Source: Thermoanaerobaculia bacterium (GTDB taxonomy: Bacteria > Acidobacteriota > Thermoanaerobaculia > Multivoradales > JAGPDF01). Taken from it: a DNA stretch of 43,293 nucleotides. The position numbers and the translations under genes were made by a program. Below the pieces are notes generated by a model. The model saw nothing but the letters and a program-made list of their open reading frames with translations. It searched no databases and was not told where the DNA came from. The DNA is taken from assembly GCA_018057705.1 (NCBI GenBank), contig JAGPDF010000019.1, positions 26,007 to 69,299 of the forward strand, written 5' to 3'. Below, in pieces: positions 1 to 43,293 of this stretch. How positions within the stretch are numbered: position 1 is the stretch's first letter; the number at the start of each line of letters is the position of its first letter.

Positions 1-29
1 GACACTGCGCCGCCCAGGCGCGAATCCCC

Positions 30-59
30 CCCTCGGCGCGGCCCGGGCCCCGCCGAGGG
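30..59. terminator. GC-rich hairpin downstream of the DUF1579 gene
   Basis: CCCTCGGCG at 30-38 pairs perfectly with CGCCGAGGG at 51-59 around a 12-nt GC-rich loop. It lies just past the stop of the minus-strand DUF1579 gene. No T-run follows on the minus strand, so a factor-independent terminator is possible but not proven. Confidence 0.35.
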
Positions 60-69
60 ACCGTGCCGA

Positions 70-699
70 CTACTTCTTGACGCGCTTCACCACGATCTCC
101 ATCATCTTCCACTCCTTGCCGTCGTCGCCCTTCTCCCACATCTCCATCCGCTCGTCGTCGGGGGAGGGCCAGGAGACGATCTGCCGGTTCTGCCGGCTCT
201 TGCCGCTCATCGGATCGACGTAGGTTCCGGTGAAGGTGCAGCCCTTCTTCAGGTCGGCGTCGCAGGTACCCGTCGTCGTCATCAGACCCGTGCTGAAGTT
301 GTCGGCCCAGGTCCCCCACCACTTGCCGTCCACGTTGTTGAAGCCGGTCATCCCCGTGCCTTCGAACGGCATTCCCATCATGGTGCCGCTCCAGCTGTCG
401 AGGAGCACCCGGCCGCCGAGCCCCATCTTGCGCTCGGCGCGCACCTGGCTGACCTGAGGCGGCGTGGTCGGCGCATCCCACATGGTCGAGGTGCCCTCCC
501 AGGTGCCCGTCTTCCCGGCCAGGTCCTGATGCGCCTTGCCCGGCGTCATCGCCTTCATCCAGGCCTCCATCTGCGCCTTCTGCTCGGGGGTCATCGGCTG
601 TTCGCCCGGCGCCTGCGCCAGCGCGGACGCCGCCATCGCGACAGCCACCACGACGACCAGCGTTCGCATCCACCTGCCACTTCCGATTCGGCTCTTCAT
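70..699 (-). CDS. Secreted DUF1579-family protein
   Basis: The 209-residue product starts at the ATG at 699, which is preceded by GAGGAGAGAG at good spacing. A longer reading upstream would run into guaB's 5' region and lacks this ribosome site. Residues 1-29 form a signal peptide (Arg-rich start, valine/alanine core, cleavage after Ala-Leu-Ala-Gln). The mature part has the DUF1579 pattern: a '[14 protein letters not shown]' opening, '[20 protein letters not shown]', a Trp-rich '[14 protein letters not shown]' segment and a closing Glu-Met-rich strand. The family is expected to be a lipocalin-like beta barrel of unknown ligand. It is divergently transcribed from guaB across about 100 bp. The biochemical role is unknown; family assignment is fairly confident. 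Confidence 0.8.
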
Positions 700-799
700 C
701 GCCTCTCTCCTCTCGGGAACCCTGTTGGACCGTCCTGACTTTGATATCTTAGCCGCGGCGGGCGAGACGGTTGCACTCACATCCCCTGCCACCCAATCG

Positions 800-2275
<1,476 letters not shown>

Positions 2276-2290
2276 GTCACTGAAGCCGCG

Positions 2291-2308
2291 CCGGCGATTC
2301 AGCGCCGG
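2291..2308 (+). terminator. Short hairpin after guaB
   Basis: CCGGCG (2291-2296) pairs with CGCCGG (2303-2308) and is followed by TTTCC, 15 nt after the guaB stop. The stem is only 6 bp and overlaps the stop of the convergent PDZ gene. A weak bidirectional terminator is plausible. Confidence 0.3.
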
Positions 2309-3090
2309 TTTCCACCCTCCTGCAGGCGCTTCTCGAGCTCCTTCAGCCGGAGCTCGAGCTCCTTCATCCGCTGCTCGACCTCGGCGTCGATGCGCAGCTG
2401 CGTCGCCTTGAGCTGCTCCTTGAAGTCGGGACTCTCGAGCAGGCGCCCGAGGCGCTCGAACGCCGGCCCCATCTCGGGGAACGGCGTGGCGCCCGGCGCC
2501 GCTGGCGCCGCTGGCGCCGATGGCAGCGATGGCAGCGATGGCGGGAAGATCCAGCGGCCGATATCGACCGCATCGCGCTCGCGGCGCTCCAGGGTCACCT
2601 CGACCTCCCGCTCCCGTCCGGCGCGAACGACCGCGAGGGCCAGTCTCTCTCCCGCCTCGCGCGAGCTCACCTCGCCCGCGAAACCCCAGCTGTCGTGCAC
2701 CGGCTCGTCGCCGATCCGGGTCACGACGTCGGCCACCGCGAGGCCGGCGCGGGCCGCCGGACTTCCGGGCGCGACGCGACCCACCATGACGCCGACCTCG
2801 CGCGGCGCTCCGAAATGCTCGCGCAGCTCGGGAGTCAGGTCGACGAGCTCGACGCCGAGATAGCCGCCGGAGAGACGCGGCGCCCGCGGCGCCTGCGCTG
2901 CGCGAGGGGCACCCGGAGCAGCGAAAGGTGCAGGCGGAGCGGGCGGTGCTGTCGCCTCCCGCGGCGGGCGCGGCGGGCGAGACGCCTCGGGAGTGGGGGA
3001 CGACTGCGCGCTGCCGCCGGCAGCGAGCACCAGAGCCAGCGCCCCCAGGCAGGTCGAAGCGTGCACGATCCGGAATCGCAGCGGGTTCAT
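2299..3090 (-). CDS. Secreted PDZ-domain protein with C-terminal coiled coil
   Basis: The 263-residue product starts at the ATG at 3090 behind AAGGAG. Residues 1-29 are a signal peptide, followed by a Pro/Ala-rich spacer to about residue 72. One PDZ domain spans about 76-168 ('GYLGVELVDLTPELREHFG', 'VAPGSPAARAGLAVADVVTRI'), in the style of HtrA PDZ modules, but no protease domain is present. Residues 183-203 are a (Pro-Ser-Leu / Pro-Ala-Ala) tripeptide repeat encoded by 9-bp tandem repeats. Residues 212-258 form a Glu/Leu/Lys-rich coiled coil. It is the third gene of the sigma factor trio, its ATG overlapping the previous TGA (ATGA). An envelope scaffold or signal-sensing role linked to the sigma factor is inference. 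Confidence 0.8.
   Translation of the reverse strand: MNPLRFRIVHASTCLGALALVLAAGGSAQSSPTPEASRPPRPPREATAPPAPPAPFAAPGAPRAAQAPRAPRLSGGYLGVELVDLTPELREHFGAPREVGVMVGRVAPGSPAARAGLAVADVVTRIGDEPVHDSWGFAGEVSSREAGERLALAVVRAGREREVEVTLERRERDAVDIGRWIFPPSLPSLPSAPAAPAAPGATPFPEMGPAFERLGRLLESPDFKEQLKATQLRIDAEVEQRMKELELRLKELEKRLQEGGNRR
2496..2540 (+). repeat. 9-bp tandem repeat, five copies, in the PDZ gene
   Basis: Five consecutive 9-bp units of the form GC(G/A)(C/G)CG(C/A)TG run from 2496 to 2540. They are in frame in the minus-strand PDZ gene and encode Pro-Ser-Leu and Pro-Ala-Ala tripeptides between the PDZ domain and the coiled coil. Confidence 0.85.
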
Positions 3091-3536
3091 GAGTGACTCC
3101 TTGTCGGGGTGGAAGGTCGCTCGCCGCCGGTGGCGGCCGGTCCTGCTGCCGCCGCCGGTGCGAGATCGATGTAGAGATCGGTCGCGGCATCGCCTCCGAG
3201 GCGAATCGACGATCGCCGCCCGGCGAGGGCGCGGAGCTCCTCGAGCTCGCCCGCCAGGCGGCGATGCTCTTCGATGAGCGCGGTCCGGCGCTCGGCACGT
3301 TCGCGGACGACCTCGAGGCGCCAGGTGCCGAGGCTGGCCGCGACGACGCAGACCGCCGCCGAGAGCGACATCAGGCGCCGCCGCACGAGGCGCTGGCGCG
3401 TTGCCGCACCTGCGGCCCGCGACAACACCGTGGTTTGGAAACCGGGACCGGCGGTCGCCTGCGGCAGCTCGCGGATCGCCCGCGACAGCTTCTCGGCGTC
3501 CTCCGTCCGGCGGTCCCCTTCGGTCGGAAAGTTCAC
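3087..3536 (-). CDS. Single-pass membrane coiled-coil protein, putative anti-sigma partner
   Basis: The 149-residue product uses a GTG start at 3536, with AAAGGAG seven bases upstream. The start overlaps the sigma factor's TGA (GTGA), and its own TGA overlaps the PDZ gene's ATG (ATGA), so translation is probably coupled across all three genes. Residues 1-54 are soluble, with 'DAEKLSRAIRELPQA'. Residues about 55-72 form one transmembrane helix ('LMSLSAAVCVVAASLGTW'). Residues 75-105 are a charged coiled coil, and the tail is Ala/Pro-rich. There is no His-Cys zinc motif of classical ZAS anti-sigma factors. The position right after an ECF sigma gene and the cytoplasm-TM-periplasm layout suggest an anti-sigma or membrane regulator; this is context inference only. 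Confidence 0.6.
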   Translation of the reverse strand: MNFPTEGDRRTEDAEKLSRAIRELPQATAGPGFQTTVLSRAAGAATRQRLVRRRLMSLSAAVCVVAASLGTWRLEVVRERAERRTALIEEHRRLAGELEELRALAGRRSSIRLGGDAATDLYIDLAPAAAAGPAATGGERPSTPTRSHS

Positions 3537-4159
3537 GGCGCGGCTCCTTTCCAGTAGGACTGCAGGCGAACACGCAGGCGCTCCCGGGCGCGGAAGAGCC
3601 TCGTCTTCACGGTCGCCGCGGGGAGACCGAGAAGCCCCGCGATCTCGTCGATCGGTCGCTCCTCGAGCGCCGCGAGGACGAGCGGCGCGCGGAAGGCGAG
3701 CGGCAGCTCCGCGATCGCGCGCGCGAGCTCCGACTCGGCCTCCTCGCGCAGGAGCCGCTCGCTCGCTTCGGCCTCCTCGAACGCCGCCCGCTCCCCGCCT
3801 CTGCTCTGCCAACCGAACGGACCGAGCCGGCCCGCGAACAGCGCGCGCAGCCGCACCCGCCGCCGGCGTTCGCTGCTTCTGGCCAGACGGGTTCCGATGC
3901 TGTAGAGGTAGGCCTCGAAGCGCCCCTCCTCGCGGTAGCGGCGCCGGGCCAGCCAGAGGCGGACGAACGCCTCCTGGGCGATCTCCTCGCCCCGGTCGCG
4001 GTCGCCCACGAGGCGCGCCAGATAGCGCACCAGCGGATCGCGGTGGCGCTCGACCAGAAGGCCGAACTCCTCCCAGTCCCCCGCGCGGCAAAGCGCCATC
4101 GCCCGGGCGTCGAGGTCGACCGTCGTGTCGGGCAGGGCGGCGTCGAGAGCGCTCATCAT
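3533..4159 (-). CDS. ECF-type RNA polymerase sigma factor
   Basis: The 208-residue product starts at the ATG at 4159, with GGTAGGG just upstream; an in-frame TTG at 4168 is a less likely start. Region 2 spans about residues 20-95, including 'VERHRDPLVRYLARLVGD', 'GEEIAQEAFVRLWLARRRYR' and 'FEAYLYSIGTRLAR'. Region 4 spans about 145-200 ('LPLAFRAPLVLAALEERPIDEIAGLLG', with the recognition helix 'PAATVKTRLFRARERLR'). A charged, variable stretch links them. Length and domain order are those of extracytoplasmic-function sigma factors, which redirect RNA polymerase after an envelope or metabolic signal. It heads a trio with a putative membrane regulator and a PDZ protein. The target promoter is unknown. 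Confidence 0.92.
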   Translation of the reverse strand: MMSALDAALPDTTVDLDARAMALCRAGDWEEFGLLVERHRDPLVRYLARLVGDRDRGEEIAQEAFVRLWLARRRYREEGRFEAYLYSIGTRLARSSERRRRVRLRALFAGRLGPFGWQSRGGERAAFEEAEASERLLREEAESELARAIAELPLAFRAPLVLAALEERPIDEIAGLLGLPAATVKTRLFRARERLRVRLQSYWKGAAP

Positions 4160-4202
4160 CCCTACCAACGCGCGGCGAGGAGTTTGGTTCCCGGCGGTCG
4201 CC

Positions 4203-6614
4203 TCAGGCCCGAGGCTGCGGCAGCCAGACCAGGCCGACCCGCACCAGCTCCACGTCGGCCTTCTTCGGCTTCAGGGTCTTTGCCGTCAACGCGAGCGTCC
4301 GCGGATCGGTGCGCTGCTCGACCTCCGCGACGGCGGCCGCGAGCTCGGCCTCGAGCTCGGCGATCCGGGCCTGGACGGCCTCGACCCCCTCTTCGGCCAG
4401 GTCGACGTCGCGCGACTCCTTCATCGACCGCGAGGCCGATCGGGCCGAAGAGGCGGCACGCGTCAGCGTCGACGTCGAGAGCTTGCGCCGGCCGAAGAGC
4501 GCGCCGGCGACGGCGCCGAAGACCGAGGCGGCGGTGGCGTACTTGTGCGCCGTGGCCTGCGACTGCTGCTCGACCACCTTGGCCTGGGCGCGCCGCATAC
4601 GCTCCTCGAGCGCGGTGAACTTCGCAGCGAAGCGCGCCTTCACCTTGTCGACCTCCGCGTCGCGGCGCAGGCGAGCCTGGTCCGCCAGCCGGACCCGGAA
4701 CTCCCCTTCGCTCTCGCCGGGCTTCGAGCTCAGGTCGAGCTCCTTGCTCGTGAAAAGGACCAGCTCCTCGCCGCGCGCCAGGAAGTCCTTGAACGACTTC
4801 GCCCAGCTGTCGTAGCTCTTCGGCCGGGTGGCCTCGGCCGGCAGTGGGGCGAAGCTCCCGGCCCCCGGCGGAACGGTCTCCGAGAGCCCGCTGGCCTCGA
4901 TCGGCACCGCGCCCGCCCAGTCGACCATGAGGGCCTCTGCGCCAGCGATCGGCAGCGCCCGCGCCACCTCACGCGTGAAGCTCCAGCCGGCATCGGGGCT
5001 CTGGAAGTGCACCCTCCCCTGGCCGAGGATCGCGGCGCCGTAGCTCTCAGCCCTCCCGGCGGCGCCGGCGAAGAGCACCGCGATCTGCGCCGGCAGAATC
5101 GGCGCTGCGCCGGCGCCGGTCGCTTCGCTCGCCTCGACCGCTCCCGTCGCTCCCGTCGCTCTCGTCGCTGCCGTCGCACTGGCTGGCGGAACGGCGGCAG
5201 TCGCGGCCGGCCCCGCGCCGTTCCCCTTGAGCCTGCGGATCTGGTCGCGAGTGAGGGGTCCGGCGAGGTACGACATCGCCCAGCGGCTCTCGAACAGCAC
5301 CGGCCTCTCTTCGTGGACGTTGTGCAGCAGGAAGCGGCGCTGACCGAGACCGGCGAGAATCCGCGACAGCTCCTGGCGGTCGATGCCGCCGGCGACCCCC
5401 TCGAGGCCGTCGAGGACACGCGCCAGGTCGCGCTCGGTCTGCAGACGACCGAGCAGCCAGGTGCCGATGTTCGACAGCGCCTTGTAGTCGAGATCGACCG
5501 GATTCTGGGTCGCGAGGACGACGCCGAGGCCGAACGCCCGCGCCTGCTTGAGGAGCGTCAGCATCGGCTTCTTCGACGGCGGATTCGCGGTCGGCGGCAG
5601 GTAGCCGAAGATCTCGTCCATGTAGAGCAGCGCGCGCAGGCTGCTCGTGCCCTGCCGGGTGCGCATCCAGGCGAGCGTCTGGTTGAGCAGCAGCGAGACG
5701 AAGAACATCCGTTCGGCGTCCGAGAGGTGGGCGATCGACAGCACGGCGATCTGCGGCCGGCCATCCGCGGTGTAGAGCAGTTGCTGCACGTCGAGCGGCG
5801 TGCCCTTGAGCCAGACCTCGAAGCCGGGCGCGGCGAGCAGCGCGTTCACGGTCATCGCCAGCTCGAAGCGCTCCTTTGCGGGGTAGAAGCTCTCGAGCGG
5901 CAGCACGCCCACCTTGTCGAGCGGCGGCTTCTGCACGTCGGCGATGAGCTGTGCGAGGTCGTAGCTCCTGCCGTCGCGCCAGGCGCGGTCGAGGAGCGAC
6001 GAGACCAGGATGTGCTCGCGGCTGCGCAGCGGATCGCCGGCGATGCCGACCAGTCCCAGGAGGCTCGTCGCGGTCGACTGCACGCGGTCGCCGAAGAGCT
6101 CGGCGTCCTCCACCAGCTCGGGCGGCGGTGCGGCAAAGGTCGCGAGGATCGAGATCGGCTCGCCGGCGTTGCTGCCCGGAGTGAAGATGCGGAAGCTCGC
6201 CGCCGCCCGGAGGCGCCGGATGCGCTCGCCGTCCTGGCCCCAGGAGGCGAGCCCCTTCTTCCACTTCGCCGCCTCCGCCGCGGCGTAGGCCGGAACGTCC
6301 TGGCCCTTGCGGCGCGCCTCCTCCTCCTGCACCCAGGGCTCGAACTCGGCCGCGGAGAGGCCGGGAAAAGTCAACATCAGGTTGGTGAGATCCCCCTTGG
6401 GATCGATCACCAAAGCCGGCACGCCGTCGATCGCCGCCTCCTCGAGAAGGGCGATCCCCAGCCCGGTCTTGCCGCTCCCGGTCATACCGAGACAAACGGC
6501 ATGAGTCACCAGATCGCGCGAATCGTAGAGCAGCGGCTCCTCGCGGACCTCCCCCGTCGCCGCATCGACCGGCCGGCCGAGATAGAACAGTCCGAGCTTC
6601 TCGAAATCCTGCAT
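4203..6614 (-). CDS. HerA/DUF87-type ATP-binding protein with coiled-coil C-terminus
   Basis: The 803-residue product starts at the ATG at 6614 behind GGGGGAGG. It has an N-terminal HerA-like beta barrel, Walker A 'GMTGSGKT' at 43-50, then 'VPALVIDPKGDLTNLML'. A Walker B-like 'LLYMDEIFGYLPP' lies near residue 330, and a sensor region 'GVVLATQNPVDLDYKAL' follows. This fits the FtsK/HerA hexameric translocase superfamily. Residues about 465-505 are a low-complexity Ala/Thr/Gly linker made by 9-bp repeats. From about 590 to the end come basic coiled-coil segments with a small hydrophobic patch ('ASVFGAVAGALFG'). No NurA-like nuclease or SIR2-type partner lies beside it, so DNA translocation, mobile element control or a membrane function cannot be told apart from sequence. 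Confidence 0.8.
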   Translation of the reverse strand: MQDFEKLGLFYLGRPVDAATGEVREEPLLYDSRDLVTHAVCLGMTGSGKTGLGIALLEEAAIDGVPALVIDPKGDLTNLMLTFPGLSAAEFEPWVQEEEARRKGQDVPAYAAAEAAKWKKGLASWGQDGERIRRLRAAASFRIFTPGSNAGEPISILATFAAPPPELVEDAELFGDRVQSTATSLLGLVGIAGDPLRSREHILVSSLLDRAWRDGRSYDLAQLIADVQKPPLDKVGVLPLESFYPAKERFELAMTVNALLAAPGFEVWLKGTPLDVQQLLYTADGRPQIAVLSIAHLSDAERMFFVSLLLNQTLAWMRTRQGTSSLRALLYMDEIFGYLPPTANPPSKKPMLTLLKQARAFGLGVVLATQNPVDLDYKALSNIGTWLLGRLQTERDLARVLDGLEGVAGGIDRQELSRILAGLGQRRFLLHNVHEERPVLFESRWAMSYLAGPLTRDQIRRLKGNGAGPAATAAVPPASATAATRATGATGAVEASEATGAGAAPILPAQIAVLFAGAAGRAESYGAAILGQGRVHFQSPDAGWSFTREVARALPIAGAEALMVDWAGAVPIEASGLSETVPPGAGSFAPLPAEATRPKSYDSWAKSFKDFLARGEELVLFTSKELDLSSKPGESEGEFRVRLADQARLRRDAEVDKVKARFAAKFTALEERMRRAQAKVVEQQSQATAHKYATAASVFGAVAGALFGRRKLSTSTLTRAASSARSASRSMKESRDVDLAEEGVEAVQARIAELEAELAAAVAEVEQRTDPRTLALTAKTLKPKKADVELVRVGLVWLPQPRA
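5122..5175 (+). repeat. 9-bp tandem repeat, six units, in the HerA-like gene
   Basis: Six 9-bp units from 5122 follow the pattern GC(T/C)(C/T/G)CG(N)(C/T)C, the last four differing from GCTCCCGTC by at most one base. They are in frame and encode Ala/Thr/Gly tripeptides in the linker between the ATPase and the C-terminal region. Confidence 0.75.
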
Positions 6615-6753
6615 GCAGACCTCCCCCAGCTGGAATGAATCCTAACCGAGGCCAGGGGGACTTTCTCCGATCCTCCCCGCCGCCTCCACAAGTTCTCCAT
6701 CTCTCCTCGCTAGGGTTTCGGCAACAGCAGCAGCTCTCAGCCAGGAGACCAGA

Positions 6754-7431
6754 ATGCACAACGCGACTTCGACTCTCACCTTTCCCGAAGCGGTCCTGCG
6801 TGACGAAACGAGCGTCCTCTCCCAGATTGGCGAAGACCGAGACCTCGGTCGGACCACCCGCCAGGCGCTCTTCTGGGGGGCAGCCGCGGCGGCGCTCTTC
6901 GGGGTGACGCTGGGAACCTACGACCAGTCCTGGATCCAGGTCGCGAGCTCGGCGGTGAAGTTGCCGCTCCTGCTCTTCGGAAGCGCCGCTCTCTGCTTTC
7001 CGACATTTCACGCAGTGCAGGTCTTGCGGGCCCCAAAAGCGCTCTCTCTCGCGCAGTCTCTGGCACTCCAGGCGACCGCGCTTTCCTCGACGGCGGTGGT
7101 CTGGGCCTCGTTTTCGCTGCCGCTATTCTTCCTGATCGGAACCACCCGGCACTACAAGCTCGCCCAGCTCCTGGCGCTCGGAGTGGGAGCGGCCGGCGGG
7201 TTCGTGGGGCTGGCGCGCCTGAGGGCGGGCTATCGCAAGCTCTGTGATCCGGAGCAGAAGCGGGGCACCGCCAAGGCGCTGCTGCTCTACTTCGTGATCC
7301 ATGCGGTCGTCGGCGCGCAGCTCGCGTGGGTACTCAGACCCTTCATCGGATCGCCAACTCTCGGCTTCGAGCTGTTTCGGAATCTCGACGGCAACATCTT
7401 CAAACACATCATCGGGATGATGGGAAGCTAG
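6754..7431 (+). CDS. Multi-pass membrane protein of unknown function
   Basis: The 225-residue product starts at the ATG at 6754 behind CAGGAGACCAG. After a 35-residue cytosolic-looking N-terminus ('LPFEA'-like start, 'GEDRDLGRTTRQALFWG') come about six hydrophobic segments: residues ~36-55, 66-86, 96-120, 121-133, 139-155 and 172-190. The C-terminus has an amphipathic stretch ending 'NIFKHIIGMMGS'. It is the first gene of a five-gene plus-strand unit, with three bases separating it from the TPR gene. I do not recognise a named family. Its constant company with a VanZ-like protein and a two-component system suggests an envelope function. Confidence 0.75.
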   Translation: MHNATSTLTFPEAVLRDETSVLSQIGEDRDLGRTTRQALFWGAAAAALFGVTLGTYDQSWIQVASSAVKLPLLLFGSAALCFPTFHAVQVLRAPKALSLAQSLALQATALSSTAVVWASFSLPLFFLIGTTRHYKLAQLLALGVGAAGGFVGLARLRAGYRKLCDPEQKRGTAKALLLYFVIHAVVGAQLAWVLRPFIGSPTLGFELFRNLDGNIFKHIIGMMGS

Positions 7432-7434
7432 CCC

Positions 7435-8499
7435 ATGATCCGGTGCCACCGCTGGTTTCTCTTCTGCGTGCTGCTGATCGGCGCTGCCTGCCTCTCTCCA
7501 GCTGAGCGGCAGGCGGCGCTCTTCGCACAGGCCGACGCGGCCGCCAAGGCAGGCGACCTGCCGCGCGCGATTGCCCAGCTCAAGACGGCAGTCGGCTACG
7601 ACCCCAGCGACGTCGAAGCAGTGACGCGGTTGGCCGAAGTCCTCATTGGGGCAGACCTCGCCTGGGAGGCGAAAGTGCTGCTCGATCGATTCCCCGCCGA
7701 CGCGAAACGGGACGACCGGTTTCTCAACCTCAAGGCCCGCCTCTTGATCCGCTTCGGGCGCCTGGCGGAGGCCCTGCCGATTCTATTGGCGCTGGACGCG
7801 CGCGGCGGCGCGGATCCCACGACCGTAGAGGCAGCCGTCGAGGCCTGGGTCGCCAGGAAGGCAGAGCCCGCCGAATTCCCAGACCTGCCGGGCGCCTGGC
7901 GACTCGCCCTGGTCGGCGAGTGTCTCGAGGGTCAGGACCCCGATCTCGCCGCCCAGTGGTTGCGAACCGTTCCAGGAGACTCCAGTCAGGAAGAGAAACT
8001 GTCCGAGAGGGTACTGGCGGCGGTTCTCCAGTCGGACGACTCGGACCTCTCCGACAGCGTGGTTGCCCTCGCCGGGATTGGAGACACCGCGAACAAGGCC
8101 CTGACCCTGCGTCGCCACCTGGCCTCGAGGAAGAACTGGTCGGAGCTCCACCGCGTCGAGGAGCGATTTCTGGCCGACTACCCCGGCCATTCAGCCTGGA
8201 GCGAGGTGGCGCTCGCGAAGGCGTGGCGTTCGCTTCGCGCTGGCGATCCTCAGGCAGCTGAGCGGTTGGCAGCAAAGGTCGCGGCTCTCGATCCGGAGAG
8301 CGTCGAGCCGCTCGTCGTGCGCGGTCTGGCACTCCGGGAACGCGGGCGCGAAGGCGAGGCTCGCAAGGCGCTCGAATTGGCGCTAGCGTTGGACCCGACC
8401 AACGTCACCGCTCGCCGGGCGCTGTTGGGTCAGGAGCAGGAGCCGGGTGCGATTCGACTCGATCTGAATCTCCGAGGAGCGAACCTCGAAAACCGATGA
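7435..8499 (+). CDS. TPR-repeat exported protein
   Basis: The 354-residue product begins 'MIRCHRWFLFCVLLIGAACLSPAE', a short signal peptide ending in a Gly-Ala-Ala-Cys that could be a non-canonical lipobox, so export and perhaps lipidation are likely. The mature part is a run of helix pairs of tetratricopeptide type: residues about 31-60 ('AKAGDLPRAIAQLKTAVGYDP'), 62-95, 96-130, and three near the C-terminus, including 'LALRERGREGEARKALELALALDPTN'. Such repeats bind partner proteins. It overlaps the next gene by ATGA, so coupled translation with the VanZ-like gene is expected. The binding partner is unknown. Confidence 0.75.
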   Translation: MIRCHRWFLFCVLLIGAACLSPAERQAALFAQADAAAKAGDLPRAIAQLKTAVGYDPSDVEAVTRLAEVLIGADLAWEAKVLLDRFPADAKRDDRFLNLKARLLIRFGRLAEALPILLALDARGGADPTTVEAAVEAWVARKAEPAEFPDLPGAWRLALVGECLEGQDPDLAAQWLRTVPGDSSQEEKLSERVLAAVLQSDDSDLSDSVVALAGIGDTANKALTLRRHLASRKNWSELHRVEERFLADYPGHSAWSEVALAKAWRSLRAGDPQAAERLAAKVAALDPESVEPLVVRGLALRERGREGEARKALELALALDPTNVTARRALLGQEQEPGAIRLDLNLRGANLENR

Positions 8500-9071
8500 A
8501 ACTCCATCTGAGATCGAGCGCGGCTCGAACCTGGGTGCTGGTGGGCATCTACGTCGCCGTCCTCTTCGCATCCGTACCGTTCGCGCGTGACATCGTCGTG
8601 GGGCTGCGCGAGCAGCATCTCCTCGGCACGTCGGTGACGCTTCTCTACTTCGCCGCGGTGGTCGGGCTCGTCTATCACGTCGTCTTCGACGTCAGGCTAT
8701 CGGATCGAATCGCCTTCCTGGCGCTGGTTCTCCTGGCGCTGGTGACCGGGAGCCTCGTCCTCGGCCTCGCAGTGCCCGAAGAGCGTATCCATTTTCTTCA
8801 GTACGGCCTCCTGGCTCTCCTCTGCCGCAGAGCGTTGGCTTGGCATTTCGAGCCGCGCGGCCAGGTTCTCGGCGCCGTGGCCCTGGCGTCCGTAGCCGGA
8901 GTCCTGGACGAAGTGCTGCAGGGCGTCACGCCGGACCGGGTCTGCGATGCACGGGACATGATGATCAACTCGGTGGCGGCTTTCCTCGCGATCGTCGCCG
9001 AGGAGGCGTTGCACAACCGGCTGGGTTGGTTGCCAGGAAAGGAGGGGGATGAACCGAATCCTGGTGATTGA
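8496..9071 (+). CDS. VanZ-like membrane protein
   Basis: The 191-residue product has four to five transmembrane helices (residues ~12-30, 43-63, 72-91, 100-115, 122-140) and a VanZ-type second half. The latter contains 'EERIHFLQYGLLALLCRRAL', an acidic 'GVLDEVLQG', and 'RVCDARDMMINSVAAFLAI', matching the family's conserved His, Glu-Gln and Asp-Asn pattern. VanZ proteins affect teicoplanin resistance in Gram-positives; the many Gram-negative relatives lack an assigned reaction. Its start overlaps the TPR gene (ATGA), and its last 23 bases overlap the response regulator gene. The operon links it to envelope sensing by inference. Confidence 0.8.
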   Translation: MKLHLRSSAARTWVLVGIYVAVLFASVPFARDIVVGLREQHLLGTSVTLLYFAAVVGLVYHVVFDVRLSDRIAFLALVLLALVTGSLVLGLAVPEERIHFLQYGLLALLCRRALAWHFEPRGQVLGAVALASVAGVLDEVLQGVTPDRVCDARDMMINSVAAFLAIVAEEALHNRLGWLPGKEGDEPNPGD

Positions 9072-9756
9072 CGACGAGCCCGCCGTGGTCGACGTGGTGG
9101 TCTTCGCGTTGAAGAAGGCGGGCTTCTTGGTCCAGGTGGCGGGAACGCTCGCCGCGGCGAGGCGCCTCCTCGACGCCCGGTCCGTCGACCTCCTGGTGCT
9201 CGACCTCGGTCTCCCGGACGGCGACGGGATGGAGTTTTGCCGCCGGGTCCGCGCCGGGTCCGCCGGGTCCGCCGGGTCCGATATTCCCGTGCTGATTCTC
9301 ACCTGCCGGGACGACGAGGTGGATCGGGTGATCGGTCTCGAGAGCGGGGCCGACGACTACGTGGTCAAGCCGTTCTCGCCCCGGGAGCTGGTCGCGAGGG
9401 TACGAGCCATCCTGCGCCGATCTGTCCACCCGGAACCGGAGAGGGGTGCGCCTGCCGTCATGCATGGCGCCGTGCGCGTCGACCCCGGACCCCATCTGGC
9501 CACGTTGCGCGACGTCGCCGTACCGCTGACGCGCATCGAGTTCGACCTCCTTTATCTCCTCTTCAAGGTCCCCCATCGCGTCTACTCACGCGACGAACTG
9601 GTCGAACGCGTCTATCGCGGCGAGGCGCTGGTTTCGGACCGGACGATCGATTCGCATGTGAAGGGCGTGCGGCGGAAGTTCCAGTTGGTCGATGTTGCGG
9701 CGGATCCGATAGAAACGGTGTTCGGGGTTGGCTATCGAGCCCGGGGAATCGAGTGA
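9049..9756 (+). CDS. OmpR-family DNA-binding response regulator
   Basis: The 235-residue product starts at the ATG at 9049 behind GGAGGGGG, inside the 3' end of the VanZ gene. Receiver domain residues 1-125 carry the acidic pair Asp8/Asp9, phospho-acceptor Asp52 in 'LLVLDLGLPDGDG', Thr in 'VLILTCRDD' and Lys in 'YVVKPFSPRE'. The C-terminal winged helix (about 140-233) has 'LTRIEFDLLYLLFKVPHRVYSRDELVERV' and 'DRTIDSHVKGVRRKF'. Between helix alpha-3 ('CRRVRA') and strand beta-4 ('IPVLILT') lies an unusual Gly-Ser-Ala repeat from 9-bp tandem repeats. The gene overlaps the kinase gene by GTGA. It presumably controls its own operon or envelope genes; targets are not visible. Confidence 0.93.
   Translation: MNRILVIDDEPAVVDVVVFALKKAGFLVQVAGTLAAARRLLDARSVDLLVLDLGLPDGDGMEFCRRVRAGSAGSAGSDIPVLILTCRDDEVDRVIGLESGADDYVVKPFSPRELVARVRAILRRSVHPEPERGAPAVMHGAVRVDPGPHLATLRDVAVPLTRIEFDLLYLLFKVPHRVYSRDELVERVYRGEALVSDRTIDSHVKGVRRKFQLVDVAADPIETVFGVGYRARGIE
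9242..9279 (+). repeat. 9-bp tandem repeat inside the receiver domain
   Basis: GCCGGGTCC occurs at 9242-9250, then after a 2-bp offset three times in a row at 9253-9279. The last three units are identical. They encode Ala-Gly-Ser repeats in the loop between alpha-3 and beta-4 of the response regulator. Confidence 0.9.
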
Positions 9757-10877
9757 CCACGGCCCGACGGCCCCCGGTGCCCGCGCAGGCGCGCCGCCCG
9801 ATCAGCCGCCGCTTGATGGCGGCGCTCTTCCTGTTGATGATCCTGCCCACGGGGGGCTGGTATTTCATCGCCGAATTCACCTCGGGCGAACGCTGGGAGT
9901 CGCTGCCAGCAGCAGGGCAAGCCACGTTGATGGAAGCCCAGCGCGAGGTCCGGTTCAAGTTGGCGCTGACCCTGGTCGCTAGCCTCTTGGTGTTGGCGGG
10001 GACGGTGGCCTATCTCCGCAGGACGGTCGTCGATCCGCTCGCCAACCTGGCGCGTCGGGCTCGCACGGCCGGACGAACCCCCTGGGAGATTCCGCTCGAG
10101 CGCGATCGCCCGGACGAGATCGGCGACCTGGCGCGGGCGCTCGATAACGGCGTGCAGACGCTCGAACACAAGGCGCAGGAAGCGGCCCGGTTCTCGGTCA
10201 ACCTCAGTCACGAGCTCAGGACTCCGCTGGCCGCCATCCGTGGAGCCGCTGAAATCCTCTCGGACAGACAGTTGAGCGAGGAGGACCGGGCACGATTCGT
10301 CGACAACATCGTCACCGAGTCCGAACGGCTCGAACGCCTGGTCGCCGGAATTCTCGAGCTGTCCCGGATGGAAGGTGGCCGACCGCAGCCGGCGAGCGAG
10401 GTTGTGGACCTGGTGGCCGTGGCGCGTTCTGTCTTGAACTCCGCACAGCCCCTCCTACAGCGGAAAGGCCTGCGCGTGATCGGTCCCGCGTCGATGGATC
10501 GGGCGCTCGTTTCGGGTGATGGCGACCGCGTGCATCGGATCCTCTTCGGCCTGCTCGAGAACGCGATCCGGTTCTCTCCCCAAGGGGCAGAGATCCGGGT
10601 GGAGATCCTTCAGGGGAAGCAGGACTTCCGACTCGTCGTCGAGGATGAGGGCCCAGGTGTCCCGCTCGAGATTCGAGAGACCATTTTCGAGCGCCAGTTC
10701 ACCACCCAGCACGATGGCGGATCGGCCTCCCGCGGAACCGGGCTGGGTTTGGCCATTGTCCGGGGCCTGGTCTCCGCCTCCAACGGCCGCGTCTGGGTCG
10801 AAGCCTCGACGGCCAGGGGGGCCCGATTCGTACTCGCCTTCCAGGCCGCGCCCGCCCCGCTGCCTCCCCGCTCTTAG
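9753..10877 (+). CDS. Sensor histidine kinase with HAMP domain
   Basis: The 374-residue product starts at a GTG at 9753 that overlaps the regulator's TGA. It has a first TM helix at about residues 22-40 ('LMAALFLLMILPTGGWYFI'), a short periplasmic loop, a second TM helix at about 70-90 and a HAMP linker to about 140. The dimerisation box has phospho-acceptor His153 in 'SVNLSHELRTPLAAIRG'. The catalytic ATPase domain shows an N box 'LFGLLENAIRFSP', G1 'VEDEGPGVP' and G2 'GTGLGLAIVRGLV'. The sensor loop of only about 30 residues suggests that stimulus may come through the neighbouring membrane, TPR or VanZ-like proteins; this is inference. The response regulator just upstream is its cognate partner. 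Confidence 0.93.
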   Translation: MTTARRPPVPAQARRPISRRLMAALFLLMILPTGGWYFIAEFTSGERWESLPAAGQATLMEAQREVRFKLALTLVASLLVLAGTVAYLRRTVVDPLANLARRARTAGRTPWEIPLERDRPDEIGDLARALDNGVQTLEHKAQEAARFSVNLSHELRTPLAAIRGAAEILSDRQLSEEDRARFVDNIVTESERLERLVAGILELSRMEGGRPQPASEVVDLVAVARSVLNSAQPLLQRKGLRVIGPASMDRALVSGDGDRVHRILFGLLENAIRFSPQGAEIRVEILQGKQDFRLVVEDEGPGVPLEIRETIFERQFTTQHDGGSASRGTGLGLAIVRGLVSASNGRVWVEASTARGARFVLAFQAAPAPLPPRS

Positions 10878-10908
10878 GAAGCTCTCCTCAGCGGGCGAGG
10901 TCCCGTCC

Positions 10909-12147
10909 TCAGACCCAGGCCCGGGGATCGAGGTCGTAGGGCAGAGGGGTGAGGTTCTCGGGCGCCTCGTCCAGGTGGACGAGGTCTTCGAGGCGGATGC
11001 CGAAGCCGGTGGCCGGGTCGGGGTCGTAGAGGCCGGGCTCGAGGGTCAGAACGTCGCCGATCTCGAGCCGGCCCTCCTCTTCGGCGTGGCGTTTGAAGCT
11101 CGGAGACTCGTGGAGCTCGAAGCCGACGCCGTGTCCGAGGCCGTGGACATAGCCCTGGAGCGTCCCGGGCTCGGAGAGCGGGGTCGCGTAGCCCCTGGCG
11201 GTGAACGCCTCGCAGACGGCCACCTGGAGATCCCACCCGCGTGCTCCGGGCCGGGCCGCAGCGTGCGCCTGCTGCAGGGCTTCGTGCACCGCCGCGAACG
11301 CCGCCGCGACTCGCGGCGGCGGTTCGCCGAAGCAGAAGGTGCGCGTGCAGTCGGCGAACAGGCCGCCGCGCGGGAAGAGATCGACAACCAGCGTCTCGCC
11401 GTCCCGCAGGACCCGCTCCGGACTTCCCGAGCTGTGGGGCACGCCGCCCTCGCCGCCCGGCGCCACGATATTGCCGCGCGGCTGCTCGAGGCCGGCGGCG
11501 GCGAAGACGGCAGCGATCCCGGCCTTGAGGCGCCCGACCGAAAGCGCCTCGCCCTCGCGCCAAAGCTCGCGATCGCGGACCGTCGCACCGGCGAGGCAAC
11601 CGGCCACCCAGCGGATGGCCTCACAGGTGACGCCGGCGACCCGGCGGATCTCTGCGAGCTCGCCTGCGGTCTTTCTCTTGCGGATGGCGAGCAGGCCCGC
11701 GCTCGCCGAGACGAAGCTCCAGCCCTCGCTGCCGAGCCGCTCGAGAACTTCGTGTGCCAGTCCGAACGGCAGCCGGCCGGCGAGTGCGATCCGCCCCGGC
11801 GCGACGCCGGAGCGCTGCAGGGCCTGGGCGAGCAGATTGGCGTGGAAGGCCCCGGGCTGCGGGCTGTCGCGCGACCAGCGCGCGACATCGAGGTCGTCCG
11901 GCGAGAGCAGCTCGAGGCCGGTGGCGGCGGCTTCGTCGCGCTCCATCGGCGTCAGGTAGCCCAGGCGGGGCGACCGTCCAGTCCCCGCCGGCACCACGAC
12001 GAGCGCCTCCCCGAGCTTCGCTGGATGAACGAAAAAAGACCGTTCGGGATCGTCGCCGGCCGCCGAGAGCAGCACCAAAGCCCTGGCCTCGAGCGCTCCG
12101 AGGAGCGCCTGGAAGCCGGCGTTGCGACGATCCCGGTCGCCGTTCAA
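10909..12147 (-). CDS. M24-family metallopeptidase (Xaa-Pro aminopeptidase-like)
   Basis: The product is up to 412 residues. An N-terminal creatinase-like domain (about 1-165) precedes the pita-bread catalytic domain. The five metal ligands are visible: Asp in 'LVVDLFPRGG', Asp in 'FADCTRTFCFG', His in 'VHGLGHGVGFELHE', Glu in 'LTLEPGLYD' and Glu in 'IRLEDLVHLD'. This is the dinuclear metal set of proline aminopeptidases and prolidases, which remove N-terminal residues ahead of proline or split Xaa-Pro dipeptides in the cytosol. The first usable start is a TTG at 12147, nine bases after the trxA stop and without a clear ribosome site, so the exact N-terminus is uncertain. It is the last gene of the rimO-ribF-trxA run. 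Confidence 0.87.
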   Translation of the reverse strand: MNGDRDRRNAGFQALLGALEARALVLLSAAGDDPERSFFVHPAKLGEALVVVPAGTGRSPRLGYLTPMERDEAAATGLELLSPDDLDVARWSRDSPQPGAFHANLLAQALQRSGVAPGRIALAGRLPFGLAHEVLERLGSEGWSFVSASAGLLAIRKRKTAGELAEIRRVAGVTCEAIRWVAGCLAGATVRDRELWREGEALSVGRLKAGIAAVFAAAGLEQPRGNIVAPGGEGGVPHSSGSPERVLRDGETLVVDLFPRGGLFADCTRTFCFGEPPPRVAAAFAAVHEALQQAHAAARPGARGWDLQVAVCEAFTARGYATPLSEPGTLQGYVHGLGHGVGFELHESPSFKRHAEEEGRLEIGDVLTLEPGLYDPDPATGFGIRLEDLVHLDEAPENLTPLPYDLDPRAWV

Positions 12148-12156
12148 GTCAAACGG

Positions 12157-12486
12157 TCAGATGTGTTCGGCGACGAGGTTCTTGAACATCGCCTTCGGCA
12201 TCGCGCCGGCGGCACGCTCGACGACCTCCCCGTTCTTGAACAGCAGGAAGGCGGGGATGCTCGAGATCCGGAACTGCATGGCGAGCTCCTGATTCTCGTC
12301 GACGTTGACCTTGGCGATCTGGAGTTTGCCGTCGAGCTCGTCAGCGAGCTCGTCGAGCAGAGGCGCCACCATCCGGCACGGGCCGCACCAGCTGGCCCAG
12401 AAATCGATCAGAACCGGCTTGGTGGACTGGAGGACGGCGGACTGGAAGTTCTTCTGGTCGACCGTCACGATCTTGCTGCTGGCCAT
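12157..12486 (-). CDS. trxA: Thioredoxin
   Basis: The 109-residue product has the redox motif Trp-Cys34-Gly-Pro-Cys37 in '[17 protein letters not shown]', the buried Asp28 in 'VLIDFW', and the cis-proline region '[13 protein letters not shown]'. Length and spacing match cytosolic thioredoxin 1, which reduces protein disulfides using thioredoxin reductase and NADPH. The ATG at 12486 is preceded by AAAGGGACC. It lies 54 bp after ribF and nine before the M24 gene. No thioredoxin reductase is seen in the window. Confidence 0.97.
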
Positions 12487-12540
12487 TGCTTTGGTCCCTT
12501 TCTGTTGAAAAACACGGATCTGGCGAGTTTCTGCGCGATC

Positions 12541-13524
12541 TCAGATCGCCGAACCTCGTCCGGTGCTCCCATGAGAACGCCGGAGGAGGGCAAAGTATTC
12601 TCGGCTGAGGGAAACGTCCCGTCCGATCTGGGCCGAAAGCTCGGTTACCGAGGCAAAGAGCATCTCATCCCGCAGCCGCTTGCGGAAGAAGAGCTCGATC
12701 CGGGCGCCGTAGACGTCGCGGTCGAAGTCCAGGATATGGCTTTCGACGACCCGCCGGCGGCTGCCGTCCACCGTCGGCCGGCGGCCCAGGTTGGTCACCG
12801 AGTCGAAGGTTCCGGCCGGCTCTTCGCTCCCCAGGAAGCGGACTCCTGTGACGTAAACCCCTTCCAGCGGAAGGAGTTCGCCTTCGGGCGCCAGGTTCAC
12901 CGTCGGCCAGCCGAGGCGCCGCCCCAGGCGGTCCCCTTCGACGATCCGGCCCGTCAGGCTGTAGGGGCGCCCCAGGAGCTCGGCCGCCACTTCGACCTCC
13001 CCCTCGGCGAGTGCCCGCCGGATCCGGGTGGACGAGACCGGATGGCCGTCGGCGCGCTCCTCCTCCAGCCCGTGGACGGCGAACCCGAGCTCCGCGCCGA
13101 GCCGGGCGAGGAGGGCGAGGTCGCCCTCGCGGTCCTTGCCGAAGGCGAACTGGCGGCCGACGTAGAGCTCGCGGACGCCCAGCCGACCGGCCAGGAACTC
13201 GCGGACGAACGATTCGGCCCGCGTCGCGGCGAACTCTGCGGTGAAGGGAATGACCGCCATGAGGTCGACCCCGGCCGCCGCCAGGAGCTGGACCTTCTGC
13301 TCGCGGGTGAGAAGCGTCGCGGGCGCCAGATGGGGGGCGAGAACGGTGAGGGGGTGGGGCTCGAAGGTCACCAGAACAGCCGGCAGCCCGAGAGCCCGGG
13401 CGCGGGCCACGACGCGATCGAGCACGGCGCGCTGCCCGCGATGGATGCCGTCGTAGTTGCCGACGGTGACCACCGCCGGAGAGGGCAGATCGCAGGGACC
13501 GAACGCGTCAGCGACAACCTGCAT
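12541..13524 (-). CDS. ribF: Bifunctional riboflavin kinase / FAD synthetase
   Basis: The 327-residue enzyme phosphorylates riboflavin to FMN and adenylates FMN to FAD. The N-terminal FAD synthetase nucleotidyltransferase fold has 'VVTVGNYDGIHRGQ' near residues 18-31 and 'VSSTRIRRAL' near 170. The C-terminal flavokinase domain has 'GRRLGWPTVNLAPEG', followed by 'LPLEGVYVTGVRF' and 'VESHILDFDRDVYG'. The ATG at 13524 lies five bases after the rimO stop, which fits the common family start and argues for co-transcription with rimO. The length is typical for bacterial RibF. Confidence 0.95.
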   Translation of the reverse strand: MQVVADAFGPCDLPSPAVVTVGNYDGIHRGQRAVLDRVVARARALGLPAVLVTFEPHPLTVLAPHLAPATLLTREQKVQLLAAAGVDLMAVIPFTAEFAATRAESFVREFLAGRLGVRELYVGRQFAFGKDREGDLALLARLGAELGFAVHGLEEERADGHPVSSTRIRRALAEGEVEVAAELLGRPYSLTGRIVEGDRLGRRLGWPTVNLAPEGELLPLEGVYVTGVRFLGSEEPAGTFDSVTNLGRRPTVDGSRRRVVESHILDFDRDVYGARIELFFRKRLRDEMLFASVTELSAQIGRDVSLSREYFALLRRSHGSTGRGSAI

Positions 13525-13529
13525 CGGGC

Positions 13530-14906
13530 TCAGGCCACCGATGCCGCGATCTCGACTCCGGGGGTATCCACCGGACCGACGATCCGGCCGACCAGGTCGC
13601 TGGCGAAAGCGTCGGTGATCTCGACCCGGGCGAAAGTCCCGGCCGGAGCCGAGCCGTCGTTGATCAGCAGCCGGCCGTCGATCTCCGGTGCCATGCCGTG
13701 GTGACGCCCTTCGAGGAGGTGCTCGGTCTCCGGCGAGACCCCCTCCACCAGCACGTCGAAGGTCCGGCCGACGAGCGCCTTGCGGCGCGCGAGCGCGATC
13801 GGCTTCTGTGCCGCGAGCAGCCGCCGGTGGCGGCGCCGGGCGACGGCGGCGGGCACAGGATCGGCCAGTTCCGCCGCCGGCGTCCCGGGCTCGGCGCTGT
13901 AGACGAACGCCCCGAGGTGGTCGAACCGGCTGCGCTTCACGAAGTCGAGCAGGTGATCGAAATGCTCGTCGGTTTCGCCCGGGAAGCCGACGATGAAGGT
14001 GGTGCGCAGGAAGATGTCCGGCGCGAGCTCGCGGGCGCGCTCGAGGAGCCGCGTGTAGCGCTCGGCGCTGCCACCCCGGCGCATCGCCTTGAGCATGTCG
14101 GGATGGCTGTGCTGGAGCGGCATGTCGACGTACGACACCAGCCGCTCCTCCTCCCCCATCAGCTTGAGCAGCTGCTCGTCGAGGGTCGTCGGATAGGCGT
14201 AGAGGAAGCGGATCCACTTGAAGCCGGTCGAAGCGAGCAGCGCCTCTGCCAGGCGCGTGAGCCCGTGTTTGCCGTAGTCGAGGTCCTCGCCGTAGCGCGT
14301 CGTGTCCTGGGCGATCAGGCAGAGCTCGCCGACCCCGCGCGCCTCGAGCCCGCGGGCCTCCTCGACCAGGCTCTCCACGGAACGGCTGCGAAAGCGGCCG
14401 CGCCAGAGCGGGATCGCGCAAAAGGTGCAGGGGTTGTTGCAGCCCTCGGCCACCTTGAGATAGGCGTAGCCGCGCGTCGTCAGCAGGCGCGGCGCGGTGT
14501 GGTCGAAGACCATGTGAGAGGGCGACGGCGGCGGCGCCGCGCCGCCGAGGTTGACGACCCTCTCGACGTCGAGCAGCGAGTCGAGCGAGATGAAGCCGTC
14601 GATCTCGGGGATATCGCGCGCGAGCTCCTGGCCGAAGCGGTTGACCATGCACCCGGCCACCAGGAGCTTCGAAACCCCCTTGCCCTTGCGCGCCGCCACT
14701 TCGAGGATGGCGTCGATCGACTCACGCTTGGCCTCGTCGATGAAGGCGCAGGTGTTGACGATGACCGTCTCGGCGCCCTCCATGTCGGGAGTGATCGCAT
14801 GCCCGCGCCGCGCCAGCTCGCCGAGCAGGATCTCGCTGTCGACGCGATTCTTGGCGCAGCCGAGACTGATCAGACCGACGCTGGAGGGGTTCCTGGGGGT
14901 CGCCAC
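13530..14906 (-). CDS. rimO: Ribosomal protein uS12 methylthiotransferase
   Basis: The 458-residue radical-SAM enzyme adds a methylthio group to an aspartate of ribosomal protein S12. The N-terminal UPF0004 domain holds cluster ligands Cys17 ('SLGCAKNRVDSE'), Cys53 ('VNTCAFIDEAK') and Cys86 ('VAGCMVNRF'). The radical-SAM cluster is Cys156-x3-Cys160-x2-Cys163 in 'EGCNNPCTFCAIP'. A C-terminal TRAM domain ends the protein. 'SLGCAKNRVDSE' and 'NTCAFIDEAKRESI' distinguish RimO from MiaB. The start is a GTG at 14906 without a strong ribosome site. ribF follows after five bases. Confidence 0.95.
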   Translation of the reverse strand: MATPRNPSSVGLISLGCAKNRVDSEILLGELARRGHAITPDMEGAETVIVNTCAFIDEAKRESIDAILEVAARKGKGVSKLLVAGCMVNRFGQELARDIPEIDGFISLDSLLDVERVVNLGGAAPPPSPSHMVFDHTAPRLLTTRGYAYLKVAEGCNNPCTFCAIPLWRGRFRSRSVESLVEEARGLEARGVGELCLIAQDTTRYGEDLDYGKHGLTRLAEALLASTGFKWIRFLYAYPTTLDEQLLKLMGEEERLVSYVDMPLQHSHPDMLKAMRRGGSAERYTRLLERARELAPDIFLRTTFIVGFPGETDEHFDHLLDFVKRSRFDHLGAFVYSAEPGTPAAELADPVPAAVARRRHRRLLAAQKPIALARRKALVGRTFDVLVEGVSPETEHLLEGRHHGMAPEIDGRLLINDGSAPAGTFARVEITDAFASDLVGRIVGPVDTPGVEIAASVA

Positions 14907-15009
14907 AATCGAGCCAGTCTAGCAAACGGCGCTTCGGCCGGCTGCGGCAGAGACCGCGGCAGGGCGCGCGTGCGCCGGCTTGCAGTGGCGGGCGGCCGGT
15001 GGCGGCCGG

Positions 15010-16311
15010 TCAGCGCACGAGTTGCGGGGTGGGCGACGAGGTGAGCGCCATGCGTTTCAGGAGCCAGGTCACCAGGCGCTCGGGCGGGGCGAGCCGGCTC
15101 ATGCCGAACTCGGTCGGCAGGCGCGGCGGCTCCATCAGGTTCAGGGCGCGGAAGACGGCATAGGTGAAGTTCTGCTGCACGCTGTCCTGGCGGCGGTCGG
15201 CGAACATCGCCCGCAACGAGTCGAGCTGCTCGCCGAGGAGCGATTCGATCCCGGCGAGATCCGGCTCCGGCAGCGCGGCGCGCTTCGGTGCCGTGAGGCG
15301 CGCGGCGGCCCGCCGGTCGATGCCCAGCATCGAAGAGCGCAGCGCCTCGAGCTCCGCCAGGACCGGATCGACGGTAGCCGGCCGGAGGCGCTCGGGCTCG
15401 CCATCGAGCAGCAGCGGCATGCCGGAGCAGTTCGCGCGGTGGATGCGAGGATCCTGGACGACCCAGCCGAGCTGGGTCATATCCAGGCCGGAAGAGACGT
15501 TCTCGGCGATATTGCGCACGAACGGGTCGATCGCTGAGCGCCCGCTCTCCTCGACGCCGTTGAACATGTTGAGGATGTAGTGGATCCGGAAGTCGCTGAT
15601 CACCCAGTCGAGGACGCGCAGCAGCGGCTGGTCGCCGAAGAGCTCCTTGAGCTCTCGCATCACGCCGTCGAGGTTCTGCACCCGGTCGTCGTAGACGTCC
15701 TCGGCCTGGTCGAGCAGGTCGTGAATGAGCTCGCGACCGTCGGAGAGCCCGGGCAAGCGATAGACCTCCGAACCGTCGGCGAAGATCAGCCGCAGGGTGC
15801 GGAAGAGGATCGCCTTGACGATGTCGGAAGCGGCGAGCGTCGCTTGCGGCAGGTTGGGCGTGACCACCAGCATCCCGGAGTTCGTGTACGGCAGGAAGTC
15901 GAGCACGTTGGCGTCGAGACCGGCGCGCAGGTCGAGCACGACGTAGTCGGCCGGCAGCAGGTTGATCGCCTCGGAGAGGCGGCGGCGAAAGTCGGCGCTC
16001 GGGTTGCCCAGGTCCTCGATGAAGTGGCGGGGCGCCGCGACGAAACCGAAATGGCGGAACTGCCCTGTCCGGTCGAACGAGGCGTCGAGCCGTGTGATGC
16101 AGTCGGCGAGCGCCGCGCCCTTGCGGTGGAAGTGGTAGAGATCCCTTGTGACCGGAGCGGCGAGCGAGCTCCGCACCGACGAGGTGCCGGTATCGAGATC
16201 GACCAGAACCGTGGGTGCGAACCGCGAAAGTGCCAGCGCGAAGTTGACCGCGAAGGTCGTCTTGCCGACGCCGCCCTTGCCGGATGCGACAGGTATGATT
16301 CGCTTGGGCAC
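15010..16311 (-). CDS. MinD/ParA-like P-loop ATPase
   Basis: The 433-residue product starts at a GTG at 16311 ('VPKRIIPVASGKGGVGKTT'). The deviant Walker A is at residues 11-19, with the signature lysine Lys12 in GKGGVGKTT, followed by 'VLVDLDTGTSS' and Walker B-like 'DYVVLDLRAGLD'. The roughly 260 core residues match MinD/FlhG-type ATPases. A long C-terminal extension ('GEQLDSLRAMFADRRQDSVQQNF', 'LVTWLLKRMALT') replaces the MinD membrane helix. No minC, minE, parB, flhF or flagellar gene is in the window. The role in positioning or partitioning some cell component is a family inference. It is divergent from the M1 peptidase gene. Confidence 0.82.
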   Translation of the reverse strand: MPKRIIPVASGKGGVGKTTFAVNFALALSRFAPTVLVDLDTGTSSVRSSLAAPVTRDLYHFHRKGAALADCITRLDASFDRTGQFRHFGFVAAPRHFIEDLGNPSADFRRRLSEAINLLPADYVVLDLRAGLDANVLDFLPYTNSGMLVVTPNLPQATLAASDIVKAILFRTLRLIFADGSEVYRLPGLSDGRELIHDLLDQAEDVYDDRVQNLDGVMRELKELFGDQPLLRVLDWVISDFRIHYILNMFNGVEESGRSAIDPFVRNIAENVSSGLDMTQLGWVVQDPRIHRANCSGMPLLLDGEPERLRPATVDPVLAELEALRSSMLGIDRRAAARLTAPKRAALPEPDLAGIESLLGEQLDSLRAMFADRRQDSVQQNFTYAVFRALNLMEPPRLPTEFGMSRLAPPERLVTWLLKRMALTSSPTPQLVR

Positions 16312-16387
16312 GGTAGATGAGCTTATCTCCCGCCGCCGAAACCGGCCAGAGCGCGACTTTTCCGACTGGCAAAGAGGGATGAAAACG

Positions 16388-18370
16388 ATGACCCGATGCC
16401 TCTGCGTCACCGCCGCCCTGCTGCTCTGCGCCACTTCGATCTCCGCCCGTGCGGCGCTCGGCCCTGCCGTCGAGACCAGCCAGGGCAACCCGGGGACCCC
16501 GGCGACCCCGGCGCCCCCGCCGACCCCGCCGACCCCGCCGCCCCCCGCCGGCTCCCCGGCTGACCCGCACTCCTTCGGCCGCCCGGCCGAGGTCGCCGTC
16601 CGCCACCTGGCGCTCGATCTCACGGTCGACTTCGAGAGTCGGCGCCTGACCGGCAGCGCCACCCTCGACCTGGAGCGCCGCGACCCCGCCGCCCGGACCC
16701 TCCGTCTGGACACCCGCGACCTCGAGATCGCGGCGGTCTATCTCGACGGCAACCCCGCCCCGGCCGCGTTCACCCTGGCGAAAGCGGTGCCGATCTTCGG
16801 CCAGGAGCTCGCGATCGCGCTCGATCCGGAGACCCGATCGGTGCGCATCGACTATCGCACCCGGCCGGAGGCCGGTGCCCTGCAGTGGCTCGCGCCCGAG
16901 CAGACCGGCGGCGGCAAGAGCCCCTTCCTCTTCACCCAGTCGCAGGCGATCCTCGCCCGCACCTGGGTCCCCTGCCAGGACAGTCCGGGGGTCCGGATGA
17001 CCTACAGCGCCACGATCCGGGTGCCGAAAGAGCTCCTGGCGGTGATGTCGGCGACCAACCCGACCGGCCGCAACTCGAGCGGTGTCTATCGGTTCGAGAT
17101 GACACACCCGATTCCGTCCTACCTTCTCGCCCTGGCGGTCGGCGACCTGGAATTTCGCCCCCTGGGCGAGCGCTCCGGCGTCTACGCTGAGCCTTCGGTC
17201 GTCGGCAAAGCCGCCTGGGAGTTCGCCGACACGGAGAAGATGATCGCCGCGGCCGAGAAGCTCTACGGCCCCTACCGCTGGGAGCGCTACGACCTGCTCG
17301 TCCTGCCGCCTAGCTTCCCGTTCGGCGGCATGGAGAATCCGCGCCTGACGTTCGCAACGCCCACGATCCTCGCCGGCGACCGTTCCCTGGTCGCCCTCGT
17401 GGCGCACGAGCTCGCCCACTCCTGGTCCGGGAACCTGGTGACCAACGCCACCTGGAACGACTTCTGGCTCAACGAGGGTTTCACGGTCTATTTCGAGAGC
17501 CGGATCATGGAAGCGGTCTACGGCCGCGACTACTCGGAGATGCAGGCGCAGCTGTCGAAGCGGGAGCTCGAGGCGGCACTCGGCGAGACCGGCGCCGGCA
17601 GCCGCGAGACCTGGCTCTACGGCGACCTCGCCGGCCGCGACCCGGACGATGCGCCGGGGGCGATCGTCTACGACAAGGGCTACTTCTTCCTGCGGCACCT
17701 CGAGGAAACGGTCGGCCGCGAGACGTGGGACCGCTTCCTCCACGACTACTTCACCGCTCACGCCTTCCAGTCGATGACCACCGCCGGTTTCGTCACCGAG
17801 CTCGAGAAGAAGCTCCTCGACTCGAACCCGGCCATCGCGGCGAAGGCCGACGTGCAGGCGTGGGTCTACGGTCCAGGGCTGCCGGCGAGCATCGCCGATC
17901 CGAAGTCGCCGGCCTTCGGCAAGGTGGACACCGAGCTTGCCCGCCTGGCCGCCGGAACGCCCCCGGGCGAGCTCGCGACCACCGGCTGGGTTACCCAGCA
18001 GTGGCAGCATTTCCTGCGCAACCTGCCCGCACCCTCACCGGTCGCGACGCACCGCCTCGCGGCGCTCGACGCCGCTTTCCATTTCACCGAATCGGGCAAC
18101 GCCGAGATTCTCTTCGACTGGTTCCAACGCGCGATCGCCGCCGAGTACAAGCCGGCCTATCCGGCCCTCGAGCGCTTCCTGCTCTCGGTCGGCCGGCGGA
18201 AGTTCATCGGCCCGCTCTACGCCTCTCTGGCGAAGACTCCGAATGGGCTCGCCTTCGCGCGCGACGTCTACACCCGGGCCCGCCCCGGCTACCATCCGCT
18301 CGCCCAGCTGTCGCTCGACGGGTTGCTGGCCCCGCTGGCTCCGACGCAGACGCCGCAGTCGAAAAGCTAG
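16388..18370 (+). CDS. Secreted M1-family metallo-aminopeptidase
   Basis: The 660-residue product starts at the ATG at 16388, nine bases after AGAGGG; an ATG at 16379 sits too close to that site. A signal peptide (about 1-22) is followed by a Pro/Thr-rich linker from 9-bp repeats. The M1 N-terminal beta domain follows, then the catalytic domain with exopeptidase motif 'FGGMENPRLTF' and zinc site His340-Glu-x2-His344-x18-Glu363 ('HELAHSWSGNLVTN...FWLNEGF'). A C-terminal helical domain ('WVTQQWQHFLRNLP') resembles leukotriene-A4 hydrolase. It should trim N-terminal residues from peptides in the periplasm or outside. Its stop overlaps the convergent quinone reductase stop in one CTAG. Confidence 0.92.
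   Translation: MTRCLCVTAALLLCATSISARAALGPAVETSQGNPGTPATPAPPPTPPTPPPPAGSPADPHSFGRPAEVAVRHLALDLTVDFESRRLTGSATLDLERRDPAARTLRLDTRDLEIAAVYLDGNPAPAAFTLAKAVPIFGQELAIALDPETRSVRIDYRTRPEAGALQWLAPEQTGGGKSPFLFTQSQAILARTWVPCQDSPGVRMTYSATIRVPKELLAVMSATNPTGRNSSGVYRFEMTHPIPSYLLALAVGDLEFRPLGERSGVYAEPSVVGKAAWEFADTEKMIAAAEKLYGPYRWERYDLLVLPPSFPFGGMENPRLTFATPTILAGDRSLVALVAHELAHSWSGNLVTNATWNDFWLNEGFTVYFESRIMEAVYGRDYSEMQAQLSKRELEAALGETGAGSRETWLYGDLAGRDPDDAPGAIVYDKGYFFLRHLEETVGRETWDRFLHDYFTAHAFQSMTTAGFVTELEKKLLDSNPAIAAKADVQAWVYGPGLPASIADPKSPAFGKVDTELARLAAGTPPGELATTGWVTQQWQHFLRNLPAPSPVATHRLAALDAAFHFTESGNAEILFDWFQRAIAAEYKPAYPALERFLLSVGRRKFIGPLYASLAKTPNGLAFARDVYTRARPGYHPLAQLSLDGLLAPLAPTQTPQSKS
16492..16545 (+). repeat. 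9-bp tandem repeat, six units, in the M1 peptidase gene
   Basis: Six units of the type G(G/C)(G/C)G(A/C)CCCC run in frame from 16492 and encode Gly-Thr-Pro / Ala-Thr-Pro / Pro-Thr-Pro tripeptides. They link the signal peptide to the mature domain. Confidence 0.85.
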
Positions 18371-19353
18371 ACCGCCGGCGGCACGGTCAGCAGCACCTTG
18401 CCCAGCGGGCGCTCGTGTTCGAGGTGGGCGTAGGCTCGTGCCGCTTCGGCGAGCGGGAAGAGACGGTCGACGACCGGGCGCAGGCGGCCGTCGGCGAGGC
18501 GCGGCAGGCCGAACTCCGCGAAGCCGCGGACGAGCGCGGATTTCTCCGCCACGGGTCGCGCGCGCAGGACCGAGCCGACGATCCGCAGCCGGCGTTTCAG
18601 GATAACGCTCAGGTCGAGCTCGACCTTCCGCCCCGCGGTGAGACCGACGAGAACCAGGCGGCCGCGCTCGGCCATGCAGTCGAGAGTCGGTGGCAGCCAC
18701 TCCCCCGCCACCAGATCGAGCACGAGATCGACGCCGCTGCCGCCGGTCGCCGCGCGCACCCGCTTCGGGTAGTCGGCATCGAACGGTACGAGATGCTCGA
18801 CGCCGAAGTCGCGCAGGCGTTCGAGGCGTTCCGCCGAGCGCGCGGCGGCAACGACCTTGCCGCCGAGCGCGCGGATCAGCTGGACTGCGAACGTGCCGAT
18901 CCCCGAGGTCGCGCCGGTGACCAGCACGGTCTCGCCAGCCCGCAGCTCGCCTTCGACGACCAGATTCGTCCAGGCGGTAAGAGCGGCTTCGGGAATCGCC
19001 GCTGCCTCTTCGAGCGTGAGGTTCGTCGGCACCGGCAGGAGCTGCCCGGCCGGCACCGCGACCCACTCGCCCTGGCCGCCACCCGCGAGGAGAGCCATGA
19101 CGCGATCGCCGATGCGGAAGCCCTCCACCCCGTCACCGAGGCGGTCGACGACGCCGGCGCACTCGAGTCCCGGGATGGAGCTCGCCCCTGGGGGCGGCGG
19201 ATACTGCCCGCGCATCTGCAGGAGGTCGGCGCGGTTCAGTCCGGCCGCCGCGACGCGAAGTCGCACCTCGCCGGGCCCGGGCTCGGGCGCCGGCACCTCC
19301 CCGACTGCGATCGCGCCGGAGATCTCGAGCCGCCAGGGGAGAACCGCCAGCAT
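18367..19353 (-). CDS. NADPH:quinone oxidoreductase-like MDR-family protein
   Basis: The 328-residue product starts at the ATG at 19353, seven bases after the acyl-CoA dehydrogenase stop, with TGAGGCGG ahead of it, so both genes are probably co-transcribed. The GroES-like N-terminus has 'GLNRADLLQMRGQYPPPPG' and 'PGLECAGVVDRLGDGV'. The Rossmann domain has 'VLVTGATSGIGTFAVQLIRALG'. No structural-zinc cysteine cluster is present, which places it with zinc-free quinone oxidoreductases (PIG3/Qor type). These reduce quinones or activated alkenes with NADPH. The substrate is unknown. The stop codon overlaps the opposing M1 peptidase stop. Confidence 0.88.
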   Translation of the reverse strand: MLAVLPWRLEISGAIAVGEVPAPEPGPGEVRLRVAAAGLNRADLLQMRGQYPPPPGASSIPGLECAGVVDRLGDGVEGFRIGDRVMALLAGGGQGEWVAVPAGQLLPVPTNLTLEEAAAIPEAALTAWTNLVVEGELRAGETVLVTGATSGIGTFAVQLIRALGGKVVAAARSAERLERLRDFGVEHLVPFDADYPKRVRAATGGSGVDLVLDLVAGEWLPPTLDCMAERGRLVLVGLTAGRKVELDLSVILKRRLRIVGSVLRARPVAEKSALVRGFAEFGLPRLADGRLRPVVDRLFPLAEAARAYAHLEHERPLGKVLLTVPPAV

Positions 19354-19360
19354 GGCCGCC

Positions 19361-21310
19361 TCAGCCCACGCCGACCGGCGAGCGCTCGGCGACCGGAGAT
19401 GCCTCCGCGGCGCGGCCCGCGAGCTCGCGATGATGCTCGTCGATCGAGATCGTGCCGTCGTGCAGCCACTCGTGCCGGCCGTCGAGCACGGCGAGGCCCG
19501 CCTTGTACTTGCGGTCGTCGTCGTTGTGCCAGAGGTCGTGGAAGAGCTTCGCCACCTTGCGCCGGCTGCCGCGGCAGAAGAGGTCGGCGAGGTCCCGCGC
19601 CTGCGTGGCGGACTCATCCCCTTTGCGCCGCAGCGCCTCGGCACGCGACACGGCAGCCGCCATGGCGAAGAGCTCGTCCGCGACGTCCACGAGCCGGAAG
19701 AGGAAGCCCTGTTTGAACTGCAGCTTCGCCTGGTGCACGTTCATGCCGTGGAAGACCTGGCGCGCGAGTCTGCGCGAGGCTCGGTCGATGAACCGCTTGT
19801 GCGTCGCCAGAGTGTCGAACTCGGCGTAGCGCGGAAAACGCCCCCAGCCGAGCCAGCGCGACGGATACCACCAGGCGCAGAAGCCGGCGGCGCGGAAGAA
19901 CGCCTTCACTTTCGCGCCCACGGGCTTCTCCGGGTCGATGAGGTCGCCGGCGACCTGAAGGTGCCTGTCGACCGCCTCGCGCGCCATGAAGAGGTGCATG
20001 ATCTCCGACGAGCCCTCGAAGATCCGGTTGATCCGGAAGTCGCGGAAGATCTGCTCGACGGCGATCGGCTTCTCGCCGCGCGCCGCGAGCGATTGCGCGG
20101 TTTCGTAGCCGCGGCCACCGCGGATCTGCATGGTGTCGTCGACGATCTCCCAGCCGCGTTCGGTGCTCCAGAGCTTCGCCGCCGCGGCTTCGAGGCGGAT
20201 GTCGTAGCCACCGCGGTCGGCCATCTGGCAGGCGAGCTCGGTCATCGCCTCCATGGCGAAGGTGACCGCCGCCATGTCGGCGAGCTTGTGCGTGATCGCC
20301 TCGTGTTTGCCGACCGGCCGGCCCCACTGCACCCTTTCGGCGGCCCAGGTACGGCAGATCTCGAGGCAGAGCTTGGAGCAGCCGAGCGCACCGGCGGGGA
20401 TCGCCAGGCGGCCGGTGTTGAGGGTGGTGAGGGCGATCTTGAGTCCCTTGCCCTCGGCGCCGATCCGGTTCTCGACCGGCACCTTGACGTCGGTGAACGA
20501 GATCACCGCGTTGGCGAGTGCCCGTAGCCCCATGAAGTGGCAGCGATGCTCGACCTTCACGCCGGGCGACTTCATGTCGACGACGAAGGCGGTGATCTTC
20601 TTGTTGTGCGGAGGATGCGCTCCCCTGGCCATGACGACGAGGAGCGACGCGATCGTGCCGTTGGTGCACCAGAGCTTGCTGCCATTCAGGATGTAGTGCG
20701 TGCCGTCGGCCGAGAGCTCGGCGGTGGTCGCGAGGCGCGCCGGATCGGAGCCGACGTCGCTCTCGGTCAGAGCGAAGCCCGAGATCTCGCCCGCCGCGCA
20801 GCGCGGCAGGAAGCGGCGCTTCTGCTCCTCGGTGCCGAAATAAAGCAGCGGCGTCGGCACGCCGATCGACTGGTGCGCCGAGAGCAGCGCCTCGACGTTG
20901 CCGTCGACGCTGCCGAGGAGCTCCATCAGCTTCGAGTACTCGAGCATGCTGAAGCCCAAACCGCCGTACTCCTTCGGGATCTTGAGGCCGAAGGCGCCGA
21001 GCTTGCGCAGGCCGTCGAGGACGTGCGGCGGATACTCTCCCGTAGCGTCGATCGCCTCGGGGTCGACCTCGGTGACCAGGAACTCGCGGAAGGCGTCGTA
21101 GAAGGCGTCGAACTCCGGCCGCTCGCGGCCGGTGAGCGGATAAGGATGGACGAGGTCGAGCCGGAAGTTGCCGAGGAAGAGCTCCTTCATGAAGCTTGGG
21201 CTCTTCCATTCGCTCTCGCGCGCCGCTTCGGCGACCTTGCGCGCCTCCTGCTCGCTGACCTGGCTCCCGGGACGGGGGGTGGAGGCGGTTGTCGCAGCTG
21301 TCGGAGGCAT
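19361..21310 (-). CDS. Acyl-CoA dehydrogenase, long form (VLCAD/ACAD9-like)
   Basis: The 649-residue flavoenzyme performs the first, FAD-dependent desaturation of fatty acyl-CoA. Signatures are 'GFALTESDVGSDPARLAT' (flavin/substrate loop), 'NGSKLWCTNGTIASLLVVMAR', and 'QIRGGRGYETAQSLAARGEKP' with the catalytic Glu region 'INRIFEGSSEIMHLFMARE'. About 200 extra C-terminal residues after the core are typical of the VLCAD/ACAD9 group, rather than the 380-residue short-chain type. The ATG at 21310 follows GGGAGACGAG. It is the first gene of a two-gene unit with the quinone reductase. No ETF genes are in view. Chain-length specificity is inferred only from size. Confidence 0.93.
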   Translation of the reverse strand: MPPTAATTASTPRPGSQVSEQEARKVAEAARESEWKSPSFMKELFLGNFRLDLVHPYPLTGRERPEFDAFYDAFREFLVTEVDPEAIDATGEYPPHVLDGLRKLGAFGLKIPKEYGGLGFSMLEYSKLMELLGSVDGNVEALLSAHQSIGVPTPLLYFGTEEQKRRFLPRCAAGEISGFALTESDVGSDPARLATTAELSADGTHYILNGSKLWCTNGTIASLLVVMARGAHPPHNKKITAFVVDMKSPGVKVEHRCHFMGLRALANAVISFTDVKVPVENRIGAEGKGLKIALTTLNTGRLAIPAGALGCSKLCLEICRTWAAERVQWGRPVGKHEAITHKLADMAAVTFAMEAMTELACQMADRGGYDIRLEAAAAKLWSTERGWEIVDDTMQIRGGRGYETAQSLAARGEKPIAVEQIFRDFRINRIFEGSSEIMHLFMAREAVDRHLQVAGDLIDPEKPVGAKVKAFFRAAGFCAWWYPSRWLGWGRFPRYAEFDTLATHKRFIDRASRRLARQVFHGMNVHQAKLQFKQGFLFRLVDVADELFAMAAAVSRAEALRRKGDESATQARDLADLFCRGSRRKVAKLFHDLWHNDDDRKYKAGLAVLDGRHEWLHDGTISIDEHHRELAGRAAEASPVAERSPVGVG

Positions 21311-21353
21311 GGGCTCGTCTCCCTCGCGGTCGATGCCGCAGTGCGGCTAGATT

Positions 21354-22316
21354 TTACCGCAAAGCGGCATCTTTGTCGCGCTGCGGCACAGCCGGAGCCG
21401 CCGCGGCGGCGCCCGGGCCGGGCCCGGACCAGAGGGTCGCAGCCACGCCGAGGAGGACGACTCCACCGCCAGCGACCAGCCGCCAGGTAACCGGCTCGTC
21501 GAACATCAGCCAGCCGACCAGCACGGCGCAGATCGGCACCGTGTAGGAGATCAGCGACGCCGCCACCGCCGAGCGCCGCGCGAGCAGCCAGAAATAGAGC
21601 GAAAAGGTCAGGGCGGATCCGAAAAGCGCGAGGTAGAGCGTCGCCAGCCAGGGGCCGGCGGCGGCACCCTCCCCGAAGATCGGGGCGATCGGCCGGTCGC
21701 GCTCGATCAGCAGAGCGAGGAGACCCATTGCCCCGCCGGTCATGAGCATCGGCACTCCGGCGACCGAGAACGGCGAGATCGCGCCCCCCCACCGTTTCAC
21801 CGAGAGGCTGCCCAGGGCCGAGACGAACGGTGCCAGCAGAAAGACCATCGAGGCGAAGAAGACCTGCGGCCCGCCGAGCTTCGCGAAGTCCTCGGAGAAG
21901 ATGATCGCGACCCCGGCGAAGCCGAAGAGGACGCCGCTGAAGCGCCGCCATCCCCCCCGCTCACCGGGCAGCAGAAAGTGCCCGAGGGAGACGATCCACA
22001 GCGGCAGCGTCGCGAAGAGCACCGCCGCGAGTCCGGACGGAACCCACTGCTCCCCCCAGTAGACGATGCCGTAGGAGCCGGCGAACGTGGTCGCGGCGTT
22101 GATCCACCAGAGGCGAGCCTCGCCCGGCAGCCGGCCGAACCGTACGCCGCGCAGGTGGCCGATCGCCACCAGAACGAGCCCCGCCAGGGCGAAGCGGATG
22201 GCGACGCCGGTGACCGGCGGAATCCCCGCGAGACTGACCCGGATCGCCGCCCAGGTCGTCCCCCAGATGACGGTCAACAGGGTGAAGACGCCGATCTCCC
22301 GGCCGGTCACGCGCAT
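21354..22316 (-). CDS. EamA/DMT-superfamily transporter
   Basis: The 320-residue product has ten hydrophobic segments in two EamA repeats. The first opens 'VFTLLTVIWGTTWAAIRVSLAG', with 'PPVTGVAIRFALAGLVL'. The second includes 'LALFGSALTFSLYFWLLARRSAVAASLISYTVPICAVLVGWLMFDEPVT'-type spacing with the conserved Tyr-Pro and Glu-Pro marks. Members export or import small metabolites such as amino acids. The ATG at 22316 gives the family's usual beginning; in-frame codons further upstream run into the opposing gene. Substrate cannot be told from sequence. It is divergent from the lipid-A-synthase N-domain gene, with only 58 bp between them. Confidence 0.9.
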   Translation of the reverse strand: MRVTGREIGVFTLLTVIWGTTWAAIRVSLAGIPPVTGVAIRFALAGLVLVAIGHLRGVRFGRLPGEARLWWINAATTFAGSYGIVYWGEQWVPSGLAAVLFATLPLWIVSLGHFLLPGERGGWRRFSGVLFGFAGVAIIFSEDFAKLGGPQVFFASMVFLLAPFVSALGSLSVKRWGGAISPFSVAGVPMLMTGGAMGLLALLIERDRPIAPIFGEGAAAGPWLATLYLALFGSALTFSLYFWLLARRSAVAASLISYTVPICAVLVGWLMFDEPVTWRLVAGGGVVLLGVAATLWSGPGPGAAAAAPAVPQRDKDAALR

Positions 22317-22374
22317 GCCGGGCACTCTACCCCGCCCCATCCACGGGCGAGGGAAAGGGCGACAGAATAGGGCC

Positions 22375-22710
22375 ATGAACGAAAGTGCCGGATTTCTCCA
22401 ACCCCTCCTCGGCCAGGCCCTGCCCTGGCTCTATGTCGATTCGCGCTGGTGGACGGTCTTCGGCCTGCTCGGCAATGCCCTCTTCAGCAGCCGGTTCATC
22501 ATCCAGTGGCTGCATTCGGAGAGGCGCAAGGAGCTCGTGGTGCCGCCGATCTTCTGGCACCTCTCGTTCTGGGGCAGCTCGCTGTCGCTCGTCTACGCCT
22601 TCCACATCGACAAGTTGCCGATCCTGCTCTCGTTCGCCTTCCTGCCCTTCCTCTACGCGCGCAATCTCGTGTTGCTGCGCCGGGGGCTCCGGACGGGGGC
22701 AACCGGCTGA
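22375..22710 (+). CDS. Lipid-A-disaccharide synthase N-terminal domain protein
   Basis: The 111-residue product has three hydrophobic helices ('WWTVFGLLGNALFSSRFIIQWL', 'PPIFWHLSFWGSSLSLVYAF', 'LPILLSFAFLPFLYARNLVLL'). The conserved pattern Gln-Trp-x-x-Ser-Glu-(R/K), then 'VVPPIFWHLSFWGS', matches the LAB_N family. That domain can be fused in front of LpxB or stand alone, as here. Stand-alone members often lie near glycosyltransferases for lipid A modification, but none is adjacent in this window. The start is the ATG at 22375 behind AGGG. Its presence supports an outer membrane with lipid A. Confidence 0.87.
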   Translation: MNESAGFLQPLLGQALPWLYVDSRWWTVFGLLGNALFSSRFIIQWLHSERRKELVVPPIFWHLSFWGSSLSLVYAFHIDKLPILLSFAFLPFLYARNLVLLRRGLRTGATG

Positions 22711-22716
22711 ATGGAT

Positions 22717-22751
22717 CCGGATGCGGCGTCGGACCGACGACGCGCATCCGG
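22717..22751. terminator. Nested hairpin between convergent genes
   Basis: CCGGATGCG (22717-22725) pairs with CGCATCCGG (22743-22751), and the spacer contains its own CGTCGG/CCGACG stem. It lies a few bases after the lipid-A-synthase N-domain gene, 77 bp from the end of the convergent glycosidase-like gene. It is a candidate bidirectional terminator without a clear T-run. Confidence 0.45.
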
Positions 22752-22827
22752 TCTCTCAAGCGTCGCGGAATCACCGACATCGGCGCACAGCAGCGGCGGG
22801 GACCGATGGCACCCGCCACGGCTATGG

Positions 22828-24768
22828 TCACTCACCTCGTGCGCGAGTCGCTGCCAGCAGCCGCCCCAACCCTGCCGTCGACTCACACCCTTCCGCTTCG
22901 TAGAGCCGGAACAGAATTCCGCCTGCGGTCGACCACACCTGCGTCCTCACGATCCCCGTCGTCTCAGCGTCCACGCAGAGATACTTCATCCCACCTGCGA
23001 ACACCTTAACCTTCGGATACTGGACGGTGTCCACGCCGTCGCTCCACCACGCCAGCGCTAGCGAGCATCCCGCTGGATCGTTTCCCTGAGCGGGAACGAT
23101 GGAGCACGGCGAGTCGAGAGCAAAGACCGCGCCGCGCGCCCGATCTGACAGGCTGGCGTCGCCGCGAACGCTCACGTGATCGACAATCAGTCCGGTTGGC
23201 GAGTCGGGGCAGGTGTCGTCGGTCACTTCGCGAAGCTCGAACTTCGCCCACGCGCTGTCGAGCTGGACCACCGCCTGGCCGAGAGCGCCCGGCGCGGTGC
23301 ATCCTACGGACACAGGGTTGGGCAAGGCGTCGCGCCACACCTGGAGAAAGTTGGGCGGGGAGTTGGGCGGGGAGTACCGTCCCGTCCACACCAGTGTCGT
23401 CGCGCAACTGCTGGCTCCCGGCGCGATGCGACACGTGGACGGCACCGCCGCGAGGCGGGCGTCCGCGTCCGCTCGCGCTTCCTGGGCGCGCGCGACGGCG
23501 CGCAGCGCGTAGTAAGCGTTCTTAATCGAGGCGGGCTCGAAGGGGTAGGGAGGAGGAGGGTCGACGGGCAAATTGGGGTCGACGGCAAAACCCAGGACAC
23601 CTGTCCCGCGGATGTTGATGGTGCCAGGACCGCACGGCGAACCCGGAGTGAATCGATCGCTGCCGTTGAACCAGAGCACCTCGCTGGCGTTGGTGCTGAG
23701 CATGCAGGAATAGAAGCTGGCGACATCCTGGGCGAGCAGGTCTTGGCCGATGTCGTAGGGGCAGCCGGGGTAAGTCTCATTCTCCGACGTCCGGTCAGGC
23801 CTGAATCCGAAATGACCCTCGTTCACTACGATCGGGATTGCGCGAAGAGGAGTGGGGCGATTGGCCAGGCGATCGACAACTGCGAGATAGACGTCGAGCA
23901 TCCGCTCCGGATCGGGCTCGTAGATGTGGATCGACACGACGTCGGGCTGCGCACCATTGAGGACCCTCTGCAGGTAGTCCATCGGCTCCGAGCACGCTAG
24001 AGACCGGGGCCATTCGGTGCAATCGGGACAAGCGACGCAGCCCGGGCCACCGGTGCCATTGGTGCCATAGCCGTCATTGCCCGCGAGCCACACGACAGAC
24101 GGTCCCCAGACGCGCGCCGTCGCATCGACCGCGTGAGCTTCCGTCATCATCCTCTTGAGGAGCGCGGCATACCCGGCAGGGTCGCCGTAGTAGGGGGAAA
24201 TGGGAAGATTGGGCTCGTTCTCGAACTGCCAATTTCGCACCGTACCATTTCCGCTCGAGCCGCCACCGTAACGCGAGACTGCTGCGCGCACGAAATCGCT
24301 CCAAGCCGGCAAGTCGAGGATCCGATGGCCTCGACCCGCCCAGGGCGCCGGATCTCCGAGAAGCACGACCGGATCCAGGCCCTCGCTCACCAGCGCCTCG
24401 ATCCGACTGTCGGCCTTGGCCCAGTCGTAGGGAGCATGCGGCGACGGCTGAATCTGCCCCCAGGAGATCGCAATCTGTCCTCGCTTCACGCCGATGTAGG
24501 AAAGGAGCTCCGCACGACTCGCCGCGTCGTACCTGCCATCGGCGAGCTCGTTGGTCGCGATGCCGAGGGCAGATGGGTCGAATTGCGCGATCGGACCGCC
24601 GGCCGGACAGTTGAGATCGAGCTCGAAGCACTGGCCGGTAGTCTCGTTGCAGACCTCTTGTGGCCCGCAATCCGGGGAACAGGCCACGGCTTGTAGACGT
24701 GACACGACGGCGCCCGCAACTGTGATCCAGGCGCACACAACCACTGCGATTCGCGTTCTCTTTGTCAT
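22828..24768 (-). CDS. Secreted clan GH-A glycosidase-like protein
   Basis: The 646-residue product starts at the ATG at 24768 behind TGGAGG; a signal peptide covers about 1-28. A short Cys-rich segment ('CSPDCGPQEVCNETTGQC') precedes a TIM barrel. The barrel has 'ISWGQIQPSPHAPYDWAK', a putative acid/base Glu185 in 'WQFENEPNLP', and a putative nucleophile Glu317 in 'IPIVVNEGHFG'. This pair resembles clan GH-A families (GH39/GH5 type). The C-terminal 230 residues look like beta-rich accessory domains with paired cysteines. It probably acts on an extracellular or envelope glycan; the substrate is unknown. It shares no operon with its neighbours. Confidence 0.7.
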   Translation of the reverse strand: MTKRTRIAVVVCAWITVAGAVVSRLQAVACSPDCGPQEVCNETTGQCFELDLNCPAGGPIAQFDPSALGIATNELADGRYDAASRAELLSYIGVKRGQIAISWGQIQPSPHAPYDWAKADSRIEALVSEGLDPVVLLGDPAPWAGRGHRILDLPAWSDFVRAAVSRYGGGSSGNGTVRNWQFENEPNLPISPYYGDPAGYAALLKRMMTEAHAVDATARVWGPSVVWLAGNDGYGTNGTGGPGCVACPDCTEWPRSLACSEPMDYLQRVLNGAQPDVVSIHIYEPDPERMLDVYLAVVDRLANRPTPLRAIPIVVNEGHFGFRPDRTSENETYPGCPYDIGQDLLAQDVASFYSCMLSTNASEVLWFNGSDRFTPGSPCGPGTINIRGTGVLGFAVDPNLPVDPPPPYPFEPASIKNAYYALRAVARAQEARADADARLAAVPSTCRIAPGASSCATTLVWTGRYSPPNSPPNFLQVWRDALPNPVSVGCTAPGALGQAVVQLDSAWAKFELREVTDDTCPDSPTGLIVDHVSVRGDASLSDRARGAVFALDSPCSIVPAQGNDPAGCSLALAWWSDGVDTVQYPKVKVFAGGMKYLCVDAETTGIVRTQVWSTAGGILFRLYEAEGCESTAGLGRLLAATRARGE

Positions 24769-24937
24769 GGAAGGCCTCCAGTCTTCGATGGTCTCACAAC
24801 CCGGGACGCGGAGCGCCGCGGTAGCCGCTGCCCGAGATTCCGGCGGTCCCGGCGAGATCGGAGGCCGCGACCGGGCATGCCTCGCGACTCGCGGCCGAAC
24901 GGGTGGGGAGTCCACCGAAGCTGGGAGACTGGAGTTC

Positions 24938-26248
<1,311 letters not shown>

Positions 26249-26285
26249 TGTAGAAACCCGTCTGGCCCCGGTCAACCCGGAGCGG

Positions 26286-27095
26286 TCAACCGGCGGAGCT
26301 GTCGGACGGCGCCTCTTGCGGCCCATCTACCGATGCCACCGATTCCGGCGATGCCGCCGATACCACCGATGCCGCCGATGCCTCCGACGCCAGGCTCGCG
26401 GGCAGCGAGTCCAGGACGGCGAGCGCACCGCCGGCCGCGGCCTGCTCGGCGCCCTTCTTCGTCCGCCCGATGCCCCGGCCGGCGAGGTCGCCGCGGATCC
26501 GCACCTCGACGGTGAAGATCTTGTCGTGGTCGGGGCCGCTCTCCTCCACGACGCTGTAGACCGGCAGCGGCCAGCCGCGCGCCTGGACCTGCTCCTGCAG
26601 CGTCGTCTTCGGGTCGACAGCGCGCTGTTCGAGCGGCAGCTCGCTCGCACTCTCGAGGTAGGCCCGCACGACCCGGCGCGCCGCTTCGAAACCGGCGTCG
26701 AGATAGACCGCGCCAAAGAGCGCCTCGAGCACATCGGCGAGGAGCGACGCCTTGAGGCGCCCCCCCGACCGCTCCTCTCCCGCCCCGAGCCGCAGCCCCT
26801 CCCCGAGGGCGATCTTCGTCGCGTAACTCGCCAGGGCGTCTTCGCTCACCAGCATCGACTTGCGCAGGGAGAGCTCCCCTTCCGCCCGTCCGGCGTGAAG
26901 CTCGAAGAGCCAGTCCGCCGTGACCAGACCGAGCACGGCGTCGCCCAGGAACTCGATCCGTTCGTAGTGCGAGACGCCCCCGGCCTCGTTCGCCCACGAA
27001 CGATGGGTGAGCGCGTCGTCGAGCAGCTCGCGACTGCGGAAAACGTGCCCGAGCCGCGATTCGAGGGCCGCCAGGATTTCGCTGCGATCTGCCAC
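26286..27095 (-). CDS. rnc: Ribonuclease III
   Basis: The 269-residue product (GTG at 27095) cleaves double-stranded RNA in rRNA and mRNA processing. The catalytic signature 'ERIEFLGDAVLGLV' is at about residues 45-58, with a second acidic patch in 'SLLADVLEALFGAVYLDAG'. The dsRNA-binding domain is at about 163-230 ('DPKTTLQEQVQARGWPLPVYSV', 'GRGIGRTKKGAEQAAAGGAL'). The last ~35 residues are an Ala/Ser/Val-rich tail from 9-bp repeats, absent from typical RNase III. An ATG at 27164 would extend the N-terminus into mutL; the GTG gives a family-like beginning. It sits directly after mutL with 34 bp between. Confidence 0.93.
   Translation of the reverse strand: MADRSEILAALESRLGHVFRSRELLDDALTHRSWANEAGGVSHYERIEFLGDAVLGLVTADWLFELHAGRAEGELSLRKSMLVSEDALASYATKIALGEGLRLGAGEERSGGRLKASLLADVLEALFGAVYLDAGFEAARRVVRAYLESASELPLEQRAVDPKTTLQEQVQARGWPLPVYSVVEESGPDHDKIFTVEVRIRGDLAGRGIGRTKKGAEQAAAGGALAVLDSLPASLASEASAASVVSAASPESVASVDGPQEAPSDSSAG
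26332..26394 (+). repeat. 9-bp tandem repeat, seven units, in the rnc 3' end
   Basis: Seven 9-bp units of consensus GAT(G/A)CC(N)CC run from 26332 to 26394. They are in frame and encode the variable Ala-Ser-Val / Val-Ser-Ala tripeptide tail of RNase III. Confidence 0.88.
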
Positions 27096-27129
27096 GGGAA
27101 CGATCTTAGACGTTCTCGACGGGCGCCGT

Positions 27130-28956
27130 TCAGCGCCGCCCGAAGCGCCGTTCGAGGTCGGCATCGGTCAACTGCAGCACGACCGGGCGGCCGTGCGGAC
27201 AGGCATACGGATTCTCGGCGGCGAAGAGCTCCGAAACGAGCGCCTCAAGCTTCTCGGCCGAGAAGGCCTGGTGCATCTTGACCGCCGCCTTGCAGGCCAG
27301 GCTGGCGGCGAAGTCGTCGAGGATCCGCTGGCCGAGGTTCTCGGGTGAGGCCGCGCTGTCCGCCGCGAGACGCAGGAGCAGCGCCTCTCCCTCCGCCGGC
27401 GAAAGCACGGCGGGCGTCGCTGCGACCGCGAGCGACCCGCCCGAGAGCTCGGAGATCTCGAAGCCGGCCGGCTCGAGCGCCGGCGCGAGCTCGACGAGAC
27501 GCAGGCGCTCGCCGCGCGAAAGCTCGAGAACCAGGGGCGCGACGAGACGCTGCGAGTCGGCCCGCTCCGTGGCGAGGGAGCGCCGGAAGCGCTCGTAGAG
27601 CACCCGCTCGTGAGCGACGTGCTGATCGATGAGATAGAGCCCGTCGGGCCCTTCGAGGAGGATCAGCGCGCCCTTGTACTGCCCCAGCAGCCGGAAGCGC
27701 CGTGTCTCCCCGCCGCGCCCCGAGAGCGGCACCGGCGCCCGATCGAGCGGAGCGAGCGAGAGCTCAGCGAGGTGGACCGCCTGCCCCACCGTGCCCACGG
27801 AGCCGGCAGAAAGACCTTCCCGCACCTCGTCGGTGAAGCCGGCCTGGTGGGGGAAGCTCCTGCCGCCCGATCCCTCCCATGCGAACGGCGCCTCGGGCAG
27901 GAGCGATGTGGTCCGCAGCGGCGCGGCCTCCTCCCCGCGCGCCCGCGCCAGCGCAAGGCGCAACGTCTCCCCCAGCCGATCCATCAGCCGGGGATCCCGG
28001 AAGCGGACCTCTGCCTTCTGGGGATGGACGTTGACGTCCACGTCGAAAGGCAAAAGCTCGATAAATAGAAAAAGAGACGGGAACTCGTCGCTGCGCCATT
28101 CGTCGCGCACCGCACGGTAGAAGGTCGCGAGCACGGCGCGATCGCGGACCAGGCGGCGATTCACGAACACAAAACTGCGCCGGGCCCCGCGCGCCGTCGC
28201 AGGAGAGCCGACGAAACCGTGAGCAAAATGCTCCGAGCCCGCCGCGGGTGCCTCGCCCGAACTTACCTTTACCAGCAGCTTTTCGAACGCCTGGCCAAAC
28301 ACCTCACCGATCCGCCGACGCAACCCGTCAGATCTCGCGTCTTCGCCGCCTGCCTGCGCCGAGGCCTCCAGCAGGACTCGGCCCTCGCTTCTCAAACGAA
28401 AGGAGACGTCCGGCCGGGCGAGGACGTAGCCCTCGACCACCTCGACGCAGCGCCGCAGCTCGGTCTCTCGGGACTTCAGGAACTTGCGCCGCGCCGGGAC
28501 GTTGAAGAACAGCGACGCGACGTCGATGGTGGTGCCGCGGGTGCGGGCCGTCGGCTCGACCGCCAGGATCCGGCCGCCCTCGAGGAGCACCCGCGTCCCC
28601 TCCCCCGGCGCCATCGCGGTGGTGAGCTCGACCTTGGCCACCGCGGCGATCGTCGCCAGCGCCTCGCCGCGGAAGCCCAGGGTGGCGACCTGCTCGAGGT
28701 CGGCCATCGAGGTGATCTTGCTCGTGGCGTGGCGGTCGAAGGCGAGCAGCGCGTCGTCGCGGTCCATCCCCGAGCCGTCGTCGGCGATCCGGATCCGCTG
28801 CCGGCCACCCCCTTCGAGGTCGATCTCGAGCCGCGTCGCCCCGGCGTCGAGGGCGTTCTCGACCAGTTCCTTGACCACCGAAGACGGCCGCTCCACCACC
28901 TCCCCGGCGGCGATCTGCGACACCAACCGGTCGGGCAGGATCTGGATGCGCGGCAT
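27130..28956 (-). CDS. mutL: DNA mismatch repair protein MutL
   Basis: The 608-residue product has an N-terminal GHKL ATPase: 'QIAAGEVVERPSSVVKELVENALDAG', 'ADDGSGM', 'HATSKI' and 'LGFRGEAL'. A linker leads to a C-terminal dimerisation domain with endonuclease-type motifs 'DQHVAHERVLYE' and 'CPHGRP'. These correspond to the DQHA(x)2E(x)4E and CPHGRP motifs of MutL proteins that nick DNA themselves, so the organism probably uses MutH-independent repair. The alanine of the first motif is valine here. The ATG at 28956 follows AGGATG. rnc lies downstream on the same strand. Confidence 0.95.
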   Translation of the reverse strand: MPRIQILPDRLVSQIAAGEVVERPSSVVKELVENALDAGATRLEIDLEGGGRQRIRIADDGSGMDRDDALLAFDRHATSKITSMADLEQVATLGFRGEALATIAAVAKVELTTAMAPGEGTRVLLEGGRILAVEPTARTRGTTIDVASLFFNVPARRKFLKSRETELRRCVEVVEGYVLARPDVSFRLRSEGRVLLEASAQAGGEDARSDGLRRRIGEVFGQAFEKLLVKVSSGEAPAAGSEHFAHGFVGSPATARGARRSFVFVNRRLVRDRAVLATFYRAVRDEWRSDEFPSLFLFIELLPFDVDVNVHPQKAEVRFRDPRLMDRLGETLRLALARARGEEAAPLRTTSLLPEAPFAWEGSGGRSFPHQAGFTDEVREGLSAGSVGTVGQAVHLAELSLAPLDRAPVPLSGRGGETRRFRLLGQYKGALILLEGPDGLYLIDQHVAHERVLYERFRRSLATERADSQRLVAPLVLELSRGERLRLVELAPALEPAGFEISELSGGSLAVAATPAVLSPAEGEALLLRLAADSAASPENLGQRILDDFAASLACKAAVKMHQAFSAEKLEALVSELFAAENPYACPHGRPVVLQLTDADLERRFGRR

Positions 28957-29012
28957 GGGGGCATCCTACTAACAGTGGCGGCAAGGGCCGGGGTGAACTG
29001 CGGCCCAGGTTC

Positions 29013-29041
29013 TTGACGCCTGGGCGCAGGTGGACTAAGTT
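29013..29041 (+). promoter_or_regulatory. Putative promoter of the toxin-antitoxin pair
   Basis: TTGACG (29013-29018), a 17-nt spacer and TAAGTT (29036-29041) lie just in front of the antitoxin ATG. The -10 overlaps a 9-bp direct repeat (GACTAAGTT twice, 29033-29050), a possible operator for antitoxin autoregulation. The start codon follows directly, so a nearly leaderless transcript is implied if this promoter is real. Confidence 0.4.
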
Positions 29042-29050
29042 GACTAAGTT

Positions 29051-29302
29051 ATGAGCGACGCGGTCACCGTACACGAGGCCAAGACCCACCTCTCGCGGCT
29101 CCTCCACCGCGTCGAGGGCGGCGAGTCGATCGTCATCACGCGCGGCGGGAAACCGGTCGCTCGCCTGGTGGCGCTCGACGGCGAGCCGCGCCGACCCGGC
29201 CGGCTGAAGAGGAAGATCCGCATCGCCCGCGATTTCGATGCGCCACTGCCGGCAGGAATGATGGCTGCCTTTCTCGGCCAGGGCGGCGAAGACGGGGAGT
29301 GA
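29051..29302 (+). CDS. Phd/YefM-type antitoxin
   Basis: The 83-residue product has an N-terminal DNA-binding fold 'SDAVTVHEAKTHLSRLLHRVEGGES' followed by 'IVITRGGKPVARLVAL', typical of Phd/YefM antitoxins that dimerise on operator DNA. The C-terminal 'RPGRLKRKIRIARDFDAPLP' is the usual toxin-neutralising tail paired with PIN toxins. Its TGA overlaps the toxin's GTG (GTGA), implying coupled translation. It lies between mutL and the cassette-like island. Function is assigned from family and pairing. Confidence 0.9.
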   Translation: MSDAVTVHEAKTHLSRLLHRVEGGESIVITRGGKPVARLVALDGEPRRPGRLKRKIRIARDFDAPLPAGMMAAFLGQGGEDGE

Positions 29303-29679
29303 GACTCCTCCTCGACACTCACGTCCTGCTCTGGTGGCTGCGCGACGACCGCCGCCTGCCGGCGCGCTTCTCCGCAGCCATCACCGATCCGGTGAATGAG
29401 GTTCTGGTGAGCGCCGCGACGATCTGGGAAACGTCGAGCAAGATCGCCCTCGGCAAGCTCGAGACCTCCGGCGACCTGGTCGAGGAGATCGACGCCAACG
29501 GTTTCACCGAGCTGCCGATCACCGCCCGCCACGCCCAACGGGCTGGCGCCCTCCCCCGCCACCACGACGACCCCTTCGACCGCCTGCTCATCGCGCAAGC
29601 GCAGCTCGACTCCCTCCGCCTCGTCACCCTCGACGCCGGCTTCCGCGCCTACGACGTGCAACTCCTTCGTCTCGCCTAG
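29299..29679 (+). CDS. PIN-domain toxin (VapC-like ribonuclease)
   Basis: The 126-residue product uses a GTG start at 29299, overlapping the antitoxin stop. The acidic PIN residues are visible: Asp6 in 'LLLDTHVLLWWL', Glu in 'SAATIWETSSKIALGKL', Asp in 'HDDPFDRLLIAQA' and Asp in 'LVTLDAGF'. These chelate Mg2+ for cleavage of RNA, in known cases tRNA or rRNA. The coding sequence ends Leu-Ala-stop exactly at a GCCTA that also forms the edge of an attC-like core site and of a palindrome. Without the palindrome the stop would be TAA of GCCTAAC, as in the methyltransferase unit. Confidence 0.92.
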   Translation: MRLLLDTHVLLWWLRDDRRLPARFSAAITDPVNEVLVSAATIWETSSKIALGKLETSGDLVEEIDANGFTELPITARHAQRAGALPRHHDDPFDRLLIAQAQLDSLRLVTLDAGFRAYDVQLLRLA

Positions 29680-29782
29680 CAGGCTGCTGACAGACTCGAG
29701 TTTGTCAGCAGCCTGCTACCGGATCTGGAGCTGAGCGGCGGGCGGGCGAAGCCCGGCCGGCCGCTGGAGCGAGCTATTCGGC
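29674..29782 (-). other. attC-like site 1, split by a palindrome
   Basis: On the plus strand it reads GCCTA, then the palindrome, then CCGGATCTGGAGCTGAGCGG, a GC-rich hairpin, CCGCTGGAGCGAG and a degenerate core ATTCGGC at 29776. The conserved arm is the same as in the two other sites. Both core sites deviate from GTTRRRY, so recombination activity is probably lost. Confidence 0.55.
29677..29718. repeat. 42-bp palindrome with perfect 16-bp arms
   Basis: TAGCAGGCTGCTGACA (29677-29692) and its exact complement at 29703-29718 flank a 10-bp centre that itself contains ACTCGAGT. It begins in the stop codon of the PIN toxin and could end its transcription. TA flanks both sides of the inner 38 bp, as expected if it had inserted into GCCTAACGG with a TA duplication and one later base change. 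Confidence 0.85.
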
Positions 29783-29807
29783 GGCGCCGAGAGAGCGTTG
29801 AACTGCA

Positions 29808-30503
29808 TCAGGTCAGCGGAAGTGAACGGAACCAGTTCGCAAACGCCAGCCACGCACTGGTGTAGGGAACCGCGAAATAGAGTGCGAGGATTGCTGCCGT
29901 CCCGAGACAGTAGTTTCGGTACCAGATCCGGCCGGGCGCTTGCCGCGGAAGTGAATTCACAAGGTAGGCCATCGCGGCCACGATCAGCGTGAAGGTGATG
30001 CCTTGGTAAAGATGAGCTGACGGCAGTGGTGGCACGTAGAAGAACATGATGCGGGCCAGGACCGGGTCAATCAGCAGGAGTGCAGTGGACGACATGAAGC
30101 GTGCATGCACTGGCATGGACGTGCGCCAGCGAAAGCCCAAGAAACACGCGGCGGCGAAGAGAAGCGCGATGAAAATGGGGAGGTAGATGTAGATCCCTTC
30201 CTTCGCAAAGGCGGTTTCTGTCAGTCGGCTGACACGGAAGTGAGTGAGCATCAGGCCGGAGAGAACAAATCCGAGAGCAACGATCAGTGACGTTCGTCCA
30301 ACTATCCGATGAGCAAGTCTGTAGCCGCGAAGTATCAAGACCGGCTGGAAGATCAGGACCAGCATCCACATCGTTCCAAAAAGCGCGTGAGCGTGGGTGT
30401 AGCGGTCTATCGCAGCCCAGTCCTTCGACAGATACATTGGCCAAAAAGCCACCAAGGCAAGCAGCAAGAGGGCGAATGTGAAGAGCGCGATGGACCTAGG
30501 CAT
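29808..30503 (-). CDS. Multi-pass membrane protein, cassette gene
   Basis: The 231-residue product starts at the ATG at 30503, 14 bases after the GTTAGGC core. It has about seven hydrophobic segments, including 'SIALFTFALLLLALVAFWPMYL', 'HALFGTMWMLVLIFQPVLIL', 'LIVALGFVLSGLML' and 'YIYLPIFIALLFAAACFLGF'. Conserved-looking histidines occur in 'RYTHAHALFG' and 'YRLAHRIVGR', reminiscent of DUF2306-type heme-associated membrane proteins, but I do not assign that family firmly. No ribosome site is visible between core and ATG, as in many cassettes. Codon and base use differ from the GC-rich neighbours, supporting acquisition. Confidence 0.75.
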   Translation of the reverse strand: MPRSIALFTFALLLLALVAFWPMYLSKDWAAIDRYTHAHALFGTMWMLVLIFQPVLILRGYRLAHRIVGRTSLIVALGFVLSGLMLTHFRVSRLTETAFAKEGIYIYLPIFIALLFAAACFLGFRWRTSMPVHARFMSSTALLLIDPVLARIMFFYVPPLPSAHLYQGITFTLIVAAMAYLVNSLPRQAPGRIWYRNYCLGTAAILALYFAVPYTSAWLAFANWFRSLPLT

Positions 30504-30516
30504 GGTGGCTTGCGCC

Positions 30517-30551
30517 GCCTAACGGATCTGGAGCTGAGCGGACTGTTGGGC
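30517..30551 (-). other. attC-like site 2, half-site
   Basis: GCCTAAC (30517-30523) and the shared arm GGATCTGGAGCTGAGCGG (30524-30541) match the other sites, followed by GTTGGGC (30545-30551). The second arm and outer core expected further right are not found before the next gene's stop. It may be a deletion product that left one half. Confidence 0.5.
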
Positions 30552-30593
30552 GTCGGGTCGAATTCCTCTCCCGAACACTCTTCATGTCGTGCA

Positions 30594-31085
30594 TCACGGC
30601 TGCTGAGGGGCACCAGACTCCAGCTGGCGCTGGTACTCCGCTTCATCGAAATGGCCGTTCGACACTTCGATAAGCCCGTTTGCATCTAGGTTCCATTCCT
30701 CATAACCGCTAATTCGAACGGACCGGCCGGTACCCCCCGGGCCCGAGTTTGTGCCCGTCCAGAGCCAATGGAAGACTGGGTGCCCGGCTTCCTCGCTCAT
30801 TCGCGTCATGGTCACGACCATGTCGGGAAACGCTGCCATATACGATTGTGCAGTTGCCGTGATCGCAGCGCGCCCTATGGACGGAGGGCCAGCGTTCACG
30901 ATGAGAGTCCCTTCTTCGGAATAGAAGGACGCCAGGCGAGCGGGATCTTGGCTGCTCCACGCAGCCGCATAGCGAGTACCGAAGTTCTCTAGGTCCATTG
31001 ACTTCGCTGGCCTCCCGTTTGAGCCGCAGGCGATGGAAATCACCAACGCCGCGCTCATTGAACAAAGTGCGATGCGGAGGCGCAT
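30594..31085 (-). CDS. SnoaL-like (NTF2-fold) lipoprotein, cassette gene
   Basis: The 163-residue product starts at the ATG at 31085 behind GGAGGAAAGG. The N-terminus 'MRLRIALCSMSAALVISIACGSNG' is a signal peptide with a likely lipidated Cys20. The mature part fits the NTF2/SnoaL superfamily: 'FGTRYAAAWSSQDPARLASFYSEEGTLIVNAG', then a curved sheet with 'HPVFHWLWTGTNSGPGGTG', 'GYEEWNLDANGLIEVSNGHFDEAEYQRQL'. Such folds serve as small-molecule isomerases or binding proteins; no catalytic residues can be assigned. It sits between attC-like sites 2 and 3, in the same orientation as its neighbours. Confidence 0.8.
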   Translation of the reverse strand: MRLRIALCSMSAALVISIACGSNGRPAKSMDLENFGTRYAAAWSSQDPARLASFYSEEGTLIVNAGPPSIGRAAITATAQSYMAAFPDMVVTMTRMSEEAGHPVFHWLWTGTNSGPGGTGRSVRISGYEEWNLDANGLIEVSNGHFDEAEYQRQLESGAPQQP

Positions 31086-31121
31086 GGGTTCCTTTCCTCC
31101 GGCGACCATGGACCGGCCGAC

Positions 31122-31217
31122 GCCTAACTGATCTGGAGTTGAGCGGCGCGCCACCATTGGCGACCCGCGAAGCGGACAGCAGGCGCCCAACGCGTCCGCT
31201 CGAGCGACTGGTTAGGC
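31122..31217 (-). other. attC-like site 3, complete
   Basis: A 96-bp site is bounded by GCCTAAC (31122-31128) and GTTAGGC (31211-31217). In cassette orientation it runs GCCTAAC, CAGTCGCTCGAGCGGAC, a loop region, CGCCGCTCAACTCCAGATCA, GTTAGGC. The inner arms GAGCGG/CCGCTC pair with small bulges, as in integron attC sites. The methyltransferase stop codon lies inside the core. Confidence 0.78.
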
Positions 31218-31814
31218 CCGTTGCACAATCAGGTAGACATGCTTGTCGTTGGGACCTGCATCGAACTCAAGATGGCGGCAGAAGCAGCCAGACTCTTCGA
31301 TTGCTCTCAGCAGTGCGGGAATTCCCGGCGCAGCATGGTACAGAGGCTGCCCAAAGCACCTGGCAGTGACCTCATCAGGCTCGTAGACGCCGCCGGAGGT
31401 GAATATGAAAACGCCGCCCGGCGAGAGACCGGAGCAGAGCTTTCTCACCACCGCGATTTGAGCATCAAGCGGGACATGCCAGATGCTGTCCCACGCGGAA
31501 ATGAAATCGAAGGGCCTGTGGAACTCCCAGCTGCAGATGTCAGCCTGGTGAAACGTAGCGTTGGGATTGTGAAGTCTGGCGCGCCGTAGCATCTCCGGCG
31601 ACAGGTCCAGCGCCTCAACTTTGAAGCCGCGTTGGAGCAGCATAGACACGATGCGCCCGTTGCTGCCGCAGCCGACATCGAGCGCAGTGCCAAACGCGGA
31701 CACGAACCCAAGGGCCCGGTGGTGCTGCGCCACTCCGTTGAAGTGATCGAAGTCCGGGTGGTCCCAGTGTTGAGCGATTTTGTCGTAGGTGGCTGCAGTG
31801 TGCGACGGAGTCAC
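31212..31814 (-). CDS. Class I SAM-dependent methyltransferase, cassette gene
   Basis: The 200-residue product starts at a GTG at 31814, eight bases after the GTTAGGC core; upstream in-frame codons would cross the core. The N-terminus 'THTAATYDKIAQHWDHP'-like segment precedes SAM-binding motif I 'ALDVGCGSNGRIVSMLLQ', the acidic end of beta-2 'VEALDLSPEMLRRA', motif II 'FDFISAWDSIWHVP' and 'LSPGGVFIFTSGG'. It is a small-molecule methyltransferase of the UbiE-like group with unknown substrate. Its stop TAA is formed by the core GCCTAAC of attC site 3. Lower GC than the chromosomal flanks suggests lateral origin. Confidence 0.87.
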   Translation of the reverse strand: MTPSHTAATYDKIAQHWDHPDFDHFNGVAQHHRALGFVSAFGTALDVGCGSNGRIVSMLLQRGFKVEALDLSPEMLRRARLHNPNATFHQADICSWEFHRPFDFISAWDSIWHVPLDAQIAVVRKLCSGLSPGGVFIFTSGGVYEPDEVTARCFGQPLYHAAPGIPALLRAIEESGCFCRHLEFDAGPNDKHVYLIVQRA

Positions 31815-31822
31815 GATAACGG

Positions 31823-31866
31823 GCCTAACTGCGATTCGTCGCGACAGGGGGCGTGGGCGTTGGGTG
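31823..31866 (-). other. Integron core site at the start of the methyltransferase cassette
   Basis: On the minus strand GTTAGGC (31829-31823) precedes the GTG start of the methyltransferase. An ACCCAAC (RYYYAAC pattern) lies about 36 bases upstream of it. The stretch lacks the arm shared by sites 1-3, so it may be an attI-like junction, a diverged attC, or chance. Confidence 0.4.
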
Positions 31867-32152
31867 TGACATTGGGCGGTATGGAGTGTGGCACATTCGC
31901 CTTGAAGTGCAAGCACGGGCCTTTGGTTGCTGTAGTTGCGGGGAGTTTCTGGTGCTCATCTGGGGTGGGAAAGTTGGCGAAATCTGCCGAATAATCCGTT
32001 CGGGGGCCAGGCCTTCAGCGGTCTGCACTGGGAAGCGCCTTGGCGCTGAGGATCCTCGGTTTGGGCAGTCGGTTGGCAGCCGGGGCCGAGGGTACCCTGA
32101 CGAGCATTTCGACCTCATCGCACGCCACGTGCGGCTGGGCTGGTGAGCTCCC
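31867..32152. other. Gene-poor stretch between cassette array and ppdK
   Basis: About 290 bp hold no open frame I would defend. The plus-strand frame from 31853 has an unlikely composition with many Cys, Gly and Arg residues. No integrase fragment, terminator or promoter is clear. It may be the decayed 5' leader of the array or remains of a lost cassette. Confidence 0.5.
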
Positions 32153-34864
<2,712 letters not shown>

Positions 34865-34975
34865 CGAGCACCCTCCGCGACCGGGAGATCCGTTCGTCAT
34901 CCGAAGAAAGCACGGCGAGACCTGCAGGAGCGACTCGCTCGAGTCTATCGCCGACCCGCTCGGGAACTCTGACAG

Positions 34976-34997
34976 CGGCGGGCATTTCTGCCCGCCG
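34976..34997. promoter_or_regulatory. Hairpin in the ppdK / diheme protein divergent region
   Basis: CGGCGGGCA (34976-34984) pairs perfectly with TGCCCGCCG (34989-34997) around a TTTC loop. It lies about 110 bp upstream of the ppdK start, within the 294-bp divergent region. Leader hairpin or operator are both possible. I see no other structure in this intergenic stretch. Confidence 0.35.
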
Positions 34998-35158
34998 TCC
35001 AAAGAGGTGGTCTAGGTCCGGAACCGGCCGGAATCCCGCGGTGAGGGAACCGTAGTCGTGCCGTAACCGCCGACCGCGAACTGCTTCACACCCCGACCGC
35101 GCGGCCTCGTGCGAGCCTCCGTGTCGCAACTTCCCAGGTTTCTCCGAGGAGATCGTTG

Positions 35159-38100
35159 ATGCCCTTCTCCGCCTCGCACTCGCTACGATCGACGCCTGCC
35201 GCCGACCCCTGCGCTCCTGGCAGACGGCGCGAACGGCGACACCACGGGCGCGCTCAGCCCCGGCTGGCCCACGCACTGGTGGCGGCCGCCCTCCTCGCCC
35301 CGGCGCTCCTCGCCGGAGCGGGCTTCCCCAATGCTCCGCAGACTCCAGGCACGCTCCTGTCCGGGCTGCTCGCGCCGAACCAGGGCCGGACGGCGATCCT
35401 CGCGTACCACAACGGCATCCTGTTCTCGGTCCCCGAGGTGCCCTCGAGCGAGCCCGGATCGGATTTCCAGGTGCGCACCTGGGATCTCGCCGACCCGGAA
35501 AATCCGGTTCAGCTCGCCACCTGGGGCGTCACCCCCATGCCGATCAACGCCCACGGCTACCTGCAAAGCGGCGACTACCTCGTCCTCGGTGCCAACTGGC
35601 CGCCGGAGGCCCCCTGGTCGTTTCGCGCCAACCCCGCCTTCGGCAGCCTCACCCGCACGACCTATCCCGATCTTCTCTGCGCCGGCGTCCGCGGCTGTCT
35701 CTTCCAGCCGTTCTTCGTCGGCGACACCTGGTGGAGCTACGGCGCGATCTCCGGCCTCGCGACGATCGAACGAAACGGCGTGGAGCTCGGCAGCTGGGAT
35801 CACCTCGGTCTCACCGGGGTCGTCGGCCATCCGTTCCTGATCGGCAACCTCCTCATCTTCGCCTCCGACCAGAGCCGCACGGGAGTGGCAACCTACGACG
35901 TCTCGGACCCGGCGAATCCGGTGCTCCTCGACGTCTTGACGAGCGGCGGGCCGGGGGGCTATTGGCCGGAGGTCTGGGGCGGGGACGGCAAGCTCTACGT
36001 GGTGTTCCCCTACCGCGACGGCGGCAACGGCATGCAGGTGGTCGACGTCACCGACCCCTCGGATCTCCGGCTGATCGCCGACACCCCGCTGCCGGGCGCG
36101 GCCGCGATGTACGCCCAGTTCCAGGACGAGTTCGCCTTCATCGGCGACCACAAGGTCGACATGCGCACCTTCGAGTCGGTCCTCGACCTCCACGGCGCGA
36201 CCGTGCCGCACACCACCGGCGGTGGCGTCGGCATCGACACCTCGCAGTTCGCCCTGCCGCTCGGCAACCTCCTGGTCACCGGCGGCGTCGGCGAGAACCA
36301 GGGCATGGCGGTCTGGGCGCACCAGGCGGCTCCCGACACGCGCGGGCCGTCGGTCGGCTTCCACATCCCGCGCGCCGGACAGACGAACTACCCCGCCGGC
36401 TCGCCGATCACCCTGCTCATCCACGAGACTCTCGAGACGCCGACCGTCGTCAACGGCGCGACCTTCATCGTCCGCCCGGTGGGCGGCTCGAGCATCGCCG
36501 GCCGGTTGACCTTCGCCTTCGACGACATCCTGACGTTCACCCCCGACCAGCCGCTCTCCGCGAACACGACCTACGAGGTGCTCCTGCCGGCCGGCGGCAT
36601 CGAGGACGCCGCCGGCAACGGCATGGCCGGCTACAGCTTCACCTTCTCCACCGGCTCGACGGTGAACGGCAACTCGCCGCCAACCCTGACCAGCTACGCG
36701 GCCTCACCGTACCCAGCCGCTCCCGGGGAGTCGGTCACTTTCGTCGCGACCGCGGTCGAACCGCAGAGCGAGGCGGTCGAGTACCGGTTCGACTTCGGCG
36801 ACGGCTCGCCGAAGACCGTCTGGGGTGGCGCCAACGCGAACCACACCTACGCGTCCACCGGGCACTTCCGTGCCACCGTTCAGGCGCGCGACCCGCACGG
36901 CGCGATCGCCTCGCGCACCCGCGTCGTCACCGTCGCGGTTCCGCCAGGAGGGCCGTCGCCTGCCGCCAGCACCTCGGTGCTGTGCGACGCCTCCGCCCGC
37001 CGCGTCTGGACGGTGAACCCCGACCACGGCACCGTCGCCGCGCTCGACGCCGACTCGGGGGCGTTCGAGCTCGAGACCGCCGTCTGCGCCAAACCGCGAG
37101 CGCTCGCCCGTGCGGCGGGCGGCGAAATCTGGGTCACCTGCGGCGACGACGACCGCATCCGCGTTCTCGATGCCGGCGGCTCGGTGGTCGACGAGATTCC
37201 GACCGGTTACGGCAGTGGGCCGGCAGGGCTGGTCGCCTCCCCGGCGGGAGAGACGCTCTACGTCGCCCTCGAAGGCCGCGGCGAGGTGCGCCGGATCGAC
37301 GCCGCCTCGCGCCAGACCACCGCGACGCTCACGCTCGGACCGTCGCCGCGGGCGTTGGCGCTCTCGGCCGACGGCGCACGCCTGCTCGTCACCCGCTTCC
37401 TTTCCGACCGCGACTGGGGGGAGGTCTGGGACGTCTCCACGGCGACTCTGACGCTCACCCGCACGATCCGCCTGCCCAAGCTCGGCGGCGACGCCCATCG
37501 CGACAGCACCGCCGATGGCCGCGGCACGCCGAACCAGCTGGTGGCCATCGCCATCTCTCCCACCGGCACCCATGCCTGGGTCGCGGCCACCAAACCGAAC
37601 GTCGAGCGCGGCCATCTCTTCGGCCCCGACCTCGATTCCGACAACACGGTACGGGCGACACTGGTCGAGCTGGCGCTCGCCTCCGGCACCGCCGTGCGGG
37701 CGATCGACCTCGACAACAGCGACTCGCCTTCGGCGCTCGCCTTCTCGCCGCTCGGGGACTACCTCTTCGTGACCCTGCAGGGAGATGACGAGCTCGTGAT
37801 CCTCGACGCCTTCGAAATCGAGAACGCGGCCGGATTGGGCTCGCTCGTCACCCGCCTGGCGACCGGTTCCGCGCCCCAGGGGCTCTGCACGGACGCCGCG
37901 AGCGACCGCATCTTCACGAAGGACTTCCTCGGCCGCACGACCACCCTCTTCGACGCCGGCGACTTCTATGCCGGCGGCTCGATCCAGCTGCCATCGAGCG
38001 CCGTCGAGAGCGCCGGGACGCTCGCCGGCGAGCCGTTGCCGGAGGACGTCCTCGCCGGCAAGCGCCTCTTCTACCATGCGCGCGATCCGCGGATGAGCGC

Positions 38101-39325
38101 CGAGGGCTACCTCTCCTGCGCCACCTGTCATCTCGAAGGCCGCGCCGACGGCCGCGTCTGGGACTTCACCGGCCGCGGCGAGGGGTTGCGCCGCACCCTG
38201 CCCCTGGTCGGCCGGGCGGGGACCGGACAGGGCAACGTCCACTGGAGCGCCAATTTCGACGAGATCCAGGACTTCGAGAACGACATCCGCGACGCCTTCG
38301 GAGGTAACGGCTTCATGGACGACGACGACTACGCCGCGACCGCGGCGCCGCTCGGGCCGCCCAAGGCGGGTCTGTCGATGGACCTCGATCGGCTCGCCGC
38401 CTACGTCGCTTCCCTCGGCAGGACCGCCGTCCCGCGCAGCCCGTACCGCAACGCCGACGGCAGTCTCACGGCCGCCGCGGTCGCCGGCCGGACGCACTTT
38501 CGCGCCCTGGCCTGCACGGCCTGCCACCGCGGCCCCTCCTTCACCGATTCGAGCCTGGGCACAGCGACCCTCCACGACGTCGGAACGTTGCGAACGACGT
38601 CGGGCGGCCGCCTCGGCGGACCGCTCACCGGCATCGACACGCCGACGCTTCTCGGGCTCTGGACGCAGTCGAGCTACCTCCACGACGGCTCGGCTCCGAA
38701 CCTCGACTCCCTCTTCAACACAGCCGGCGGTACCGTCCTGCCGGCCGAGGCGGCGAGCCCCTCTGCCGGCGCCCAGATCGTCAGCAACTACGTCGAGCTC
38801 AACAACGATGACACCGTCCGCGGCAGAGCCTACGCGGCGCTCGGGCCGAACGGGGCGCGCGTGACCTTCGCGGGCGTCGACGGCGGCGCCGGCGGCATCG
38901 GGGCGATCGAGCTCCGCTACAGCAGCTCCGGTGCGGCGCAGGTGGGCGTCGCGGTGAACGGCGTGGCGCAAGATCTCGCCCTGGCGGCGGTCGGCAACAA
39001 CCCCTCGTGGCGCCACACGAACTGGCGGACGGCGCGGCTCGAGGGGGTCGTCTTCGCCGCCGGTGGCACGAACACGCTCGAGATCACCGCCACCAGCGCC
39101 TTCCCCAACCTGAGCCTCGACGAGATCACGGTGACGCGGCCGGACGAGCTCGCGCTCGCCGCCCCGCACCGGGTCGCCGGAGCGCTCGCCCCCGGAGAGC
39201 GCGCCGAGCTCGCGGCCTACCTGTTGCAACTCGACGCCACACCGGAAGACAACCCGGGCGGCGCCCTCTTTCTCGACGGCTTTGCGAGCGGCGGCACGGG
39301 CGCCTGGTCCTCGACCGTGCCCTGA
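35159..39325 (+). CDS. Secreted multidomain diheme cytochrome / beta-propeller protein
   Basis: The 1388-residue product starts at the ATG at 35159 behind GAGGAG. The Arg-rich start and hydrophobic 'LVAAALLAPALLAGAGF' suggest secretion. Domains in order: an LVIVD-like propeller (about 55-390, 'VATYDVSDPANPVLLDVL'); an Ig-like Big_5 domain (394-500, 'LTFTPDQPLSANTTYEV'); a PKD domain (507-597, 'YRFDFGDGSPKTVW'); a YVTN-type propeller (600-935); a diheme c-type peroxidase-like module with Cys987-x2-Cys-His991 and Cys1119-x2-Cys-His1123; a CBM6-like domain (about 1207-1328). The tail 'LFLDGFASGGTGAWSSTVP' closes the protein. An extracellular redox or polymer-attacking role is inferred; no substrate is visible. 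Confidence 0.85.
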   Translation: MPFSASHSLRSTPAADPCAPGRRRERRHHGRAQPRLAHALVAAALLAPALLAGAGFPNAPQTPGTLLSGLLAPNQGRTAILAYHNGILFSVPEVPSSEPGSDFQVRTWDLADPENPVQLATWGVTPMPINAHGYLQSGDYLVLGANWPPEAPWSFRANPAFGSLTRTTYPDLLCAGVRGCLFQPFFVGDTWWSYGAISGLATIERNGVELGSWDHLGLTGVVGHPFLIGNLLIFASDQSRTGVATYDVSDPANPVLLDVLTSGGPGGYWPEVWGGDGKLYVVFPYRDGGNGMQVVDVTDPSDLRLIADTPLPGAAAMYAQFQDEFAFIGDHKVDMRTFESVLDLHGATVPHTTGGGVGIDTSQFALPLGNLLVTGGVGENQGMAVWAHQAAPDTRGPSVGFHIPRAGQTNYPAGSPITLLIHETLETPTVVNGATFIVRPVGGSSIAGRLTFAFDDILTFTPDQPLSANTTYEVLLPAGGIEDAAGNGMAGYSFTFSTGSTVNGNSPPTLTSYAASPYPAAPGESVTFVATAVEPQSEAVEYRFDFGDGSPKTVWGGANANHTYASTGHFRATVQARDPHGAIASRTRVVTVAVPPGGPSPAASTSVLCDASARRVWTVNPDHGTVAALDADSGAFELETAVCAKPRALARAAGGEIWVTCGDDDRIRVLDAGGSVVDEIPTGYGSGPAGLVASPAGETLYVALEGRGEVRRIDAASRQTTATLTLGPSPRALALSADGARLLVTRFLSDRDWGEVWDVSTATLTLTRTIRLPKLGGDAHRDSTADGRGTPNQLVAIAISPTGTHAWVAATKPNVERGHLFGPDLDSDNTVRATLVELALASGTAVRAIDLDNSDSPSALAFSPLGDYLFVTLQGDDELVILDAFEIENAAGLGSLVTRLATGSAPQGLCTDAASDRIFTKDFLGRTTTLFDAGDFYAGGSIQLPSSAVESAGTLAGEPLPEDVLAGKRLFYHARDPRMSAEGYLSCATCHLEGRADGRVWDFTGRGEGLRRTLPLVGRAGTGQGNVHWSANFDEIQDFENDIRDAFGGNGFMDDDDYAATAAPLGPPKAGLSMDLDRLAAYVASLGRTAVPRSPYRNADGSLTAAAVAGRTHFRALACTACHRGPSFTDSSLGTATLHDVGTLRTTSGGRLGGPLTGIDTPTLLGLWTQSSYLHDGSAPNLDSLFNTAGGTVLPAEAASPSAGAQIVSNYVELNNDDTVRGRAYAALGPNGARVTFAGVDGGAGGIGAIELRYSSSGAAQVGVAVNGVAQDLALAAVGNNPSWRHTNWRTARLEGVVFAAGGTNTLEITATSAFPNLSLDEITVTRPDELALAAPHRVAGALAPGERAELAAYLLQLDATPEDNPGGALFLDGFASGGTGAWSSTVP

Positions 39326-39343
39326 GGCGGTTATCATCGCGGC

Positions 39344-40024
39344 GTGGCCGCATCCCCGCTCCTTGCCACCGCTCGACGGATCGCCGGCTACGGCGCCCTC
39401 TGCGGTCTGCTGCTCGCCGCGCTGCGCTTCACCGAGTACCGCTTCCTGGTGCTCGAGCACTCGGTCGAGATCTGGGGCGGGCTCATCGCCGCCCTCTTCG
39501 CGACGCTCGGGATCTTCCTCGGCCTGCGCCTCACCCGCACCCGCGTCGAGAGGGTCCTCGTCCCGGTCGAAGTGCCCATCCCGGTGCCGGCCGGCGTGCC
39601 CGTTCCGGGGGGCACCCCGTTTTCGGTCGACGAGCGCCGCCGGAAAGAGCTGGGCGTCACCGCCCGCGAGCTCGAGATCCTCGGGCTCATCGCCGCAGGC
39701 CTCTCCAACCGCGAGATCGCCGAACGCCTCTTCGTCAGCGAGAACACCGTGAAGACCCACTCGAGCCGGCTGTTCGACAAGCTGGGAGCCCGCCGAAGGA
39801 CGCAGGCGGTGCAGCTCGGCCAGGCCGCAGGCCTGCTCCCCCCGGGGCCGCAGGCCCCTTTCCCAGTACCGCAGGCCCCTTTCCCGGTGCCGCAGGGCCC
39901 TTTCCAGGTACCGCAGGCCCCTTTCCCAGTACCGCCGGGCTCCTCTCCGGCGGGAGCCCTCACCCGAAAGCACGAAATCGGGCGAGAATCGCCCGGTACA
40001 GCGAAAAATCACTCGAACGGGTGA
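39344..40024 (+). CDS. Membrane-anchored LuxR-type transcriptional regulator
   Basis: The 226-residue product uses a GTG start at 39344. Two N-terminal TM helices (about 14-30 and 43-62) precede a charged linker ('VERVLVPVEVPIPVPAGVPV'). A GerE/LuxR helix-turn-helix is at about 102-165 ('GVTARELEILGLIAAGLSNREIAERLFVSENTVKTHSSRLFDKLG'-type core, shown here in part). The C-terminus carries four Pro-Gln-x-Pro-Phe-(P/Q)-Val units. Regulators of this layout are commonly paired with DUF4199 genes, as here 87 bp downstream. The signal is unknown. The only 18-bp gap to the large secreted protein allows co-transcription. Confidence 0.87.
   Translation: MAASPLLATARRIAGYGALCGLLLAALRFTEYRFLVLEHSVEIWGGLIAALFATLGIFLGLRLTRTRVERVLVPVEVPIPVPAGVPVPGGTPFSVDERRRKELGVTARELEILGLIAAGLSNREIAERLFVSENTVKTHSSRLFDKLGARRRTQAVQLGQAAGLLPPGPQAPFPVPQAPFPVPQGPFQVPQAPFPVPPGSSPAGALTRKHEIGRESPGTAKNHSNG
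39848..39931 (+). repeat. 21-bp tandem repeat, four copies, in the LuxR-type gene
   Basis: Four 21-bp units start at 39848, 39869, 39890 and 39911; the first and last are identical. They encode the heptapeptide Pro-Gln-Ala-Pro-Phe-Pro-Val with minor changes, behind the DNA-binding domain. Confidence 0.9.
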
Positions 40025-40111
40025 CGACGGCGGCGCGGCGCAGGACCTATCGTCCGCACCGGATCGCGGCATCGAAGCCGCTGCTCCCCGCCGTCACAGG
40101 AGACGAAAGCC

Positions 40112-40627
40112 ATGTCGATGAAGCGCACGATTCTCACCTGGGGCCTGATCGCGGGCGTCGTCTCGATCAGCATGATGCTCGCCACCATGCCGTTCGCCGA
40201 CCGCATCGGCTTCGAGTACGGCATGGTGATCGGCTATACCGCGCTGGTGCTTTCGGCGCTGCTGATCTTCCCCGGCATGCGCTCGTATCGCGACAGCGTC
40301 GCCGGAGGCAAAATGAGCTTCGGCAGGGGCTTTCTCGTCGGCCTGGGCATCGCCGCGGTGGCGTCGGTCTGCTACGGCATCGTCTGGGCGATCGTCTACG
40401 CCAACTTCATGCCCGACTTCTGTGACAAGTACGCCGCCTTCATGATCGACAAGGTCAAGGCCGCCGGCGGATCGGCGGAGAAGATCGCCGAAGCGACCGC
40501 CCAGGCGGCGCAGATGAAGCGCATGATGGACAATCCGCTGATCAACGCCGCCATGGCCTTCCTCGAGCCGTTCCCGGTCGGCCTCCTCGCCTCGGCGATC
40601 TCGGCCGGCATCCTGCGGAAGAAGTGA
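40112..40627 (+). CDS. DUF4199 membrane protein
   Basis: The 171-residue product has four TM helices (about 7-26, 37-55, 72-95, 147-165). The family pattern includes 'MVIGYTALVLSALLIFPGMRSYRD', 'GGKMSFGRGFLVGLGIAAVAS' and the helical segment 'GGSAEKIAEATAQAAQMKRMMDNP'. The ATG at 40112 follows AGGAGACGAAAGCC. DUF4199 proteins have no assigned activity. The adjacent membrane-anchored LuxR-type gene suggests a signalling pair. Confidence 0.88.
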   Translation: MSMKRTILTWGLIAGVVSISMMLATMPFADRIGFEYGMVIGYTALVLSALLIFPGMRSYRDSVAGGKMSFGRGFLVGLGIAAVASVCYGIVWAIVYANFMPDFCDKYAAFMIDKVKAAGGSAEKIAEATAQAAQMKRMMDNPLINAAMAFLEPFPVGLLASAISAGILRKK

Positions 40628-40670
40628 CCCGGTCCGGTCGCGCGCTCGGCCATTCGCAGATGAGAGCGGA

Positions 40671-40805
40671 GGCGGTATCGTTTCGCGCGCAGGAGACCGG
40701 AGTCCACATCCCGCGGCTTACCCCGTGGCCGCCGATGTTCTCAAGGCGGCCGCTTACGGGGTGCGGGATCGGGACCCGGGGCTCCGAGCACGAAACGATT
40801 CCGCC
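40671..40805. repeat. 135-bp long imperfect inverted repeat
   Basis: The ends GGCGGTATCGTTTCG (40671-40685) and CGAAACGATTCCGCC (40791-40805) pair with one mismatch. The inner part ATCCCGC...GGCCGCC (to 40733) pairs with GGCGGCC...GCGGGAT (40745-40769) around an 11-nt loop. Nearly the whole 135 bp can fold as one hairpin. It lies between the DUF4199 and VOC genes. A miniature mobile element or structured leader are both possible. Confidence 0.7.
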
Positions 40806-40859
40806 GCCGCGCAGGACGAGACGACCCATTCACTCGCTTTCCAAGCTCCGGAGGTTCAC

Positions 40860-41249
40860 ATGCAAAGAGTCACGGGTATCGGAGGCATCTTCTTCAAGGC
40901 GAAGGACCCGGTCGCGCTGCGCGCCTGGTACAAAGAGCACCTCGGCATCGACGTCCAGGATTGGGGGGGCGCGGCCTTTCGCTGGGTCGACGCCGCCGGG
41001 GCTCCGACGGGGGGCACCACGATCTGGAACATCGCCCCGGAAACAACCGACTACTACGCCCCGAGCACGGCGCCGTTCATGGTGAACTACCGCGTCGCCG
41101 ATCTCTCCGCACTCCTCGTCGAGCTGCGCAGGGAGGGCTGCAACGTCGTCGACAAGAGCGGCGAGGACTCCGAATACGGCAAGTTCGGCTGGGTCATCGA
41201 TCCGGAGGGCAACAAGGTCGAGCTCTGGGAACCCCCGGCCGGCGAGTAG
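40860..41249 (+). CDS. VOC-fold (glyoxalase/bleomycin resistance-like) protein
   Basis: The 129-residue product starts at the ATG at 40860 behind CCGGAGG. It shows one vicinal-oxygen-chelate module: 'GIGGIFFKAKDPVALRAWYKEHLGIDV' and 'FMVNYRVADLSALLVELRREGCNVVDKS', ending 'GKFGWVIDPEGNKVELWEPP', where the closing Glu is a typical metal ligand. VOC proteins catalyse isomerisation or ring cleavage, or bind toxic ligands. The first position (Phe in 'IFFKAKDP') lacks the usual His, so metal use is uncertain. A long open reading upstream crosses the hairpin element and is not used. Confidence 0.9.
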   Translation: MQRVTGIGGIFFKAKDPVALRAWYKEHLGIDVQDWGGAAFRWVDAAGAPTGGTTIWNIAPETTDYYAPSTAPFMVNYRVADLSALLVELRREGCNVVDKSGEDSEYGKFGWVIDPEGNKVELWEPPAGE

Positions 41250-41319
41250 GCCGCTGGGACGGTTCCGACACGGCTTCTCTTCTCCGCCCTAACGACGAAG
41301 GGTAGCCGGACCCGCAGCT

Positions 41320-41388
41320 GGGGACATGTGCCTGCCCCAAGCCAACGCTTCGGAGAGCCCCGGCTCCCCTGGGCAGATACGTGCCCCC
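41320..41388. repeat. REP-like hairpin 1
   Basis: GGGGACATGTGCCTGCCC (41320-41337) faces GGGCAGATACGTGCCCCC (41371-41388); 14 of 18 positions pair. The GGGGACA start recurs in the two following elements. Similar GGGACA palindromes are associated in other genomes with REP-type sequences. Confidence 0.6.
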
Positions 41389-41414
41389 GGCGTACCGTCG
41401 GAGGTCGCGTGCTC

Positions 41415-41512
41415 GGAAAAATTGGTGACAGTTACCTGATTTCGCCCGGCGTCCGCTCCGAGCCGCAGGTCTTCAACTTGGGCGAAATGAGGTAACTGTC
41501 ACCAGTTTTTCC
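41415..41512. repeat. REP-like hairpin 2, 33-bp arms
   Basis: The 33-nt arm at 41415-41447 (core GGTGACAGTTACCT) pairs with 41480-41512 at 31 of 33 positions around a 32-nt loop. Each arm also contains the small palindrome GGTGACAGTTACC. This is the strongest inverted repeat of the window besides the attC palindrome. Confidence 0.88.
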
Positions 41513-41545
41513 ACTTTGGATCCCGAGCGCCCCTCGCGTCGCGGT

Positions 41546-41596
41546 GGGACAGCCCTGAAAAGCCGCCTCCGAGAATTGGGGACAGTCCCTGAAAGC
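41546..41596 (+). repeat. REP-like direct pair
   Basis: GGGACAGCCCTGAAAAGC (41546-41563) and GGGGACAGTCCCTGAAAGC (41578-41596) are direct copies with small changes. They share the GGGACA motif with hairpins 1 and 2. The whole 41250-41631 stretch has no gene. Confidence 0.6.
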
Positions 41597-41631
41597 TCGC
41601 TGATCTCCGGCGGTCTGACTCCGGGGGCGAA

Positions 41632-43293
41632 CTAGACGACGATCTGCGACAGGTCGGCGAGCCAGCGGATCTCTGTCTGGATCGACTGCAGCAGGGCGAT
41701 ACGGTTCTGCTTCAGTCGAGGGTCGGGGTCCATGACCATCACTTCCTTGAAGAAGACCTCGAGCGGCGAAGCCAGCTTGCGCACGCTGCGCAGACCGGTT
41801 GCGAAATCACGAGTCGCTCGCGCAGCGAGAATCTCGTCATGCAATGCAAGGGCTGCCTGACGCAGCGCGCGTTCGGCCTCCAACGTGCAAAAGGCTTCAG
41901 CAAAGGGAAAGGCTTCGCTTCCTTTGGTGATATTCGCGATGCGCTTGGCGGCTTGCGCGACGATGGCGAAATCGGGCTCCTGGCGAGCGCCCTGGAGCGC
42001 CGCCGCTCGCGCGGCGATGGCGCGGAAGGCCAAGGGGCTGTCGCCATCGGCCCCCATGGCCGCGGCGACCTCGTCGTAGGCGAAGCCGCGCTCGCCGAGC
42101 ACATGCGTCAGCCGATCACGCAGGAACTCGACCAACTGGCCGAAGGCCTTCGCCTGCGCAGAAGGAACGTTCGGCGAAGGCACCGCTGCCCCGCCGTCCA
42201 CGACACCCTTTACTGGAAGCTTCTCGTGAAGAAGTCCAAAGGCGACTCCCAGGGCCGCTTCGAGGTTCACCTCGACCTCGCCTTCGAGCGCGAGGCGAAC
42301 GACTCCGAGCGCTGCGCGCCGGAGTCCGAACGGATCCTTGGAGCCGGTCGGAATCAGGCCGAGGCCGAAGAACCCCGCGAGGGTGTCGAGGCGGTCGCTG
42401 AGGGCCGTCACCTGGCCGACCGCACCGCGCGGCAAGGCATCCTTCGCTCCCGCCGGACGATACTGATCGTAGATCGCCTGCCAGACCGCCTCCGGCGCCC
42501 CTTCGGCGCGGGCGTAGAGCCCACCGACGACGCCTTGCAGGTCGGTAAACTCCTTCACCATGTCGGTCGCGAGATCCACCTTCAGCAACTCGGCGGCCGA
42601 TCGCACCGCAGAAAGGTCGGAGACTCCCGCCGCGCGGGCGATCGAATCGGCGAGTGCGACCAGACGGACGCTCTTCTCGGCGTAGCTGCCGAGCTTCTCC
42701 TGGAAGGTCAGTTTCGCGAGGCCTTCGCGGCGGTCGGCGAGCGCTGTCGCGCGGTCCTTCTCGAAGAAGAACTTCGCGTCGGCGAGCCGCGCCGCGACGA
42801 CCCACTCGTTGCCCGCCCGCACCCGCCCCGCCGGGTCGTCCGGGCGGTCCATGACGGTCAGGAACACCGGCAGCAGCGCGCCGTCCTTCTCCACTGTCAG
42901 CGCACTCTGGTGATCGCGCAGCGACGTCGCCAGCACCTCCCGCGGCAACGCACAAAGGTCGGCAGCGAAAGCCCCCTCCATCACCCCGGGGATCTCGCAG
43001 ATCGCCGCCAGCTTGTCGAGCAGGGAAGAGTCTTCGACCAGCACGCCGCCGAGCGCCACGGCGCGAGCTGTCATCCGCTCGAGCAGTAGCCGCTTGCGCT
43101 CCGCCGGAAAGACGACGATGCCCCGCTCTGCCAACGCCGCCAGGTAGTCCTCGACTCCCTTTACCGGAAAGCCCTTCGGCGAAAGCGTCGAGTGCCCTGC
43201 GGACTCGCGACCGGCCTCGATCCCGAAGAGCTCGAAGGGCACGATCTGGCCTTCGAACAGGGCGACAACTCCGTGGACCGGGCGGACCCAGGG
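41632..43293 (-). CDS. glyS: Glycyl-tRNA synthetase beta subunit, 5' end outside window
   Basis: About 554 residues are visible and the frame runs on to the window edge ('PWVRPVHGVVALFEGQIVPF' at 43293), so the N-terminus is missing. Family marks are 'GHSTLSPKGFPV', 'RLADAKFFFEKDR', 'FQEKLGSYAEKSVRLVALA', and 'TDLQGVVGGLYARAEGAPEAVWQAIYDQYRP', plus 'PFGLRRAALGVVRL'. The C-terminal anticodon-binding helical domain ends 'VMVMDPDPRLKQNRIALLQSI'. With the alpha subunit (glyQ, expected upstream outside the window) it charges tRNA-Gly. It is the alpha2beta2 bacterial enzyme type. Confidence 0.96.
   Translation of the reverse strand, partial: PWVRPVHGVVALFEGQIVPFELFGIEAGRESAGHSTLSPKGFPVKGVEDYLAALAERGIVVFPAERKRLLLERMTARAVALGGVLVEDSSLLDKLAAICEIPGVMEGAFAADLCALPREVLATSLRDHQSALTVEKDGALLPVFLTVMDRPDDPAGRVRAGNEWVVAARLADAKFFFEKDRATALADRREGLAKLTFQEKLGSYAEKSVRLVALADSIARAAGVSDLSAVRSAAELLKVDLATDMVKEFTDLQGVVGGLYARAEGAPEAVWQAIYDQYRPAGAKDALPRGAVGQVTALSDRLDTLAGFFGLGLIPTGSKDPFGLRRAALGVVRLALEGEVEVNLEAALGVAFGLLHEKLPVKGVVDGGAAVPSPNVPSAQAKAFGQLVEFLRDRLTHVLGERGFAYDEVAAAMGADGDSPLAFRAIAARAAALQGARQEPDFAIVAQAAKRIANITKGSEAFPFAEAFCTLEAERALRQAALALHDEILAARATRDFATGLRSVRKLASPLEVFFKEVMVMDPDPRLKQNRIALLQSIQTEIRWLADLSQIVV

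Follow-up and report, generated by a model that had tools for sequence, protein, structure and literature searches.

What would a single bacterial protein do that joins two beta-propellers, Ig-like and PKD domains, a diheme cytochrome block, and a carbohydrate-binding-like module in one chain? Its coding sequence lies in a 43,293-nucleotide stretch of a Thermoanaerobaculia genome (the window), on the contig designated here C19. We read the product as a MauG/peroxidase-type oxidoreductase that is probably surface bound. More specifically, and with a probability of about 0.55, we propose that it is a Sec-exported, surface-retained diheme c-type oxidoreductase with a core like that of the beta and gamma subunits of hydrazine synthase (HZS), a carbohydrate-binding module (CBM) as tether, and a C-terminal tag.

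Domain organization of the protein

The open reading frame extends on the + strand from either TTG 35156 or ATG 35159 to 39325. An AGGAG sequence is positioned 7 nt upstream of the ATG, and a start there gives a protein of 1388 amino acids, as claimed in a preliminary description of this DNA made from the sequence alone. Residue numbers used here are counted from the TTG, and those counted from the ATG are one less. This is a real coding frame and not a chance or misframed one, because the 1389 codons are open and full-length relatives within the class, at 44 to 82% identity, keep the frame. In-frame TGA codons in three homologues (L073, L076, and L082) are ordinary terminal stops, and the re-extracted sequences have no internal stop. 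The features, all of which are on the + strand, are as follows.

35159..39325, +, coding sequence, 1388 aa from the ATG (residue 2 in the numbering used), stop included, with full-length relatives
35159..35320, +, N-terminal region with a signal-peptide-like stretch at about residues 37 to 55, read from sequence
35324..36325, +, LVIVD-type beta-propeller, residues 57 to 390, from a weak repeat score, predicted structure, and a fold match
36335..36652, +, Ig-like domain (Big_5), residues 394 to 499, 58.6 bits, above the Pfam gathering score
36695..36928, +, PKD domain, residues 514 to 591, 55.8 bits, above the Pfam gathering score
36971..37972, +, YVTN beta-propeller, residues 606 to 939, best PDB fold match HZS beta
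38033..38440, +, first cytochrome domain (CCP_MauG), Pfam and profile matches
38117..38131, +, heme 1 site C988-x2-C991-H992, kept in 80/80 relatives
38231..38284, +, conserved GNVHWSANFDEIQDFEND stretch with W1030, a candidate inter-heme Trp; pLDDT below 50 at residues 1023 to 1035
38477..38740, +, second cytochrome domain, first part, profile match
38513..38527, +, heme 2 site C1120-x2-C1123-H1124, kept in 80/80 relatives; H1124 aligns with HZS gamma His229
38741..39151, +, CBM35/CBM6-like jelly-roll insert, residues 1196 to 1332, profile matches and model
39152..39241, +, second cytochrome domain resumes, APHR...LAAYLLQLD, residues 1336 to 1360
39167..39169, +, H1338, candidate distal ligand of heme 2, aligning weakly with HZS gamma His332
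39266..39322, +, C-terminal tag LFLDGFASGGTGAWSSTVP, last 19 residues

The mature protein probably begins near G56, which is conserved where the mature part begins in an alignment of 19 proteins. AlphaFold models of residues 40 to 600 and 597 to 1389, built from alignments of 66 and 75 sequences, have mean pLDDT values of 94.9 and 89.3, respectively. The second has a pTM of 0.92, with pLDDT below 50 at about residues 780 to 784, at 1023 to 1035, and in the last 21 residues. The LVIVD repeat is weak (17.2 bits; cutoff, 20.2), and the best fold match of the N-terminal propeller is a designed propeller (Z 16.8, rmsd 3.5, 270 residues aligned). Foldseek with the N-terminal model lists the PKD domain 4tn9, and VIA-align of this model barely covers the Ig and PKD parts. 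A match of the whole protein to the choice-of-anchor B model is also weak (17.8 bits; cutoff, 100). Together, the domain searches and models bear out the two propellers, Ig, PKD, diheme, and CBM-like modules of the preliminary description.

A propeller-diheme core related to HZS beta and gamma

The YVTN repeat scores 37.6 bits (cutoff, 27.85), and in a PDB fold search the second propeller superimposes on HZS beta (5c2v_B) with a Z of 39.1 and an rmsd of 1.9 over 310 aligned residues. For the diheme block, the best match among related PDB sequences is HZS gamma (5c2v_C; profile E 1.9e-20), and the propeller followed by a diheme domain reproduces the layout of HZS beta-gamma-like fusions. Residues 965 to 1023 match CCP_MauG (PF03150) with 31.8 bits (gathering score, 25.6), an HDG loop is seen in the profile alignment, and both CxxCH motifs are invariant, confirming the two Cys-x2-Cys-His sites in a peroxidase-like block and placing the protein in the CCP_MauG superfamily. 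The list from a fold search with the 793-residue model is filled by propellers, and the cytochrome and CBM parts therefore rest on sequence profiles.

Both hemes would be c-type, with H992 and H1124 as proximal ligands. HZS gamma His229 and His332 are the ligands of heme gamma-II (PMC12607021), and the counterpart of His332 is probably H1338, which is present in 79/80 relatives (L108 is gapped there), although this segment of the profile alignment contributes just 3.0 bits on its own. The position of the distal ligand of the C-terminal heme in bCCP, which is Met, also aligns with H1338, in a region where the alignment is weak. W1030 and Q1038, compared with the inter-heme Trp and distal-pocket Gln/Pro/Glu of the superfamily, are present in 80/80 relatives, a count to be read with the fact that the scan patterns that found these relatives derive from the same stretch; the conserved HW stretch is not aligned with MauG or CCP in the profile alignments shown, which leave the distal-pocket Gln/Pro/Glu unplaced, and is modeled with a pLDDT below 50.

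In a scan of GTDB species contigs, we found 335 related stretches in many phyla, and the architecture survey of related genomes proposed in the preliminary description thus shows an order that is common rather than rare. The statement that no characterized protein has this order holds for the full order, among the papers and PDB sequences searched, and fails for the propeller-diheme core, for which HZS beta and gamma are characterized. Beyond anammox bacteria, PMC12758564 already records HZS beta-gamma-like fusions.

A CBM35-like module within the second cytochrome domain

The second cytochrome domain is interrupted by a CBM-like module of about 137 residues, directly ahead of the near-invariant H1338, the candidate heme 2 ligand. 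The insert is present in 79/80 relatives, the exception (L108) being truncated. Profile comparison matches it to 5x7o (6.7e-9), Xyn30D 4qb1 (1.6e-8), and esterase D 2w46 (1.5e-5), which we take to be CBM35-type entries, and the CBM_6 profile scores 15.2 bits, below its cutoff of 28.9. The module is thus closest to CBM35 and is predicted to bind sugar. The order given in the preliminary description, with the diheme block after the YVTN propeller, is correct, but the CBM lies within the second cytochrome domain and does not follow the block. We note that neither the insertion nor the C-terminal tag was recognized there.

Proposed role and alternatives

We propose that the core, which joins a YVTN propeller to a MauG/CCP-type diheme domain in the manner of HZS beta and gamma, would act as an oxidoreductase, with peroxide or O2 chemistry most likely. 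Catalysis probably takes place at heme 1, which has H992 as proximal ligand and shows no clearly conserved residue on the distal side, and heme 2, with H1124 and probably H1338 as a bis-His pair, would exchange electrons with heme 1 on one side and an external redox partner on the other. The CBM35-like insert adjoining the heme 2 ligand may hold the enzyme on the envelope or surrounding polysaccharide, the N-terminal propeller, Ig, and PKD domains would serve as a scaffold, and the last 19 residues may be a host-specific sorting or retention tag common to dozens of exported proteins. The earlier suggestion of an extracellular oxidative enzyme attached to a polymer stands in outline, given the signal-peptide-like start, CCP_MauG match, and CBM35-like insert; extracellular electron transfer has no specific support, because the best homologues are HZS beta, HZS gamma, and di-heme peroxidases.

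Among the alternative roles, the one that survives best, improbable as we consider it, is a MauG/MbnH-like modifier. Its target would be a second protein of the surface, whose side chains it would oxidize with peroxide and the two hemes, and not a polymer or small substrate. The superfamily is the same, and SACCP/MopE and CorB/CorA provide known pairs (PMC3621798), with the MauG and MbnH-family models matching far below their cutoffs (36.0 versus 443.85 and 23.9 versus 362.85 bits). However, there is no conserved neighbor as a possible substrate, three flanking genes being matched solely in the same-genus locus among 80 loci, and the heme 2 ligand appears to be His, whereas that of MauG is Tyr (PMC6405878).

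A shade less probable is a role in nitrogen chemistry, with NO or a related species reduced at heme 1 and feeding an HZS-alpha-like partner subunit. No relative of solved structure is closer than HZS beta and gamma, and the same genome encodes two PF18582 (HZS_alpha) proteins, one of which ends with the same kind of tag. An HZS_alpha match is present in 16/17 genomes with a window-type protein versus 34/131 without, figures uncorrected for kinship. Conversely, the window-type protein is missing from 34/50 genomes that have HZS_alpha, and the NCBIfam models for HZS gamma and the fusion score 46.2 and 43 bits, far from their equivalog cutoffs of 625 and 1250. HZS gamma Cys165 forms a third heme bond, according to PMC12758564, but the window protein has F1048 at this position in one pairwise alignment. 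An HZS operon is ruled out: the alpha-like genes are on other contigs (C85 and C8), and tblastn found no alpha-subunit gene in the loci of 80 relatives, with flanks up to 3.5 kb.

Just as improbable is a dioxygenase of polymer or lipid resembling RoxA or oleate 10S-dioxygenase, brought near its substrate by the CBM. In its favor, the RoxA-like_Cyt-c model (PF21419) touches residues 1162 to 1189 with 20.9 bits, and the superfamily includes di-heme fatty-acid oxygenases (PMC4496055); against it, this score is below the cutoff of 26.7, and RoxC scores 12 versus 900 bits.

A C-terminal tag shared by many proteins

The surface-bound oxidoreductase that we favor ends with LFLDGFASGGTGAWSSTVP, and the motif core of this tag has 107 matches in the genome versus 3 in a reversed control. 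It is C-terminal at 80/91 places examined and exactly 16 residues from the end at 64/91; two of the 11 nonterminal occurrences fall in the N-terminal third of a long frame. By a crude test, 33/60 open reading frames with the tag have a signal-peptide-like start, compared with 34/283 control frames. The same tag closes a choice-of-anchor B protein (411.7 bits; cutoff, 100). It also closes an M36 peptidase, for which the closest NCBIfam models describe M36 families dependent on T9SS, rhombosortase, or myxosortase, none of them matched above its cutoff; elsewhere, the choice-of-anchor and M36 families carry other sorting signals. We found no model of the tag in Pfam or NCBIfam and no description of such a tail in the literature searched.

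The tail varies with the host. Among the 80 relatives, homologues in other hosts have a bare or near-bare ...DGFE end (13/80) or a hydrophobic-basic tail (6/80), and 42/80 have termini that fit none of three tail types, many with long extensions, these classes coming from rough regular expressions under which the hydrophobic-basic end of L125 is counted as other. Lysobacterales homologues terminate at or near ...DGFE, and in the tree the bare-tailed L150 of the Lysobacteraceae (Pseudomarimonas arenosa) has as its sister (96) a Thermoanaerobaculia paralogue with an extended tail (L142). Several tag-positive genomes have only 1 to 4 copies. Peptidase_C25 correlates with the tag (46/56 tag-positive versus 31/91 tag-negative genomes) but is missing from 10/56 tag-positive genomes, including G049 (14 copies), G050 (23), and G108 (12), so that T9SS or gingipain-type machinery is rejected; SprA is matched in 0/147 genomes of the class, but the controls likewise give none. 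These searches turned up no enzyme that would sort the tagged proteins.

The last 19 residues are thus a candidate new sorting tag for the cell surface. Whether [LI]FxDGFESGDTSAWSxTVP and the short Lysobacterales ...[LI]Fx[DN]GFE constitute a new helix-less class of C-terminal sorting signal, read by a dedicated export or retention machine with HZS-like redox enzymes (the beta-gamma-like protein and an HZS-alpha-like protein) among its surface cargo, we regard as evenly balanced. A clear minority of the likelihood goes to a small structural or binding element that surface proteins have acquired by copying, for example the opening strand of a lectin-like jelly roll. The nonterminal occurrences fit such an element, as does a tail that is unstructured in the model (pLDDT below 50) and that, unlike known tripartite signals, has neither hydrophobic helix nor basic end. 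Against it are the exact spacing from the terminus, the placement of the tag where homologues bear other ends, and a tail form that follows the host on the tree.

If the tail is a sorting signal, it would offer a way to define the surface proteins of Thermoanaerobaculia and Lysobacterales, and dozens of cargo proteins per genome could be listed from sequence. The sorting enzyme could be sought by gene profiling within one family, in which a genus (21 genomes) without the tag can be compared with tag-bearing sister genera. More broadly, the HZS beta-gamma layout also recurs widely as a redox platform, probably bound to the cell surface, that carries scaffold and carbohydrate-binding-like modules.

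Comparison with known systems

The closest known system is HZS, whose beta and gamma subunits (5c2v chains B and C) are the best PDB matches for the propeller and diheme parts, respectively. These subunits, the Scalindua beta-gamma fusion, and the non-anammox homologues share a MauG/CCP diheme domain placed after a YVTN-type propeller, with a probable bis-His second heme in the window protein, which differs in its extra propeller, Ig and PKD domains, inserted CBM, and tag. CBM35-type modules of Xyn30D, esterase D, and GH31 match across the insert by profile, but the window module sits inside a cytochrome domain. SACCP/MopE and CorB/CorA are alike by description in having a surface-associated di-heme CCP-like protein (PMC3621798), and no MopE-like neighbor is seen at the window protein. 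Like MYXO-CTERM, GlyGly-CTERM, and PEP-CTERM, the tag is a short motif at the C terminus of dozens of proteins, host restricted and found on choice-of-anchor families. MYXO-CTERM, GlyGly-CTERM, and PEP-CTERM signals are tripartite (motif, hydrophobic helix, and basic end), whereas the window tag has neither hydrophobic helix nor basic end.

Architecture and distribution

The open reading frame for the 1,388-residue protein proposed in the preliminary description is real, extending on the forward strand from the ATG at 35159, with AGGAG 7 nt upstream, to 39325; a TTG start candidate lies just before the ATG (at 35156), and residues are numbered from this TTG (subtract 1 for the ATG start). The Ig, PKD, YVTN, and peroxidase-like modules ascribed to it are borne out, with a YVTN repeat exceeding its NCBIfam cut-off and three forward-strand domains above their Pfam gathering scores:

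Residues 394 to 499, Big_5 (Ig-like)
Residues 514 to 591, PKD
Residues 965 to 1023, CCP_MauG (peroxidase-like)

RoxA-like and propeller signals are weak in Pfam, and an LVIVD match is below threshold. Structure models, built on alignments of the protein with its GTDB relatives, are of good overall quality, with mean pLDDT values of 94.9 (residues 40 to 600) and 89.3 (residues 597 to 1389; pTM 0.92); in the second model pLDDT drops below 50 in the last 21 residues and at 1023 to 1035 (part of the conserved GNVHWSANFDE stretch).

The architecture is present once in its own genome, together with a 407-aa ORF with a 32% match to residues 1077 to 1218. Among 148 genomes of the class Thermoanaerobaculia, 19 match the protein at an E value of 1e-15, and 17 of these hold the architecture, one of them split in two pieces at contig ends; the other two have only partial matches, to other proteins. 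Relatives are encoded in 335 of 401 candidate stretches of GTDB species contigs, and the best 80 of the 335 are used for conservation counts. Their hosts include Acidobacteriota, Verrucomicrobiota, Lysobacterales, Cellvibrionaceae, Myxococcota, Planctomycetota, Hydrogenedentota, Sumerlaeota, and others by record title, a source that is unreliable, as two relatives near-identical in the tree (L121 and L124) are titled Actinomycetota and Deltaproteobacteria. The N-terminal propeller region spans at least 250 residues in 71 of the 80; six of the nine with shorter regions are cut by a contig end, the exceptions being L096, L108, and L155. We note that the genes next in line on this strand (39344 to 40627) encode a LuxR-type regulator, starting 18 bp downstream, and a DUF4199 protein, and that these neighbors are matched among the 80 loci only in that of the same-genus relative L087.

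Residues C988, C991, H992, H1029, W1030, N1033, D1035, E1036, Q1038, D1039, D1043, C1120, C1123, H1124, and H1176 are identical in all 80 relatives, although conservation across 1026 to 1039 is biased by the scan patterns NFDEIQD and [HQ]GNVHW[ST]A, which selected for part of this stretch. No residue stands out as a conserved distal ligand of heme 1, in keeping with its prediction as an open catalytic heme.

A carbohydrate-binding-like domain is indeed present, but not after the peroxidase block as described earlier; an alignment of 18 proteins places it inside the second cytochrome domain, where CxxCH (1120 to 1124), YLHDGSA, and GG are followed by a break of about 137 residues and then by APHR...LAAYLLQLD. 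A profile of 40 relatives matches the insert to carbohydrate-binding modules of solved structure in GH31 (5x7o, 6.7e-9), Xyn30D (4qb1, 1.6e-8), and esterase D (2w46, 1.5e-5), all of which we take to be CBM35; Pfam CBM_6 by itself is under its cut-off here. The insert is found in 79 of the 80 relatives, L108 being truncated.

Relationship to hydrazine synthase

The best PDB match of the propeller is hydrazine synthase (HZS) beta (Foldseek E value, 6.1e-18; VIA-align Z 39.1, rmsd 1.9, 310 aligned), followed by an archaeal surface-layer YVTN protein (Z 37.3). In profile comparisons the diheme block is closest to HZS gamma (1.9e-20), versus 1.1e-14 and weaker for bacterial CCPs and 2.1e-5 at best for MauG. 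The alignment to HZS gamma pairs H992 with His106, H1124 with His229, and H1338 with His332, chain positions being converted through Cys102/Cys105/His106 as given in PMC12758564; His229 and His332 are the heme gamma-II ligands in PMC12607021. The segment pairing H1338 with His332 scores just 3.0 bits alone, and H1338 is kept in 79 of the 80 relatives. The protein is not itself a hydrazine synthase: the equivalog models, whose cut-offs are 625 and 1250 bits, score it at 46.2 and 43, and it has Phe where HZS gamma has Cys165.

HZS beta-gamma-like fusions from diverse bacteria are already published (PMC12758564), in clades picked for an alpha-like gene nearby. The flanks of the 80 relatives yielded no such gene. 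The genome encodes two HZS_alpha-domain proteins on other contigs, one at C8:12868 and the other, L212 (C85:1619-4675; PF18582, 49.7 bits), with two CxxCH motifs and the ending DGFATGTTAAWSATSP, the same kind of tag as that of the window protein. HZS_alpha matches are present in 16 of the 17 genomes that have this protein versus 34 of 131 without, counts that ignore kinship.

A recurrent C-terminal tag

The window protein ends in LFLDGFASGGTGAWSSTVP, and recognizable ends of this type close all 20 full-length or near-full-length proteins of the same architecture that were compared (the window's included) and the C-terminal half L084. Searched with a DNA pattern of the core motif, the genome gives 107 matches versus 3 when read backwards. 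At 80 of the 91 distinct places in the 91 loci examined a stop follows within 25 residues; its distance from the motif start is exactly 16 residues in 64 cases, and 72 of the 80 have Phe at position -2 without the pattern requiring it. At the other 11 the tag is not terminal, with 26 to 184 residues after it in nine, counted from the motif start. The other two, L041 and L056, carry the tag in the first third of long open frames (residues 127 of 433 and 84 of 595). L195 and L205, whose large frames run to 1301 and 1294 aa, have it some 150 residues ahead of the C terminus. By a crude test, 33 of 60 tag ORFs have a signal-peptide-like start versus 34 of 283 control ORFs.

A stricter pattern is present in 56 of 147 class genomes, in up to 97 copies, with a control total of one match. 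Genus g23 of family f7 has none in 21 genomes, and matches in the other three f7 genera number 14, 50, and 89. Outside the class, 2 of 264 genomes have a single match (297 searched across the phylum, 33 in the class). No known family covers the tag in NCBIfam (14 C-terminal pieces) or Pfam (11 pieces), apart from one chance-level match of one piece to a cobalt-precorrin methyltransferase model (11.8 bits versus 399), and the literature searched did not contain the longer tag strings in such a context.

Several observations argue for a sorting function. First, homologues in other hosts carry different ends: by rough regular expressions, the 80 relatives include 13 extended tags, 13 bare or near-bare F.DGFE tails, 6 hydrophobic-basic (three of them Gly/Ser-rich), 6 open, and 42 other. 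Second, the short form itself recurs genome-wide. [FILMV]Fx[DN]GFE plus stop occurs 3 to 45 times in seven of eight genomes chosen for a bare-tailed homologue (none in Wenzhouxiangella G153) and in one of nine other genomes (a single occurrence, within a 71-residue frame), and the control gave none. The two richest genomes hold the string 76 and 94 times, with a stop directly after 45 and 30 of these, respectively; without the stop the string has one control match. Third, tail type follows host on the core tree (FastTree only), where the Thermoanaerobaculia paralogue L142 (extended) is sister to Pseudomarimonas L150 (bare) with support of 96, nested among proteobacterial proteins whose ends are bare or variant; the main clade instead intersperses bare-tailed proteins of Lysobacterales with extended-tailed ones, at forks that are poorly resolved. 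Fourth, among 20 tag proteins of this genome scanned against NCBIfam, the tag ends a choice-of-anchor B protein, which scores 411.7 bits against a cut-off of 100 and also reaches 34.2 against 30 for choice-of-anchor J, and an M36 peptidase, the latter below cut-off for T9SS-, rhombosortase-, and myxosortase-dependent models (555.8, 204.2, and 200.7 bits).

Counting against sorting are the 11 non-terminal places and the 42 homologues with other ends, the lack of a membrane helix or basic end, and the failure to find a sorting machine. Gingipain-type Peptidase_C25 genes, present in 77 of 147 class genomes, are missing from 10 of the 56 tag-positive genomes and have no match in the tag-free g23. 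SprA matched nowhere, the controls included, and carries no weight either way. A further tag-bearing frame, L176 (C23), weakly resembles multiheme cytochromes, below the model cut-offs (ExtKL, 25.2 bits; decaheme, 22.3), and is possibly another tagged redox protein.

Proposed role and comparison with known systems

Most likely, the protein would combine export, surface retention, polysaccharide attachment, and redox chemistry: it would be exported by Sec, retained at the surface by the tag, and attached to polysaccharide through the inserted module, with heme 1 performing peroxide- or oxygen-linked chemistry and electrons passing through a putative bis-His heme 2. Known sorting signals have a membrane helix and basic end, whereas the tag has neither. 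Hydrazine synthase beta and gamma provide the best PDB matches for the propeller and diheme block, respectively, but the protein differs from the enzyme in its sub-cut-off equivalog scores and in the Phe at the Cys165 position.
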